Source: Luteibacter sp. Sphag1AF | GTDB lineage: Bacteria; Pseudomonadota; Gammaproteobacteria; Xanthomonadales; Rhodanobacteraceae | Assembly (NCBI RefSeq): GCF_014192715.1 | Contig: NZ_JACHYH010000001.1 | Coordinates: 248,001-312,000, forward strand | Length of the DNA stretch: 64,000 bases | Direction of reading: 5' to 3' | The notes under the pieces: generated by a model | Told to the model about the DNA's origin: nothing | Databases searched by the model: none | Seen by the model: the letters and a program-made list of their open reading frames with translations, nothing else | Part shown: positions 1 to 64,000 of the stretch, piece by piece | How the letters are laid out: the number at the start of each line of letters is the position of its first letter | Numbering within the stretch: the first letter of the stretch is position 1 | Made by a program: the position numbers and the translations under genes

Positions 1-1897
1 GAGGCTTTTTCACGACAGCTGCTGAAACCTTGCGCGCCGTCCCTGACTTGCCGACCGCGGACTTCACGGCAGCACGCTTCGCGGTCGTTTTTTTCGCGCT
101 GACCACTTTGGCCTTTGCCGGTTTTGCGACAGCCGCGCGGGCAACGGTTTTCACCGTCGTTTTCCGCACCGCCGACTTCGTCACTGCCGCTGTCCGGCCG
201 CCCGACTTCTTCACCGCAGCCTTCTTCGCAGCTACCTTGCCGGTAGCCGTCTTGCGTGCCGCGGGTTTACGCACAGCCTTTTTCGCGGCTGGACTACTCG
301 TTTCAGCACTATCTGACGCCGCGGACTTGCGCGCACTGACACGTCGCCCCGCCGGGTCCACGTTGGCGTTGAGCGGGCGCCACGAACGACCGCCCATCGC
401 AAGCAGGGTGTCCGACGACGCTGGTCCCGCACTGCCCGACGCATAGTTCGGAAAATCAGCCGGAGTACGCTGCGCCCAGTCGTCCAGCACCGGCTGCACG
501 GCGCGCCAGCAAGCCTCGACCATGTCCGCGCGCTGGAACAGCGTGGCGTCGCCGGTCATGCAGTCGTACAGCAGTGTTTCGTAGCCCACGTTGGGCTCGG
601 CACGGAACCAGTCTGCGTACTTGAAGTCCATGCGAACGGGGGCAAGCTCCACACGCGGACCAGGACGCTTCACATCAAACTGAAGGGAAATGCCTTCGTC
701 CGGCTGAATCTGCAACACCAGCCAGTCCGGCCCGAACGCATCCATGCCGGTGCCACGGAACGGAGCAAAGGGCGCGGACTTGAAGCGGATGGCAATTTCC
801 GTCGTGCGCCGGGTCATGTGCTTACCCGTGCGCAGGTAGAACGGCACGCCTGACCAACGCCACGTGTCGATGGCAAGCTTCATTGCCACGAAGGTTTCCG
901 TGACCGAGTCAGCCGCCACATCGGGTTCTTCACGATAGGCACGGGCCAGTGCACCAGCAACGGCGCCCGGGCCGTACTGACCGCGTACGGCATCTTCCGG
1001 GCCAATGGGACGAATGGCTTCGATGGCCTCGGCCTTGCGCGTGCGTACGGCTTCAGCGTCAAAAGAACTGGGCGGTTCCATCGCCACCATGGCGAGCAAC
1101 TGGAAGAGATGGTTCGGCACCATGTCACGCAGGGCACCGGTCTGCTCGTAGAACGAACCGCGACGTTCCACACCCACGGTTTCAGCCACGGTGATCTGCA
1201 CGTGGTCGATGCGATCACGGTTCCAGATCGGCTCGAACAATCCGTTGGCAAAACGGAACGACAGAATGTTCTGCACCGTTTCCTTGCCGAGGAAATGGTC
1301 AATGCGGTAAATCTGATCTTCGCGCAGCACCTTGCCGATGCGTTCATTGAGTGCCACGGCAGAGGCCAGATCATGACCAAACGGCTTCTCGATGATCACG
1401 CGGCGCCAGAAACCGTTGTTGTCTTCAGTGAGCCCGGCTTCCTTCAGCTTCTCGATCACATCGCCGAAGAAACGCTCGGGTGTGGCGAGATAAAAGAGCA
1501 CATTGCCTTCGGTGCCGCGCTTACGCTCAATGGCTTTGAGCTTCGTCGCCAGGCTGCTGAAAGTGCTGGCGTCGTCGAAGTCGCCAGCGTGATAGGTCAT
1601 GCGGTCGGCGAGCCAGTCCCATGCCTCGTTGTCCAGCTTGCCCGAGCCCCCCGCGTTGCCCACATAGCGCTCCAGCGCGCCACGCAGATTGCGCTTCCAG
1701 GTGGCATCGGCAAGCTTGCCGTGGTTGACGCCGACGATGGAAAAATTGTCAGCCAACAGGCCGGTGCGACGCATGTTGTAAAGCGCGGGCACCACCAGCC
1801 GGCTGGTAAGGTCGCCACTGGCGCCGAAGATCACCACCGTACAGGGATCGGCGGGATGCGACCGCGACATCGCGCGCTTCGGTTGGGCTTGGCTCAT
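1..1897 (-). CDS. zwf: Glucose-6-phosphate dehydrogenase with basic C-terminal tail (3' end cut by window)
   Basis: Oxidises glucose 6-phosphate to 6-phosphogluconolactone with reduction of NAD(P), the entry to the oxidative pentose phosphate and Entner-Doudoroff routes. The nucleotide-binding GASGDL motif is at residues 25-30 and the substrate/catalytic signature RIDHFLGKE at 198-206. The ATG at 1897 has an AAGGAG ribosome site about 8 nt upstream. The ordinary G6PD body ends near GGRSWRPL at about residue 509. The frame then stays open for at least 120 more codons to the window edge. Residues 536-632 hold 30 Lys/Arg and no Asp/Glu, in AAKK/AVKK-like units similar to histone H1 or AlgP tails. 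G6PDs are usually about 480-510 residues, so this one (at least 632) is an extended form. It lies 33 bp downstream of the GH15 gene on the same strand, so the two are probably co-transcribed. Confidence 0.95.
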
Positions 1898-1930
1898 GCA
1901 CGAACTCCTTTCAGACTGCGATAGTTGAAT

Positions 1931-3745
1931 TCAGGCGCGTTGCGCGACGGACTCGCCACGATGCACGTCGGCGGTCGCACTCTTCGCATGGGTCATGCTG
2001 AAAGCAGCGTTGACCAGTGCCACATGCGAAAAAGCTTGCGGGAAATTCCCCAGCAGCCGCTTACTGCGCGGATCGTACTCCTCCGCCAGCAAACCCACAT
2101 CGTTGCACAGGCCGACCAGGCGAAGAAAAAGCTCACGGGCATCCTCATGGCGCCCGGTGGCAACGAAGTTTTCCACCAGCCAGAAGCTGCATGGAAGGAA
2201 CTCACCCTCGCCCGGCGGCAGGCCATCCACACCCGTCTGCGTGTGGTAGCGGCGAACAAAACCACCGACCATCAGATTCGTCTCGATGGCCTCGATGGTC
2301 TTCAGCACACGGGGGTCATCGGGCGGCAGGAAGTCGGTCAGCGTGACCAGCAAAAGGCTCGCATCCAGATGCTCCGAACCGTACGCCTGCACGAAGTAGC
2401 CGTGCTCCGGGTGCACGCCGTTGGCAAGAATGTCCGCATGGATCTCGTCCGCCAGCTCGGCCCATCGCGCCGTAAGTGCAGGATCGCGTCCGTCACGCAC
2501 CTGGTCGGCCGCGCGACGGAATGCCAGCCACGCCATGACTTTGGAATGCACGAAATGTTGCGGCTCGCCGCGGATTTCCCAGATGCCCTCGTCCGGCGTC
2601 CGCCAGATGCCCGCGAGGTGGTCGAGAAAGACTGCCTGGACACTGTCGTCTTCCGGCTTCATGTTCACGCCGTTGCGCAGTGCGTGATCAAACGCACCCA
2701 CCAGTTCGCCGAAGATATCCAGCTGAAACTGTTCGGCGGCTGCATTGCCTATGCGAACGGGACGGGAATTCTCGTATCCGGGCAGGAAATCCAGTTCGTG
2801 TTCATGCATGCGCCGCTCACCCGCCAGGCCGTACAGCACCTGCAACTGACCGGGTGTGCCCGCAATGGCACGACGTACCCAGTCACGCCATGCCGCAGCT
2901 TCGTCGTGATAGCCCGCGTTGACGAGGGCGGTGAGCATGTAGGTCGCATCCCGGGCCCAGCAGAAACGATAGTCCCAGTTGCGCGAGCCGCCGATGTGCT
3001 CGGGCAGCGAGGTCGTGGGCGCAGCGACCAGACCGCCAGTAGGCAGGTAACTCAGACCCTTCAGCGTAATCAGTGAACGACGCACGATATCCGACCATTC
3101 GCCCGTACCGTTGCATCGGGACGACCACTCTTCCCAGAACGCCGTGGTTTTTTCCAGCGCATCCGCAGCGTCGATGGGATCGGGTGCGGGCAGATGCGAC
3201 TGGCCGTAGGTCAACACGAATGGGATGGACTCGCCCGCGTTGACGGCGAAGTCGGCCACGCTGTGGAAGTCCTTGCCCTCCAGTTCTACGGGGCTGCGCA
3301 AAATCAGGAGATCCGGGCCTGCAACCGCCCGCGTCGAGCCGTCCTCCTGGCGCACCACCCAGGGGATGCTGCAACCGTAGTCGAAACGGATGACCAGATC
3401 GGTCCCGAAATCCACGCGCCCTTCCAGGCCTTCGACAATACGCACAATGCCGACGGCGTCGCCCACGATGGGCATGAAATCCACGACGCGTGCCCGGCCC
3501 GTGGACGTGGTCCACACGGTTTCCAGGACAAGACTGCCGTCGATGTAGGAACGCGTGCTGGTGGCCTCGGCGTCATGCGGAGCGATCAGCCAGCGGCCGT
3601 GTTCGTCGGTACCCAGCAGGGCCGCAAAGCACGCCGCCGCGTCGAAGCGGGGCACGCACATCCAGTCGATCGAGCCGTCGCGCCGCACCAGGGCGGCGCT
3701 TCGGCAGTTGCCGATCATTGCGTAATCTTCAATGCGTGCCGCCAT
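1931..3745 (-). CDS. Glycoside hydrolase family 15 protein (glucoamylase/trehalase-like)
   Basis: A 604-residue cytoplasmic protein with no signal peptide. The N-terminal beta domain begins with the family's usual IEDYAMIGNCRSAALV. The (alpha/alpha)6 catalytic domain carries RNWDYRFCWARD (255-266), EGIWEIRG (386-393) and EEYDP (555-559), whose acidic residues are the likely catalytic pair. GH15 enzymes release glucose from alpha-glucans; some bacterial members with the EIRG signature are trehalases. Substrate cannot be decided from sequence. zwf follows 33 bp downstream, so the product glucose, once phosphorylated, could enter the pentose phosphate pathway. No typical trehalose-synthesis partner (otsA/otsB) is visible in the window. 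Confidence 0.88.
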   Translation of the reverse strand: MAARIEDYAMIGNCRSAALVRRDGSIDWMCVPRFDAAACFAALLGTDEHGRWLIAPHDAEATSTRSYIDGSLVLETVWTTSTGRARVVDFMPIVGDAVGIVRIVEGLEGRVDFGTDLVIRFDYGCSIPWVVRQEDGSTRAVAGPDLLILRSPVELEGKDFHSVADFAVNAGESIPFVLTYGQSHLPAPDPIDAADALEKTTAFWEEWSSRCNGTGEWSDIVRRSLITLKGLSYLPTGGLVAAPTTSLPEHIGGSRNWDYRFCWARDATYMLTALVNAGYHDEAAAWRDWVRRAIAGTPGQLQVLYGLAGERRMHEHELDFLPGYENSRPVRIGNAAAEQFQLDIFGELVGAFDHALRNGVNMKPEDDSVQAVFLDHLAGIWRTPDEGIWEIRGEPQHFVHSKVMAWLAFRRAADQVRDGRDPALTARWAELADEIHADILANGVHPEHGYFVQAYGSEHLDASLLLVTLTDFLPPDDPRVLKTIEAIETNLMVGGFVRRYHTQTGVDGLPPGEGEFLPCSFWLVENFVATGRHEDARELFLRLVGLCNDVGLLAEEYDPRSKRLLGNFPQAFSHVALVNAAFSMTHAKSATADVHRGESVAQRA

Positions 3746-3813
3746 CAGGGTTTCCTCAAGTCGATCTGTTGATCGGCTGAAGGTAGCGGCGACGCCGTTA
3801 GTGCGACGTGTGC

Positions 3814-5508
3814 TTAGAAGACCGGCGGGGCGCTGGGCCTTTCGCAGGAGGCCTCAAACAGGCTGCGCGCAAGTTCCTGCTCTCCGTAGATCACGCGACT
3901 GGCGCCCAGCCCGGCCAGATGGGCCACGCATTCTTCCGAATGGGCACGCGCCACGATATCCAGGTCCGGCCGCTCGGCGCGGGCCGAGCGCACGATCTGA
4001 CCCGCCTCGAACGGGTTGGGCACGGCAACAATCAGGGAGGCTGCCTGCGCCAGATTCGCCGCCGCCAGCACCGCGACGGAGGCCGCATTGCCCACGATGA
4101 CCTCCGCTCCGCCGTTTTCGCGCAGCGGCCTGACAGCGTCCTCGTCGGTTTCGATCACCAGCACCGGCTGGCCGGACTTGCGCAGCTTTTCGAAAACGCG
4201 GCGCCCCACCCTGCCAAAGCCCACGAGCACCGCGTGGCCTGCCAGCGAGCTGACCGGCTGGGGTTCGATTTCGTCGGGCATGATGGCCTCGACCACGGGC
4301 ACTTCCAGCGCTTCGCTGCGTTTTACCCAGCGATCCAGCGCCACGAAAAGCAGCGGGTTGACCAGGATCGACACGATGGCTGCTGCAAGCAGGATGTCGC
4401 GCGCTTCCTCGCTCAGCAATCCCTGCGTCACGCCAAGGCCGGCGAGGATGAACGAGAATTCGCCGATCTGCGCGAGGCTGACGGAAATGGTGAGCGCCGT
4501 CTTGATCGGACGGCCGAAGGCCCGAACGATCACGAAGGCAGCGGCCGACTTGCCAAAGATGATGATGAGACAGGCGGCCAGCACAATCCACGGGCTTGAC
4601 AGCAGGATGCCCGGATTGAAAAGCATGCCGATGGAGACGAAGAACAGCACGGCAAAGGCGTCGCGCAACGGCAGCGTTTCTTCCGCAGCCTGCTGGGAGA
4701 GCTTGGACTCGCCCATCATCATGCCGGCGAAGAACGCGCCAAGCTCGAAGGACACATCAAACAGGTGCGCGGCACCAAATGCGACGCCCAGCGCGATGGC
4801 CAGCACAGCCAGGCGGAACAGTTCCCGCGAGCCACTCTGCGCCACGGCCTGAAGCACCCAGGGAATCATCCGCTTGCCCACGACCAGCATCAGGGCGATG
4901 AACAGCGCCACCTTGCCGAAGGTGAAGGCGACCACCTTGGCCAGTTCGCCCAGCGACTGGTCGTGCTGCGCCTGACCGGTGCCAAGAAAGCCACCAATGG
5001 CAGGGAGAAGCACCAGCGCCAGCACCATGGCGAGGTCTTCCACAATCAGCCAGCCCACTGCGATGCGGCCGCGATCGGTATCCAGCAGACGTCTCTCCTC
5101 GATGGCGCGCAGCAGTACCACGGTGCTTGCGACCGACAGGGCAAGACCAAACACGAACCCCTGCGCGAGCGGCCATCCAAGCGCCCAACCGAGTCCCATG
5201 CCCAGCAGCGTGGCCACGGTCATCTGCACCGCAGCGCCGGGAATGGAAATGGCCTTGACGGCCATCAGATCCTTGACCGAGAAGTGCAGACCTACACCGA
5301 ACATCAGAAGGATGACGCCGAGGTCAGCCAGCTCCTGAGCAATACCCGCGTTGGCGACATAGCCAGGGGTAAAGGGACCGGCCACCACACCTGCGAGCAG
5401 ATAGCCCGCCAGCACGGGGAGCCGGAGCCGGTGCGCGATGGCACCGAAAATGAAAGCGAGCACCAGTCCACCAACGATGGTGGCGATGAGAGGCGTTGCG
5501 TCGTGCAT
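3814..5508 (-). CDS. ybaL: YbaL-type CPA2 monovalent cation:proton antiporter
   Basis: A 564-residue inner-membrane antiporter. The N-terminus (HDATPLIATIVGGLVLAF, then LAGYLLAGVVAGPFTPG and LGVILLMFGVGLHFS) matches E. coli YbaL closely in both sequence and length. About twelve hydrophobic segments form the Na+/H+ exchanger domain (residues about 10-395). A cytosolic RCK/TrkA-N domain follows with a nucleotide-binding VGFGRVGRRVFEKL motif near residue 430. YbaL/KefC relatives exchange K+ or Na+ for H+ and are gated through the RCK domain. It lies 68 bp upstream of the GH15 gene on the same strand, so read-through is possible. Confidence 0.92.
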   Translation of the reverse strand: MHDATPLIATIVGGLVLAFIFGAIAHRLRLPVLAGYLLAGVVAGPFTPGYVANAGIAQELADLGVILLMFGVGLHFSVKDLMAVKAISIPGAAVQMTVATLLGMGLGWALGWPLAQGFVFGLALSVASTVVLLRAIEERRLLDTDRGRIAVGWLIVEDLAMVLALVLLPAIGGFLGTGQAQHDQSLGELAKVVAFTFGKVALFIALMLVVGKRMIPWVLQAVAQSGSRELFRLAVLAIALGVAFGAAHLFDVSFELGAFFAGMMMGESKLSQQAAEETLPLRDAFAVLFFVSIGMLFNPGILLSSPWIVLAACLIIIFGKSAAAFVIVRAFGRPIKTALTISVSLAQIGEFSFILAGLGVTQGLLSEEARDILLAAAIVSILVNPLLFVALDRWVKRSEALEVPVVEAIMPDEIEPQPVSSLAGHAVLVGFGRVGRRVFEKLRKSGQPVLVIETDEDAVRPLRENGGAEVIVGNAASVAVLAAANLAQAASLIVAVPNPFEAGQIVRSARAERPDLDIVARAHSEECVAHLAGLGASRVIYGEQELARSLFEASCERPSAPPVF

Positions 5509-5696
5509 GGCGGCTCCTTGAGTCGTCGTTTACTGGCGCCACGCCGTGGCAACAGCGAATATCCCCCGTCCGGACGTTAACGTATTCCGGGTCCCCAGAT
5601 GTATGGGCAACGGGGGGACGACGCAAGATTAAAAGCGTCACTCATTGTGTGAGATGTTTCTCAAACCGCGTGTGACGCCGGCCGATACGGACAGGA

Positions 5697-7511
5697 TCAG
5701 GACGCGGCGGTCAGTACGGCGAGGAAATCCTTCCCGTAGCGTTTGAGCTTGTGCTCGCCCACGCCACTGATGGACCCCAGTTCGTCTTCATCACCGGGCA
5801 ACGCGCGCAACATGGCGAGCAACGTGGCGTCATGGAAGATGACGTAAGCGGGCACACCGTGTTGTCTGGCCAGTTCCGCACGCACGCGACGGAGCTCGTC
5901 CCACAGCGGCTGTTCGTACGCCTCGATGCCCAGGCTGCCGCCGGGAGCCGTGCTGCGTTCCTTGCGACGGCGAGCGCCTTTTTCGACGCGGGCATCTTCG
6001 CGCAACCACACTTTCTGCTCGCCCTTGAGTACCGGCTTGCTGGTCAGCGACAACCGCAGCGTGCCGAAGCCTTCCGGGTCCGCCTCGATCAGGCCAGCGG
6101 CCAGCAACTGGCGGAACACGGAGCGCCACTGTGCTTCGTCCATATCTTTGCCCACGCCGAAGGTGGGCAGTTCGTCGTGATGCAGCTGGCGGACGCGCTC
6201 ACCCGCTTCGCCACGGAGAATTTCGATGAGGTGCCCGGCCCCGAACCGCTGACCGCTGCGATAAATGCAGGACATGGCCTTCTGCGCGGCAACGGTGGCA
6301 TCCCAGGTTTTGGGAGGCACCAGACAGTTGTCGCAGTTGCCGCAGGCGCCTTCGTAAACTTCCGCAAAGGCATGCAGCAACAACTGGCGCCGACAGCGCG
6401 TGGTTTCTGCGTAGCCCAGCAGCGATTCGAGCTTGGCGCGCTCTACCCGCTTACGCTCATCACCTGCTTCAGACGAAGCGATCATCTGACTCATCGTGAC
6501 CACGTCGGCCAGTCCGTAAACCATCCAGGCTTCGGCCGGCAGACCGTCACGACCCGCACGGCCGGTTTCCTGGTAATAGCCTTCCATGCTGCGCGGCAGG
6601 TCCAGGTGCGCCACGAAGCGCACGTCCGGCTTGTCGATTCCCATGCCGAACGCCACGGTGGCAACCATCACTATGCCGTCTTCGCGCAGGAAGCGCTGCT
6701 GGTGGCGCATGCGGGTCTCGCCGTCCAGACCCGCGTGATACGGCAACGCGGTGACTCCGGCTTCCTGCAACCACGCGGCAGTGTCGTCCACCTTGCGACG
6801 GCTGAGGCAATAGACGATGCCGGCTTCATCGCGATGACCGTCCAGGAAGTCCAGCAACTGCCTGCGCGCGTTCTGTCGTGGCGCCACGCGATAGCGGATG
6901 TTCGGGCGGTCAAAACTGGAAACGAACTGGCGGGCCTGGTCCAGCGCCAGCCGCTCAACGATCTCATCGCGCGTGCGCTGGTCCGCCGTGGCGGTCAGCG
7001 CAATGCGCGGAATGTCGGGGAAGCGCTGATGAAGCTGTCCAAGTTCGCGATATTCCGGACGGAAATCGTGACCCCATTGGGAAACGCAATGGGCTTCGTC
7101 AATGGCGAACAGCGCGACGGGAATGCGATCCAGCAACGCCATGAAGCGGCCGGTCAGCAGGCGCTCCGGGGCTACGTAAAGCATGTCCAGCTCGCCGGCC
7201 AGCAGCTGGCTTTCCACCTCACGCTGAGTTTCGCTGTCGAGGCTGGAATTGAGATAACGCGCACGGACACCCGCCTCACGCAACGCGTCGACCTGGTCCT
7301 GCATCAGCGCGATCAGCGGCGACACGACAATGCCGGTGCCTGCACGCATGAGCGCGGGAATTTGATAGCACAGCGATTTGCCGCCGCCGGTGGGCATGAG
7401 CACGAGGGCGTCGCCGCCTCCGGCTACCTGCTCAACGATGGCCTGTTGCTGGCCGCGGAACTCGGAATAACCGAAAACAGTGTGGAGAAGGTCAAGAGCT
7501 TGAGACTGCAT
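5697..7511 (-). CDS. recQ: ATP-dependent DNA helicase RecQ
   Basis: A 604-residue 3'-5' DNA helicase acting in the RecF recombination pathway and at stalled forks. Visible are the Walker A TGGGKS (41-46), DEAH box (138-141) followed by CVSQWGHDFR, the QETGRAGRDG motif VI, and the zinc-binding cysteine cluster (CRRQLLLHAF through CGNCDNC). A winged-helix RQC domain follows, and a C-terminal HRDC domain occupies about the last 80 residues. Length matches E. coli RecQ (about 610). The start is ATG at 7511. The preceding gene on the strand encodes an alkyltransferase-like repair protein 58 bp upstream, so two DNA-repair genes sit together. Confidence 0.97.
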   Translation of the reverse strand: MQSQALDLLHTVFGYSEFRGQQQAIVEQVAGGGDALVLMPTGGGKSLCYQIPALMRAGTGIVVSPLIALMQDQVDALREAGVRARYLNSSLDSETQREVESQLLAGELDMLYVAPERLLTGRFMALLDRIPVALFAIDEAHCVSQWGHDFRPEYRELGQLHQRFPDIPRIALTATADQRTRDEIVERLALDQARQFVSSFDRPNIRYRVAPRQNARRQLLDFLDGHRDEAGIVYCLSRRKVDDTAAWLQEAGVTALPYHAGLDGETRMRHQQRFLREDGIVMVATVAFGMGIDKPDVRFVAHLDLPRSMEGYYQETGRAGRDGLPAEAWMVYGLADVVTMSQMIASSEAGDERKRVERAKLESLLGYAETTRCRRQLLLHAFAEVYEGACGNCDNCLVPPKTWDATVAAQKAMSCIYRSGQRFGAGHLIEILRGEAGERVRQLHHDELPTFGVGKDMDEAQWRSVFRQLLAAGLIEADPEGFGTLRLSLTSKPVLKGEQKVWLREDARVEKGARRRKERSTAPGGSLGIEAYEQPLWDELRRVRAELARQHGVPAYVIFHDATLLAMLRALPGDEDELGSISGVGEHKLKRYGKDFLAVLTAAS

Positions 7512-7569
7512 CTGCGCATGCTAACAAACGGCGCGCTCTTACCGTGTGCGCAGCGTCCTCGCCACCGGG

Positions 7570-7959
7570 TCAGCCACCCCAGATCGCACGATCCAGGTCG
7601 TGATCCAATCCGAAATGACTCATGGCCACGCGCCCGTTGACCACCTCCACGCCCTCGGCGCGCAGGCGACGGCATTGCTCACGGTAGCTCTTGCTGCCTT
7701 CGGGAATGCCGATGTGCCCATCGGCGCGCAGCACGCGATGCCAGGGCAGCGAAAGACGGTCTGGCGCGTCGCCCAGCACCCGCCCGATCAGGCGGGCCCG
7801 CCCCGGATAGCCTGCGCGGGCGGCGATGGCGCCGTAACTGGCCACCCTTCCCTTCGGAATGGCGGCCACGGCCTCGATGATGCGTTGCGCACGCAATGCA
7901 CGCGCCTCGTCGGCGTCCTCGTGGGTCACTGGCTTGTCAGCGATTTTGCGAACCATCAT
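7570..7959 (-). CDS. Alkyltransferase-like (ATL) DNA-lesion-binding protein
   Basis: A 129-residue protein of the O6-alkylguanine transferase DNA-binding fold. It has GRVASYGAIAARAG, the helix-turn-helix arginine-finger region RARLIGRVLGDAP, and the active-site segment PWHRV. True methyltransferases have PCHRV; here Trp replaces the alkyl-accepting Cys, the mark of ATL proteins. Those bind O6-alkylguanine without repairing it and pass it to nucleotide excision repair. I chose the ATG at 7959 because AGGGGAG lies about 11 nt upstream; an ATG at 7989 in the same frame lacks such a site. It precedes recQ on the same strand. Confidence 0.88.
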   Translation of the reverse strand: MMVRKIADKPVTHEDADEARALRAQRIIEAVAAIPKGRVASYGAIAARAGYPGRARLIGRVLGDAPDRLSLPWHRVLRADGHIGIPEGSKSYREQCRRLRAEGVEVVNGRVAMSHFGLDHDLDRAIWGG

Positions 7960-8031
7960 GCGGCCGTCGTCTCCCCTGCGCTGTCGCACAGGTTACCATC
8001 GGCAAATTCTTTTCACTGATGGACCGCTGTC

Positions 8032-8436
8032 ATGCGCCATTTTGAAGCGATCCGCTCGCACATCGGCGGCATCTACAAACTCCGCCACAACGAGCCGTAC
8101 CTCATCAGTTTCGATGTCGAACTGACGGACGGACGCCACCAGGGCATATACCTGGCTGAGCTGGAAGATGACAACGGCCGCCGCTACCTGCGCATTTCCA
8201 CGCCCATCGGCCCGCTGGCCGGCACGGACGCGAAGCGCTGCCTGCGTTTCAACTGGGAGCTGCGCACGGGCTTTCTGGCCACCGCCGACCTGGATGGCTC
8301 GCCCTACCTGCATCTTTGCGAGAATCGCCCGTACGAATACTTGGACGACCGCGAACTTGCGCGGCTGATCGAGGAAATCGGCGTGCTGGGCGACACGCTC
8401 GAATTCTCGATCAACGGCGACGCCGACGCCCTTTAA
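8032..8436 (+). CDS. Conserved hypothetical protein, possibly YbjN/CesT-like fold
   Basis: A 134-residue acidic soluble protein with no signal peptide or membrane segment. Alternating short strands (YLISFDVELTDGRHQ, RRYLRISTPIGPL, LRFNWEL) and a terminal helix pattern (DDRELARLIEEIGVLGDTLE) resemble the YbjN/type III secretion chaperone-like fold, a family of peptide-binding dimers of mostly unknown role. That assignment is a pattern judgement only. The gene stands alone, with the Pit gene convergent 10 bp beyond its stop. A hairpin spans both stop regions. Confidence 0.55.
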   Translation: MRHFEAIRSHIGGIYKLRHNEPYLISFDVELTDGRHQGIYLAELEDDNGRRYLRISTPIGPLAGTDAKRCLRFNWELRTGFLATADLDGSPYLHLCENRPYEYLDDRELARLIEEIGVLGDTLEFSINGDADAL

Positions 8437-8445
8437 GGGGCGTCG
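8424..8445. terminator. Hairpin shared by convergent genes
   Basis: CGACGCCC and GGGCGTCG form an 8-bp stem around TTTAAG. It overlaps the end of the small conserved gene and lies just outside the stop of the phosphate transporter. There is no clear T-run, so it may act as a weak bidirectional terminator. Confidence 0.5.
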
Positions 8446-8446
8446 A

Positions 8447-9571
8447 TCAGAACAGCCACTGGCCCAGGCGCACCAGACCGTAGGCAACGGCCGCGGTGAT
8501 GGGCAACGTCAGAATCCAGGCCCACACCATCCGCTCGACCACCGACCAGCGGATGGCGTTGAAGCGCTTGGCCGCGCCCACGCCCATGATCGACGCGGAC
8601 ACGTTGTGCGTGGTGGATACGGGCACGCCCATCAGGGATGCGGACAGAATGACCGCTGCCGAGCTGGCTTCAGCCGCGAAGCCATTGATGGGGTGAAGCT
8701 TGACCATCTTGTGGCCCAGCGTCTTGATGATGCGCCAGCCACCGCCCGCCGTTCCTGCGGCCATGGTCAGCGCACACACGACCTTGACCCACACGGGAAT
8801 CGGGAAACCGCCGGCAGCCGCGTTGTCGTGCTGAATGCGCAGGAAGTGCAGGAACGTGGGCAGATGCTCGAACTGCCCCGCCGCCGTCGCGCCAGCCAGC
8901 GCCAGGGCGATGATGCCCATGCTCTTCTGGGCGTCGTTCATGCCATGGGACAGGCCCATGGCGCTGGCCGACAGAATCTGCGCCTTGCCGAAGAAGCTGT
9001 TGACGAAGGGCGTGCGGCCCAGGCGATGCAGCGGGCCCTTCTGACTGGAGAACCAGCCCAGCATGGCGTACAGCCCGCCCATGACCACGAAACCGATGCT
9101 GAAGCCGAGCAGCGGCGACACGACCATCGGCACGATCACCTTGGGCACGATGCCCTTGCCTGCCCACCAGTGCGCACCACTCTCAAACCAGATGATGGAA
9201 TGAATGTTGTCGCCGGAGGCCGCCATGGCCGCGCCGCAGAGGGCACCGACCAGCGCATGGCTGGAACTGGACGGCAAGCCGAGCCACCAGGTGATGAGAT
9301 TCCATATCGTGGCCCCGAGCAGCGCGCTGATCAGCAACTGCGAGCCCACCTCGACCACGCCCGAATCAATCAGGCCTGACGCGATGGTGGCTGCCACGGC
9401 CGTGCCCCACAGGGCACCGGCCAGGTTCGTGACCGCTGCCAGCAGGACCGCCTGGCCCGGGGTCAGCACCTTGGTGGCGACCACGGTGGCGATGGAATTG
9501 GCCGTGTCGTGGAAGCCGTTGATATAGGTAAAAGCGAGTGCGATCAGGACGACCGCGAAAACCATGCTCAT
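8447..9571 (-). CDS. Pit-family inorganic phosphate transporter
   Basis: A 374-residue inner-membrane protein of the PiT family (Pfam PHO4), which takes up metal-phosphate complexes by symport. The two PiT signature repeats are visible: GFHDTANSIATVVATK near residue 20 and SHGMNDAQKSMGIIALAL near residue 210. Around ten hydrophobic segments are present. The shorter length compared with E. coli PitA (499) is typical of the type paired with a DUF47 partner. It starts 12 bp downstream of the DUF47 gene and is almost certainly translated from the same message. Confidence 0.93.
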   Translation of the reverse strand: MSMVFAVVLIALAFTYINGFHDTANSIATVVATKVLTPGQAVLLAAVTNLAGALWGTAVAATIASGLIDSGVVEVGSQLLISALLGATIWNLITWWLGLPSSSSHALVGALCGAAMAASGDNIHSIIWFESGAHWWAGKGIVPKVIVPMVVSPLLGFSIGFVVMGGLYAMLGWFSSQKGPLHRLGRTPFVNSFFGKAQILSASAMGLSHGMNDAQKSMGIIALALAGATAAGQFEHLPTFLHFLRIQHDNAAAGGFPIPVWVKVVCALTMAAGTAGGGWRIIKTLGHKMVKLHPINGFAAEASSAAVILSASLMGVPVSTTHNVSASIMGVGAAKRFNAIRWSVVERMVWAWILTLPITAAVAYGLVRLGQWLF

Positions 9572-9583
9572 GGGTCGCAGCCG

Positions 9584-10213
9584 TCAGGAGTTCTTGAGCA
9601 CGATGGAGTAGACGACATTGCCCACGTCACGGCACTTGTCGACTGCTTTCTCGATCAGCTCGAACAGATCCTTGGCCAGGATGGCGCGAAGCGGGTCCGA
9701 ACCTTCCGCGTAAAGCGTGCGGTAGGGGTCAAGCAGAAGGCGGTCGGCCTCCGATTCCAGCGCGTGCAGCTGGTCACGCAGCTTCTTGACCGGGTCGATG
9801 CGCAGCCCACGGCGCAGTTCGCCGATCATGGCGACCACGACCTCGGCCGAGCTTTCCAGCAGCGCCGCGCGCTGGCTGAAGTCGATACCGGTCAGACGAT
9901 CTGCGACGATGACGTAGCGTTCGGCGAACTTCTCGATGGTCTTGGGGATTTTATAGAGCGCGGAATTCAGCGCCTCGATGTCCTCGCGATCCAGCGCGGT
10001 AACGAACGTGTTCACCAGTTCCTCGCCGATCTGGCCGTGCAGCGCCTTTTCACGGGCACGGGCCGTGCTGAAGGCGGCCATCACGGGGGTGCGATCCGGG
10101 CGGGTAACCAGCTCATGCATCGCCTTGGCGCTTTCGCAGGCGGCTTCCGCGCTGGCTTCTAGCAGCCCGTAGAACTTGTCGCCCTTACCGAACATCGTCT
10201 GGAGTGAAAACAT
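9584..10213 (-). CDS. DUF47/PhoU-like Pit accessory protein
   Basis: A 209-residue all-helical cytosolic protein of the DUF47 (TIGR00153, PhoU-related) family. Its repeated heptad-like helices (ASAEAACESAKAMHELV; REKALHGQIGEELVNTFVTAL) fit the PhoU fold, which binds metal clusters. The family is routinely encoded next to low-affinity phosphate transporters and is thought to modulate them. It is the first gene of the pair with the Pit gene. A poor match to a PHO box lies 18 bp before the start, so phosphate control is possible but unproven. Confidence 0.88.
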   Translation of the reverse strand: MFSLQTMFGKGDKFYGLLEASAEAACESAKAMHELVTRPDRTPVMAAFSTARAREKALHGQIGEELVNTFVTALDREDIEALNSALYKIPKTIEKFAERYVIVADRLTGIDFSQRAALLESSAEVVVAMIGELRRGLRIDPVKKLRDQLHALESEADRLLLDPYRTLYAEGSDPLRAILAKDLFELIEKAVDKCRDVGNVVYSIVLKNS

Positions 10214-10230
10214 GCGTGCTGCCTGAGAAC

Positions 10231-10248
10231 ATTAGGGATATATGACGG
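10231..10248 (-). promoter_or_regulatory. Weak PHO-box-like sequence upstream of DUF47-pit
   Basis: Read on the minus strand, CCGTCAT then four bases then CCCTAAT resembles the CTGTCAT direct repeats bound by PhoB. The first repeat matches 6 of 7 bases and the second 4 of 7. Position just upstream of a phosphate-transport pair makes it plausible. Confidence 0.25.
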
Positions 10249-10342
10249 GAATGTTACTAGGACGCTTCGTGAATCGGTAACTTTTCGCGTGCGAACAGGC
10301 ACGTACACGACCCGGGCACCGTGTTTTGCTATAAGAACGCCA

Positions 10343-11662
10343 ATGCTCACCGAACTTTTGCTGCTTCTGTTCCTTTCCCTGGCCAATGGCTTCTTCGCCC
10401 TCTCGGAGATGTCGGTCGTCGCCTCGCGCAAGAGCCGGCTCAAGCAGATGGGGCGCACCAGCCGCCGGGCCCGCACGGCGCTGCATCTGGCCGAATCGCC
10501 TGAGCGCTTCCTGTCTACCGTGCAGGTAGGCATGACCCTGATCATCCTGATTACCGGCGCCATGGTCGGTGACAGCCTGGGCGAGACCTTCACCAACCTG
10601 CTCCACGATGGCGAGCCCGCCTGGCTGGCGCCCTATGCGCGCGTGCTGGGCTGGCTGCTGGGCTTCGTGCTGATGTCGCTGGTGCAGATCGTCATCGGCG
10701 AGCTGGTGCCCAAGCGGGCTGCGCTCACGGCGCCTGAGAAAATCGCCTGCCAGATCGCGCTACCCATGATGGTGGTCTCCCGTATCACTCTGCCGCTGGT
10801 CTGGCTGCTGAACCTGCTGAGCACCTCGATCCTTCGCCTGCTGCACCTGCATCGCAAGGGCTCCAGTGCCGCCACGGAAGAGGAAATCCGTCTGCTGGTG
10901 GCGGAAAGCGCCGAGCAGGGCATCCTCGACCCGGATGAGCGCAACATGGTCAACCGGGTCCTGCGCCTGGGCGACCGCACGGTCGATTCCGTGATGACCC
11001 CGCGCAAGAAAATCGCCTGGCTGGACATCGAAGGGACCCGCGAGGACAACCTTCAGGTACTCCATGACACGCCCTACTCGCGCTACCCCGTATACCGCCG
11101 GGATGAGAGCGACGTCGTGGGTGTGGTGGAGGTCAAACGCCTGCTGGTACAGCTGACCAGTGGCGAGCGCGACCTGTTCGAGCACGTGGCCAAGGCCCTG
11201 TTCGTACCAGTGACCGCCCGTGCGCTGGATCTTCTGGAGGCTTTCCGCGACGCCGACACCCAGCTGGCCCTCGCCGTGGACGAGTACGGCGATATCGAGG
11301 GGCTAATCACGCTGAACGACCTCCTGACAGCCGTCGTCGGCGCCACCGCCCCGGCCCAGGACGACCTGTCCGGCGACGGCCCCATCGTGCGTCGGGCTGA
11401 TGGCAGCTACCTCATTGACGGCGCCCTGCCGGCCGATGATCTGCGCGAGCTGCTGCAAATCGACCACCTGCCCAACGAAAACGAGCACGACTTCCGCACG
11501 GCCGCAGGCATGGTCACCGCCCAGTTTGGCCACATCCCGCGCGCAGGCGAATCGTTCACCTGGCAGGGCACCACGTTTGAGGTGCTGGACATGGATGGAG
11601 CCCGCATCGACAAGCTGCTGGTTTCCATTACCCCGGAAGTCGAGAACACCGCTTCCGGCTGA
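10343..11662 (+). CDS. CNNM/CorC-HlyC family membrane protein with CBS domains
   Basis: A 439-residue integral membrane protein. An N-terminal CNNM (DUF21) domain with about four membrane segments is followed by two CBS domains (MTPRKKIAWLDIEG; YSRYPVYRRDESDVVGVV) and a C-terminal CorC_HlyC domain (GAL-PADDLRELLQ-I). Family members are linked to Mg2+/Co2+ efflux or export; older annotation as haemolysin is unsupported. I prefer ATG 10343, where the hydrophobic N-terminus begins, over an in-frame ATG at 10289. There is no strong ribosome site. A CTATAA box about 10 nt upstream leaves open a very short leader. DUF47 is transcribed divergently. Confidence 0.88.
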   Translation: MLTELLLLLFLSLANGFFALSEMSVVASRKSRLKQMGRTSRRARTALHLAESPERFLSTVQVGMTLIILITGAMVGDSLGETFTNLLHDGEPAWLAPYARVLGWLLGFVLMSLVQIVIGELVPKRAALTAPEKIACQIALPMMVVSRITLPLVWLLNLLSTSILRLLHLHRKGSSAATEEEIRLLVAESAEQGILDPDERNMVNRVLRLGDRTVDSVMTPRKKIAWLDIEGTREDNLQVLHDTPYSRYPVYRRDESDVVGVVEVKRLLVQLTSGERDLFEHVAKALFVPVTARALDLLEAFRDADTQLALAVDEYGDIEGLITLNDLLTAVVGATAPAQDDLSGDGPIVRRADGSYLIDGALPADDLRELLQIDHLPNENEHDFRTAAGMVTAQFGHIPRAGESFTWQGTTFEVLDMDGARIDKLLVSITPEVENTASG

Positions 11663-11733
11663 GGTTTCAAAAAAAGAGTGCTCGCCCGTCTAAGCCTGTA
11701 ATCGAAGTTGATCGCGATAAGGTTAGGTCGGGC

Positions 11734-12711
11734 ATGAAGGCTGTCGGCACTTGGGATGAATACGCGTCAGCGCACGCCAGCGCACCGTCGGGTGCCCTGC
11801 GTGGCGACGGCTGGCGGTTGCAGCTTGAGGCGCTGGCCTCGCGCTGGCGCCAGCTGGATGCCTCTGTCTCCACCGCCCGCCGCCTGGCCGCTCTTGGCCG
11901 CTACACCCTGCGAACCCTGGCCGCTCCCCGCAAGCAGCTTGGCTGGCTGCGCTTTCTGCACGCCACGCCCGCCATGCGCCAGGCCGTGCGCACCGATCCG
12001 CGGCTGTATGACCGCTGGCACCGGGACTACATCTGCACCACGTTTACCCGTGAGGAGCGTCGTCAGGCCGTGTCGGCCCATTATCGTTTCATGCTTCAGC
12101 GTTTCCCTGCGCGCCTGAACGAGAAACTGCTAAAGGGCCATGCCGTGCGCCTGGCGACGCTCGTGCTAGACACCGGCGAACTGGCTCACGTGTACCTGCG
12201 CCAGTCGCACAGCGGACAGGCGGGCGAGCTTGACCTTTTCGTGGTCAACGCCGACAAGGAAATGCTCGCGTCCTGCGTGATGACGTTTGCGGGCAAGCAG
12301 GGGCTGATCGTCGGCGCCGTCAGCGGTTCGTGGGCCTACATGGGACATGAGCCCGTACACCGATTCATCCAGGGCTCGCACGGCGTTCGCCCGCGCCACC
12401 TGCTGATTTCCCTGTTGAGGACCATGGCCCGCGCCCAGGGTATCGACCGCATTCGCGGCGTCTCGCGCCGGGCGCTGCCCAACCTGCGACGCGACCTGCC
12501 TGATGAGTATGCCTACGACCGCTTCTGGATCGAGCACGGTGGCGTACGTGATCCGGAAGGCTGCTTTGAGATTCCACGCGACGAACCGACCCCTGACCCG
12601 GTCGTTGCCAGCAGCCCGCGTGGAGTACCCCGACACCTGCGCGAAAGCTTTCGTGATGACGCCTGCGCGCTGATGATGCGGACGCTTGGCTGGGGCAATC
12701 AGAAGTCGTAG
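11734..12711 (+). CDS. VirK/YbjX family protein (DUF535)
   Basis: A 325-residue protein of the DUF535 (VirK/YbjX) family. It carries the characteristic stretch from DRWHRDYICTTFTREERRQ through the central LDLFVVNADKEMLASCVMTF, and ends with the RGVSRRALPNLRRDLPDEYAYD-type motif followed by YDRFWIEHGG. VirK in Shigella and YbjX in Salmonella are tied to virulence-factor placement and envelope-stress or polymyxin tolerance; the biochemistry is unknown. The start ATG has only a weak GG-rich site before it. Its stop overlaps the stop of the convergent TonB receptor gene by 13 bp. Confidence 0.82.
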   Translation: MKAVGTWDEYASAHASAPSGALRGDGWRLQLEALASRWRQLDASVSTARRLAALGRYTLRTLAAPRKQLGWLRFLHATPAMRQAVRTDPRLYDRWHRDYICTTFTREERRQAVSAHYRFMLQRFPARLNEKLLKGHAVRLATLVLDTGELAHVYLRQSHSGQAGELDLFVVNADKEMLASCVMTFAGKQGLIVGAVSGSWAYMGHEPVHRFIQGSHGVRPRHLLISLLRTMARAQGIDRIRGVSRRALPNLRRDLPDEYAYDRFWIEHGGVRDPEGCFEIPRDEPTPDPVVASSPRGVPRHLRESFRDDACALMMRTLGWGNQKS

Positions 12712-15149
12712 ACGCCGCTGAGCATCACGACCCTGCCCTCACGCACCGGGACGAATGCCGCATCGAAGTTCACGGCGTACAGCGTGCGGGCAAAGAGGTT
12801 TTTCACGCCCAGCGTGGCACGCCACGACGGCGCGTAGTAGGTCAGCGTGGTCTCCACACTGGCCTGTCCGGGAATGCTGAAATAATCGCCGTCTTCGCTG
12901 GTACGACCAAGGCTGCGGCTACGCGCAATGATTCCCGCGCCCGCGCCCCAGTTCTGCAATGGAGCGCGCTGAAAACGATAAGTCGCCCATGCACTCAGCT
13001 GCTGACGCGGCGCGCCGGTGGTTGGCGTACCGTCGTGATTGCGGATGTGTGCGTTTGTGTAACTGGCCAGCACGTCGAAACCGGGCGCCACGGAACCGGC
13101 GAACTCCATTTCCGTGCCGTGATTGGTTTGTCCCGGACCCGGAGTCGCGAAGTAAGGCGGCTCCGGTGATACCAGGTCAACGCTGTGATCCAGTGAAATG
13201 CGATAAGCCGCAGCCGTAAGACGCGCGTTGTGGTCAAACAGATCCAGCTTCACGCCCGCCTCCACCTGCCGCGAATGGGCCGGCGGCAAGGGACGGCCAT
13301 CCTGGCCCAGCAGCGAATCCGCCTGGAAACCACTCACCGTGTTGGCATACACCGACACATCGGGTGTCACCTTGTAGACGACACCCGCCTTGGGCACCCA
13401 CTGCGACTGCCGGGTCTGTGCTGAACCCGCGCCCTGAATCTGCAACTCGTACGCCGTGCGACGCAACGCGAGCAACACGTCCCAGCGCTCGCCAATCACG
13501 ATCTGGTCCTGCAAGAACACACCGCTGGTGGTGGTCCAGGCGCCACCGAGCGTCTGCACGTTGCTCGACACCTTCTGCGTTTCGTGACGCGCGGGCGGCA
13601 GCAACGAACTGGTGTACACGTCATACGGACGGACGGTGGCGCGCGTTATCGAGTCGTTGGGCGCATCGGTGCCAGTGTGCGTGCGCGACACATCCACGCC
13701 AAGAACGACCGTGTGCCGGAGCGAGCCCTGATCGAAGCTGCCCACGATGTCGTTCTGGAACGTGTAATAGGCGTCCGAATAGCGGTAACTGCGCGCGACC
13801 GCGCCCACATCTCCCGGTGTGACCGTGGCGCCAAGCGCAGTGAGCGCATCGCTACTGGTCAGCGTCCAGGCCTGACCGCTATTTTTCTGCCGCACGTACT
13901 GGGCCTCGCTGCGGAAGGTCCAGTCCTGGCCAAGCGCACGATCCAGCGAGTAGAACACGCGGTTCGTGCGATACAGCGAGTGATCGCTGGCACTGCCCAG
14001 ACGCAGATAGTCCGGTGACGCGCTCGACAGCGAGTTACCCAGAAGCACCGCGTGATCAGGGCTGGGCACACGGTTGTCGACGCGCTCCGCGCCCGCGGTG
14101 AGTCGGGTCGACTCACCCTGCCAGGTGATGGATGGCGCAAGGTAACCACCACGGCGCCCGCGATAGCCCTGCGGCGTGTCACCCGCGTTGTTGCCGGCGA
14201 CAATCAGACGGTAAGTAAGCGATTGCGACGACCCCAACCGACCGGCAAGGTCGAGGCCCAGCCGCGCGCCGTCATACCGGCTCATCGACCAGCTGAGTTC
14301 GCGCACGGTTTCGGCCTGCGGCTTTTTCATCACCACATTCAGCGAACCGCCGAAATTGTTGCTGACTGATGCGTCACCCAGGATGGCCTCCGGCCCCTTC
14401 AACACCTCGATGCGTTCGACCGCCACCAGAGGCGCCAGATCTTCCGTACGCGCCACGCCATTGGGCATGCCGTCGGTCATTCCGTTACCGGCGTTGAACC
14501 CACGAATGCGAAACAGCGGAGGACCAACGAGTCCGTCGACATACTGCACGCCCGCGACCTGGCGCACCACGTCGCCGACCGTCACCGCCTGCTGCGCACT
14601 CATCGCTTCGCGCGTGACAACGGACACCGCCTGCGGCACATCAACAAGCCGGGAATCGGTACGGGTGGCGCCGCGCGTCGCGTCGACCTTGTAACCCCGG
14701 TCGCCCGCATCCAGACCCTCAACCGTAATCGGCAGCAGCGGCGTGATGCCGGGCTTTTCGGGTTCATAGGGTGTGCGCTCACGTGTCGAGGCGAGAAGCA
14801 CGGGCGCTTCGCGCTGACGGACCACCACAGTGGCCGAATCAAACGCGGCGTAGTCAAGATCCGTACCGCGCAACAGCGTGGACATCGCCTCGTCCACGGT
14901 GAGCTGACCGCTGGCACCGGCACTGCGAACATCGGCGACGTCGCCGCCGGCTGTCAGTACCTGCACGTTGGCCTGTTGGCCCAGTGCGATCAGTGCCGTG
15001 GAAAGCGCCTGCGCCGGAATAGCAATGCTGACCTTCGTGGACGACTGCGCGCCACCACCAGCACCTGTGGCCGCCATGGCGGTCACGCTGGTTGAAGCAA
15101 GCCACAGCACAAAGCATCCGCCCGCTGTTTTTTGCGTGCGCCTGCTCAT
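12699..15149 (-). CDS. TonB-dependent siderophore receptor with STN signalling domain
   Basis: An 816-residue outer-membrane receptor. A signal peptide (residues about 1-27) is followed by an STN/secretin domain (about 40-112, IPAQALSTALIALGQQANVQ), the plug (about 145-285, DVPQAVSVVTREAM... LKGPEAILGD) and a 22-strand barrel ending in an aromatic residue (GVYDF). The STN extension is how FecA-type receptors signal through the inner membrane to a FecR anti-sigma factor. The matching FecR and ECF sigma genes lie directly upstream. The ligand is likely a ferric siderophore but cannot be named. The gene starts 116 bp after fecR. Confidence 0.93.
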   Translation of the reverse strand: MSRRTQKTAGGCFVLWLASTSVTAMAATGAGGGAQSSTKVSIAIPAQALSTALIALGQQANVQVLTAGGDVADVRSAGASGQLTVDEAMSTLLRGTDLDYAAFDSATVVVRQREAPVLLASTRERTPYEPEKPGITPLLPITVEGLDAGDRGYKVDATRGATRTDSRLVDVPQAVSVVTREAMSAQQAVTVGDVVRQVAGVQYVDGLVGPPLFRIRGFNAGNGMTDGMPNGVARTEDLAPLVAVERIEVLKGPEAILGDASVSNNFGGSLNVVMKKPQAETVRELSWSMSRYDGARLGLDLAGRLGSSQSLTYRLIVAGNNAGDTPQGYRGRRGGYLAPSITWQGESTRLTAGAERVDNRVPSPDHAVLLGNSLSSASPDYLRLGSASDHSLYRTNRVFYSLDRALGQDWTFRSEAQYVRQKNSGQAWTLTSSDALTALGATVTPGDVGAVARSYRYSDAYYTFQNDIVGSFDQGSLRHTVVLGVDVSRTHTGTDAPNDSITRATVRPYDVYTSSLLPPARHETQKVSSNVQTLGGAWTTTSGVFLQDQIVIGERWDVLLALRRTAYELQIQGAGSAQTRQSQWVPKAGVVYKVTPDVSVYANTVSGFQADSLLGQDGRPLPPAHSRQVEAGVKLDLFDHNARLTAAAYRISLDHSVDLVSPEPPYFATPGPGQTNHGTEMEFAGSVAPGFDVLASYTNAHIRNHDGTPTTGAPRQQLSAWATYRFQRAPLQNWGAGAGIIARSRSLGRTSEDGDYFSIPGQASVETTLTYYAPSWRATLGVKNLFARTLYAVNFDAAFVPVREGRVVMLSGVYDF

Positions 15150-15265
15150 TCTGTCGCGTGCCCCTTCCGTCGCATGACGATGACTTAAAACGGAAAGTCT
15201 GACACGGCCCCCGGCAAAACCCCAGTGCCATCAACACATGGGGGGCGGGTCGTGCCGGGCGCCAC

Positions 15266-16285
15266 TTATAGCCGCCCGGCCCGGGAAAGCACGACGCGAT
15301 TGCCCGTCGCGCTGACTTTGACCGGAAAAACCTGCGGAAGCGCCTCCAGCCAGCTGTCGATGGCGTCCGTCCTGACCGTTCCCGTAAAGGTCATCGCCCC
15401 CAGACCCGCGTCGGCGATTTCCACCGGCCGCTTGCTGTAGCGATTGATGTTGGCCACCACGACCGACACCGGCTCGTTGTCGAATTCCAGACGATTGCTG
15501 CGCCACGCCGCGGCATGTTCGGGCGTCACGTTGGTCACGCTCATGGCCTCGGTCGCCGGGTCGTACGACACCTGCTGACCCGCGACCAGCTCCAGTGCGC
15601 CCTGCGCCGCATCCGACACGTGCCGGCCGGAGGGGGCGATACGTACGCGCCCCTCGGTCACCGCCACTACCACACGATCGTTGGTCCGACGCACATTGAA
15701 GGCCGTGCCCAGGTCGCGAATGGCAAGCGGGCCCGCCGTCACCACAAAGGGGCGCGCCTGATCGTGGACCACATGAAAATAGGCCTCGCCCGAGCTGAGG
15801 TCGATGCCGCGATGGCCAGCATCGAAATGAGCCACCACGGTAGACGCCCCACCCAGGGAAACCCTCGAGCCATCCGGAAGCGCGAAGTCTTCGTTCTGGC
15901 CCACGTTGCTGGCATAGCGCTCGCCGGGCTCCGTGGACATCCCGCCGAAATGTGTCCAGGCCACGCCGCCGGCGACCGCGAGCACCAGCGACGCGGCAAG
16001 CGCCGCAGCCACTCGCGGAAGCCACGGACGACGTGCCGGGGGCGACACTTCGGGCGACGCATGACGCATGACCAGACGGCGACGACGAAGCTCATCCGCC
16101 CCACCGACCTGCTCGCACAGCTGATTGATCTGCTCGAACGCCTCGGCATGGGTTCGGTCGGCCTCCAGCCAGGTCAGCCATTGGGCCACCGTCGGCTCGT
16201 CGGCGTCGTTTTCCCGCAGGCGCAACCACCATTCGGCGGCGTCCCGCAACAACAGCTCATCGGAAGACACTGAAATATTTGCCAT
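15266..16285 (-). CDS. FecR-family anti-sigma/signal transducer
   Basis: A 339-residue single-pass inner-membrane protein. An N-terminal DUF4880 region (LRDAAEWWLRLREN) binds the sigma factor. A transmembrane segment follows near residues 90-108 (VAAALAASLVLAVAGGVAW), then a periplasmic FecR domain and a C-terminal STN-like DUF4974 region that meets the receptor. The start is fixed by translational coupling: its ATG (16285-16283) overlaps the sigma-factor stop codon as TAATG. A longer reading to 16480 would overlap the sigma gene and lacks FecR similarity. Confidence 0.92.
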   Translation of the reverse strand: MANISVSSDELLLRDAAEWWLRLRENDADEPTVAQWLTWLEADRTHAEAFEQINQLCEQVGGADELRRRRLVMRHASPEVSPPARRPWLPRVAAALAASLVLAVAGGVAWTHFGGMSTEPGERYASNVGQNEDFALPDGSRVSLGGASTVVAHFDAGHRGIDLSSGEAYFHVVHDQARPFVVTAGPLAIRDLGTAFNVRRTNDRVVVAVTEGRVRIAPSGRHVSDAAQGALELVAGQQVSYDPATEAMSVTNVTPEHAAAWRSNRLEFDNEPVSVVVANINRYSKRPVEIADAGLGAMTFTGTVRTDAIDSWLEALPQVFPVKVSATGNRVVLSRAGRL

Positions 16286-16860
16286 TACTGGCCCTCCGCT
16301 CTGTTGCAGCGCGCCCGGCAATAGGCCAGCGCATGGCTGACGTGGTAGCGCACCATGCGCTCGGAAAGGTTCATTGAACGGGCAACGGCGTCGAACGCCT
16401 GCCCCTGAATCATGTGCATCACAAAGGCCCGGCTGGTCTTGGGCGGCAGTTCGCGCAGCGCCTCTTCCACCACGGCCCACTGGTTCATGGCATCGGTGTG
16501 CTGCTCTGGCACCGGTGCGACGGTCCAGTCGTCGGCCTCGGCGTCGGCGGGCGCGTGCTGGCGGACCTGCTGCTTGCGCAGTCCGTCCACAGCCAGGTTG
16601 GCCGCAATGCGGAACATCAGCGCCTTGGGGGACTCGATGCGAATGCCCCGATCCATCGACAACATGCGGACATACACTTCCTGAGCGACTTCCTGTGCAT
16701 CGGCCCGTGAATTCAGGCGACAGGTCAGGAACGCGATCAGGGCGCCGTTGTGCTCGTCGAAAAGCCGGGCAATGCGCTGCGCACGGTCGTCCGGAAGGTC
16801 GTGACCTCCGGACGGATCGTCGTCAGGTTCAAAAGGGTCCATGCGTTCGGGACTGAGCAT
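16285..16860 (-). CDS. FecI-like ECF RNA polymerase sigma factor
   Basis: A 191-residue ECF sigma factor of the iron-uptake type. Region 2 is visible at LFDEHNGALIAFLTCRL...EVAQEVYVRML (residues about 33-72). Region 4 helix-turn-helix is at LRELPPKTSRAFVMHMIQGQ...LSERMVRYHV (about 136-180). It should direct transcription of the adjacent receptor gene when the FecR/receptor relay reports ligand. Either Met1 or Met7 could be the start; neither has a strong ribosome site. Confidence 0.92.
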   Translation of the reverse strand: MLSPERMDPFEPDDDPSGGHDLPDDRAQRIARLFDEHNGALIAFLTCRLNSRADAQEVAQEVYVRMLSMDRGIRIESPKALMFRIAANLAVDGLRKQQVRQHAPADAEADDWTVAPVPEQHTDAMNQWAVVEEALRELPPKTSRAFVMHMIQGQAFDAVARSMNLSERMVRYHVSHALAYCRARCNRAEGQ

Positions 16861-16954
16861 CGGGTCTGGCCGGGCGTCTTGGCGGGTTCATGAGCTAAGA
16901 CGTTCGTACGGCCAGATTTTGAAATGGAAGATGCCCGCCGTCGTGCGGAAGGCG

Positions 16955-17728
16955 CTATTTGTCCTTGTCGGCCTGTCCGGCCAGCTGCGCCATGCGCTGC
17001 GCGTCGGCCAGGATGCCATGCAGGATACGCAGCTCGCGCAGCTCAGGACGGGCCCGCGCGAACAGCTTGCGTAGACGAAGCATGATCGTCACCGGCGAAC
17101 GGCCCTTGTGGAAATCAATGTCGTCAAGCGTCCGCGACAGATGCTCGAAGAAGCGCTCCACCTGCTCGGCGTCGGCGGGCACCTCGTCCTCGGCAGGCGG
17201 GGTCACGGGCTCGGGGGTTTCATCGGCCAGCATGACCGTACGCAGTTCGTACGCCACGACCTGAACGGCCTGGGACAGATTCAACGAGCTGAAGTCGTCC
17301 ACGCTCGGAATGCGCACCATGGCGTGGCAACGGGAAAGCTCGTCGTTCTCAAGGCCGGTACGCTCATTGCCGAAGACCAGCGCCACCTTCTCACCGCGAC
17401 GGGCGGCGGCCAGGGCCTGCCGGGCGCCCTCGCGGGGGTCCAGTTCCGGCAAGGTAACGCCGCGGCGGCGGGCACTCAGTCCCAGCGCAAAGGTGGTGCC
17501 GCCCAGCGCCTCGACCAGATCGCCGTGGATTTCCGCCTTGTCCAGCACGTCATCCGCGCCAGCGGCCAGCGCAGTGGCCTCCGGGTCCGGGAAGCGGTTC
17601 GGGGCAACCAGCGACAGGCCGTCGAAGCCCATCGTGCGCATGGCGCGGGCTGCCGAGCCAATGTTTCCCGAGTGCGAGGTGCGCACCAGGACGAAACGGA
17701 AGCGGTCAGAGAGCTCGGATAAGGCCAT
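16955..17728 (-). CDS. trmJ: tRNA (cytidine/uridine-2'-O-)-methyltransferase TrmJ
   Basis: A 257-residue SPOUT-class methyltransferase that 2'-O-methylates nucleotide 32 in the anticodon loop using S-adenosylmethionine. SPOUT motifs are visible: FVLVRTSHSGNIGSAARAM (motif 1, residues about 13-31), ALVFGNERTGLENDELSRC (motif 2) and PSVDDFSSLNLSQAVQVVAYE (motif 3). The C-terminal HPFXRRRL-like helical extension is present. Length matches E. coli TrmJ (246). It is divergent from suhB, as its E. coli counterpart is a chromosomal neighbour of suhB. Confidence 0.93.
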   Translation of the reverse strand: MALSELSDRFRFVLVRTSHSGNIGSAARAMRTMGFDGLSLVAPNRFPDPEATALAAGADDVLDKAEIHGDLVEALGGTTFALGLSARRRGVTLPELDPREGARQALAAARRGEKVALVFGNERTGLENDELSRCHAMVRIPSVDDFSSLNLSQAVQVVAYELRTVMLADETPEPVTPPAEDEVPADAEQVERFFEHLSRTLDDIDFHKGRSPVTIMLRLRKLFARARPELRELRILHGILADAQRMAQLAGQADKDK

Positions 17729-17859
17729 GGGTGCAGGTCTGAAGGTCGGGAAGCCCGAAAGTCTACAACGGTCCCGACTTGGGGCGCGGCGCCGCAGATG
17801 CTAAACTCGCCCACCGCCGCGGCCAGACCGCGGCCTTTGCTCTCGACCAAGCCGATCCC

Positions 17860-18663
17860 ATGCCAAGACCCGCAGTCAACGTAGCGGCGCGCGCTGCGCG
17901 CTCCGCAGGAAATATCATCCTGCGTTACATGAATCGCATCGAAGGCCTTTCGATCGTAGAAAAGCAGCGGATGGATTTCGCATCTGAAGTCGATCGACTG
18001 GCAGAAGCCGAGATCGTCAAGGAACTTCGCCGCGCTTACCCCACCCACGCCATTCTGGCGGAAGAATCGGGCGCCATCGGCAAGGGACCGCTCGTGTGGG
18101 TCATCGACCCGCTGGACGGCACGCACAACTATCTGCGTGGCATCCCTCATTTCTCCGTGTCCATTGCCCTGCTTGAAAAGGGCGAGCCCGTGTACGGCGT
18201 GGTGTTCGACCCCCTCCGGGATGAGCTCTTCACCGCCAGCAAGGGCGATGGCGCTTACCTGAATGATCGCCGCATCCGCGTCAGCAAGCGCGACGGCCTG
18301 CCCGGCGCCCTGCTGGGCACGGGCTATCCGTACCGTGCCCGCAACCACCTGGAATCGCAGCTGGCCATGACCCAGGCACTGCTCGCCGATGCGGAAGACA
18401 TCCGCCGCATGGGCTCGGCCGCGCTGGATCTCGCCTACGTCGCCGCCGGGCGTCTCGATGGTTACTTCGAGCCGGGCCTGCAGCCGTGGGACATGGCGGC
18501 GGGCGCCCTGCTGGTTCGCGAAGCAGGCGGCGTGTACGGCGACTTCGCAGGTCGCGAGGGCCTTCCGGCCAACGGCAACATCATCGCGGCCAACCACAAG
18601 ATTGCCGCAGCCATGACCCAGGTCATCGGCGCCCACGCCACTCCGCGCCTGCTCCAGGCCTGA
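17860..18663 (+). CDS. suhB: Inositol-1-monophosphatase / SuhB
   Basis: A 267-residue Mg2+-dependent phosphatase. Family signatures are complete: metal site EESG (residues about 67-70), WVIDPLDGTHNY (about 81-92) and the C-terminal WDMAAGALLVREAGG. SuhB also acts in rRNA antitermination complexes. The ATG at 17860 gives the standard N-terminus (PRPAVNVAARAARSAG); an upstream in-frame ATG at 17779 would add unrelated residues. It is divergent from trmJ and followed by a GC-rich hairpin. Confidence 0.93.
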   Translation: MPRPAVNVAARAARSAGNIILRYMNRIEGLSIVEKQRMDFASEVDRLAEAEIVKELRRAYPTHAILAEESGAIGKGPLVWVIDPLDGTHNYLRGIPHFSVSIALLEKGEPVYGVVFDPLRDELFTASKGDGAYLNDRRIRVSKRDGLPGALLGTGYPYRARNHLESQLAMTQALLADAEDIRRMGSAALDLAYVAAGRLDGYFEPGLQPWDMAAGALLVREAGGVYGDFAGREGLPANGNIIAANHKIAAAMTQVIGAHATPRLLQA

Positions 18664-18672
18664 GACGTGAAG

Positions 18673-18695
18673 GCGCGGCCCTGACGGGGCCGCGC
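18673..18695 (+). terminator. Hairpin after suhB
   Basis: A perfect 9-bp stem, GCGCGGCCC/GGGCCGCGC, with loop TGACG lies 10 bp after the suhB stop. There is no T-run, so it is either an inefficient terminator or a 3' end stabiliser. Confidence 0.55.
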
Positions 18696-18824
18696 ATCGG
18701 CCGGGCATGGATGCCTGGCGATTGCCCGAGCCATCACCCTGGGCAAGCACCTGCTGCTCACACGCCCCACAGAAACGCTAACCCGGATGAAATGCCGCGT
18801 GTCCACGCGCCCGCTCCTGTGGGC

Positions 18825-18841
18825 GTGAGCCTGCGAGCGAT
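18825..18841 (+). repeat. REP-like fragment, copy 1
   Basis: GTGAGCCTGCGAGCGAT occurs here and, with one mismatch, at 39613-39629. Both copies are intergenic, as expected for degenerate REP-type repeats in this group. Confidence 0.4.
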
Positions 18842-19036
18842 TCCTGTGACGCGACAGCCGAAGAGGCAACGATGTAGGCCCAGGCCTCAGGCACCATCAG
18901 CCTCTCAAATACTCGCTCGTCAGGGCTCAACCAATACGCGACTTTATGTGACGTAGTTCCGCTTTAGGTGTGATGAAGTTTGCAGAATGTGGCCGCCTCC
19001 CCCACAGGAGGCATCCCCACTGAAAAGGAATTCCCC

Positions 19037-20071
19037 ATGAAACGCACACTTCCCCCACTGCTGGTCACACTGCTGTGCATCAGCGCCTCCTCCGCGGCAC
19101 ACGCGCAGTTCTTCGGCGAAACGCCGCACACGATGATCGTGACGTCCGATCCTCAGTACCCCTGGACCGACGTCACGGATCGCAACGGCAACCAGCCGGA
19201 TACAGAGAAAGAAGCCCACTCGCGTGACCTGATCCGCCAGCAGTACGAGAGCATCGCCAACTACCGTCGCGCGCGGCCCCATCTGAACATCCCGGTGATC
19301 ATCAACGGCGATCTCACGGCGTATGGCCACGGCTGGCAACGCAGCGTCATGAACGACATGTACAAGATCCTCGGCGACAACTATTACCTGGGCCTGGGCA
19401 ATCACGACTACGCGAACAACGTCAAACCGCCCGAAGGCGGCAGCCGCGGTTGTGCCAACAACGGCTGCGCACGGGACAGCCTGGACGGGCTGCGCGATCA
19501 CGTGCGCTCGCGCAAGGTGCTGTCGTTCGATTTTGCCGACCGAACCGGCGCATTCGGCGGCACGTTCGAGGGCAGCTACGCGTATGCCTTCGAAGCTCCC
19601 GGCTTCGAGCGCGTGGTGAACTTCCAGCTCAACAACTATCCGACCTACAAACTCTCGTTCACCACGAACAAGACCTTCAACTACCACTTCAACATCACCC
19701 CTTCCGTGCGGTGGCTGTCCGAGGTGCTGCCCAAGGTCAGCGCCAATACGCGCGACTACGATTTCGCCATCGTGCACGTGCACCAGCCGACGTGGCCGGC
19801 CAATGCTGATGACGTGTTCCGCGACCTCATGGCAAACAACAAGGTGCCCGTGGCCTTCGCAGGCCACTATCACGGCACGCTGGGGCGGCACTTCTACACG
19901 AGCAACTTCGGACAGGTGCCTGTGTTTCTCAGCGGCTCAGCGTCGCAACGTACGTACCTGATCGTGGAGCACTATCCGCGCGCCGGACTGCTTCGCGTCT
20001 TTGGCGTGCGTAACAACGATCCGGAGAACAAGCAGCTGATGGAAGAGATCCGCGTGCCGGGACACGGCTGA
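19037..20071 (+). CDS. Exported calcineurin-like metallophosphoesterase
   Basis: A 344-residue protein with a clear Sec signal peptide (KRTLPPLLVTLLCISASSAAHA, cleavage near residue 23). Metallophosphoesterase motifs run in order: SDPQYPW near residue 39 (a D-x-Q variant of the usual D-x-H), INGDLTAYGH, LGLGNHDY, then HVHQP and FAGHYHGT. These residues form a two-metal phosphoester-hydrolysing site. The protein should be periplasmic or secreted; the substrate is unknown. ATG 19037 has AAAAGGAATT just upstream, which decides it over an in-frame ATG at 18980. A strong bidirectional terminator follows. Confidence 0.82.
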   Translation: MKRTLPPLLVTLLCISASSAAHAQFFGETPHTMIVTSDPQYPWTDVTDRNGNQPDTEKEAHSRDLIRQQYESIANYRRARPHLNIPVIINGDLTAYGHGWQRSVMNDMYKILGDNYYLGLGNHDYANNVKPPEGGSRGCANNGCARDSLDGLRDHVRSRKVLSFDFADRTGAFGGTFEGSYAYAFEAPGFERVVNFQLNNYPTYKLSFTTNKTFNYHFNITPSVRWLSEVLPKVSANTRDYDFAIVHVHQPTWPANADDVFRDLMANNKVPVAFAGHYHGTLGRHFYTSNFGQVPVFLSGSASQRTYLIVEHYPRAGLLRVFGVRNNDPENKQLMEEIRVPGHG

Positions 20072-20078
20072 GACACGT

Positions 20079-20108
20079 AAAGGTGCGCCGCTTCGGCGGC
20101 GCGCCTTT
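20079..20108. terminator. Strong bidirectional terminator
   Basis: A 13-bp stem (AAAGGTGCGCCGC with GCGGCGCGCCTTT, one T-G pair) closed by a TTCG tetraloop sits between the convergent phosphoesterase and hda genes. It reaches the hda stop codon. Confidence 0.85.
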
Positions 20109-20803
20109 CAATCCTTGCGCAGCAGATTGCGCAGGAAAGGAACGGTCACGCGGCGCTGAGCCGCCAGTGACGCACGATCAAGCTGATCCAGAAGATCAAG
20201 CAATGCGCCCAGATCGCGGGCGTGATGTGCGAACAGCCAGTCGAGCACGTTTTCATCCAGCTCGATGCCGCGCACCTTCGCCTGCTCACGCATGATGGTG
20301 CGACGTTCGATATCGGTCAGCGGCTTGAGCAGCACCTGGGTGCACGAGCCCAGGCGCGAGCGCAGATCAGGCAGGATGATGTCCAGCGCCACCGACGGCG
20401 CGTGCGCCGCAAACAGCAGCGTGGCGCCCTCGGCACGAAAACGGTTGAACGTGTCGAACAGGGCGTGCTCGGCCAGATCATCCCCGGCGATGGCGTCGAT
20501 ATCGTCCAGCGCCAGCATGTCGCTGCCAGCCATGCCCCGGATGGCATCCGCACGCGATCCGCGCATGGACGCCAATGGCAGGTACTGCGCGGTACGACCC
20601 GCATCAATGGCCGCCTGGCAGGCGGCGATCAGAAGATGCGTGCGACCGCTGCCCGAAGGACCGGCCACGAACACCCATGGGGCAGCTGCCGAGACGGCGG
20701 TAAGGCGCACCGCTTCGATCGCCGCGGCATTCTCACCCGCGTACGTGTGCTCGAAGCGCTGGCGACGTGGCCAGCGAAGTGCGAGGGGAAGCTGCGTACT
20801 CAT
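20108..20803 (-). CDS. hda: DnaA regulatory inactivator Hda
   Basis: A 231-residue AAA+ protein that, bound to the DNA polymerase clamp, stimulates ATP hydrolysis by DnaA to prevent re-initiation. The clamp-binding motif QLPLAL is at residues 4-9, a modified Walker A GPSGSGRT at 48-55, and Walker B LALDDID near 97-103. Length equals E. coli Hda (about 233). Its ATG overlaps the stop of the upstream PerM-like gene (ATGA), indicating translational coupling. Confidence 0.93.
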   Translation of the reverse strand: MSTQLPLALRWPRRQRFEHTYAGENAAAIEAVRLTAVSAAAPWVFVAGPSGSGRTHLLIAACQAAIDAGRTAQYLPLASMRGSRADAIRGMAGSDMLALDDIDAIAGDDLAEHALFDTFNRFRAEGATLLFAAHAPSVALDIILPDLRSRLGSCTQVLLKPLTDIERRTIMREQAKVRGIELDENVLDWLFAHHARDLGALLDLLDQLDRASLAAQRRVTVPFLRNLLRKD

Positions 20804-21954
20804 GGACCTGCGTCATCGACCTTCTGGACATGGTGAGGCGTCACGGTAACGTCGACATCGACGTCTACCTCGACCTCATCGGGGATATCGGTGGCAGGCT
20901 CGGTATACAACTCACTTTCCTGATAACGGGCGAACACATAGCGAAGCAGCACGACCACCACGGAGGCGGCGGGCAGCGCGAGCAGGACACCCAGGAATCC
21001 AAACAGGTGACCACCAGCCAGTACGGCGAAAATCACCGCCACCGGATGCAGGCCGATCTTGCCGCCCACGAGGCGCGGCACCAGTACATAACCTTCCAGC
21101 AACTGGCCAACCGTGAACACGCCAGCCACCAGAAGCACGTGCGTCCAGTCGCCGTACTGAACCAGTGCGGCAATCAGGGCGGCAACGAAGCCGATCATGA
21201 AGCCCAAGTACGGCACGAAACTGAGCAAGCCGGCGATCATACCGATCAATGGACCAATAGAGATGCCAACCAGCGTCAAACCAAGGCCATAAAACACGCC
21301 AAGCGCCAGCATCACCAGCAGCTGGCCGCGTACGAAGGCGCCCAGCACCAGATCCGACTCACGCGACAGGTGCACCACCACCGGCTCGATGGAACGCGGC
21401 AGCATGCGGCGGATGTATTCGATCATCCGGTCCCAGTCGCGCAGCAGGTAGAACGCCACCACCGGAATAAGCACCAGGTTCGTCATCCACATGACGACGC
21501 CCATGCCCGACTGGGTGACCTTCGAAACGGTGGCGGCAAGCACCGTACCCACCGAACCGATGTGCTCCTTGACCGTGGCCACCAGCTTGTCGGTCTGGAA
21601 GGTGTCCGGATCAAGATGCAGCCGCTGCTGCACCCACGGCAAGGCCGTACCGCGCACCCACTCGATGTAGCGGGGAAGATTTTCCGAAAGGTTTTCCACC
21701 TGGTGCTGGATGAGCGGCACCAGCAGCAACAATGCGCCGATGAAAACAATGGAAATGACGGCAAAAACGATGCTTACCGCAAGCGTGCGTCCCATGCCGA
21801 GGCGTTGCAGGCGATCTGCCAGCGGGTCACCCAGATAGGCCAGCATCGCAGCCAGCGCGAAGGGCATGATGACCGGCGCAAGCAGCCAGATGAGGAAAAT
21901 GATGACCGCGGCAATACCCAGCAGCTGCCAGCGTCGCGAGGTGTCGTGAGTCAT
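20800..21954 (-). CDS. AI-2E family transporter (PerM-like)
   Basis: A 384-residue inner-membrane protein of the AI-2E transporter/PerM family. About eight hydrophobic segments are visible, including the family's LGIAAVIIFLIWLLAPVIMPF at the N-terminus and the conserved PGP-less loop region PRLVGGKIGLHPVAVIFAVLAGG near residue 315. Members have been linked to export of autoinducer or to Na+/H+ exchange; the function here is not decided. The C-terminus is acidic (EVDVDVDVTV). Gene order DUF2066-perM-hda is typical of gammaproteobacteria. Confidence 0.85.
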   Translation of the reverse strand: MTHDTSRRWQLLGIAAVIIFLIWLLAPVIMPFALAAMLAYLGDPLADRLQRLGMGRTLAVSIVFAVISIVFIGALLLLVPLIQHQVENLSENLPRYIEWVRGTALPWVQQRLHLDPDTFQTDKLVATVKEHIGSVGTVLAATVSKVTQSGMGVVMWMTNLVLIPVVAFYLLRDWDRMIEYIRRMLPRSIEPVVVHLSRESDLVLGAFVRGQLLVMLALGVFYGLGLTLVGISIGPLIGMIAGLLSFVPYLGFMIGFVAALIAALVQYGDWTHVLLVAGVFTVGQLLEGYVLVPRLVGGKIGLHPVAVIFAVLAGGHLFGFLGVLLALPAASVVVVLLRYVFARYQESELYTEPATDIPDEVEVDVDVDVTVTPHHVQKVDDAGP

Positions 21955-22068
21955 GCGCTATCCAATCGACAAAGTGAGAACCCGCCATTTTCCCGAGGCG
22001 GCCGTGACGCAAGTGTGCCCGATTGTGCCTGCCCCCGTGCCGCGCCCTGTTGCCGCGGCGCTTTCAAG

Positions 22069-23046
22069 TCAAGGCACCCAGCGCGTGCCGATATCAGCAC
22101 CTTCGTGGGCATCTGCCGAAAGGATATGACCACCGGCTGCGTAGCCGGAGATCAGCCGCGCCAGCGGTGCGGACGCCGTGACCGACAGCATGACGCCATC
22201 ATTGTGTGCGGAAAGGGTGGATACCGAACGTACGGCCGGGTCACTCTGGAAGGTGGCCAGGAGCGCAGCGTAGTCGGTGGCCGACTTCAGGCCCGACACC
22301 CAGATCTTGCCGCTGGATGCGCCGCTGGCCGAGGTCACGAACTGGCGGTCGAGGCGATCAGCCATGGCATTGGCGCCATTGGCCAGCAGCGCCGGAAGGG
22401 CTTCGCCGCTGTCTTTCCAGCTCTGCGAGCGGCCAGCGGAGACCAGCGTCCAGTCCGTGGTGCCGTCTTCGCGCACGGTGCCCTGCAGGATGAAACTGGT
22501 GTTGTACTGACGGGCCACATTGGCCAGCGTGGCCGCATCGGCGCCGGCGATGGCAAGCTGATCGGGCACCTCGTCGGCGCGCGGCGCCACAACCGGGTAG
22601 CCGCGGCTGTCCGCCATCTGCGACAGCGGCACCAGTTCCTGCGAGCCCAGAACCTTGCCGGCCGAATCGCGCACGATGACCAGAACCGGTGAGCGCGGGG
22701 CCGACGCCGCAGCGTCACCCACCGAGAGCACACGGCGAACGGCGCCTGGATCAAAGCTGACATTGAGCGTGAGGCCCGCCCCTGCCCGTGCGTACTGGTA
22801 TTGCTGAACAAGGCCGCCGGGCTGCTTCATGGCGTCGGCGTAACCGGGCTTGGAGCGCGGATCGGCGCCATTGTTGGCGCGGGCCAGGACCTGGGTCAGC
22901 GCGGAGGCGAAGGCCTGGTCCCGCACGGCCTGAGACGTGTCGGCGACGGGCACCGTGACCGAGTAATCGGTGGTCTGCGCCATGACGGGCGAAATCACCG
23001 CCAGGGCGAGCAGCATCAGGACAGCAAGAAGACGGCTTGGGCGCAT
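22069..23046 (-). CDS. DUF2066 domain-containing exported protein
   Basis: A 325-residue protein with a signal peptide (RPSRLLAVLMLLALAVISPVMAQ). The DUF2066 body begins at YSVTVPVADTSQAVRDQAFA and includes the QVLARANNG and YVQQYQY-type segments. Function of the family is unknown. It is regularly encoded between purM and perM/hda, as here. I took ATG 23046 because the signal peptide follows directly; a longer frame starting at 23109 overlaps the promoter region. Confidence 0.82.
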   Translation of the reverse strand: MRPSRLLAVLMLLALAVISPVMAQTTDYSVTVPVADTSQAVRDQAFASALTQVLARANNGADPRSKPGYADAMKQPGGLVQQYQYARAGAGLTLNVSFDPGAVRRVLSVGDAAASAPRSPVLVIVRDSAGKVLGSQELVPLSQMADSRGYPVVAPRADEVPDQLAIAGADAATLANVARQYNTSFILQGTVREDGTTDWTLVSAGRSQSWKDSGEALPALLANGANAMADRLDRQFVTSASGASSGKIWVSGLKSATDYAALLATFQSDPAVRSVSTLSAHNDGVMLSVTASAPLARLISGYAAGGHILSADAHEGADIGTRWVP

Positions 23047-23062
23047 GGCGGGTAGGCATCGC

Positions 23063-23090
23063 ACTATATAGAAAGAGGGAGTCTGCCCAA
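23063..23090 (-). promoter_or_regulatory. Candidate promoter for DUF2066-perM-hda
   Basis: On the minus strand TTGGGC (-35) and TATAGT (-10) are separated by 16 bp, ending 17 bp before the start codon. The match is moderate and untested. Confidence 0.4.
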
Positions 23091-23178
23091 TCCGGCTGCC
23101 GCCGTCCATGGCCGGTCATCAAGGTCGGGCGTGCATGCTGTTATCATTGCGCGTTTCATCAGCGCCGGAATCGCCATC

Positions 23179-24216
23179 ATGTCCTCCGACCAGGGCTCCC
23201 TCACCTACCGTGCCGCCGGCGTCGACATTGATGCAGGCAACGCCGTTGTCGAACGCATCAAGCCGTTGGTGAAGCGCACCTTCCGCCCCGAAGTCATGGG
23301 CGGGCTGGGCGGTTTCGGCGGTCTTTTTGATCTCTCCGGCCGCTACCGCGAGCCCGTACTGGTTTCCGGTACCGACGGCGTGGGCACCAAGCTGAAGCTT
23401 GCCCAGCAGCTCGGACGCCACGACACCATCGGCATCGACCTTGTTGGCATGTGCGTCAACGATGTACTGGTCCAGGGTGCCGAACCCCTCTTTTTCCTCG
23501 ACTACTTCGCCACCGGCAAGCTGAACGTCGATACCACCGTATCGGTGGTGGGCGGCATTGCGCGCGGTTGCGAGCTGGCCGGATGCGCCCTGATCGGCGG
23601 CGAAACGGCCGAAATGCCGGACATGTATCCGCCGGGCGAATACGACCTGGCCGGCTTCACGGTCGGCGCCGTAGAAAAATCTGAAATGCTCGACGGCAGC
23701 GGCATCGTCGCTGGCGACGTGGTTCTGGGTGTGGCCTCCTCCGGCCCGCACTCCAACGGGTATTCGCTGATCCGCCGCATCCTTGAGCGCGCCGGCAGCC
23801 CGCTGGACACCGACCTGGACGGCGTGTCGCTGGGCGATGCCCTGATGGCGCCGACCACGATCTACGTGAAGCCCATCCTCGACCTGGTAAAGAACGTGCC
23901 GGTCCATGGCATGGCCCACATCACCGGTGGCGGCCTGAAGGAAAACATCATCCGCGTCGTGCCCGATGGCCTGGGTATCGAGCTGGACAGCGCCTCCTGG
24001 CCGCTGCCGCCCGTGTTCCAGTGGCTGCAGCGCGAAGGCAACGTCGAGCGCGAAGAAATGTGGCGCACGTTCAACTGCGGCATCGGCTTCACCGTGCTGC
24101 TGGCCGCTGCCGACGTGGCCGCCGCTCAGGAAGCACTGAGCAAGCATGGCCTGGCCTCGTGGACGATTGGCTCCATCGTCGAGGCCACGGGCGAAGAACG
24201 CGTCCACATCGCCTGA
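23179..24216 (+). CDS. purM: Phosphoribosylformylglycinamidine cyclo-ligase PurM (AIR synthetase)
   Basis: A 345-residue enzyme closing the imidazole ring in the fifth step of purine synthesis, using ATP. The N-terminus ([21 protein letters not shown], then [13 protein letters not shown]) is diagnostic. ATP/substrate segments [13 protein letters not shown] and [18 protein letters not shown] are intact. Length equals E. coli PurM (345). ATG 23179 fits the family start, so the earlier in-frame ATG at 23131 is not used. purN follows 4 bp later. Confidence 0.97.
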
Positions 24217-24220
24217 TCCC

Positions 24221-24895
24221 GTGTCCGCCCGTCCCCTGCGCATCGCCGCGCTCGCCTCCGGGCGCGGCAGCAATCTCTCGGCGCTGATCGCTGCGCGCGA
24301 TGCCGGCGAGCTGGCGGCCGAGTTCGTGTTGGTGGGTAGCGACAAGGCGGCCGCTGGCGCGCTGGATATCGCGGCGGCCGCCGGCATTCCCACGCTGTCG
24401 CTGAATCCGCGCGACTTCCCCACGCGCAGGGACTTCGATCTCGAACTGTTCCGGCGCGTGGAAGCCAGCGGCGCCGATTTGCTGGTGCTCGCCGGATTCA
24501 TGCGCATCGTGGATGCCGACGCCATTGCGCCGTGGGCCGGTCGCGCCATCAATGTGCACCCATCGTTGCTGCCGAAATACCGCGGCCTGCACACGCATCG
24601 CCGCTGCCTCGAAGCGGGCGACGCCGAGCACGGCGCCAGCGTTCACTTCGTTACGGCAGAACTGGATGGCGGCCCGGTCATCGCGCAAGCGCGCATTGCG
24701 GTTCAACCGGACGACACCGAAGAGTCGCTGGCCCAGCGTCTGCTGCGCGAGGAACACCGACTTCTGCCAGCCACCGTCGCCGCCATTGCTTCAGGCCGGC
24801 TGACCTGGCGCGACGCCCCCTTCCTTGATGGCGAAGCACTTCGCGAGCCGTTGATTCTTGCGACGTCCGGGCAATTGCAGCTGCGCCACGTTTAA
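24221..24895 (+). CDS. purN: Phosphoribosylglycinamide formyltransferase PurN
   Basis: A 224-residue enzyme transferring formyl from 10-formyltetrahydrofolate to GAR in purine synthesis. The phosphate-binding loop ASGRGSNL lies near residue 13. The catalytic Asn and His are in INVHPSLLPKYRG, and the catalytic Asp in AELDGGPVIAQ. The start is the GTG at 24221, 4 bp after the purM stop; the in-frame ATG at 24146 would lie inside purM. Coupled expression with purM is expected. Confidence 0.96.
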   Translation: MSARPLRIAALASGRGSNLSALIAARDAGELAAEFVLVGSDKAAAGALDIAAAAGIPTLSLNPRDFPTRRDFDLELFRRVEASGADLLVLAGFMRIVDADAIAPWAGRAINVHPSLLPKYRGLHTHRRCLEAGDAEHGASVHFVTAELDGGPVIAQARIAVQPDDTEESLAQRLLREEHRLLPATVAAIASGRLTWRDAPFLDGEALREPLILATSGQLQLRHV

Positions 24896-24955
24896 GTGGC
24901 GGGCGTTACCCGCTTCCTGTGCCATCGTTCAGGATCGCGAGCTAAACTCGGGCAC

Positions 24956-25666
24956 ATGACTATCTCATCCCGACTCCTGCGCAGTACCGCCCTCGTCCTC
25001 GCCCTGGTCGCTGGCCCGGCTCTCGCCGCCGAAAGCGTGCCCCAGGCATTCACCGCCACCTACCAGGTCCTGAAGGACGGTGATCCGCTTGGTGAAGCCA
25101 CGCTCACGCTGAAGGCCGCCGGCAATGGCGAGTACGAGTACAGCAATGTCTCCAAGGGCACCGCTGGCCTCGCCGCCATGCTCGGCGCCAACGTCAGTGA
25201 AGTGTCACGCTTCCGCTGGTCGGGCAACGTGCCCGAAGCCCTCTCTTACGACTACACCATGAGTGCGCTCAAGACCAAGACGCGCCGCCTCCAGGTTGAC
25301 TGGAACAGCAAGCAGGTCAACGTTGACGACAACGGCAAGTCGTTCAAGTACGACGCTGCGGTCGGCATGGTGGAGCGCAACACGTTGCCGCTCGCCCTCG
25401 GCGTTGCGCTGCGCGCAGGCGAACAGCAGGTCAGCATTCCGGTGGCCGTGAAGCAGGAAGTGCAGAGCCAGCAGTTCAAGGTGTCAGGCAAGGAACAGGT
25501 CACGGTGCCGGCGGGCTCGTTTGACGCCGTGCGCGTGGATCGCGTGGACGCCGACCGCGGCTTCAACGCATGGTACGTGCCGGCGAAATTCCCGGTGCCG
25601 GTGAAGCTCGCGCAGAAAGACGGCGGCAACCTGACGATGGAACTGAAAAGCTTCTCGGGCAAGTAA
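24956..25666 (+). CDS. DUF3108 periplasmic protein
   Basis: A 236-residue protein with a signal peptide (SSRLLRSTALVLALVAGPALAAE, residues about 3-25). The body is beta-rich with the DUF3108 pattern: FTATYQVLKDGDPLGEATLTL, VERNTLPLALGVALRAGE, and the terminal FNAWYVPAKFPVPVKLAQKDGG. The family is of unknown function and commonly sits beside purN in this order. ATG 24956 begins the signal peptide. A strong terminator follows the stop. Confidence 0.83.
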   Translation: MTISSRLLRSTALVLALVAGPALAAESVPQAFTATYQVLKDGDPLGEATLTLKAAGNGEYEYSNVSKGTAGLAAMLGANVSEVSRFRWSGNVPEALSYDYTMSALKTKTRRLQVDWNSKQVNVDDNGKSFKYDAAVGMVERNTLPLALGVALRAGEQQVSIPVAVKQEVQSQQFKVSGKEQVTVPAGSFDAVRVDRVDADRGFNAWYVPAKFPVPVKLAQKDGGNLTMELKSFSGK

Positions 25667-25692
25667 CCCGTTCGGCGTCAGCGGTCAGCAAA

Positions 25693-25727
25693 CAAAAAGA
25701 ACGCGCCTCCGGGGCGCGTTCTTTTTG
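25693..25727. terminator. Strong bidirectional terminator
   Basis: A 15-bp stem from CAAAAAGAACGCGCC with its complement GGCGCGTTCTTTTTG lies between the convergent DUF3108 and murA genes. It has A-tract/T-tract ends in both directions. Confidence 0.9.
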
Positions 25728-25746
25728 TCGGGCAGGTTAACTGCCC

Positions 25747-27021
<1,275 letters not shown>

Positions 27022-27052
27022 TTAAGAGGACTACAGAGGCATCGCGGCGCCG

Positions 27053-27292
27053 TCAGCGGCGCGCGGCGGCCTCGTCCGGAGTGAGGGTCTTGAGGCCAAG
27101 CGCATGAATCGCGCCACCCATAAGGTCGCCGAGGGTGGCGTAAACGAGGCGATGGCGGGCAAGCGGGAGCTTGCCGGCGAACTGTTCGGCAATGACGTCG
27201 GCTTCGAAATGAACGCCGTCGTCGCCGCGGACATCCGCCCGGGCGCCGGGCAGGCCGCTTTCAATCAATGCCTGGATACGGGCAGCGTCCAT
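27053..27292 (-). CDS. ibaG: BolA-family protein IbaG
   Basis: A 79-residue BolA-like protein. The fold pattern is visible with the invariant His in LARHRLVYATLGDLM and the helix GGAIHALGLKTLTPDEA. BolA-family proteins partner with monothiol glutaredoxins through a shared [2Fe-2S] cluster; IbaG is the acid-stress member usually encoded next to murA. It is divergent from kdsD. Confidence 0.88.
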   Translation of the reverse strand: MDAARIQALIESGLPGARADVRGDDGVHFEADVIAEQFAGKLPLARHRLVYATLGDLMGGAIHALGLKTLTPDEAAARR

Positions 27293-27445
27293 GAGGTCTC
27301 CGGGTATAGAGGGTCGGCCGTTGTGCCGGGCGGATTCAAAACGAACCCTGAATCACCGGTCGATGGCAGCGACGATAAAATGAGAATATGTAATGGTAAT
27401 GGAAATCCGGTGTCGCAGAAATGGACGCCTCAAGGCAGAGACCTC

Positions 27446-28459
27446 ATGAACGCCCGTATCGCTGCACCCGTCAAACCCGCTCATGTGAACGCCGATGCCG
27501 TGCTCAGGAGCGCGCGCACGGTCATTGCGACCGAAGCCGCCGCCATCCGGGCGCTGGAGTCGCGCATCGACACCACCTTCGTCGAAGCCTGCCACCTCAT
27601 CCTGGGGTGCAAGGGCCGGGTCGTCGTGTCAGGCATGGGCAAATCCGGACATATCGCCCGCAAGATCGCCGCCACGCTCGCCTCCACGGGCACCCCTGCG
27701 TTCTTTGTGCACCCGGGTGAAGCCAGCCATGGCGATCTGGGCATGATCATGCCCGATGACATCCTGCTGGCCATTTCCTACTCCGGCGAGACGGACGAAC
27801 TGCTTTTCATCCTGCCCGCCATCAAGCGCCAGAGCATTCCGGTCATTTCGGTCACCGGCAACCCGAAGTCCTCGCTGGCCACCCAGGCCAACGTGAATCT
27901 GGACGCTGGCATCCCGTCCGAAGCCTGCCCGCACGGTCTGGCGCCTACCGCCAGCACCACCGCCGCACTGGTGGTGGGTGATGCGCTGGCCATCGCGCTG
28001 CTGGAAGCCCGGGGCTTCACGGCAGACGACTTCGCCCGCTCGCACCCGGCCGGCAGCCTCGGCCGTCGCCTGCTGCTGCATATTTCCGACGTGATGCACG
28101 CGGGTGACGACGTCCCCGTCGTGGGGCCGGACGCCACGCTGACCCAGGCGCTGATGGAAATGACCCGCAAGCATCTGGGCATGACGGCCGTGGTAGACGC
28201 CGACCGGCGCCTGCTGGGCGTGTTCACCGACGGTGACCTGCGCCGCGCCCTGGACGACGACGGCGTGGACCTGCGCGGCGCCACAGTGGCCGAACTCATG
28301 ACCCGCGGCCCGAAAACCATCGGCTCGGACAAGCTGGCCGTTGAAGCGGCCCAGCTCATGGAGCAGTACCAGATTCACGCCCTGCTGGTCGTGGACGAAG
28401 CGCAGCGCGTCGTGGGCGCCCTGAACATTCACGACCTGCTCCGCGCCCGCGTAGTCTGA
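27446..28459 (+). CDS. kdsD: Arabinose-5-phosphate isomerase KdsD
   Basis: A 337-residue enzyme converting ribulose 5-phosphate to arabinose 5-phosphate, the first step of KDO synthesis for LPS. An N-terminal SIS sugar-isomerase domain carries VVSGMGKSGHIARKIAATL and ISYSGETDELL. Two CBS domains follow (ISDVMH...TDGDLRR; MTRGPKTI...VGALNIHDLL). Length matches E. coli KdsD (328). I chose ATG 27446, which gives the family N-terminus; an in-frame ATG at 27104 would run through the opposing ibaG gene. It heads the kdsD-kdsC-lptC-lptA-lptB run. Confidence 0.95.
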   Translation: MNARIAAPVKPAHVNADAVLRSARTVIATEAAAIRALESRIDTTFVEACHLILGCKGRVVVSGMGKSGHIARKIAATLASTGTPAFFVHPGEASHGDLGMIMPDDILLAISYSGETDELLFILPAIKRQSIPVISVTGNPKSSLATQANVNLDAGIPSEACPHGLAPTASTTAALVVGDALAIALLEARGFTADDFARSHPAGSLGRRLLLHISDVMHAGDDVPVVGPDATLTQALMEMTRKHLGMTAVVDADRRLLGVFTDGDLRRALDDDGVDLRGATVAELMTRGPKTIGSDKLAVEAAQLMEQYQIHALLVVDEAQRVVGALNIHDLLRARVV

Positions 28460-28493
28460 TCCTCCCGTCAGCAACACCCTGAAGCGAATCGTC

Positions 28494-29042
28494 ATGGCTT
28501 ATAAGCATTACATCGACATCCCTGCCGACGTGGCCGAGCGGGCCAGAAGCGTCCGCCTTGCCGTGTTCGATGTCGATGGCACCCTGACCGATGGTCGCCT
28601 CTGGTATGCCGAAGACGGGCGCGAGACCAAGGTGTTCCACGTCCACGACGGCCTGGGCCTCAAGCGCCTTCAGGACAACGGCGTCAAGGTGGCCATCATC
28701 ACCGCCCGCATCAGCCACCCGGTGGCACTGCGTGCGGAAGAGCTGGACATCGCCCACGTCTACCAGGGCCAGAAAGACAAGCGCGCCTGCCTCATCGAGC
28801 TGACCCACGCGCTGCACATGTCGCCCGCCGAAGCGGTGTTCGTGGGCGACGACCTCCCTGACCTGCCCGCCATGAGCATCAGCGGCCTGGCCGTGGCCGT
28901 GGCCAACGCCCACCCCTGGGTGGCGGAGCGCGCCCACTGGCGCACCCGCCTTTCCGGTGGTTACGGCGCGGCACGCGAAGTGGCTGACATGATCCTCGCC
29001 GCCCAGGGCAAGGCACAGGCCGAGCTGGACCGCTGGCTGTGA
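28494..29042 (+). CDS. kdsC: 3-deoxy-D-manno-octulosonate 8-phosphate phosphatase KdsC
   Basis: A 182-residue HAD-superfamily phosphatase releasing KDO from KDO 8-phosphate. Motif I is FDVDGTLTDG with the nucleophile Asp26 and Asp28. ITAR supplies motif II, K in QKDKRACL motif III, and VGDDLPDLP motif IV. It works as a capless tetramer like its E. coli counterpart (188 residues). The lptC start overlaps its stop (GTGA), so the two are coupled. Confidence 0.95.
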   Translation: MAYKHYIDIPADVAERARSVRLAVFDVDGTLTDGRLWYAEDGRETKVFHVHDGLGLKRLQDNGVKVAIITARISHPVALRAEELDIAHVYQGQKDKRACLIELTHALHMSPAEAVFVGDDLPDLPAMSISGLAVAVANAHPWVAERAHWRTRLSGGYGAAREVADMILAAQGKAQAELDRWL

Positions 29043-29641
29043 GCGTTTTCAATCTTCTGCGCGACCGCAACAGCACCACGGCAGGCGTGGCCCTGGCCGT
29101 GCTGCTGGGCGCCAGCGTGCTGCTGTATTACTGGGTGGCACCGGAGGCCAAGAAAAGCGACTTCGTGGGCCCGCCCCGCTCCGGCTACACGCTGATCAAC
29201 TTCACCCTCGACTCCTACAACGAGGAAGGCAAGGCCGCGTTCCAGCTGATTGCCCCTCACCTGGAGCGTCGCGAGGGCGACGAGTCGCTGTACATCAATG
29301 CGCCCGATTTCGTCCTGCCCTCGGTCAAGACCGTGGCCCCGCCCTGGAAGGGCAATTCCCAGTACGGCTGGGTCAACAAGGACGGCAGCCTGCTGAAACT
29401 GCAGGGCAAGGTGTTCATGCAGCGCCCGGCGTTCGGCACCACCCAGGCTGCGCAGATCACCACCTCGGAGGTCACGGCGTGGCCGAAGGAAAACCGCCTT
29501 GAGACCGACGAAGCAGCCCAGATCGTTCAGGGAACATCTACAATGAACGGCATTGGCATGCGCGCCAATCTCGACACCAAGCACCTGGAGCTACTCGATG
29601 ACGTCCACAGTTCGTTTCAGCCCCAGCCGCGCAAGCGCTAG
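29039..29641 (+). CDS. lptC: LPS export system protein LptC
   Basis: A 200-residue bitopic inner-membrane protein that passes LPS from the LptBFG extractor to LptA. One membrane helix (GVALAVLLGASVLLYYWVA, residues about 16-34) precedes a periplasmic beta-jellyroll. The start is a GTG overlapping the kdsC stop. The 3' end overlaps the start of lptA by 44 bp. Confidence 0.9.
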   Translation: MSVFNLLRDRNSTTAGVALAVLLGASVLLYYWVAPEAKKSDFVGPPRSGYTLINFTLDSYNEEGKAAFQLIAPHLERREGDESLYINAPDFVLPSVKTVAPPWKGNSQYGWVNKDGSLLKLQGKVFMQRPAFGTTQAAQITTSEVTAWPKENRLETDEAAQIVQGTSTMNGIGMRANLDTKHLELLDDVHSSFQPQPRKR

Positions 29642-30185
29642 CCTCCTTCTGGCCCTGTTCGGCGCCGGGTTGCTGGTCAGCCTGCCGGCGGCCGCCAGGA
29701 CGACCGACCGGGATCAGGTCGCCAATGTCACGTCCAAGTCGTTCGACGGATCGCAGCAGCCCAACGGCCTGCAGATCTTCACGACGAACGTGGTCATGAC
29801 CCAGGGCACGCTGAAGATCACCGGCTCCAAGGCCACGGTATATACCGACGCCGACAACTCCATCACCCGCGTGGTCGTCGAGGGCAACCCCGCCACCATT
29901 CACCAGCTGGACGACTTCTGCCAGCCGATGGACGGGCATGCCAACAAGATCGACTACCTGTCCACGCAGGACACCGCCATCCTGACCGGCAATGCCAGCG
30001 TGAAGCAGGCTGGAAAGGGCGATGCGGCGGGCGAAAAGCTCACCTACAACACCGCCAACAGCACCATGAAGGGCGAAAGCAGCGAGGGTGGCCAGGTCGC
30101 CATGAATTTCCAGCCCAAGCCCAAAACGGGCACCCCGCCGGCCAAGCCGGCTGCGGCGCCTGCCACCTGCCCCAACGGATCCTGA
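29598..30185 (+). CDS. lptA: LPS transport periplasmic protein LptA
   Basis: A 195-residue exported protein with a signal peptide (residues about 1-33, SLLLALFGAGLLVSLPAAA). An OstA-type jellyroll follows: SKSFDGSQQPNGLQIFTTNVVMTQGTLKI-like spacing, then TVYTDADN and KIDYLSTQDTAILTGNA. It bridges LPS across the periplasm. The C-terminus is Pro/Lys/Ala-rich (PKPKTGTPPAKPAAAPA). ATG 29598 is chosen because GGAG lies 7 nt upstream. Confidence 0.92.
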   Translation: MTSTVRFSPSRASASLLLALFGAGLLVSLPAAARTTDRDQVANVTSKSFDGSQQPNGLQIFTTNVVMTQGTLKITGSKATVYTDADNSITRVVVEGNPATIHQLDDFCQPMDGHANKIDYLSTQDTAILTGNASVKQAGKGDAAGEKLTYNTANSTMKGESSEGGQVAMNFQPKPKTGTPPAKPAAAPATCPNGS

Positions 30186-30188
30186 CCG

Positions 30189-30908
30189 ATGCTTTCAGCC
30201 CAAGGCCTGCAGAAGCGCTTTCGCGCGCGCCAGGTAGTACGTGATTTCGCCTTTTCCATCCGGGAAGGCGAAGTGGTTGGCCTGCTGGGCCCAAACGGCG
30301 CGGGCAAGACCACGTGCTTCTACATGGTGGTCGGCCTGATCCATGCCGACGCGGGCGTCATCAAGCTCGACCAGCAGGACATCACCGCGCTGCCCATGCA
30401 TTCTCGCGCGAAACTGGGCATTGGTTACCTGCCGCAGGAAGCCTCGGTGTTCCGTCGCCTCAGCGTGTCGGACAACATTCTGGCCGTGCTTGAGCTTCGC
30501 GAAGGCCTGACGGAAAAGCAGCGCAACGAAGAACTCGAAAGCCTGCTCGACGAACTGAAAATCAGCCACATTGCGGACCAGAAAGGCATCAGCCTTTCCG
30601 GTGGTGAACGTCGTCGTGTGGAGATCGCCCGCGCCCTCGCCGCCCGTCCGCGCTATATGTTGCTGGACGAGCCGTTCGCTGGCGTGGACCCGATTTCGGT
30701 CGGTGAAATCCAGCGCATCGTTCGCCATCTGAAAGAGCGCGGCATCGGCGTGCTGATTACGGACCACAATGTCCGCGAAACGCTGGGCATCTGCGACCGT
30801 GCCTACATCCTCAACGACGGTGAAGTGCTGTCGCGCGGCACGCCTCAGCACATCCTTTCAGACGAAAAGGTGCGCGAGGTCTATCTCGGCCGCGAGTTCA
30901 AGATTTGA
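30189..30908 (+). CDS. lptB: LPS export ABC transporter ATP-binding protein LptB
   Basis: A 239-residue ATPase powering LPS extraction by LptFG. Walker A is GPNGAGKTT (residues about 36-44), the signature [17 protein letters not shown], Walker [13 protein letters not shown], and the switch His in LITDHNVRE. Size and sequence match E. coli LptB (241). It begins 3 bp after lptA. A hairpin follows before rpoN. Confidence 0.97.
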
Positions 30909-30912
30909 ACCT

Positions 30913-30936
30913 GGCGCGGTGAAATCACCCCGCGCC
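30913..30936 (+). terminator. Hairpin after lptB
   Basis: GGCGCGG pairs with CCGCGCC, with an inner GGTGA/TCACC option, starting 5 bp after the lptB stop. No T-run follows, so termination may be partial and rpoN could be reached by read-through. Confidence 0.45.
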
Positions 30937-31047
30937 GCCCCGGCTCACCGGTGTCGAGACGCAGCCATTCCCATGATGTGACCTGTCCCGCTGGCCCGCG
31001 CCAGCGCGAGGGGTTAGGATGCCTTTGACGCATCACATTCGGCAGGT

Positions 31048-32520
31048 ATGAAACCCGGACTTCAGTTTCGCCTTCACCAGCAGCTCACCCTCACTCCGCA
31101 GCTGCAACAGGCCATCCGGCTCCTGCAGTTGTCGCAATTGGAGCTGGAGGCGGAGTTGCGCCAGATTGCCGAAGGCAACCCCCTGCTTGAATTCGCCGAA
31201 GACGCCGAATCAGAAGGCGCAGACGAGAGCGAATTCGAAGCGGCTGAATTCCCCCTGCGCGAAGAAGCGCCACCCAAGTCCAAGAAAGACGAGGAGCCGG
31301 CCAGCGCCTCCAGCGAAGATGTTGCACCCGAATGGGAAGACGACCGCACGCACGGTGACCCCGGCGATTATTCCGGCGGCCCCTCGCGCAACGGCTCGGC
31401 CGACGAAGACGGTTTTGAACCGCAGAACGCCGCGCCGGAAAACCTGCAACAGCATCTGGAATGGCAGCTCAATCTCTCGCAGTTCAATCCGCGCGATGCC
31501 GCCATTGCCACGGCCATCATCCACGCGCTGGACGAAGACGGTTACCTGCACGATGGCATCGAAGCTGTAGCCGCCGCGCTTCCGCCGGGCCTCAATGCCA
31601 CGCATGACGACATCGACGCCGTGCGCCAGCGCGTGCAGCGTTTTGATCCCACTGGCGTGGCCAGCCTCAATCTCAAAGATTGCCTGCTGGTGCAGCTCAG
31701 CCAGTTCGCACCGGAATTCACCCAGCGCAACCTTGCCATCCGCATTGTCGAGGAAGAACTGGAACTGCTGGCCCGCAACGACATCGTGCGCATCGCGCGA
31801 CGGCTGCGCGCCAGTGAGGAAGAAACCAGCGCGGCGGCCGCGCTCATCCGCAGCCTCGATCCGCGCCCCGGCGCAGCGCTGGATGCCACGCCCGTGGAAT
31901 ACGTGGCGCCGGATGTTTATGCGCGCCGCGAAAATGGGCGCTGGCTGGTGAGCCTCAATGCCGACGCGCAACCGCGCCTCGGTTTGAACCAGCATTACTG
32001 CAACCTCATTGCCCGTGCTCGCGGCGACGATGCCACGTGGATGAAAGGTCAGTTGCAGGAAGCGCGATGGTTGCTGAAGAGTCTGCAATCACGCGCGGAA
32101 ACCCTGCAAAAAGTGGCCGAGGTCATCGTGCGTCGGCAAAGCGCTTTCCTCGACTACGGCCCCGAAGCCATGCATCCGCTGGTGCTGCGCGAAGTCGCCG
32201 AAGAAGTGGGCATGCATGAGTCCACCATCTCCCGGGTAACCACGCGAAAGTATCTGCATACGCCGCGCGGCACGTTTGAACTGAAGCATTTCTTTTCCAG
32301 TGGCGTGGCCACGGAAGACGGTGGCAGCGCATCGGCCACCGCCATCCAGGCCATGCTTCGCAAACTCATCACCGCGGAAGATCCGCGGCGCCCGCTATCG
32401 GATCAGGCCCTCGCGGAGGAACTGCATCGACGTGGCATTCAGGTAGCACGACGTACGGTAGCGAAGTATCGCGAAGCGTTACGTATTCCAAGTTCAAGCG
32501 AACGCACTCGCGCAGGTTGA
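31048..32520 (+). CDS. rpoN: RNA polymerase sigma-54 factor RpoN
   Basis: A 490-residue sigma-54 factor. The Gln-rich activator-interacting region I (LTPQLQQAIRLLQLS) is at residues about 12-26. An acidic region II (about 48-125) follows. The core-binding domain comes next, and the RpoN box ARRTVAKYRE lies near residues 467-476, just before the end. It needs ATP-driven activators and reads -24/-12 promoters; one such promoter is visible upstream of glnK in this window. hpf follows, as is standard. Confidence 0.97.
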   Translation: MKPGLQFRLHQQLTLTPQLQQAIRLLQLSQLELEAELRQIAEGNPLLEFAEDAESEGADESEFEAAEFPLREEAPPKSKKDEEPASASSEDVAPEWEDDRTHGDPGDYSGGPSRNGSADEDGFEPQNAAPENLQQHLEWQLNLSQFNPRDAAIATAIIHALDEDGYLHDGIEAVAAALPPGLNATHDDIDAVRQRVQRFDPTGVASLNLKDCLLVQLSQFAPEFTQRNLAIRIVEEELELLARNDIVRIARRLRASEEETSAAAALIRSLDPRPGAALDATPVEYVAPDVYARRENGRWLVSLNADAQPRLGLNQHYCNLIARARGDDATWMKGQLQEARWLLKSLQSRAETLQKVAEVIVRRQSAFLDYGPEAMHPLVLREVAEEVGMHESTISRVTTRKYLHTPRGTFELKHFFSSGVATEDGGSASATAIQAMLRKLITAEDPRRPLSDQALAEELHRRGIQVARRTVAKYREALRIPSSSERTRAG

Positions 32521-32644
32521 TTACGCTCTTGGGGAACCCCACTGCAAAGTGTGTGTCCCAAAAGTTCAGGATCGAGGAGCAGGCCCGGTGCCGCTCCGTC
32601 ATCGTCGTCCACAAGGACGGCAACCTCAGCAAGAAGGAGGCGTC

Positions 32645-32965
32645 ATGCAAGTCCAACTCAGCGGCCAGCACATCGAAATCACCCCGGCACTGCGCGAGCG
32701 TGTCGAATCGCATACCAGCCGCTTTCAACGCCTTTTCGAGAACATAACCACGTTGTCCGTGGTGCTTTCGGTGGATGCCGAAAAGCGCGCTGAAGGCTCG
32801 TTGCTGTGCACGGGCAAGAAGCTTCACGCTGAAGCCACCAACCCGGACATGTACGCCGCCATCGACGACATGATGACCAAGCTTTCCGAGCAGCTGCGCA
32901 AGCACAAGGAAAAGCTCACCGATCACCACAATCAGGAAGTTCGCAACGCACGCGCTGCGGTCTGA
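32645..32965 (+). CDS. hpf: Ribosome hibernation promoting factor (short HPF)
   Basis: A 106-residue short-form HPF/YfiA protein that binds the 30S subunit and promotes 100S dimers in stationary phase. The pattern VQLSGQHIEITPALRERVES and ATNPDMYAAIDDMMTKLSEQL is diagnostic. ATG 32645 has AAGGAGG 6 nt upstream, a near-perfect ribosome site, so the in-frame ATG at 32549 is rejected. Confidence 0.95.
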   Translation: MQVQLSGQHIEITPALRERVESHTSRFQRLFENITTLSVVLSVDAEKRAEGSLLCTGKKLHAEATNPDMYAAIDDMMTKLSEQLRKHKEKLTDHHNQEVRNARAAV

Positions 32966-32977
32966 CGAGCATTCCCC

Positions 32978-32999
32978 GCCGCCCGCACCTGCGGGCGGC
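32978..32999 (+). terminator. Hairpin between hpf and hprK
   Basis: GCCGCCCGC/GCGGGCGGC, a 9-bp stem with ACCT loop, lies 12 bp after hpf. No T-run is present. It sits where ptsN is found in many relatives. Confidence 0.5.
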
Positions 33000-33095
33000 A
33001 CTCGGACCACTCCCCTTCCCCGCACTGCCATTTCCTGACCCCACCACGGGTTGATGGCACAATAGCCCCACAAACGACGAGCCCAAGGATCGTTA

Positions 33096-34046
33096 GTGGA
33101 CCGGCTTACTGCCCGACAACTGTTCGATGGAGTGCACGAGCGCATGGCGCTCCGCTGGGCTGCTGGCATGCGTGGCGAAGCCCGCGTTCTGGAACCCAAC
33201 GCCAAGCAAAGCCGGCGTCCGTCGCTGGTGGGTTATCTCAACGTCATCTATCCGAACAAGGTGCAGATCATCGGCACCGAAGAACTCATCTACCTGGATG
33301 GGCTCGATTCGCGTCAGCGTTGGGAAACGATCCACAAGATCGCCGCCTATCAACCCGCCGCGCTGATCGTGACGAAGGATCAGTCGATCCCTTCGGACCT
33401 TCGCGAAGTGGCCGAGGAAACCGACACACCGCTCTGGCAAAGCACCAAGCGCGGCCACGAGCTGCTTACTTATCTGCAATATCACCTCGCACGCACGCTG
33501 GCGCCGCGGGTCACGTTGCATGGTGTATTCCTCGAAGTGTTTTCCATCGGTGTGCTGATTACCGGCGGCCCGGGCTCAGGCAAAAGCGAGCTGGCACTGG
33601 AACTCATCAGCCGCGGCCACCGCCTGGTTGCCGACGATGCCACCGAGTTCACCCTCATCGCGCCGGACGTCATTGACGGCGCGTGCCCTGAACTTCTTCA
33701 GGATCTTCTGGAAGTGCGCGGTCTGGGCGTGCTCAACGTTCGCGAAATGTTTGGTCACACGGCGGTCAAGCCGTCGAAGTACCTTCGTCTCGTCGTGCAC
33801 CTGAAGCCCATGCGTGAGGGCGAGGAAACCGATGGCATGACCCGCCTCACTGGCGACGTCAGCCGCCGCAACGTGATGGACGTGGACGTGCCGATGATCA
33901 CCATCCCTGTGGCACCCGGTCGCAACCTGGCGGTACTGGTGGAAGCGGCTGTGCGCAACCATGTACTGAAGAGCAAGGGCATTGATCCTGCCCAGACCTT
34001 CATCGACCGACAGGCGCACCAGATGCGCCGCCTTCCGCCCTGGTAG
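33096..34046 (+). CDS. hprK: HPr kinase/phosphorylase HprK
   Basis: A 316-residue bifunctional enzyme that phosphorylates or dephosphorylates HPr on Ser46. Walker A GGPGSGKS is at residues 157-164. The family signature around [17 protein letters not shown] and the K-rich loop near [12 protein letters not shown] follow. The start is GTG 33096 preceded by AAGGAT. In proteobacteria HprK usually accompanies a regulatory rather than a sugar-transporting PTS, and the neighbouring genes fit that. Confidence 0.95.
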
Positions 34047-34052
34047 CCCAAG

Positions 34053-34949
34053 ATGACTGAAAGTCCCTTCACTCCCATTGTGGATGCCAACGCCATCCAT
34101 CTGGTCGTGCTCACCGGCATGTCCGGTGGCGGCAAGACCGTGGCACTGCGCGCGCTGGAAGACCTCGAGTTCTACTGCGTCGACAACCTGCCGGCCGCGC
34201 TCATGCCCCAGCTGGTAGCGGCGGTAAGCCATGGTGAGCATGGCCCGCGCAAGCGGATCGCCGTGGGTGTGGACGTGCGCAACCGGGTGGCCGACCTTCA
34301 GCGCATGCCTCAGGTGCTGTCCGAGCTGGCCATGGCCGGCGTCCAGGTGCACCTGATTTTCCTGGACAGCCGCGACGACGTGCTGATCAAGCGCTACTCG
34401 GAAACCCGCCGGCGCCATCCGCTGTCCATCGAGCGGCTGTCCCTGGCGGAATCCATCGACCAGGAGCGCCGGCTGCTGCGTCCGCTGGTGAACATCGCCG
34501 ACAAGGTCATCGACTCCAGCGACCTGAACGTGCATCAGCTGCGCCGCCTGTTCGCCACGGGCTACGCCGAGGCCTCCGACGGCACCACCCTGCTTTTCGA
34601 GTCGTTTGCCTACCGTCGCGGCCTGCCGCCGGACGCTGATTTCGTTTTTGACGCCCGCTGCCTGCCCAATCCCCACTGGGAGCCCGCCCTGCGCCCCCTT
34701 TCCGGCCGGGACCTGCCCGTCCGTGAATATCTGGAGGCACAGCCGATGGCAGGCGAGTATTATGTGGATATCGTGCGCTGGCTGGAGACCTGGCTGCCGC
34801 GCTTTCAGGGCGCTGACCGCAGTTACGTCACCGTCTCCATTGGCTGCACAGGGGGCCGCCATCGATCCGTTTACCTGGTCGAGAAGCTCGCCCAGCACTT
34901 TCGCGCGGAGCGCGGCAACGTACTCACTTTCCACCGCGAACTCGAATGA
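34053..34949 (+). CDS. rapZ: RNase adapter protein RapZ
   Basis: A 298-residue P-loop protein. Walker A GMSGGGKT is at residues 22-29, followed by the family's ALRALEDLEFYCVDNLP. The C-terminal domain has YVTVSIGCTGGRHRSVYLVE. In enterobacteria RapZ delivers GlmZ sRNA to RNase E and so controls GlmS, linking to amino-sugar supply. It starts 6 bp after hprK, in the usual order. Confidence 0.96.
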   Translation: MTESPFTPIVDANAIHLVVLTGMSGGGKTVALRALEDLEFYCVDNLPAALMPQLVAAVSHGEHGPRKRIAVGVDVRNRVADLQRMPQVLSELAMAGVQVHLIFLDSRDDVLIKRYSETRRRHPLSIERLSLAESIDQERRLLRPLVNIADKVIDSSDLNVHQLRRLFATGYAEASDGTTLLFESFAYRRGLPPDADFVFDARCLPNPHWEPALRPLSGRDLPVREYLEAQPMAGEYYVDIVRWLETWLPRFQGADRSYVTVSIGCTGGRHRSVYLVEKLAQHFRAERGNVLTFHRELE

Positions 34950-34988
34950 CGCCATGATCCAAGCTTTCTCTCCCATCGTGTCGCGACC

Positions 34989-35381
34989 ATGAGCGTCGGC
35001 GTCCTGCTCATGACTCACGAGGCGGTCGGCAAAGCGCTGATCTCTGCCGCGCGGCACGTCATTCCCACGCTTCCGCTCGCGGTCGATGCGGTCGAAGTGC
35101 CAGCCAACGCCGACCCCGACGTCATGCGCGCGTTGACCGCGAAGCACGCCCGCGATCTCGACAATGGCGACGGCGTGCTGGTGCTCGCCGATCTTTACGG
35201 TGCCACGCCCTGCAACATCGGCCTGTCACTCAGCCAGCTGGGTGTCCATCTTCGCTGCGTGTCCGGGCTGAATTTGCCGATGCTGCTGCGTGTCCTCAAC
35301 TATTCTGAAAAGTCGTTGTCCGAACTGGCGGAGATTGCAGCCACGGGCGGTCGCGGGGGGATCTTCATAGATCATGCTTGA
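34989..35381 (+). CDS. PTS EIIA component, mannose/fructose (EIIA-Man) type
   Basis: A 130-residue free-standing EIIA domain. The phospho-accepting His10 is in VLLMTHEAVGKAL, and DLYGATPCNIG is the other family motif. No EIIB, EIIC or EIID gene is present nearby, so it is likely a regulatory phosphate acceptor for HPr. Its end overlaps the HPr gene by 8 bp. Confidence 0.9.
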   Translation: MSVGVLLMTHEAVGKALISAARHVIPTLPLAVDAVEVPANADPDVMRALTAKHARDLDNGDGVLVLADLYGATPCNIGLSLSQLGVHLRCVSGLNLPMLLRVLNYSEKSLSELAEIAATGGRGGIFIDHA

Positions 35382-35643
35382 ACAGGACATCGTGGTATCC
35401 AACCGGCTCGGCCTGCATGCGCGGGCATCCGCCAAGCTGGTTCAGCTCGTTGCAGGATTCAAATCCAGCGTGTGCTTGCTCAGCAAGGGACGCGAAGTCA
35501 ACGCCCAGAGCATCATGGGCGTGATGATGCTGGCCGCAGGTCTGGGAACCTCCCTGACTGTCCGTGCGGATGGTCCGGATGAGGAAGCCGCACTGGCTGC
35601 CGTCATCGACCTGTTCAACAGAAAATTCGACGAAGGCGCGTAA
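35374..35643 (+). CDS. ptsH: Phosphocarrier protein HPr
   Basis: An 89-residue HPr. His15 (GLHARAS), phosphorylated by EI, and Ser46 in NAQSIMGVMML, the HprK site, are both present. The latter matches HprK-type HPr sequences. It overlaps the EIIA gene and is followed 33 bp later by EI. Confidence 0.95.
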   Translation: MLEQDIVVSNRLGLHARASAKLVQLVAGFKSSVCLLSKGREVNAQSIMGVMMLAAGLGTSLTVRADGPDEEAALAAVIDLFNRKFDEGA

Positions 35644-35676
35644 TCGCATGTTTGCTGCAGGCACGGAGAGGTTCGG

Positions 35677-37452
35677 ATGAGGTATGTGCTGACAGGTACT
35701 CCTGCTGCCCGGGGCATGGCCCTCGGTCGCGCGCGCCTTGTTCAGCCCAGCATCTATTCCGTCGACACGCGGCTGCTTGAGAACGACGAGATTGCTCCGG
35801 AAATCGAACGGCTGCACAAGGCCATCGACACGGCTCGACAGGAACTGCACGAGCTGCGCAGCAAGCTGCACGGCGCACTCGCCCGCGAAGTGGGCGACTT
35901 CATTGATGCGCACAGCCTGTTGCTGGACGACGAAGAACTGCTCCGCGGTCTGGACGAACTGATCGCCGTCGGTCACTACACCGCCAGCGCCGCGCTGAAG
36001 ATGCAGCGTGACCGCCTGGCTGCCGTGTTCGACGCCATGCACGATCCCTACTTGAAAAGCCGCGGCGAAGACATCGACCAGGTCATCGGCCGGGTCATGT
36101 CCGTCCTCCAGCAGCAGTCCACCCGCGAAGAACGCAAGCTGGCGGCGCGCATGGGCGAGATCGTGGTCAGCGACACCGTGGCGCCCGCCGACATGGCCGC
36201 CATGGCCGGCCAGGGTCTGCTGGGCGTCGTGGCCAGCGCTGGCAGCGTGTACTCGCACAGCGCCATCCTTGCCCGCAGCTTCAACCTCCCGATGCTGGTG
36301 GGCACGCGCGATGCGCTGGCCACCATCAACGACGACGACCTGGTGCTGATCGACGCCGAGAACGGCGACGTCATCGTGCATCCCACGGCCCAGGACCTCG
36401 CGCGCTATCGCCAGTGGCAGCGTCAGGCCGCGCAGGAAGGTCGCCGGCTGGCCGCCCTGGCCACCGCCCCCACGCTCACGCGCGATGGCGCCCACATGCG
36501 CCTGTTTGCCAATGCCGAACTCGCCGGTGACGTGGCCCAGGCGCGCGCTCGTGGCGCGGATGGCATCGGTCTTTATCGTTCCGAATTCCTGTTCCTGCGC
36601 CAGCGCGGGCTTCCCTCCGAGGAAGAACAATTCGTCGCCTACCGCGACCTCGTACTGGGCATGGGCGGCCTGCCCGTCACCATCCGCACGCTGGACCTCG
36701 GCGCCGACAAGGCCGACGCGGCCGGCCTCGCCATCCGCGGCGAAGACAATCCCGCGCTCGGCGTGCGTGGCGTGCGCCTGTCGCTGCGCTACCCGGACAT
36801 CTTCAGCGTGCAGCTGCGCGCCATCCTGCGTGCGGCCTGCTACGGTCCCATCCGCATCCTGGTTCCCATGGTGACCCACATGGGCGAGATGGTCGCGGTG
36901 CGCGCACTCATCAAGAAAGCCCGCGAAGCTCTGAGTCGCGAAGGCCACGAGCTGCCCGAACGGCTGGACATCGGCGCCATGATCGAGGTGCCGGCCGCTG
37001 CCATCGGTGTTACCAGCATCCTGCAGAAAGCCGACTTCCTGTCCATCGGTACCAACGATCTTGCCCAGTACGTGCTGGCCGCCGATCGCAACAACGACGC
37101 ACTGGAAGGCATCTACGATCCGCTTCAGCCGGCATTCCTCAGGCTGATTGCCCACGTTATCGCGGCGGCACGACGTGCGCGCAAGCCGGTGAGCCTGTGC
37201 GGCGAAATCGCGGGTGACACCGCCTTTACGCCGCTGCTGGTGGCCATGGGCCTCGAAGAATTCAGCATGCATCCGGGCCAGCTGTTGCAGGTGCGCGACA
37301 AGCTCACCGGCCTGGACTGCAAGGTGCTTCGCCAGGCCGCGCCAAAGTTGTTCCGTTCGCATACGCGCGACGACGTGGAAGCCCACCTCGCCACCATCCT
37401 TTCACCCGGCGCCATCGGCGAGTGCGACACCGACGAGGTCGAGGCGCTGTAA
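35677..37452 (+). CDS. ptsI: Phosphoenolpyruvate-protein phosphotransferase (PTS Enzyme I)
   Basis: A 591-residue Enzyme I. The N-terminal domain holds the active His194 in VYSHSAILARSFNLP. The C-terminal PEP-binding barrel carries LYRSEFLFL, the IRTLDLGADKADAA segment and SIGTNDLAQYVLAADR, with a catalytic Cys in PVSLCGEIAGD. No GAF domain is present, so it is not the EI-Ntr (PtsP) form. It starts the HPr phosphorelay using PEP. Confidence 0.96.
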   Translation: MRYVLTGTPAARGMALGRARLVQPSIYSVDTRLLENDEIAPEIERLHKAIDTARQELHELRSKLHGALAREVGDFIDAHSLLLDDEELLRGLDELIAVGHYTASAALKMQRDRLAAVFDAMHDPYLKSRGEDIDQVIGRVMSVLQQQSTREERKLAARMGEIVVSDTVAPADMAAMAGQGLLGVVASAGSVYSHSAILARSFNLPMLVGTRDALATINDDDLVLIDAENGDVIVHPTAQDLARYRQWQRQAAQEGRRLAALATAPTLTRDGAHMRLFANAELAGDVAQARARGADGIGLYRSEFLFLRQRGLPSEEEQFVAYRDLVLGMGGLPVTIRTLDLGADKADAAGLAIRGEDNPALGVRGVRLSLRYPDIFSVQLRAILRAACYGPIRILVPMVTHMGEMVAVRALIKKAREALSREGHELPERLDIGAMIEVPAAAIGVTSILQKADFLSIGTNDLAQYVLAADRNNDALEGIYDPLQPAFLRLIAHVIAAARRARKPVSLCGEIAGDTAFTPLLVAMGLEEFSMHPGQLLQVRDKLTGLDCKVLRQAAPKLFRSHTRDDVEAHLATILSPGAIGECDTDEVEAL

Positions 37453-37502
37453 GACGCGTCTGGCCTGGGCACTTTAGCGGGCGCGTCGACGTGGGCCACC
37501 GC

Positions 37503-37548
37503 TTATCCACACCCCATGTGGACAGCCGATGCATAAGCATGTGGATAA
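37503..37548. promoter_or_regulatory. Inverted pair of perfect DnaA boxes
   Basis: TTATCCACA at 37503-37511 and TGTGGATAA at 37540-37548 are exact 9-mer DnaA boxes facing opposite ways, 28 bp apart. A weaker box (TGTGGACAG, 7 of 9) lies between at 37517-37525. The site is intergenic, 50 bp after ptsI. No AT-rich unwinding region or replication gene is adjacent, so it looks like a DnaA-binding or titration/reactivation site rather than an origin. The arms could also fold into a hairpin ending ptsI transcripts. Confidence 0.65.
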
Positions 37549-37606
37549 CCCGCACGGCGCGTTTCAGAACAGGCACTTGCCTTGCACTGGTCATGTTTTG
37601 ACCAGA

Positions 37607-38482
37607 TCACACCATGCCCAGAAACGCATCCACCAACGCGCCGCGGTAGCGCGAGCGGCGCAGCACCAGCGAAAGGGTGCGGCGCAAATCAAGAAAGGGC
37701 GTGCGCAACGTGACCAGCCGTCCCGCTGCGAGGGCGTCGACCACGGCCACGGCGGGAAGGCAGGCGATACCCAGACCCGCAATCACGGCCTGCTTGATGG
37801 CTTCGGACTGATCAAGCTCCAGCACCGTCGTGCCCTCGGGCAAGTCGGCCAGCGCGCGCTCACTCAATGCCCGGGTGGCTGAGCCGCGTTCGCGAAGCAC
37901 CCAGCGCTCGCCCGCGAAATCATCGCGGCGCAGCCGCTGCCTGCCTGCCAGCCGGTGATCCGGCCGCACGCACACCACCAGGGAGTCGTCGCGCCACGGG
38001 CGCGTTTCCAGCGATGCGTGCGTCACAGGCCCTTCCACGCACCCCACGTCGTACACATGCTCAAGCACGCCTTCGGCGATCCGCGCCGTATTGGCGACGC
38101 CCAGCCGCAACGACACCCCGGGATGCGCCGCCGTGAACGGCCCCACCAGATCACCCACCAGATAATTGCCGACCGTATTGCTTGCACCGATGCGCAACTC
38201 GCCGGCCAACGAGGTCATGGCGCCGCCTGCGCGTCCTTCCAGTTCCGCGAAACGTTCGATCAGCTCCTGTGCCAGCGGCAGCGTTTCGCGTCCCCGCGTA
38301 TTGAGGCGCAGACGGCCCTTCTCGCGCGCAAACAGCGCTGCCCCAAGCTGCCGCTCCAGCTCCGCCAGCGCCATGCTGGCGGCAGGCTGGCTCAGGTGCA
38401 GTTGTTCGGCGGCGGCACGGACACTGCCCTCGCGGGCAATGGCCACGAAGACTTCAAGCTGGCGAGGGCTGATTCCGATCAT
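37607..38482 (-). CDS. LysR-family transcriptional regulator (YeiE-like)
   Basis: A 291-residue LysR regulator. The winged helix is at residues about 5-64 (RQLEVFVAIAREGSVRAAAEQL, SQPAASMALAELE), and the substrate-binding domain follows from about 90. Being divergent from a YeiH-type transporter parallels E. coli yeiE-yeiH. An inverted repeat ATAAG-N5-CTTAT covers its start codon, which suggests autoregulation. Confidence 0.9.
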   Translation of the reverse strand: MIGISPRQLEVFVAIAREGSVRAAAEQLHLSQPAASMALAELERQLGAALFAREKGRLRLNTRGRETLPLAQELIERFAELEGRAGGAMTSLAGELRIGASNTVGNYLVGDLVGPFTAAHPGVSLRLGVANTARIAEGVLEHVYDVGCVEGPVTHASLETRPWRDDSLVVCVRPDHRLAGRQRLRRDDFAGERWVLRERGSATRALSERALADLPEGTTVLELDQSEAIKQAVIAGLGIACLPAVAVVDALAAGRLVTLRTPFLDLRRTLSLVLRRSRYRGALVDAFLGMV

Positions 38483-38513
38483 AAGTTGTACTTATACGCC
38501 AGATAAAACTTAT
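38481..38513. promoter_or_regulatory. Candidate LysR operator
   Basis: ATAAG-N5-CTTAT (38481-38495) and ATAA-N3-TTAT (38503-38513) lie between the divergent LysR and YeiH genes. The first has the T-N11-A shape and dyad symmetry typical of LysR-type sites. This stretch is AT-rich compared with its surroundings. Confidence 0.5.
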
Positions 38514-38575
38514 TCAATATGCTTATCAAAAGGGCGGGAGGACAATGTGTCCAGTTCTTTATCGAGCCCACCCGC

Positions 38576-39589
38576 ATGTCCGCCACCGCAGCCACTGTCC
38601 CCACGCCAGGAAAATTGCCCGGCCTGATCCTTGCCTTCGCCATTGCGGCGGTGGCATTCGGGCTGGGCAAGCTGGTGCCGCTGGTGGGCGGCGCCGTCTT
38701 TGGCATCGTGCTGGGTCTGCTTGTGCGGCATTTCGCAGCGCCATCGGCCAGCTATCAGCCGGGCATCCGCTTCGCCTCAAAGCAGATTCTGCAATGGTCG
38801 ATCATCGCGCTGGGCTTTGGCCTCAGCCTGACTCAGGTGGCGCATACCGGGCTTGAATCACTGTCGGTCACGCTGTCCACTGTCGCCGCGGCCGGTATCG
38901 CTGCGTTTGTGCTGGGCAAGGTACTGCGCGTGCACGACAAGCTGCGGCTGCTGATTGGCGTTGGCACCGCCATCTGTGGCGGCTCCGCCATCGCGGCCGT
39001 GGTGCCCATCGTCAAACCCGACGAACATGACACCGCGTTCGCCATCTCCACCATCTTCCTGTTCAACCTGGTGGCGGTGCTGCTGTTCCCCGCCCTCGGC
39101 CATCTCATGCATCTGTCTGACCTGGGCTTCGGCCTGTGGGCGGGCACCGCCATCAACGACACCTCGTCGGTCGTGGCAGCTGGCTACAGTTACAGCCAGA
39201 CCGCTGGCGACTACGCCACCATCGTCAAACTCACCCGCGCCACGCTGATCATTCCCATCTGCCTCGTGCTGGCGATGATTGTGGGCTGGAAGGAAAAGCG
39301 CAGCGGTGGCACCGATTTCAGCATGCGCCGCATCTTCCCGTGGTTCATCCTCTGGTTCCTCGTGGCATCCGCCGTGCGCACCGCTGGCCTCGTTCCCGAC
39401 GTGCTGCTGCCGTGGATTCACTTCGCCGCCGAATGCCTCATCATCGTGGCCCTCACCTCCATCGGCCTCTCCGCCGACCTGCGCCGCATGGCCTCCACTG
39501 GCCCGCGCCCGATTCTCCTGGGCCTCGGAGTCTGGGCCTCGGTCGCCATCACCAGCCTCGTCGTGCAGTACCTGATCGGCCGACTGTGA
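38576..39589 (+). CDS. YeiH/YadS-type putative sulfate exporter family transporter
   Basis: A 337-residue inner-membrane protein of the UPF0324/YeiH family with about ten hydrophobic segments. The conserved GTAICGGSAIAAVVPIVK and GLWAGTAINDTSSVVAAGYSYS are present. Substrate is not established; sulfonate or sulfite export has been proposed for relatives. The start is uncertain. ATG 38576 begins the conserved part but has no ribosome site; ATG 38519 in the same frame adds 19 residues. The best ribosome site nearby drives a different frame. Confidence 0.85.
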   Translation: MSATAATVPTPGKLPGLILAFAIAAVAFGLGKLVPLVGGAVFGIVLGLLVRHFAAPSASYQPGIRFASKQILQWSIIALGFGLSLTQVAHTGLESLSVTLSTVAAAGIAAFVLGKVLRVHDKLRLLIGVGTAICGGSAIAAVVPIVKPDEHDTAFAISTIFLFNLVAVLLFPALGHLMHLSDLGFGLWAGTAINDTSSVVAAGYSYSQTAGDYATIVKLTRATLIIPICLVLAMIVGWKEKRSGGTDFSMRRIFPWFILWFLVASAVRTAGLVPDVLLPWIHFAAECLIIVALTSIGLSADLRRMASTGPRPILLGLGVWASVAITSLVVQYLIGRL

Positions 39590-39607
39590 TCCCGAATTGA
39601 GAAGCTG

Positions 39608-39649
39608 TGAGAGTGAGGCTGCGAGCGATGCATGCCAGTCCCACTCTCA
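39608..39649 (+). repeat. REP-like fragment, copy 2, inside a short inverted repeat
   Basis: GTGAGGCTGCGAGCGAT (39613-39629) repeats the sequence at 18825 with one change. It is enclosed by TGAGAGTG and CACTCTCA, so the element can fold on itself. Confidence 0.4.
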
Positions 39650-39737
39650 AATAATTCCAATGATTTTTTCGGAATAATCGGATAGTTCTGCCTTTCGTGA
39701 ATCGGGATGCTTCCTGCGTCGCCGAATCCTCGGCGGC

Positions 39738-39904
39738 CGGGTGTCGAAACCCGTATCAATCACACACGCAGGCGGTTCGCCGCCTGCGCTCTGAGTGCAC
39801 GTCGTTTTGAGGCGGGCGTGTCGGGCAGGTTTCGTGCCTGGCCGGATTGTGTGATTGACCGGTTTTCGACCCCGACACGTCCGCCACCTTGCTGCGGCAA
39901 GGTG
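39738..39904 (+). promoter_or_regulatory. Strongly structured leader before a small CPTC-motif protein
   Basis: Three nested or serial stems are visible. A closing arm pairs TCAATCACACA (39756-39766) with TGTGTGATTGA (39848-39858), extended by GTCGAAA (39743-39749) with TTTCGAC (39864-39870). Inside is a 9-bp hairpin, CGCAGGCGG/CCGCCTGCG with a TTCG tetraloop (39767-39788). A separate hairpin, CACCTTGC/GCAAGGTG (39885-39904), ends 26 bp before the start codon. No known riboswitch class was recognised. Confidence 0.6.
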
Positions 39905-39930
39905 CGGACCTTCGAGGTAAAGGAACCGCC

Positions 39931-40236
39931 ATGCGTCCGACCGATCAAACCGTCCCCTGCCCTACCTGCAACACGGGAATGTCCATCACCAGCCACCGGC
40001 TGCATGAGGATCTGTTCCTGCGACTGGGTGATGCCACAGCCCTCAATGACCTGATGTCATACACGACCGAAGCCGATGTGAGTCCGGCGACGTTGCAGCG
40101 CATGCACAACCTCAGCAAGCGGCTGTTGAGCGATTCGCTGCCGGCAATCACGGCGATCTGGCTCACTCAGGCGGATCGTATTCCGCCTGAGGCGCTGGAG
40201 ATTCTGAAGGCCGGGCCGTTCGACTCTCTCCCATAA
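39931..40236 (+). CDS. Small hypothetical protein with CPTC motif
   Basis: A 101-residue protein not recognised. It begins MRPTDQTVPCPTCNTG, with a C-x2-C pair that could bind metal but has no visible second pair, so a full zinc ribbon is not supported. The rest is helical (LHEDLFLRLGDATALNDLM; SPATLQRMHNLSKRLL). It has no signal peptide. ATG 39931 has AAAGGAA 7 nt upstream. The highly folded leader before it suggests post-transcriptional control. It is convergent with the ureohydrolase-like gene. Confidence 0.65.
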   Translation: MRPTDQTVPCPTCNTGMSITSHRLHEDLFLRLGDATALNDLMSYTTEADVSPATLQRMHNLSKRLLSDSLPAITAIWLTQADRIPPEALEILKAGPFDSLP

Positions 40237-40252
40237 GAGAGCCGGGGATGGA

Positions 40253-41125
40253 TCACGGCGCGCTGTTGCGGGCGATGGCCAGAAGCAGGCGTTCGTTGAG
40301 TGCGTGTTGCTGGGCTTGCCATGCGGCGAGGCTGGCTTCGGGGATGTCGTCCTGGCCGTCCATCGCACTCAGGCGGCGCTTCCACCACGTCTTGTAGCGA
40401 TAGCGCGAAATCTCGCCCGTGACATCGCTGCCGATGATCCGGCCCGCGAGTGCATCCATCATCGCTTCGCCGCCGGCCTCATTCAACGTGCCCTGATCCC
40501 AGTTTGTCATCGCGACGGACGCGTCGTAGGCATCCTTGTCGATAGACAGATAAACCGGCCGGCGCTGCGCAGAAAGTGCTTCGACAAACGCCTCGATCAT
40601 CGCGGAGGACGAATCAAACGAACGGAACGCCGATGCCATACCCGCACGACGCGACCAGGTGGTATCCACGCCACACGACCAATACGTGAGGCGACCCGCG
40701 CGCAGTGGACCACGGTAATTTTCCCAGGCGTGACCCGCACCGATGTCGCTGGACGTGATGCCCACCACGTGCACGTGATTGACGTGCGGCAACATCGCCA
40801 CGCGACGCACCCACGACCCGCAGTGCACGCCGAACGGAAAACGCATGTTGTCCGGATGATTGTCGAACACGACCACATCCATCGGTTCCACCGGGCGAAC
40901 GCGCTCCACCAGCGGCCAGGTCAGATGGTGGAAATCACCACTGCCCATGAACACCGTGCCGTAGTCCAGTGGCAAGGCTGCATCCAGCGTTTCCCTGAAG
41001 CGCCGCAGCGCGCTCAGCGAACAGCCAAAACGCAGCGTTTCCTGCCACTGCTCCAGCGGCAGAACCACCCGCCCGGCCAACGGCCCGACGGAGCTGTCCA
41101 TATCAAGTACGACGGGACGCTTCAT
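40253..41125 (-). CDS. Arginase/ureohydrolase-family protein
   Basis: A 290-residue protein with a divergent ureohydrolase pattern. Metal-site candidates are GSGDFHH (near 60-66), FDNHPDNMRFPFG (near 85) and LSIDKDAYD (near 195), which match the GxxH, DxHxD and SxDxDxxD motifs of arginase/agmatinase. The substrate could be arginine, agmatine or another guanidino compound; it is also possible that catalysis is lost. ATG 41125 follows AGGAAGAG and lies inside the end of the upstream GNAT gene (overlap 23 bp), so translation is probably coupled. Confidence 0.72.
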   Translation of the reverse strand: MKRPVVLDMDSSVGPLAGRVVLPLEQWQETLRFGCSLSALRRFRETLDAALPLDYGTVFMGSGDFHHLTWPLVERVRPVEPMDVVVFDNHPDNMRFPFGVHCGSWVRRVAMLPHVNHVHVVGITSSDIGAGHAWENYRGPLRAGRLTYWSCGVDTTWSRRAGMASAFRSFDSSSAMIEAFVEALSAQRRPVYLSIDKDAYDASVAMTNWDQGTLNEAGGEAMMDALAGRIIGSDVTGEISRYRYKTWWKRRLSAMDGQDDIPEASLAAWQAQQHALNERLLLAIARNSAP

Positions 41126-42173
41126 ACTCTTCCTGCCATTGTCGATCGCTTTCAAAGTGTTTCGTCATGCGCCTCAGCACGAAGCGCAGCAAGGGATTGC
41201 GGATGTACACCGCGTGGCGCGTCATGTGAAAACGTGCGCCCAGCGATGCCTTGACCTCAGGGTCGGTCCAGCCCGCCACATAATGCGTAAGACCCTGTGC
41301 GCGGGCGTATTCGAGGTTGTACATCCAGCTCACGAAATACAGATTGTGCTCGCGCGCCAGCGGATACGAAAAGCCGATGTATTTATCCAGAAGACGACCC
41401 TCGTGCACATAGCAGAGGTTCCAGCCGACCAGCGTGCCCTGGTGGCGATACACCATCACCACGCCGCCACCGTCTTCGTCCTGCAATGCGCGGCGAAAGA
41501 ATTCCAGATCCAGCAGATCGAAATGAATGTCGCTCTGCTCGTACACCTGCCGATACAACGCATAGAACGCGGCCACCCGCTCGGGGTCGGCAAACGCCTT
41601 GCCCGTGGGAATCACTTCCACGTCCAGATCGTCGCGCGAGCGCAACTTGCGGCGCAGGTTCTTCCGACGGCTGGACGACAGGCGCCCCAGATACTCATCG
41701 GCAGACGCAAAGTCGATGGGAACCCACGCCAGCGCCTGACCCTCCACCATCACGAAGCCCGCCTGCGTCGCGGCCTCGATGAAGCGGCTGGACCATGCGC
41801 TCTCTGCGGCGCCAAGCAGTGGAGATTCCTCGGGAATATCCTTGACCACCACCAACGGATACTGGCGCGCCACCGTGGAGCGCAGTTCCTGCGCCAATGC
41901 TTCGGGCTCGGCAGAGCCAGGGAACATGGCGTACTCGCTGACCGTGGTACCCACGAAACAGGTCAGCGGGCGCAACAAACCGGACCACAGCCGGTACAGT
42001 GGCAGAGCACGGACGCGTTCGCGTAGCGCATTATCGGCCGTGGTCAGCAGATCGAATGGCGCGACGAACGCGGGGATGCCATCCTTCGTCCGCAGGGTCT
42101 TGAAGCCCAGCGGCGGGGATTGGTCGAAATGCGCCAGAAGCGCATCCGGCTCAAGCTGATTCAGGAAAGCCAT
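41103..42173 (-). CDS. GNAT-family N-acyltransferase (BioF2/CelD-like)
   Basis: A 356-residue protein with a C-terminal Acetyltransferase_6-type domain: SRRKNLRRKLRSRDDLDVEV, then YRHQGTLVGWNLCYVHEG and DKYIGFSYPLAREHNLYF. This class uses acyl-CoA or acyl-ACP donors and includes FemAB-like aminoacyl transferases. The N-terminal third is not assigned. It is divergent from the ACP-ketosynthase pair across 90 bp and overlaps the ureohydrolase-like gene, so the four may form one divergent unit. Confidence 0.78.
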   Translation of the reverse strand: MAFLNQLEPDALLAHFDQSPPLGFKTLRTKDGIPAFVAPFDLLTTADNALRERVRALPLYRLWSGLLRPLTCFVGTTVSEYAMFPGSAEPEALAQELRSTVARQYPLVVVKDIPEESPLLGAAESAWSSRFIEAATQAGFVMVEGQALAWVPIDFASADEYLGRLSSSRRKNLRRKLRSRDDLDVEVIPTGKAFADPERVAAFYALYRQVYEQSDIHFDLLDLEFFRRALQDEDGGGVVMVYRHQGTLVGWNLCYVHEGRLLDKYIGFSYPLAREHNLYFVSWMYNLEYARAQGLTHYVAGWTDPEVKASLGARFHMTRHAVYIRNPLLRFVLRRMTKHFESDRQWQEEYEASRRT

Positions 42174-42263
42174 GCGTAAGGTTTCCGCCGCTATGCTCGG
42201 GGCGCCGTGCCCTCCGGCTGCCGTTCCGGCATCCGGGCTCGCAACGACGAGGAGGTTGGGGTC

Positions 42264-42530
42264 ATGAGTACATCTGTTGAAGACAGGGTGCTGGACATCA
42301 TCGCAGCAAGTGCGAAGGTAGACCGATCCACCATCAGCACCAGCACTACGCTGGCCGAAATCGGCGTCACGTCGCTGGATGCCATCGAGATCATCTTCGA
42401 TATCGAGGAAGCCTTCGAGGTCACACTGCCCGAAGGCAATGCCAACTTCGACACCGAGACCATCGCCAGTCTGGTGGAGGCCGTAGAGAAGGGCCTCGCC
42501 ATCAAGGCAGGTTCCGCGCCCCCCGCCTGA
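42264..42530 (+). CDS. Acyl carrier protein
   Basis: An 88-residue ACP. The phosphopantetheine attachment Ser37 lies in GVTSLDAIEIIFDIEEAF, with TSL in place of the DSL of fatty-acid AcpP, which suggests a dedicated carrier. ATG 42264 follows a GAGGTTGGGG ribosome site. A ketosynthase starts 32 bp downstream. This is not the housekeeping acpP context (fabD-fabG-acpP-fabF). Confidence 0.88.
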   Translation: MSTSVEDRVLDIIAASAKVDRSTISTSTTLAEIGVTSLDAIEIIFDIEEAFEVTLPEGNANFDTETIASLVEAVEKGLAIKAGSAPPA

Positions 42531-42562
42531 TTCCGCCCGCGTGCTGTCGATGGAGAGATGCC

Positions 42563-43789
42563 ATGAGCAATCGGATGGAACGACGGGTGGTCCTGACCGG
42601 CCTGGGCGCAGTCAGCGCCTTCGGCATTGGCGTGGATCCTCTGTGGGGCGCGTTGTCTGAAGGACGTTCGGCCATTGGCCCTCTGCGCCATCCGTACGCG
42701 AAGGACCTGAAAGCCACCATCGCGGCGCAATTGCACGATTTCAGACCCGAAGATCATTTCGACGAACGCGTGCTGCCCCTGCTGGATCGCGTTTCGCAGT
42801 TCGCCCTGCTCGCTGCACGCGAGGCGGCGAAACAGGCCGGCCTGCCCCACGGTGGCGACAACAGCCATCGCACGGCGGTGATTGTGGGCACCGGCGCTGG
42901 CGGCGAAACCTCGCGCGACGAGCAGGACCGCAAGCTCTACGGCGAAGGCGCCGTACGCGTGCATCCGCTGAGCATCGTGCGCATCATGACCAGCGCACCG
43001 TGCAGCCACATCAGCATGGAGCTGGGCTCCACGGGCCCGGCATTCGTGGTGTCCAGCGCGTGCGCATCGGCCAATCACGCCATCTGCCAGGCCGTGGCGT
43101 TGCTGCGCAGCGGCATGGCCGACGTGGCGGTGACCGGCGGCGCGGAGGCCTGCCTCAGTTTCGGTGTGTTCCGCGCATGGGAAGCCATGCGCATCCTGGC
43201 CGACGATACCTGTCGCCCCTTCTGCAAGCAGCGTCACGGGCTGGTACTGGGCGAAGGCGCAGCCATGTTTGTGCTGGAAACGCTGGAGCACGCCAGAGGA
43301 CGCGGCGCGACGATCCTTGCGGAGATCGCGGGCACGGGCATGAGTGCCGACGCCGGCGACATCGTGGCACCGTCTGCCGAGGGTGCGGCGCGAGCCATTC
43401 AGGCCGCACTGAGCGATGCCGGCCTGAGCGCCAGCGACATCGGTTACATCAACGCGCACGGCACGGGCACGCAGGCCAACGACGTGACCGAAACGCGAGC
43501 CATCCATCAGGTATTCGGCCCACGGGCCACCGAAGTGCCGGTGTCTTCCACGAAGTCGATGCACGGTCATGCGCTGGGTGCCTCAGGTGCGCTTGAGCTT
43601 GTGGCGGTGGTGCAAGCATTGCGCAACGGCATCCTTCCTCCCACGGCCAACTTCCTGGACCCGGACCCTGCGTGTGACCTTGACGTCATACGCAACGAGC
43701 CAAGGCGTGTGCAGGTAGCGGCCGCACTGTCCCATTCGTTCGCTTTCGGCGGACTCAATGCGGTGCTCGCGGTGCGCGCACCGGACTGA
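42563..43789 (+). CDS. Beta-ketoacyl-ACP synthase (FabF-like, KAS II type)
   Basis: A 408-residue condensing enzyme with the complete Cys-His-His triad: Cys167 in SSACASANHA, His299 in NAHGTGTQAND and His334 in STKSMHGHALGASG. It extends an acyl chain on the neighbouring ACP with malonyl-ACP. Length matches FabF (413). No dedicated ketoreductase, dehydratase or thioesterase is next to it, so it must borrow these or make a short keto product. A terminator follows. Confidence 0.92.
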   Translation: MSNRMERRVVLTGLGAVSAFGIGVDPLWGALSEGRSAIGPLRHPYAKDLKATIAAQLHDFRPEDHFDERVLPLLDRVSQFALLAAREAAKQAGLPHGGDNSHRTAVIVGTGAGGETSRDEQDRKLYGEGAVRVHPLSIVRIMTSAPCSHISMELGSTGPAFVVSSACASANHAICQAVALLRSGMADVAVTGGAEACLSFGVFRAWEAMRILADDTCRPFCKQRHGLVLGEGAAMFVLETLEHARGRGATILAEIAGTGMSADAGDIVAPSAEGAARAIQAALSDAGLSASDIGYINAHGTGTQANDVTETRAIHQVFGPRATEVPVSSTKSMHGHALGASGALELVAVVQALRNGILPPTANFLDPDPACDLDVIRNEPRRVQVAAALSHSFAFGGLNAVLAVRAPD

Positions 43790-43813
43790 AACAAATCGTG
43801 TCACCAAAAAACA

Positions 43814-43849
43814 GGGCGAAGGAGCCGGCTGTTGCCGACTCCTTCGCCC
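43814..43849. terminator. Bidirectional terminator
   Basis: GGGCGAAGGAG pairs with CTCCTTCGCCC over 11 bp, then CGGC/GCCG with TGTT loop. The run of A on the left becomes a T-run for the leftward aminotransferase transcript. Confidence 0.85.
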
Positions 43850-43859
43850 GGAGGACTTA

Positions 43860-45263
43860 TCAGCCCTTTTTCGCCTTCGTCAGCAGCTGATCCAGCAGCG
43901 AGATGGCGAGGTCGATCTCTTCGTGGCTGATGTCCAGCGACGGAGCGAACGTGATCACGTTCTTGTACCAGCCGCCCACGTCCAGCACGAGGCCGATCTT
44001 CTTGCCGTTGTGCTCAAGGCCACCGGCCAGACCGATGTCGACCATCTTGTCGAGCAGTTCCTTGTTCGGCGTGAAGCCGTCATCGGTGCAGATCTCGGCG
44101 CGCAGCGCCAGACCCAGGCCGTCGACATCGCCGATTTCCTTGTGACGCTTCTGAAGATCCTTCAGGCCATCCAAGAAGTGCTTGCCCTTCTCCACGACCT
44201 TCGTGCCGTAGTCCAGCTCGTAACCCATCTTGATCACTTCCAGACCGAGGGCGGTGCCCAGCGGGTTGGAGTTGAACGTGGAGTGCGTCGAGCCCGGCGG
44301 GAAGATGGTCGGGTTGATCAACTCTTCGCGAGCCCACAGGCCCGACAGCGGGTTCAGGCCATTGGTCAGCGCCTTGCCGAACACGATCACGTCGGGGTTC
44401 ACACCGAAGTTCTCGATCGACCACAGCTTGCCGGTGCGCCAGAAACCCATCTGGATTTCGTCGCAGACCATCAGGATGCCGTACTTGTCGAGCACCTTCT
44501 TCAGGTCGATGAAGAAGTTCTTCGGCGGAATGACGTAGCCGCCGGTGCCCTGGATCGGCTCGACGTAGAACGCAGCGTATTCAGCCTGGCCGACCTTCGG
44601 GTCCCACACGCCGTTGTATTCGGTTTCGAACAGACGCTCGAACTGGCGCACGCAGGCATCCGAATATTCTTCCGGCGTCATGCCCTTCGGGCGACGGAAC
44701 GGATACGGGAACGGGATGAACATCGCGCGCTCGCCGAAGTGGCCGAAGCGACGACGGTAGCGATAGCTGGAGGTGATGGACGACGCGCCGAGCGTGCGGC
44801 CGTGGTAGCCACCTTCAAACGCGAACATCAGGCTCTTGCCGTTGCGCGCATTGCGCACGAGCTTGAGCGAATCTTCCACCGCCTGCGCGCCACCCACGTT
44901 GAAGTGCACGCGACCGTCGAGGCCGAACTTCGACTTCGCGTCCACCGCGATGGTCTTGGCCAGCTCGATCTTGGTCTGGTGCAGGTACTGGCTGGCCACC
45001 TGCGGGAGCAGGTCGATCTGGTCCTTCAATCGATCATTCAGACGCTTGTTGCCGTAACCGAAGTTGACGGCCGAGTACCACATCTGCAGGTCGAGGAAGG
45101 GGATGTTTTCGCTGTCGTAGATGTAGCTGCCTTCCGCGTGGCGGAAGATCTTCGGCGGATCGACATAGTGCACGGTGTCGCCGAACGAGCAGTACTTCGC
45201 CTCATCGGCAAGCAGCTGCGCGTCGTCGATGACGATCTGCGGATTCCTGGAGAGAACGTTCAT
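43860..45263 (-). CDS. Class III PLP-dependent aminotransferase
   Basis: A 467-residue aminotransferase of the class III (ornithine/GABA type) family. The PLP lysine is Lys297 in VIVFGKALTNGLNPLSG, with the cofactor Asp268 in VCDEIQMGFWRTG. YHGRTLGASSIT is the phosphate-binding region. The substrate is unknown. It lies 15 bp after an HAD phosphatase on the same strand, so the pair may make an amino compound from a phosphorylated keto precursor. Codon use looks different from the neighbours in being rich in Lys/Asn codons. Confidence 0.87.
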   Translation of the reverse strand: MNVLSRNPQIVIDDAQLLADEAKYCSFGDTVHYVDPPKIFRHAEGSYIYDSENIPFLDLQMWYSAVNFGYGNKRLNDRLKDQIDLLPQVASQYLHQTKIELAKTIAVDAKSKFGLDGRVHFNVGGAQAVEDSLKLVRNARNGKSLMFAFEGGYHGRTLGASSITSSYRYRRRFGHFGERAMFIPFPYPFRRPKGMTPEEYSDACVRQFERLFETEYNGVWDPKVGQAEYAAFYVEPIQGTGGYVIPPKNFFIDLKKVLDKYGILMVCDEIQMGFWRTGKLWSIENFGVNPDVIVFGKALTNGLNPLSGLWAREELINPTIFPPGSTHSTFNSNPLGTALGLEVIKMGYELDYGTKVVEKGKHFLDGLKDLQKRHKEIGDVDGLGLALRAEICTDDGFTPNKELLDKMVDIGLAGGLEHNGKKIGLVLDVGGWYKNVITFAPSLDISHEEIDLAISLLDQLLTKAKKG

Positions 45264-45278
45264 GCGGGTTCGATCCTG

Positions 45279-45983
45279 TTACGTCGTAAGTGCGGGAGTC
45301 GGGGCGACGACGATCTCGGGTGGGAGACGTCCGTCAGCAAGCGCGGGAAGCAGTTCCAGCGCCTCGTCAAAGCTTGCAATGGGCACGTACGGGATACCCG
45401 CCGCGCGGCAATGCTCGATCAGGCGGTTCTTCGCGAACACGAAGTCCACGGTGTCAGCGGCACAGAAGTCCGACGCACCATCGCCGATCAGAAGGGTCTT
45501 TCGGCCGGTCGCACGCGACTCGGCTACGCAGGCGCACTTGCAGGTGCCGCTGCGGCAGTCCGGCTGGCGGAACGGCGAGGTGAGGCGCCATTCGCGGTCG
45601 CCCGCCATGTTCAGGTGATTGGCAGCCACGGGCAGCGAATTCAGGCCATGACGCTCAAGGATCGAGGCAATGGCGTAATCCAGGCCATCGCTCACCACGC
45701 GAATCGGCATGCCAAGGCGCGAGGCCTCAGTCACGAACGCCGGGAAGCCATGGTCGATGTGCAGGCCGTGCAGGTGCGCATCCATTTCCGCGCGGGTGAC
45801 GTCCAGCAGGCTGACCTGCCCGGCCATGCATTCGGCCGAGCCGATGCGGCCCGCGCGCCAGTCGCGCTCAAGAATTTCCCAGCCGGGACGGCCGAAGCGA
45901 TCCAGCAGCGAGTCAATGACGTCCTCGACGGTAATCGTGCCGTCGAAGTCGCAAAGGATGTTCCATGAAACCGAGTGATCCAC
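45279..45983 (-). CDS. MtnX-like HAD-IB family phosphatase
   Basis: A 234-residue phosphatase. HAD motif I is DFDGT (Asp12, Asp14), motif II SDGLDYAI, motif III/IV GRKTLLIGDGASDF. A Cys cluster (C-x4-C-x-C-x-C, in CRSGTCKCAC) between them resembles MtnX relatives. MtnX dephosphorylates an enolase product in methionine salvage, but no other salvage gene is here. The start appears to be GTG 45983 with a poor ribosome site. It is likely co-transcribed with the aminotransferase. Confidence 0.82.
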   Translation of the reverse strand: MDHSVSWNILCDFDGTITVEDVIDSLLDRFGRPGWEILERDWRAGRIGSAECMAGQVSLLDVTRAEMDAHLHGLHIDHGFPAFVTEASRLGMPIRVVSDGLDYAIASILERHGLNSLPVAANHLNMAGDREWRLTSPFRQPDCRSGTCKCACVAESRATGRKTLLIGDGASDFCAADTVDFVFAKNRLIEHCRAAGIPYVPIASFDEALELLPALADGRLPPEIVVAPTPALTT

Positions 45984-46137
45984 TTGGGATGTCCACCAAT
46001 TAGGGTTGAGCGCAGATTAGGGAGGGTTCCTTTCGCACCCCTTTCCCCCTCTCCACACGGGTTTCACATAGCACCGTAGACCTCCTGAACACACGGTCCC
46101 GCTATGATCTTCGGCGAACTTTCACGCCAGCGAACCG

Positions 46138-46905
46138 ATGAGTCTTTGCCGTCCCCTTGCCCGAATCGCACTCCTGTCCCTGATCCCGTCCTGCGCGGCC
46201 TTCGCCAGCGAAGAGGCCAGCTACGCCATCGGCGCTGGCGCTGAACGGATGCCCTCCTGGATGGGCTCCCGCGACCATCGCATACAACCCCTGCCCTATA
46301 TCGACATCACGCTTCCGGATATCGGCGAGCTGTCCACGGCCGATGGCCTCACTGTCGACTTCATTCACGGCCAAGCATGGCACGGCGGTCTTTACGGAAA
46401 CTACCTCTGGGGAAGAACAAGTGATGACCTTGGCGCACTGGGCGGCAAGATAACCTCGCTTTCACCGCGTTTTCTGGGCGGTGGCTATGTGGAATACGAG
46501 TTCAGCAAACAGTGGACGCTGGGCAGCCATCTCTCTCACGACACCGGCGGCGCGGGTGCCTACTTTGCCGTTTATGCCGACTGGAAGCTTCCGGACCTGG
46601 GCTACATCGAGCATTCGTTCGAGTTTCAGTGGGAAGCCATGAATGGCGCGGCGATGCGACGCTTCTTCGGCGTCACCGCTGCCGAGGCCGAGCGCATCGG
46701 CACGCAGGCATGGCGGCCTGCCGCTGGCGGCGAGCAGGCCTATGTCGAATACGACGCGTTCATTCCGACCAGCCAGCACACCGGTTTCGCGCTGTCGCTG
46801 AACTACGGGCGCCTGCTGGGCGATGCCGCATCCAGCCCGCTGGTGCGCCGTTATGGCACGCGCACGCAGTTCTCGCAGTCACTGGCGTTCGTGTATCACT
46901 TTTGA
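46138..46905 (+). CDS. MipA/OmpV family outer-membrane protein
   Basis: A 255-residue beta-barrel protein with a signal peptide (residues about 1-23, RIALLSLIPSCAAFA). It begins the mature part with the family's YAIGAGAERMPSWMGS and ends in an outer-membrane signature (FSQSLAFVYHF, terminal Phe). MipA was described as a scaffold between murein synthase and hydrolase; OmpV relatives are linked to osmotic or antibiotic response. It converges on the exporter genes, with stops 2 bp apart. Confidence 0.83.
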   Translation: MSLCRPLARIALLSLIPSCAAFASEEASYAIGAGAERMPSWMGSRDHRIQPLPYIDITLPDIGELSTADGLTVDFIHGQAWHGGLYGNYLWGRTSDDLGALGGKITSLSPRFLGGGYVEYEFSKQWTLGSHLSHDTGGAGAYFAVYADWKLPDLGYIEHSFEFQWEAMNGAAMRRFFGVTAAEAERIGTQAWRPAAGGEQAYVEYDAFIPTSQHTGFALSLNYGRLLGDAASSPLVRRYGTRTQFSQSLAFVYHF

Positions 46906-46907
46906 GG

Positions 46908-47807
46908 TCAGGGGCCGGCTTTCGCGAAACGAACCAGCACACGCTGCCCGATGCGGAGTTCCTGCGGGCTTTCAATCGACAGCACGCAATCCACGCTACG
47001 TGAGGTCGCGCGAGCCTGCGCATCATCTTCCAGCGTGCCTGCGCCCACCACCGAGCCCACCCGCACGACCGTGGCCTGCAACGGCTTGGCACCCGCATCG
47101 CTGTCGATGGTGACCTGGGCTTTCATGCCCACGGTCACGTCGTTGACGTAAGCCTCGCTGAGTTCCGCACGGACGATGCGCGGGCCGTCCGGCAGCAGCA
47201 CAAGCAGCGGGCTGGCGGGGCCGGCGGCGGCGCCAGCCCGGTTGTTGAGCTGGGTGACCACGCCTGCCACAGGCGCCTGCAGGGTCTGCATGGCAAGGTC
47301 GTACTGAGCGGAAGCGACTTTCTGCCCGAGCAGGCTGGCCTGCGCCCTGGCCGACTCCGCCTCTGCCGTTGCCTGCGACAGCGCTTCGGCGGCGTCATCG
47401 GCGCTTTGGCCATCGGTGGCACCGCCCGCCGCCGCCGAAGCCAGACGCTGCGCGCGCAGCTTTGCCGCTGCCACGCGCTTCTCCAGCGTGGCGGCCTGCG
47501 CCTGCGCCTGATCGCGTTCCGCCTGCGCAGAGGCCAGCGCGATGCGCGCGGCCGTATCGTCCAGACGAGCCAGTGTCTGCCCTGCCGTCACGTGGTCACC
47601 TTCGTGAACGGCCACGCTGGCGAGAATGCCGTCACGCCGCATCGCCAGCGGCAGCAGGCCACCTTCGATGTCGATGCGGCCCCGCGCCACGGCGGCATAG
47701 GAGACGGGCGCGGCAGCGGCGGGCGCATGCTCGCGCTCCGAACAGGCGGCGAGCAGAGTCATGGTGAGCAATGCGGCGACGCAACGGGTCATGGCGGGGA
47801 CATTCAT
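46908..47807 (-). CDS. HlyD-type periplasmic adaptor lipoprotein
   Basis: A 299-residue membrane-fusion protein. Its signal peptide ends in a lipobox (TLLAACSE, Cys22). A biotinyl-lipoyl-like half (GILASVAVHEGDHVTAGQTLARLDD) flanks a coiled-coil hairpin (residues about 85-165), and the second half is APVAGVVTQLNNRAGA. It joins the ABC inner-membrane pump to the outer-membrane channel. The start overlaps the ATPase gene stop by 4 bp. Confidence 0.9.
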   Translation of the reverse strand: MNVPAMTRCVAALLTMTLLAACSEREHAPAAAAPVSYAAVARGRIDIEGGLLPLAMRRDGILASVAVHEGDHVTAGQTLARLDDTAARIALASAQAERDQAQAQAATLEKRVAAAKLRAQRLASAAAGGATDGQSADDAAEALSQATAEAESARAQASLLGQKVASAQYDLAMQTLQAPVAGVVTQLNNRAGAAAGPASPLLVLLPDGPRIVRAELSEAYVNDVTVGMKAQVTIDSDAGAKPLQATVVRVGSVVGAGTLEDDAQARATSRSVDCVLSIESPQELRIGQRVLVRFAKAGP

Positions 47808-48559
47808 GGCGACGACGCCTGCTGATTCACGGAATGAGAGGGAGCGAGCGGCGAATTGCGCCGGTCACTGAGTATCCGGCCGTCTTCCATCGACAGCACG
47901 CGGTCGGCGTGGCCCAACAGGCGCGGATCGTGACTGACGCACAGGACCGTGGTCCCGTGGGTTCGCGCAATACGGTGCAGCATGTCGATCACCATCTGCC
48001 CATTGGCCGCATCCAGCGCACTGGTGGGCTCATCGGCAAACAGGAGTTCCGGCTCCTTGGCCATGGCGCGTGCCACGGCAACGCGCTGCTTTTCGCCACC
48101 GGAAAGCTCCGTCGGGCGCAGCCGGGAACGCGCGCCCATGCCGACCTCTTCCAGTGCACGCAACGCACGCTCGCGAACGTCTTTGGCCGGAAGCCCAAGG
48201 TAATGCAACGGCAGTTCCACCTGCTCCAGCGCACTCAACGCAGGGAAGAGGTTGAAGCCCTGAAACACGAAGCCGGTGTGCAGCAGGCGGAAGCGCTCCA
48301 ACTCGCGCTGACCCATCTCGTCGATGCGGTTGCCAAGCGCTGTGACGCGGCCGGCGTCGATGCGCTGCAAGCCGCTCAGCACGGCAAGCAAGGTGCTCTT
48401 GCCACAACCGGATGGTCCCGAAATGAGGGTCAGCTCGCCTGCGTAAAGGTCGATGGACAGGTCATGCAGGATGTTGGTGCGAATGCGTCCACTGACGAAC
48501 GCTCGCGCCACACCGTGTGCGGTAAGGCTCGGAATGGGTGACATGGCAGAGGCGTTCAT
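47804..48559 (-). CDS. ABC transporter ATP-binding protein (LolD/MacB/DevA type)
   Basis: A 251-residue ATPase. Walker A GPSGCGKST (near residues 44-52), signature LSGGEKQRVAVARAM, Walker B LLFADEPTSALD, and VSHD switch are present. This subfamily pairs with FtsX/MacB-like mechanotransmission permeases, and such a permease gene lies 4 bp upstream. Confidence 0.93.
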   Translation of the reverse strand: MNASAMSPIPSLTAHGVARAFVSGRIRTNILHDLSIDLYAGELTLISGPSGCGKSTLLAVLSGLQRIDAGRVTALGNRIDEMGQRELERFRLLHTGFVFQGFNLFPALSALEQVELPLHYLGLPAKDVRERALRALEEVGMGARSRLRPTELSGGEKQRVAVARAMAKEPELLFADEPTSALDAANGQMVIDMLHRIARTHGTTVLCVSHDPRLLGHADRVLSMEDGRILSDRRNSPLAPSHSVNQQASSP

Positions 48560-48563
48560 CCGG

Positions 48564-49697
48564 TCACCTCAGCAACGTGGCAGGGTCGGCGCGGCGCAAC
48601 GCGCGCGCGGCTGCCAGGCCAGACACCGCGGCCAGCAGCATCACCAGCAGCGCACACACAAGTGTGACCGGCATGCTGAGCAGCACGGGCACATCGCGCG
48701 CACGTGCAATCACCATCAGCACTCCACCCACCACAGACGCGCCCAGCAATCCCAGCGCCCCCACCCAGAAGGCCTGTTCAAGCACCACCCAGCGAAGAGC
48801 CGGCAAACCCACGCCCAATGCGTTCAGCGTGGCGTACTCGCGCACCGAGCCTGCCACGGCGGCGACGAGCGTCTGGCTCGTGATGACGGCACCCACCAGG
48901 AACACGATGCCCGCAAGGAACAGCACGCCGGCACCGGCACCTGTATCGAACATCCAGTAAAGCACCGTGCGGCGTGCAAACGCGCGGGACGTCCAGACAT
49001 CATAGGGGCCGAAGCCCGGCGCGTGACGCAGCCGGCGAGCTACGGACGCGGCGTCCGTATGCGGCGCCAGCTCAGCCACCAGATAGGTGGGACGACCCGA
49101 CGACGCGGGGTCGCCATCAAGGCGCGCCGCCGTCTCCAGAGACGCAATGATATTCACGCCGCCCAGCGCACGCAGGCCCGAGCCCACGCCCACCACGCGC
49201 ACGCGATGCCCGTTGATCGCCGCCGTGCCACCGACGCGCACGCCCAGTTTGTCCAGATCCGCGCGATCCACGATCACGCCATCGGGCTCACGCAGGCGTG
49301 ATCGCAACTCGGCGTCCAGCACGCGCGCGAACATCAGGCTATTGTCGCGCGGGTCGATACCGGAGACATACACCGATACACCGCCCGTGGCCTGATCGCC
49401 ACGCCAGTCGCCATCCAGCCAGATGAAAGGCTCCACGCGAGTGACCGCAGGGTCCATGCGCAGGCGCATTTCCACATTGGGATCGAGTGCTCGGCCCTGA
49501 TCCACGCTCTGTGTTCCGGGGTAGCCGACCCAGAGGTCGCCATGCGAACCGGTGATGTAAACACTGGCGCTGCTGAAAATGCCGAGCACCAGCGCGGCCT
49601 GCAACACCTGCAACAGACCGGCGAAACCCACGGCGAGAATCGCCGGCAGAAAACGCCGCCATTCGTAGATCAGCGTCTTGCGGGCCAGCGCCACCAT
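48564..49697 (-). CDS. ABC transporter permease (DevC/FtsX type)
   Basis: A 377-residue permease with one N-terminal membrane helix (FLPAILAVGFAGLLQVLQAALV), a large periplasmic MacB_PCD-like domain (residues about 40-240) and three C-terminal helices of the FtsX domain. The start is set by TGATG overlap with the outer-membrane factor gene; a longer frame reaching 49862 runs inside that gene. With the ATPase, adaptor and outer-membrane factor it makes a full tripartite exporter. The substrate is unknown. Confidence 0.9.
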   Translation of the reverse strand: MVALARKTLIYEWRRFLPAILAVGFAGLLQVLQAALVLGIFSSASVYITGSHGDLWVGYPGTQSVDQGRALDPNVEMRLRMDPAVTRVEPFIWLDGDWRGDQATGGVSVYVSGIDPRDNSLMFARVLDAELRSRLREPDGVIVDRADLDKLGVRVGGTAAINGHRVRVVGVGSGLRALGGVNIIASLETAARLDGDPASSGRPTYLVAELAPHTDAASVARRLRHAPGFGPYDVWTSRAFARRTVLYWMFDTGAGAGVLFLAGIVFLVGAVITSQTLVAAVAGSVREYATLNALGVGLPALRWVVLEQAFWVGALGLLGASVVGGVLMVIARARDVPVLLSMPVTLVCALLVMLLAAVSGLAAARALRRADPATLLR

Positions 49698-51109
49698 CAG
49701 CGCCGCGCCTCGTTTTCCTGGTCTTCGTGATCGCTGGCCACCACGGGCGCTCCGCCCAGTGCCTTGAACAGCGCCACATAAGCCAGATCGCGGGTCGCGC
49801 GCGCATCCACCAGTTCGGCATTCGCCTGGGCGAGTGCGGTTCGCGATTCCGTACGGTCCCATTCGCTGGCAAGCTTCAGGTCGATGCGCGTGACCACGGC
49901 GCGATCTGCCTGTGCCGTTGCCGTCACGAGGTCACGGCTGCTCCCTTCGCGTTCACGCAGGGCATCAAGGTTGTTCAGTGCTGTCTGCACTTCGGCCACG
50001 CCGACCAGCACGCTTTGCCGGTACGCCAGCACGGCCGCCTGAAATTCATGACCCTTGGCATGAGCGGTGGCGGCACGCATGCCCCAGTCGAACAGCGGAA
50101 TGTCGATCACCGGGCCTGCGCCCACAATGCCGCGTGTATGCGTGCGGCGGTAACTCAGAATTTCGGTGGACCAGATCATGGAGGCGCCGAGCCCGATGCT
50201 CGGATACATGTCTGCGCGGGCCAGACCCAGCTCGCCTGCCATGCGCAGCACGTCCGCTTCGGCACGGGCAATTTCCGGGCGCGTGCGCAGCAGCTCCGCC
50301 GGCGCGCCGTCCAGTTTCCATGCGCCCAGTTCGGGCACGTCGGCCGCCACACTCCACGCTGGATCGGGCGTGTTGAGGCCCAGCAACACGGCAAGCTGAC
50401 GCGATGCCGTATCCGCCGCCTGCCGCGGCTCGATCAAGGCAGCACTGGCCCTGGCCAGATCGCCCTGCGCGCGCGCCACATCCACCGGGGAGGCAAGACG
50501 CTGGTCTGCGCGCACCTGAGTAAGCGCGGCACGGCGTGCGGATGCGTCACGTACCTCCTGAAGCAGGGCAAGACGCTGCTGCGCCGCGCGCATTTCAATC
50601 CACTGGCGCACCACTTCCGCAATGACGGTCACGCGCGCTGCGCGCACATTCGCCTCGCTGCTGGCAAGCTCGCCGCGCGCCACTCGCGATGCGCCGGTCG
50701 CACGGCCGAAGAATCCCAGCTCCCACATGGCATCGAAGCCGGCAACGAAGAACGATGCGCTGGCGTCGGGATCGAATGCGTCTTCCGTCTTCGCACGCAG
50801 CGAAGGGAGGAAACGATCGCCTGAATGATGGTCCAGTCCGCGTGCTGCCTGCAGTCGTTCCACCGCCTGCGCAACGTCGAGATTATTGGCGAGCGCACGC
50901 TCGACAACGGCATCCAGCGCCGGATCTCCCAGCGCCTTCCACCAGCCCTGCATGTCCGGCGCCATGGGCGCGGGGGCCGGCAAGCTGCTCCAGTGCGAGG
51001 GCACAGCGGGAACCGGCGGCGGATACGTCACGCTGCCCAGGTTGGCGCAGCCGACCAGGGAGGTGGCGAGCAAACCCAGCGCGAGCGAAATATTAACGAG
51101 CCGACGCAT
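49697..51109 (-). CDS. NodT/OprM-family outer-membrane efflux lipoprotein
   Basis: A 470-residue TolC-like channel with a lipobox at SLVGCANLG (Cys about 20). Two OEP repeats are visible (LGDPALDAVVERALANN and later PELGAWKLDGAPAELLRTRPEI, which carries the RPEI motif of this class). ATG 51109 begins the signal peptide but lacks a strong ribosome site. The Rieske gene ends 86 bp upstream on the same strand, so the exporter genes may be read from the SUF transcript. Confidence 0.9.
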   Translation of the reverse strand: MRRLVNISLALGLLATSLVGCANLGSVTYPPPVPAVPSHWSSLPAPAPMAPDMQGWWKALGDPALDAVVERALANNLDVAQAVERLQAARGLDHHSGDRFLPSLRAKTEDAFDPDASASFFVAGFDAMWELGFFGRATGASRVARGELASSEANVRAARVTVIAEVVRQWIEMRAAQQRLALLQEVRDASARRAALTQVRADQRLASPVDVARAQGDLARASAALIEPRQAADTASRQLAVLLGLNTPDPAWSVAADVPELGAWKLDGAPAELLRTRPEIARAEADVLRMAGELGLARADMYPSIGLGASMIWSTEILSYRRTHTRGIVGAGPVIDIPLFDWGMRAATAHAKGHEFQAAVLAYRQSVLVGVAEVQTALNNLDALREREGSSRDLVTATAQADRAVVTRIDLKLASEWDRTESRTALAQANAELVDARATRDLAYVALFKALGGAPVVASDHEDQENEARR

Positions 51110-51195
51110 GGGGATACGTCCGATACAAGAATGCCGCGGATAGTGCGCGGCAAACCTTACGGATAACTTTCCAGCATGTTGCGAAGACCCGCGCA

Positions 51196-51510
51196 TCATC
51201 GGTCGTCACGCGTCCAGATCACACCGTCCTGTTCACGCACCGGGAAGGTGGCGACCGGCTCATAAGCCGGAGGACAGGTCACCGCACCATTGCGCAGATC
51301 GAACCGCGCGCCATGGCGCACACATTCCACTTCAAATCCGATGAGAGGGCCGCCCGCCAGTTCCCCGCCGTCATGCGTGCAGACGTCTTCGATTGCGTAC
51401 AGCGTGCCGTCAACGTTGTAGACGGCAATGGCCGTGTCGCCATCCCACACGATGCGATGCTCGCCCGGCAGCAATTCGCTGCGTGTGCCGACGCGTACCC
51501 AGTCCGTCAT
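51196..51510 (-). CDS. Rieske [2Fe-2S] ferredoxin
   Basis: A 104-residue Rieske protein. Cluster ligands are in CTHDGGEL and CVRHGARFDLR (C-x-H ... C-x2-H). It resembles the ferredoxin of non-haem iron oxygenases and is a regular last gene of SUF operons in this group, presumably an electron donor. I prefer ATG 51510, with GGAG about 9 nt upstream, over ATG 51585. Confidence 0.88.
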   Translation of the reverse strand: MTDWVRVGTRSELLPGEHRIVWDGDTAIAVYNVDGTLYAIEDVCTHDGGELAGGPLIGFEVECVRHGARFDLRNGAVTCPPAYEPVATFPVREQDGVIWTRDDR

Positions 51511-51604
51511 GCGGACAGCTCCGGAAATGTCACAGGGATCGGAAGTCGCGTGGCCATGGGCGTGGGGGTCGGGAACATGCGGCATGATAGCCCCGACTTG
51601 GCCG

Positions 51605-52852
51605 TCAGAGCAGTAGCTTGCGAACCTTCTGTATAGCCTGGATAAATGCGTCCACTTCCGCCCGGGTGTTATAGAAGGCCAAAGACGCCCGAAGCGTGGC
51701 AGGAACGCCGAAAAACTGCATCAGCGGATGAGCGCAGTGATGGCCCGAGCGGACGGCGACACCTTCCAGATCCAGCAGCGTTGCCATGTCGTTGGCATGC
51801 GCACCTTCGATCAGGAACGAAATCACAGGCTCTTTTTCGGCCGCGCGGCCGAAAATGCGAATACCTGCCACGGACTCCAGTGCCGTGGTTGCATATGCAA
51901 GCAGGTCCTGCTCGTACGCCTTCAGTCGATCAAAGCCCAGACCATTGAGATAGTCGATGGCCGCCGTCATGCCCACGAAACCGGCAATATTGGGCGTACC
52001 CGCTTCAAAACGATGCGGCGGATCGGCGAACACGGTGCCGTCGAAACGCACTTCGCGAATCATCTCGCCGCCACCGAAGAACGGCGGCATGGACTCCAGA
52101 TGCTCGCGGCGCGCCCACAACGCACCCGTACCTGTCGGGGCAAGCATCTTGTGGCCGGTCACCGCGTAGAAATCACAGCCCAGAGCCTGCACGTCGATGG
52201 GACGGTGCGGCGCGGCCTGCGAACCATCGACCAGCAACGGGATGCCACGCTTGCGGCACTCGCGCGCCAGCTCGCGAATGGGGTTGACCGTGCCCAGCAC
52301 ATTGGACACGTGGGTGACGCACGCGAGCTTTACGTCCGGCGTCAGCATGTCGATGAACGCTTCGACGATCAGCTCGCCATTCGCATCAATGGGCGCGCCA
52401 CGCACGACGGCGCCCGTGCGCTCGGCAACCAGCTGCCACGGCACGATGTTGGCGTGATGTTCCATCACCGTGGTCAGGATCGCGTCGCCGGGCTTCAGGC
52501 GAGGCAGCGCCCAGCTGTACGCAACCAGGTTGATCGACTGGGTGGTGCCGGAAGTAAGGATCACTTCATTGCGCGAGGGCGCGTTGATGAAACGGGCCAG
52601 GCTGTCGCGCGCGCCCTCATAGGCTGCGGTCGCTTCTTCGCCAAGCTGATGCACGGCGCGGGCGACATTGGCGTTGTGCTGGCGATAATGGCTGTCCACC
52701 GCCTCGATCACCGACAGCGGCTTCTGGCCGGTGTTGGCGTTGTCGAAGTAGATGAGCGGCTTGCCGTGGACAGTGCGCGCCAGCAGGGGAAAATCGGCGC
52801 GGATACGCTCCACGTCGAGCGGCAGGTCGCGGGATTCAACTTTGGCGTTCAT
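51605..52852 (-). CDS. sufS: Cysteine desulfurase SufS
   Basis: A 415-residue group II cysteine desulfurase taking sulfur from cysteine for Fe-S assembly. The PLP lysine is Lys235 in VTGHKMLAPTGTG, and the persulfide Cys373 is in RSGHHCAHPLMQ. A sulfur acceptor (SufE or SufU) is expected, but none is encoded in this operon. Confidence 0.96.
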   Translation of the reverse strand: MNAKVESRDLPLDVERIRADFPLLARTVHGKPLIYFDNANTGQKPLSVIEAVDSHYRQHNANVARAVHQLGEEATAAYEGARDSLARFINAPSRNEVILTSGTTQSINLVAYSWALPRLKPGDAILTTVMEHHANIVPWQLVAERTGAVVRGAPIDANGELIVEAFIDMLTPDVKLACVTHVSNVLGTVNPIRELARECRKRGIPLLVDGSQAAPHRPIDVQALGCDFYAVTGHKMLAPTGTGALWARREHLESMPPFFGGGEMIREVRFDGTVFADPPHRFEAGTPNIAGFVGMTAAIDYLNGLGFDRLKAYEQDLLAYATTALESVAGIRIFGRAAEKEPVISFLIEGAHANDMATLLDLEGVAVRSGHHCAHPLMQFFGVPATLRASLAFYNTRAEVDAFIQAIQKVRKLLL

Positions 52853-52881
52853 GGCAGTTCCGTCGTGATCCGTGGGGCGCT

Positions 52882-54207
52882 TCAGGCGTCGACCGGGCCG
52901 GTGGGCAAATGCGCCACCAGAAGATCGCCCAGATGCTCGCGCAGCGCCTCATTCGGCAGGCTGGACAGCGCGGCGCGGCAGAAGGCCAGCGTCAGCAGGC
53001 TGCGTGCCTGAGTGAGCGGAATGCCACGCGAGCGCAGATAAAACAGCGAGCGCTCATCCAACTGGCCAATGGTGGCACCGTGCGCGGCCTTGACCTCGTC
53101 GGCGTAAATTTCGAGTTCCGGCTTGGTATCAATTTCCGCCTGAGCGGACAGCAGGAGATTCTTGTTGCTCAGAGCCGCGTCGCTACCATCGGCGCCTTCG
53201 GCCACCACGATGGCACCGCGGAACACGCCGCGCGAACGACCATCGGCCACGCCACGCCAAAGCGCGTCGGACGCCGTGTCGCGCGCCTGGTGGCGCACCT
53301 CCATCTGAGTGTCCACGTGCTGACGGGCCTTGAGCGCGAAGACGCCCCGCGAATCGAAACGCCCCGCTTCGCCTACCAGTTCGGCCATAAGCTCATGGCG
53401 CACGAGCGCCCCACCCAGCTCCACGGCATGCACCGTTCCCACGGCCCGCGCGCCGACGCGCGCGTGGCTGCGTCGGATCAGCGTGGCGCTGGCGCTTGCG
53501 TCCTGCACCAGCACCAGATCCAGCACGGCCTCATCACGCAGCGTGTAATCCGCAAAGAGCGTACCCAATGACGCCACGTCGCTGAGTCCGACGTGATGCT
53601 CCACGAGGGTGACATGCGCGCCCTGACCCACGTCCACGACCGCGCGCGCGTGCCAGGCAACGCCAGCCTGTGTGCTGATGAACACGATGTGCACAGGCGA
53701 TGCCACATGCGCACCGGCAGCCACCTTCACCACCACGCCATCGCGTGCCAGCGCCGCATTCAGATGCGCAAAGGCATCCGCTGCCTGATGGCGATGACGC
53801 GCGGAAAGCGCGAAGCGCAGCGGCTCGGGGTCCGCAGCCAGCGCATCGGGCAGCGACTGAAGCGTCAGCCCGGCGGGCAACGCCTCAAGCGCGGAAAGGT
53901 CGGTACGGAAAACGCCGTCGACAAAAACCATGCGCGCACCGGTAACGCCGGGAAGCACTGGCACATCGACCGCGACAGTACGCGCAGCCTTAAGGTCCAC
54001 GGGCGCAAAGCCGCGCTGGGACAGCGCGCGCAGCGACGTGTACTTCCATGATTCGTTGCGTGCTTCGGGCAAACCGGTAGCCGCGAACGACGCCAGATTG
54101 TCACGGCGCGCAGCGTCGACCCATGCGATGCCGGAGGTGTCAGCGGTGCCTGAGCTGTCCAGCACCGCCTGCACGAAAGGCGTGCGGATGGCCTGGGTCT
54201 CGCTCAT
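52882..54207 (-). CDS. sufD: Fe-S cluster assembly protein SufD
   Basis: A 441-residue scaffold subunit of SufBC2D. The right-handed beta-helix core and the C-terminal segment (ATIGQLDERSLFYLRSRGIPLTQAR) are characteristic, including the conserved His/Gly-rich SHARVGARAVG region. The start ATG 54207 overlaps the sufC stop (ATGA), so an upstream extension to 54264 is rejected. Confidence 0.95.
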   Translation of the reverse strand: MSETQAIRTPFVQAVLDSSGTADTSGIAWVDAARRDNLASFAATGLPEARNESWKYTSLRALSQRGFAPVDLKAARTVAVDVPVLPGVTGARMVFVDGVFRTDLSALEALPAGLTLQSLPDALAADPEPLRFALSARHRHQAADAFAHLNAALARDGVVVKVAAGAHVASPVHIVFISTQAGVAWHARAVVDVGQGAHVTLVEHHVGLSDVASLGTLFADYTLRDEAVLDLVLVQDASASATLIRRSHARVGARAVGTVHAVELGGALVRHELMAELVGEAGRFDSRGVFALKARQHVDTQMEVRHQARDTASDALWRGVADGRSRGVFRGAIVVAEGADGSDAALSNKNLLLSAQAEIDTKPELEIYADEVKAAHGATIGQLDERSLFYLRSRGIPLTQARSLLTLAFCRAALSSLPNEALREHLGDLLVAHLPTGPVDA

Positions 54208-54995
54208 GCGCGCTCTCCGGCGAGCTCCGCCTTGGCCAGCTCCGGATGCGCATCGGCAAGCCACGCGTAACCCTGCTCTTCCAGCTTCAGCGCCAGCGAC
54301 TTGTCGCCGCTTTCCACAATGCGGCCACCGGCCAGCACGTGCACGAAGTCCGGCTCGATGTAATCGAGAAGGCGCTGGTAATGCGTGACCACGACGAACG
54401 AACGATCCGGCGAACGCAGCGCGTTGACGCCTTCGGCAACCTGCTTGAGCGCGTCGATATCCAGACCCGAATCGGTCTCATCGAGGATGGCCAGCTTCGG
54501 TTCCAGCACGGCCATCTGGAAAATTTCGTTGCGCTTCTTCTCGCCACCGGAGAAGCCTTCGTTGACCGCACGATGCAGCAGCTCGTCGGAGATCTGCATG
54601 ATCTTGAGCTTCTCGCGAACCAGCTTCAGGAAGCGCATGGAATCGAGTTCGTCTTCACCACGATATTTCCGCTGCGCGTTGAGCGCCGCACGCAGGAAAT
54701 AGGTGTTGTTCACGCCCGGGATTTCCACCGGATACTGGAACGCGAGGAAGACCCCTTCAGCGGCGCGCTCTTCCGGCTCCAGCGCCAGCAGGTCGCGGCC
54801 GTTGAACAGCACGCTTCCCGCCGTCACTTCGTAACCCTCGCGACCAGACAGCACATTGCCAAGCGTCGACTTGCCTGCGCCATTGGGACCCATGATCGCG
54901 TGTACTTCGCCGGGTTTGATCTCCAGCGAAAGGCCCTTCAGGATTTCCTTGCCCTCAACGCGGGCGTGGAGGTTGTCGATCTTCAGCATGTGCAT
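54204..54995 (-). CDS. sufC: Fe-S cluster assembly ATPase SufC
   Basis: A 263-residue ABC-type ATPase of the SUF scaffold. Walker A GPNGAGKST (near residues 36-44), signature GFSGGEKKRNEI, Walker B AILDETDSGLD, and VTHYQRLLD are diagnostic of SufC. It drives conformational change in SufB-SufD. Confidence 0.97.
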   Translation of the reverse strand: MHMLKIDNLHARVEGKEILKGLSLEIKPGEVHAIMGPNGAGKSTLGNVLSGREGYEVTAGSVLFNGRDLLALEPEERAAEGVFLAFQYPVEIPGVNNTYFLRAALNAQRKYRGEDELDSMRFLKLVREKLKIMQISDELLHRAVNEGFSGGEKKRNEIFQMAVLEPKLAILDETDSGLDIDALKQVAEGVNALRSPDRSFVVVTHYQRLLDYIEPDFVHVLAGGRIVESGDKSLALKLEEQGYAWLADAHPELAKAELAGERA

Positions 54996-55044
54996 GGTGC
55001 TATCCGTTTAAAGACGTGAGTGCTTCGAGTCGCGAATGGGCCGA

Positions 55045-56523
<1,479 letters not shown>

Positions 56524-56531
56524 GCGTTCGC

Positions 56532-56975
56532 TTACCCCGCGGCACTTGCCGCGTGTGTTGCCGTCGCCTTGGGGGCGCCAGCGAGCATCTGTGCCAGGGT
56601 CATGGCGCGCAACACGCCATCCACGGCACCACTGACCTGCTGCCAGCTGCCACGGACACCGCATTGCGACTCCCGTTCGCAGTGGCCATGCGCCACGCTG
56701 CATTCGGTCATGCCAATGGGCCCTTCCATGGCTTCCACAATGTCCGCAAGGCTGATGGCCTCCGGCGCGCGGGCGAGCCGATAGCCGCCATTCACGCCAC
56801 GGAACGAATCCACCAGACCTGCGTGACCCAGCAACTTCAGAAGCTTGCTGACCGTGGGAAGCTCCAGACGCGTTTCGTCAGCGATCTGCGCCGTGCTGAG
56901 CACGTCGACAGGATGCGCTGCGATCACTGTCATGACGACAGTGGCGTAATCGGTCAGGCGGCTGACACGGAGCAT
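56532..56975 (-). CDS. sufR: Rrf2-family SUF regulator (IscR/SufR-like)
   Basis: A 147-residue Rrf2 regulator. The winged helix ([41 protein letters not shown]) is followed by Cys92, Cys99 and Cys105, positioned like the [2Fe-2S] ligands of IscR (92, 98, 104). It senses Fe-S status and should repress sufBCDS. ATG 56975 fits the family start; the frame upstream to 57206 is not conserved in pattern and covers the glnK promoter. Confidence 0.93.
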
Positions 56976-56999
56976 CGGCGGAATGGGGAAAGTGGAAAC

Positions 57000-57016
57000 C
57001 GGACCAAAATGGTACA
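57000..57016. promoter_or_regulatory. NtrC-like binding site 1
   Basis: CGGACCAAAATGGTACA matches the NtrC consensus TGCACCAAAATGGTGCA at 14 of 17 positions. It lies about 143 bp upstream of the sigma-54 promoter of glnK and 25 bp upstream of the sufR start on the other strand. Confidence 0.65.
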
Positions 57017-57048
57017 GATTTACCGTCTCCGATGCAATTCGGGTGCGC

Positions 57049-58871
<1,823 letters not shown>

Positions 58872-58880
58872 AAAAAGGAT

Positions 58881-58908
58881 CGGGCTTGCCTGGAAAAAGG
58901 CAAGCCCG
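58881..58908. terminator. Terminator between amtB and GST
   Basis: CGGGCTTGCC/GGCAAGCCCG forms a 10-bp stem. On the minus strand it is followed by a T6 run, so it terminates the GST transcript and probably amtB too. Confidence 0.85.
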
Positions 58909-58934
58909 GTTACTCGTTCAGACGTCCATACGCA

Positions 58935-59558
58935 CTACGCTGCCGCCAGCTCCGCCTCGCGGGCATGCGCGCGCTTCGTGCCTTCGCGCGCAGCCACATG
59001 CTCGATGTATTGCTGCATGCGCGGCGTGGCCTCCACCAACCCAAACTTAGTAATCCACGACAATGCGTTGCCCCACAGCACATCTGCGGCAGTGAAGCGA
59101 TCACCCAGCAGATAGGGCCCCTTGTCAAGCTGCGCCAGCAACGTGTTCATCATCGTGTTGAAGTCACCGTACGGACACATCGCCTGCGGCGCGGGAGGGT
59201 GACCCTGCGCCTTGTCGACCACCGCAGGTTCAAAACAACTGGCATAAAACACCATCCAGCGCAGATACGGGCCGCGCAACGGATCACCAATCGGCGGCGC
59301 AAGACCCGCCTCCGGATACAGGTCGGCCAGATACAGAAACACCGCCACCTGTTCGCTGATCAGCGCACCGTCATGGACGATGGCAGGCACCTTCCCCATC
59401 GGATTGATCGCCAGGTAAGCCTCACCACGCTGCTCCCCTTCCTTCATGTTCAACACATGCAAGTCGTAGTTGGCATTCAACTCCTCAAGCAGGATCAGCG
59501 TGCCGCCTGCGCGGGTCTGCGGGGAGTAGAAGAAGTCGACGCGTGGCTTGGTGCTCAT
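58935..59558 (-). CDS. Glutathione S-transferase family protein
   Basis: A 207-residue GST. The thioredoxin-like N-terminal domain (VDFFYSPQTRAGGTLILLEEL, then NPMGKVPAIVHDGALISEQVAVFLYLAD) contains the cis-Pro and glutathione-binding SE pair. The all-helical C-terminal domain ends with FTAADVLWGNALSWI. The catalytic residue is likely the Ser or Tyr near positions 11-12. Substrate is unknown. The gene is alone. Confidence 0.9.
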   Translation of the reverse strand: MSTKPRVDFFYSPQTRAGGTLILLEELNANYDLHVLNMKEGEQRGEAYLAINPMGKVPAIVHDGALISEQVAVFLYLADLYPEAGLAPPIGDPLRGPYLRWMVFYASCFEPAVVDKAQGHPPAPQAMCPYGDFNTMMNTLLAQLDKGPYLLGDRFTAADVLWGNALSWITKFGLVEATPRMQQYIEHVAAREGTKRAHAREAELAAA

Positions 59559-59666
59559 GACGATCTCCGTGGCGAAAAGCCAAGTGTACGACGAGGGTCA
59601 TTCGCAATGACTTTACGTCCCCGACAACTATTGCCATGTGCGGTTTTTCGGCAAAAAGGGGCCTAG

Positions 59667-59678
59667 GACACTAGTGTC
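59667..59678. promoter_or_regulatory. 12-bp palindrome upstream of TonB receptor promoter
   Basis: GACACTAGTGTC is a perfect 12-bp dyad, 19 bp upstream of the -35 element of the large receptor gene. It has the size of a dimeric repressor or activator operator. Confidence 0.45.
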
Positions 59679-59697
59679 ATAGCCATTTCACAAATAA

Positions 59698-59726
59698 TTG
59701 ACAATCACGAAATCTCCAGTTAATTC
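59698..59726 (+). promoter_or_regulatory. Sigma-70 promoter of the Oar-like receptor
   Basis: TTGACA (perfect -35) is followed after 17 bp by TAATTC (-10, partial match). Transcription would start near 59733, giving a 140-nt leader that contains a GGGCCTC/GAGGCCC hairpin at 59837-59856. Confidence 0.6.
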
Positions 59727-59836
59727 TGTTGTCGCAACTTCCTGCGTCACGGCCGCAAAGACTTTCGGGGAAAAGTTTTTGAGGTTTGGAAGCTGCGCGA
59801 TGCGGCTTCAAAACCGCCACTACAAACAACAGAGAT

Positions 59837-59856
59837 GGGCCTCCTTCGCGAGGCCC
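59837..59856 (+). promoter_or_regulatory. Leader hairpin near the receptor start codon
   Basis: GGGCCTC/GAGGCCC forms a 7-bp stem 16 bp before the ATG of the large TonB receptor gene. It could limit ribosome access; no regulator is known. Confidence 0.4.
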
Positions 59857-59872
59857 GACAGGGGCTCTTTGC

Positions 59873-62800
59873 ATGATCAGTTCCACCTCCGGTCGTACCC
59901 GTTTTTTACGGCACACCGCTTTGGCGCTCGCACTCGGTCTGTCGATCGCAGGCGTCGCCCACGCACAGTCCAACTCTTCGGGCGTCCTGTTCGGCCGCAC
60001 CTCCGGCGAAGCCGGCACGGTCGTCCACCTGCAAAACAAAGACACCGGCTTCAGCCGCGACGTCCCTGTTGATGCGGATGGCCGCTACCGCATCTCGTCG
60101 GTTCCGGTCGGTCGTTACGACGTCTCGGTCCTGCGCGATGGCCAGGTACTGCAAACCCGCGAGAACGTATCTGTGGTACTCGGTACGGGTACCGACGTGT
60201 CGTTCGTGACCGAAAGCGCGACGAATGCCCAGACGCTGGAAGGCGTGCAGGTCACCGGCAACGTGCTTCCGGCCATCGACGTCTCGTCGGTCGACTCGCG
60301 CACCGTGCTCACCTCCGACCAGTTGCAGAAGCTTCCCATTGCGCGTGACGTCACTTCGGCTGCCCTGCTTGCACCGGGTGCGGTGGGCGGCGACTCCCGC
60401 TATGGCAACGTGGCTTCCTTCGGCGGCGCATCGGCGGCGGAAAACCAGTACTACGTCAACGGCTATGCCGTGACCAACGCCCTCACCGGCCTGGGCCTGA
60501 CCAGCCTGCCGTTCGACGCCATCGACCAGCAGCAGATCTACACCGGCGGCTACGGTGCCGAGTACGGCCGCTCCACGGGCGGCGTGATCAACATGATCAC
60601 CAAGCGCGGCGGCAACAACTTCAAGGCTGGCGGCCAGGTCGTCTATATTCCTGCAGGCCTGCGCGATTCACCGCGTGACATCTACCTGAAGAATGGCCAG
60701 CTGTATCAGGATCGTTCGCGCAACAAGAGCACGCTGAAGGAATACTCCGCCTACGTCAGCGGCCCGCTGATCAAGGACAAGCTGTTCTTCTACCTGACCG
60801 GCGACTTCATCAACCAGGATGGCAAGACCATCGGTTCGACGGCAGCGCCTACGTATACCAACTACAGCACGAAGACCTCGCGTTATCTGGCCAAGGTTGA
60901 CTGGAACATCACGGACAGCCACCTGCTTGAACTGACCGGCTTCAGCGACAAGACCACCAACACCGATCAGATCTACGGCTACAGCTACGCCACCGGTCAG
61001 CGCGGCGCTTATCGCGGCTCGGCATATACCAAGAACTACGGCACTGCTGGCGCGACGCCCGGCGGCGACGTGTACATCGGCAAGTACACCGGCTACATCA
61101 CCGACAACCTGACGATCAACGCCCTGTACGGCCGCAGCACGTCCGAGCATGTGCAGACGACCAACAGCATCGGCGGCCAGTGCCCGCTGATCAGCGGCAG
61201 CTTCACCGTCGCAGGCAAGGCGGTATTCCCGCCCAACTGCTATCTGGTGGGCCAGCTGCTGGCAGCCGGCGCAAAGGACCGGACCCACGGCTGGCGCCTG
61301 GACGCCGAGTATGTCGCTGGTGACCACGACATTCGCGCCGGTCTGGACAACCAGACCCTGCAGTCCTTCGCAGGCAACTCGTACGAGGGCCCGGAATCCG
61401 GTCGCGGCAAGGGCGGCGCTTATTACTGGTCCTACGGCAACGTCAACAGCAGCGGCAAGATCAACGGCTATCCGGATGTGCTGTTCGCACCGGGCCAGCA
61501 GTACGTGCAGCGCGTGTACTACTACGCGGCGTCCAACGTTGAGACCGTGCAGGAAGCGCAGTTCATCGAAGACAAGTGGCAGGTCAACGATCGCTGGCTC
61601 GCTTACATCGGCCTGCGTAACGAGCAGTTCAAGAACCTCAACGGCGCCGGTACGGTCTACGTCAAGCAGCGCCATCAGCTCGCTCCGCGCCTGGGCATCA
61701 GCTGGGACGTGTTCGGCGACTCCAGCCTGAAGATCTACGGCAACGCAGGCCGCTACCACCTGGCCATCCCGTCCAACGTCGCGGTGCGCGCCGCATCGGG
61801 CTCGTATTTCCTGCGCCAGTTCGGCTCGTTCACCAGCATCGACCCGGTTACGGGCATGCCCATTGGCTTCGTACCCAATGGCAGCGAGTACGCATCCAAC
61901 GGTCATGACGGCACCAACCCCGATCCGCGCACCATTGCGGCCAAGGGCATGGGCGCGTACTACCAGGACGAATACATCCTCGGCTTCGACAAGATGTTCA
62001 GCAACAACTGGACGGTGGGTGCCAAGGGAACGTATCGCGAACTGAAGAGCTCGATCGACGACTTCTGCGATTCGCGCCCGTTCAAGAACTGGGGTACGCG
62101 CAACAACGTGGACATGAGCAAGGCCGTCATTTCCGGCTGCTACCTGTTCAATCCGGGCAAGTCCAATACCTTCCAGGTCAACATGGATGGCAAGGGCACC
62201 TTCCGCGACGTCACGCTGACCAAGCAGGACTTCACGAACAACGGCATCGGCTTCCCGGACCTGAAGCGCAAGTACGTGGCTCTGAATCTGTACGCCGAGC
62301 ATCAGTTCAACCAGGACTGGTACGGCAAGATCGACTACGTCTGGTCGCACAGCTTCGGCAACTCCGAGGGCATGCTGAAGTCGGACATCGGCCAGCGCGA
62401 TCCGTCGGTCACGCAGGACTGGGATGCACCGGAACTGATGGTCGGCTCCAATGGTCCGCTGCCCAACGACCGCAAGCACCAGCTCAAGGCCTACGGTTAC
62501 TACCAGTTCAATCCTGAGTGGCTGTTCAGCGCCAACCTCACGGTTGCATCGGGTCGTCCGATCAACTGCCTGGGCGTGGCCCCTGGCGATCCGGTCAAGT
62601 ACGGTGCCGCCTACTTCTACTGCGACGGCAAGGTTTCGCCGCGCGGCAGCCGTGGTCGTCTGCCGTGGTCCGAACAGCTCAATCTTGGCGTGGAATACCG
62701 TCCGGCGTTTGCAGACCACAAGCTGGCCTTCAACGCGGACATCTTCAACGTCTTCACCCAGCAGCGCACGCAGAGCCTGATCGAAGTTGGCGAGAACGCC

Positions 62801-62887
62801 GCCGGCGCACCGGTTGTGACCTACCAGCGCCCGATCTCGTTCAGCACCCCGCGTTACTTCCGTTTCGCGGTGCGTTACGACCTGTAA
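59873..62887 (+). CDS. TonB-dependent receptor, Oar-like with carboxypeptidase-regulatory-like domain
   Basis: A 1004-residue outer-membrane receptor. After a signal peptide (residues about 1-32, LALALGLSIAGVAHA) comes a CarboxypepD_reg-like beta domain (about 36-105), then the plug (IDVSSVDSRTVLTSDQLQKLP ... GGYGAEYGRSTGGVINMITKRGG) and the barrel. The type is common in Xanthomonadales and is linked to uptake of peptides or glycans rather than siderophores. The substrate is not decided. ATG 59873 opens the signal peptide. Confidence 0.9.
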   Translation: MISSTSGRTRFLRHTALALALGLSIAGVAHAQSNSSGVLFGRTSGEAGTVVHLQNKDTGFSRDVPVDADGRYRISSVPVGRYDVSVLRDGQVLQTRENVSVVLGTGTDVSFVTESATNAQTLEGVQVTGNVLPAIDVSSVDSRTVLTSDQLQKLPIARDVTSAALLAPGAVGGDSRYGNVASFGGASAAENQYYVNGYAVTNALTGLGLTSLPFDAIDQQQIYTGGYGAEYGRSTGGVINMITKRGGNNFKAGGQVVYIPAGLRDSPRDIYLKNGQLYQDRSRNKSTLKEYSAYVSGPLIKDKLFFYLTGDFINQDGKTIGSTAAPTYTNYSTKTSRYLAKVDWNITDSHLLELTGFSDKTTNTDQIYGYSYATGQRGAYRGSAYTKNYGTAGATPGGDVYIGKYTGYITDNLTINALYGRSTSEHVQTTNSIGGQCPLISGSFTVAGKAVFPPNCYLVGQLLAAGAKDRTHGWRLDAEYVAGDHDIRAGLDNQTLQSFAGNSYEGPESGRGKGGAYYWSYGNVNSSGKINGYPDVLFAPGQQYVQRVYYYAASNVETVQEAQFIEDKWQVNDRWLAYIGLRNEQFKNLNGAGTVYVKQRHQLAPRLGISWDVFGDSSLKIYGNAGRYHLAIPSNVAVRAASGSYFLRQFGSFTSIDPVTGMPIGFVPNGSEYASNGHDGTNPDPRTIAAKGMGAYYQDEYILGFDKMFSNNWTVGAKGTYRELKSSIDDFCDSRPFKNWGTRNNVDMSKAVISGCYLFNPGKSNTFQVNMDGKGTFRDVTLTKQDFTNNGIGFPDLKRKYVALNLYAEHQFNQDWYGKIDYVWSHSFGNSEGMLKSDIGQRDPSVTQDWDAPELMVGSNGPLPNDRKHQLKAYGYYQFNPEWLFSANLTVASGRPINCLGVAPGDPVKYGAAYFYCDGKVSPRGSRGRLPWSEQLNLGVEYRPAFADHKLAFNADIFNVFTQQRTQSLIEVGENAAGAPVVTYQRPISFSTPRYFRFAVRYDL

Positions 62888-62900
62888 AGCAACAAAACGT

Positions 62901-62924
62901 CACGCGCGTCCTCCCGCGCGCGTG
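62901..62924 (+). terminator. First hairpin after the receptor
   Basis: CACGCGCG pairs with CGCGCGTG over 8 bp, 13 bp after the stop codon. It has no T-run and may protect the transcript end. Confidence 0.4.
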
Positions 62925-62953
62925 ATGTGATGACTACTTCGAGATATCTCGGA

Positions 62954-62979
62954 CCCGGCCCCCAGGCCGGGTTTTTTTT
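62954..62979 (+). terminator. Rho-independent terminator after the receptor
   Basis: CCCGGCC/GGCCGGG with loop CCCA is followed directly by eight T. It ends the receptor transcript before the convergent dehydrogenase. Confidence 0.93.
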
Positions 62980-63002
62980 GTAGTCACCACACACACGCCG
63001 GA

Positions 63003-64000
63003 TCAGAGGCGCCCGTCTACCGATTCCTGCGGGAGGACCGACTTCACGTCGTACACCACGCCGCCCGGACGGGCGAAGTTACGGATGCGTTCTGCGCCGA
63101 ATTCGCGGAACTGCGAATGCGCCACGGCGATGATGACTGCGTCGTATGCACCTTCGTCGATGGTTTCCACCGGCCGGATTCCGTATTCACGTTCGGCGTC
63201 ATCGGCATTGACCCAGGGATCGTAAACGTCCACGTGCGCCATCGAGTGCTGCAATTCGCGGGTGATGTCGATCACGCGGGTGTTGCGCAGGTCGGGGCAG
63301 TTTTCCTTGAAGGCGAAACCCAGCACCAGCACACGCGCATCCACGATATGCAGACGACGCTCGCTCATCAGGCGAATCACCCGATCAGCGACATAGGTAC
63401 CCATGCGGCTGTTGATGCGCCGCGCCGCCAGGATCAGTTCCGGGTGATAGCCCGTGACCTCCGCCTTGTGAGTGAGGTAATACGGATCAACGCCGATGCA
63501 ATGGCCACCCACAAGTCCCGGACGGAACGGCAGGAAGTTCCACTTCGTGCCTGCCGCCTCCAGCACCTCTTCGGTGTCGATGCCAAGGCGATTGAAGATC
63601 AGCGCCAGCTCGTTGACCAGCGCGATATTGACGTCACGCTGCACGTTCTCGATGACCTTCGCCGCTTCTGCCACACGTACCGACGAGGTTTTGTGCGTGC
63701 CGGCGCGGATGATCGTGCGATACAGCGCATCCACACGTTCGGCCGCCTCCGGCGTGGAGCCCGACGTGAGCTTGCGGATATCGACCACCCGCCGGGCATG
63801 GTCGCCCGGGTTGATGCGCTCCGGGCTGTAGCCGCAGTGGAAATCGACGTTGAAGGTGAGGCCGGACGCAGCTTCCAGAATGGGTACACAGATTTCTTCC
63901 GTGGTGCCCGGGTACACCGTGGACTCGAAGACCACCAAGTCGCCCTGCTTCAGCAACGCGCCGAGCATGCGGCAGGCGCCTTCCAGCGGCGACAGGTCGG
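63003..64000 (-). CDS. Nucleotide-sugar dehydrogenase, TviB/WbpO-like (5' end cut by window)
   Basis: At least 332 C-terminal residues of a UDP-sugar 6-dehydrogenase; the frame is open to the window end, so the NAD-binding N-terminus lies beyond it. Visible are STVYPGTTEE, GYSPERINPGD, the catalytic Cys in GGHCIGVDPYYLTHKAE, and GFAFKENCPDLRNTRV of the UDP-binding domain. The motif set fits enzymes making UDP-HexNAcA for surface polysaccharide. It probably belongs to a polysaccharide locus outside the window. Confidence 0.92.
   Translation of the reverse strand, partial: DLSPLEGACRMLGALLKQGDLVVFESTVYPGTTEEICVPILEAASGLTFNVDFHCGYSPERINPGDHARRVVDIRKLTSGSTPEAAERVDALYRTIIRAGTHKTSSVRVAEAAKVIENVQRDVNIALVNELALIFNRLGIDTEEVLEAAGTKWNFLPFRPGLVGGHCIGVDPYYLTHKAEVTGYHPELILAARRINSRMGTYVADRVIRLMSERRLHIVDARVLVLGFAFKENCPDLRNTRVIDITRELQHSMAHVDVYDPWVNADDAEREYGIRPVETIDEGAYDAVIIAVAHSQFREFGAERIRNFARPGGVVYDVKSVLPQESVDGRL

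Follow-up and report, generated by a model that had tools for sequence, protein, structure and literature searches.

The zwf2 gene of Luteibacter sp. Sphag1AF encodes a second glucose-6-phosphate dehydrogenase (G6PD) isozyme that carries, behind a complete catalytic core, a basic C-terminal tail of 158 residues, predicted to be disordered, whose charge is apparently under natural selection. We read the tail as tethering the enzyme to a polyanion, with the nucleoid as the likeliest target, and the isozyme is co-encoded with a trehalase-like hydrolase; judged from sequence, this reading is put forward with about even confidence.

The window analysed is a stretch of 64,000 nucleotides (G000:C1:248001-312000), and zwf2 lies at its left end on the minus strand. 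As the sequence-only reading had described, the frame runs past the normal G6PD end up to the window edge, being open over window positions 2-1897 (632 aa). The leftward extension which that reading had proposed did find the stop: beyond window base 1 the frame goes on leftwards for another 104 bases, the stop codon counted, giving a protein of 666 aa (L004 7897-9897, minus strand). An AAAGGAG motif, read from the sequence at 1905..1911 (minus strand) before the ATG, is the likely ribosome-binding site. The catalytic core (374..1897, minus strand; residues 1-508 of 666) is matched by Pfam G6PD_N and G6PD_C (PF00479/PF02781) and by TIGR00871 (zwf), the latter over residues 18-507 with 588.9 bits against a cut-off of 400.6; the entire core is thus shared with the G6PD family, above the curated cut-off. 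The active-site residues R198, D200, H201, K205, D258 and H263 are invariant across 29 aligned rows.

The tail occupies window positions 1..373 (minus strand; residues 509-632) and continues to residue 666 left of window base 1. The extent of 1-361 assigned to it earlier was real but slightly too short, since the tail proper comprises 1-373 plus the 104 bases outside. Its 158 residues include 28 Lys, 18 Arg, 41 Ala and 3 Asp/Glu, and a recount of residues 536-632 confirmed the 30 Lys/Arg (23 Lys and 7 Arg) and the absence of Asp/Glu reported for that segment. When the DNA of residues 536-632 was base-shuffled 20,000 times, no shuffle matched its Lys/Arg count with zero acidic residues, and a stop codon was present in 18,901. 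AlphaFold2, run on the 632 window residues with 28 relatives, gave a mostly confident G6PD core and modelled residues 511-632 as coil with pLDDT of about 30-37, by which the tail is predicted to be disordered.

A sequencing artefact fusing two genes had been thought unlikely, and a sequencing or assembly artefact is rejected here because the same in-frame basic tail occurs in 48 other genomes. A GH15-G6PD fusion, hinted at by frames in genus g67 that stay open for about 1200 aa, was dismissed when GH15 was found in a different frame (G283 coordinates, by hand). A separate small H1-like protein may be made from an internal start, but as to ATG starts the Met directly ahead of the tail (LLAM), shared by g1, g12 and g58, is replaced by Leu or Ile in g7, g11, g67, g85 and g90.

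With the zwf2 core as query (E ≤ 1e-150), 398 genomes sampled from the order were searched and 49 proved to have the zwf2 type: 21 belong to the same genus, 25 to a sister family and 3 to further genera of the family. Every one of the 49 copies has a basic tail, 49-158 aa long, one copy being weakly basic. In the 48 tails measured by script, the Lys plus Arg fraction is 0.25-0.36 and stays so across a tail GC content of 0.60-0.80, the net charge is +10 to +43, and the composition over the 48 has Arg at 0.11 beside Lys at 0.19. The weakest tail is that of L132 (genus g7), with 17 Lys/Arg, 7 Asp/Glu and a net charge of +10. The remaining copy, L131, failed the tail-boundary rule and is outside both the measured tails and the selection pairs below; read directly, its tail has 19 Lys, 8 Arg and 1 acidic residue in 84.

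Selection on the tail was assessed in 19 pairs sharing no member, chosen from 209 close pairs. dN/dS was 0.14-0.50 in tails versus 0.00-0.16 in cores, several tail dS values being close to or over 1. New acidic residues in tails numbered 13, against 73.5 expected under random placement of the same base changes, and Lys/Arg gains or losses 124, against 265 expected; the protein-guided tail alignment favours Lys/Arg matching and affects the acidic count less. An alignment of 23 tails has only 2 invariant columns, and with so few acidic gains it follows that charge and composition are kept while sequence is not. The tail charge thus appears, from these comparisons, to be under natural selection, and this hints at an enzyme bound to a polymer of negative charge, DNA or some other. 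That the tail is instead a low-complexity extension, neutral to selection and left behind when a stop codon was lost, would fit its variable length and sequence, with those 2 invariant columns, but we consider this very improbable, as charge conservation in the 19 pairs is far above the neutral expectation, the tail is retained in 49/49 copies, and TRF returned 0 rows for tandem DNA repeats in the zwf2 tail, a result by which tandem-repeat expansion is rejected too.

Outside the order, the zwf2 type was found in 20 of 369 genomes of a class draw and 74 of 398 of a phylum draw, with Sphag1AF itself counted in both. The copies of the other genomes amount to 93 loci (one genome being in both draws and two having two copies), all of which were read, and none of the 93 has a basic tail: 54 stop within 20 aa after the core match, and 39 have an in-frame C-terminal domain of about 150 aa resembling a cyclic-nucleotide-binding domain, one being truncated where its contig stops. 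These 39 (L197, L200, L203, L204, L205 and 34 more) are mostly from family f217, with small genomes, and Pfam cNMP_binding matched both loci scanned (L197, 6.4e-19; L205, 2.1e-18). To judge from its sequence, this form is possibly a cyclic-nucleotide-gated G6PD, for which a literature search found no report. Among 48 named non-Luteibacter loci, 45 lack a basic tail and end no more than 25 aa past the core match, and L070, L104 and L105 run off their stretch. A cryptic or frameshifted tail in such named relatives, considered because the match of L063 reached query residue 615, was rejected, as the tail was matched at the zwf2 3′ end in four Luteibacter loci only. The other G6PD of the Sphag1AF genome, the zwf1 paralogue (L002/L003), also ends without a tail. 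The view that such a tail is unusual for a G6PD therefore holds in that neither the zwf1 paralogues read nor the 93 outside loci have the 158-aa addition seen in zwf2; it does not hold as a peculiarity of one gene, the tail being the form of zwf2 in 49/49 copies of the order. Several G6PD variants have been described in about half of the Xanthomonadales species examined (PMC8546961), and the word 'C-terminal' is absent from the main text of that paper.

For a quick tree without bootstrap, 78 cores were used, including those of 18 of the 49 tailed copies; the program flagged long outgroup branches. In it the 18 tailed rows form one clade (SH-aLRT 99) inside tail-less, mostly alphaproteobacterial zwf2. 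The nearest group consists of eight named alphaproteobacterial rows (support 86 for the group, 94 for its union with the tailed clade), and further out most rows are again alphaproteobacterial, the others being two from Acidobacteriota MAGs and one from the class of Sphag1AF. On this topology zwf2 probably entered the order by horizontal transfer, and the tail would have been gained once, in the ancestor of the order's tailed copies.

The likeness of the tail to H1 and AlgP, proposed from the sequence at the outset, stands as to composition, and weak HC2 and H1-like matches agree with it; those matches are nonetheless below curated cut-offs. On the 632 window residues, Pfam HC2 scored 21.4 against a cut-off of 40, and the H1-like models NF038053 and NF038052 scored 19.9 against 80 and 18 against 135; for the tailed copies L132 and L133 an H1/HC2-type match at E ≤ 0.001 was not found. 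According to PMC9239181, the tail of AlgP binds DNA and the protein associates with polyphosphate (polyP) granules in Pseudomonas; the same paper describes tandem repeats of KPAA and an N-terminal domain predicted to be alpha-helical. AlgP and zwf2 have in common a long disordered Lys/Ala-rich C-terminal tail, whereas zwf2 lacks the KPAA tandem repeats, by TRF and by reading of the sequence, contains much Arg, and has G6PD domains over its N-terminal 507 residues in place of an AlgP-type N-terminal domain. PhaF of P. putida likewise joins a functional domain to a disordered tail, which PMC3574117 describes as DNA-binding, but its core binds polyhydroxyalkanoate (PHA) and that of zwf2 is a dehydrogenase.

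Other proteins with such tails were sought with the zwf2 tail itself and a profile of 23 tails as queries. Five genes matched in the Sphag1AF genome: zwf2, TopA, MetJ and two H1/HC2-like proteins. Apart from zwf2 the E-values were weak (8e-4 to about 1), though the basic stretches are plainly readable. The MetJ repressor (L217:1492-2139) has an AAKK-type C-terminal stretch of about 130 aa. Eight other tailed genomes were searched with the profile and six matched at E ≤ 1, with six zwf2 tails, TopA in three genomes, and MetJ, an H1-like protein, Ku and a PhaE-like protein in one each; two weak profile matches, L236 and L237, had no basic frame and were left out. In G011 and G006 the profile gave no match even for their own zwf2 tails and is thus insensitive, which leaves the list of tailed proteins incomplete. 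An AAKK-type tail was seen on Ku in G033 (L232:529-1674) and a long one on a PhaE-like protein in G034 (L233:655-1764), which adjoins a class III PhaC. In Sphag1AF, too, a class III PhaC adjoins a PhaE-like protein, whose C-terminal end is a short basic stretch (L225:712-2732).

TopA, MetJ and Ku of the order resemble zwf2 in placing AAKK-type composition on a conserved core; their cores are those of DNA proteins, unlike the G6PD core of zwf2, and G6PD is not known as a DNA protein. From composition and from these other carriers, the target of the zwf2 tail would be DNA, polyP or another polyanion, and the nucleoid is preferred mainly because most of the other carriers act on DNA, which is circumstantial. 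Against a tether count the sub-cut-off H1/HC2 similarity, the weakly basic tail of L132 and the PhaE-like carriers.

A tie to polyP granules, or to polyP generally, in the manner of AlgP in Pseudomonas appears unlikely to us, though a real contender. AlgP, with its similar tail, does localise to polyP granules (PMC9239181); Sphag1AF has two PP_kinase (PPK) genes, and at a distance of about 6.5 kb from zwf2 there is a gene for a PHO4-type phosphate transporter. PPK was, however, also matched in 7 of 14 control genomes, the transporter gene is not adjacent to zwf2, no known polyP gene is among the scanned zwf2 neighbours, and DNA-acting proteins form the majority of the other carriers found. The transporter gene is at window positions 8447-9571, and a 209-aa frame beside it (9584-10213) gave no Pfam match at E ≤ 0.001. 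Much the same low probability is given to a tail that binds RNA, ribosomes or an acidic membrane, or that affects the enzyme itself (its oligomer, activity or solubility), with no nucleoid role. Any disordered chain of strong basic charge could do so, and the computed results do not tell these targets apart, but the other carriers found are mainly DNA proteins.

A PHA-free organism, suggested by PF07167 staying below its cut-off, was rejected: the locus in question is recognised by the class III PhaC model (528.1 bits against a cut-off of 365.3), and PHA is therefore kept as a rival. The tail would then bring the enzyme to PHA granules, or to an interface of PHA and nucleoid, where it would supply NADPH for PHA synthesis. 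The class III PhaC and the PhaE-like protein with its short basic end in Sphag1AF are in keeping with this, as are the long basic tail of the G034 PhaE-like protein and the linking of a PHA-binding domain to a DNA-binding tail in PhaF (PMC3574117). The PhaE-like proteins of Sphag1AF and G034, however, both fall under the curated cut-off (128.7 and 148.3 against 154.95), pha genes are absent among the scanned zwf2 neighbours, and Pfam finds no phasin-type part in zwf2, so that this role seems rather improbable.

Directly upstream of zwf2 lies a trehalase-like GH15 hydrolase gene (1931..3745, minus strand; TREH_N and Glyco_hydro_15), which NCBIfam trehalase models match below their cut-off (387.8 versus 820). 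It holds this position, on the same strand, in 47 of the 49 tailed loci; it was not seen there in the 1509 bases available for L133 (g12) or the 871 available for L138 (g90). The gene that follows zwf2 in g12 is small and P-loop kinase-like (AAA_33, SKI); our guess is a gluconate kinase. In two alphaproteobacterial-type loci, L064 and L067, zwf2 is immediately preceded by sequence coding for a 6-phosphogluconate dehydrogenase domain, which makes a role of zwf2 in the oxidative pentose phosphate pathway likely.

Taking the nucleoid tether as the preferred reading, we infer that the second isozyme, probably acquired horizontally, gained its disordered Lys/Arg/Ala-rich C-terminal tail once, and that the tail would act as an electrostatic tether by which the enzyme, presumably an oligomer, is kept on a polyanion of the cell, in all likelihood the DNA of the nucleoid. 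As to purpose, the putative enzyme activity would produce NADPH and 6-phosphogluconolactone at the tether site, in part from glucose that the co-encoded trehalase-like GH15 hydrolase would release. A broader version, which we regard as speculative, is that in this order the H1-like tail made a whole pentose phosphate isozyme nucleoid- or granule-bound, fed by the trehalase-like enzyme and yielding NADPH locally, with a tether interchangeable with those of TopA, MetJ, Ku, PhaE and H1-like proteins.

A tailed G6PD was not found in the titles and abstract openings searched, which covered few subscription journals and no bioRxiv preprints. If the preferred reading is true, zwf2 would be a natural example of an enzyme of central metabolism with a chromatin-type anchor, retained in two bacterial families, and one can test whether the cell positions its redox power at the nucleoid or at storage granules. 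Ready-made controls for that question are the paralogue without a tail, present in the same cell, and the alphaproteobacterial relatives, which lack a tail as well.
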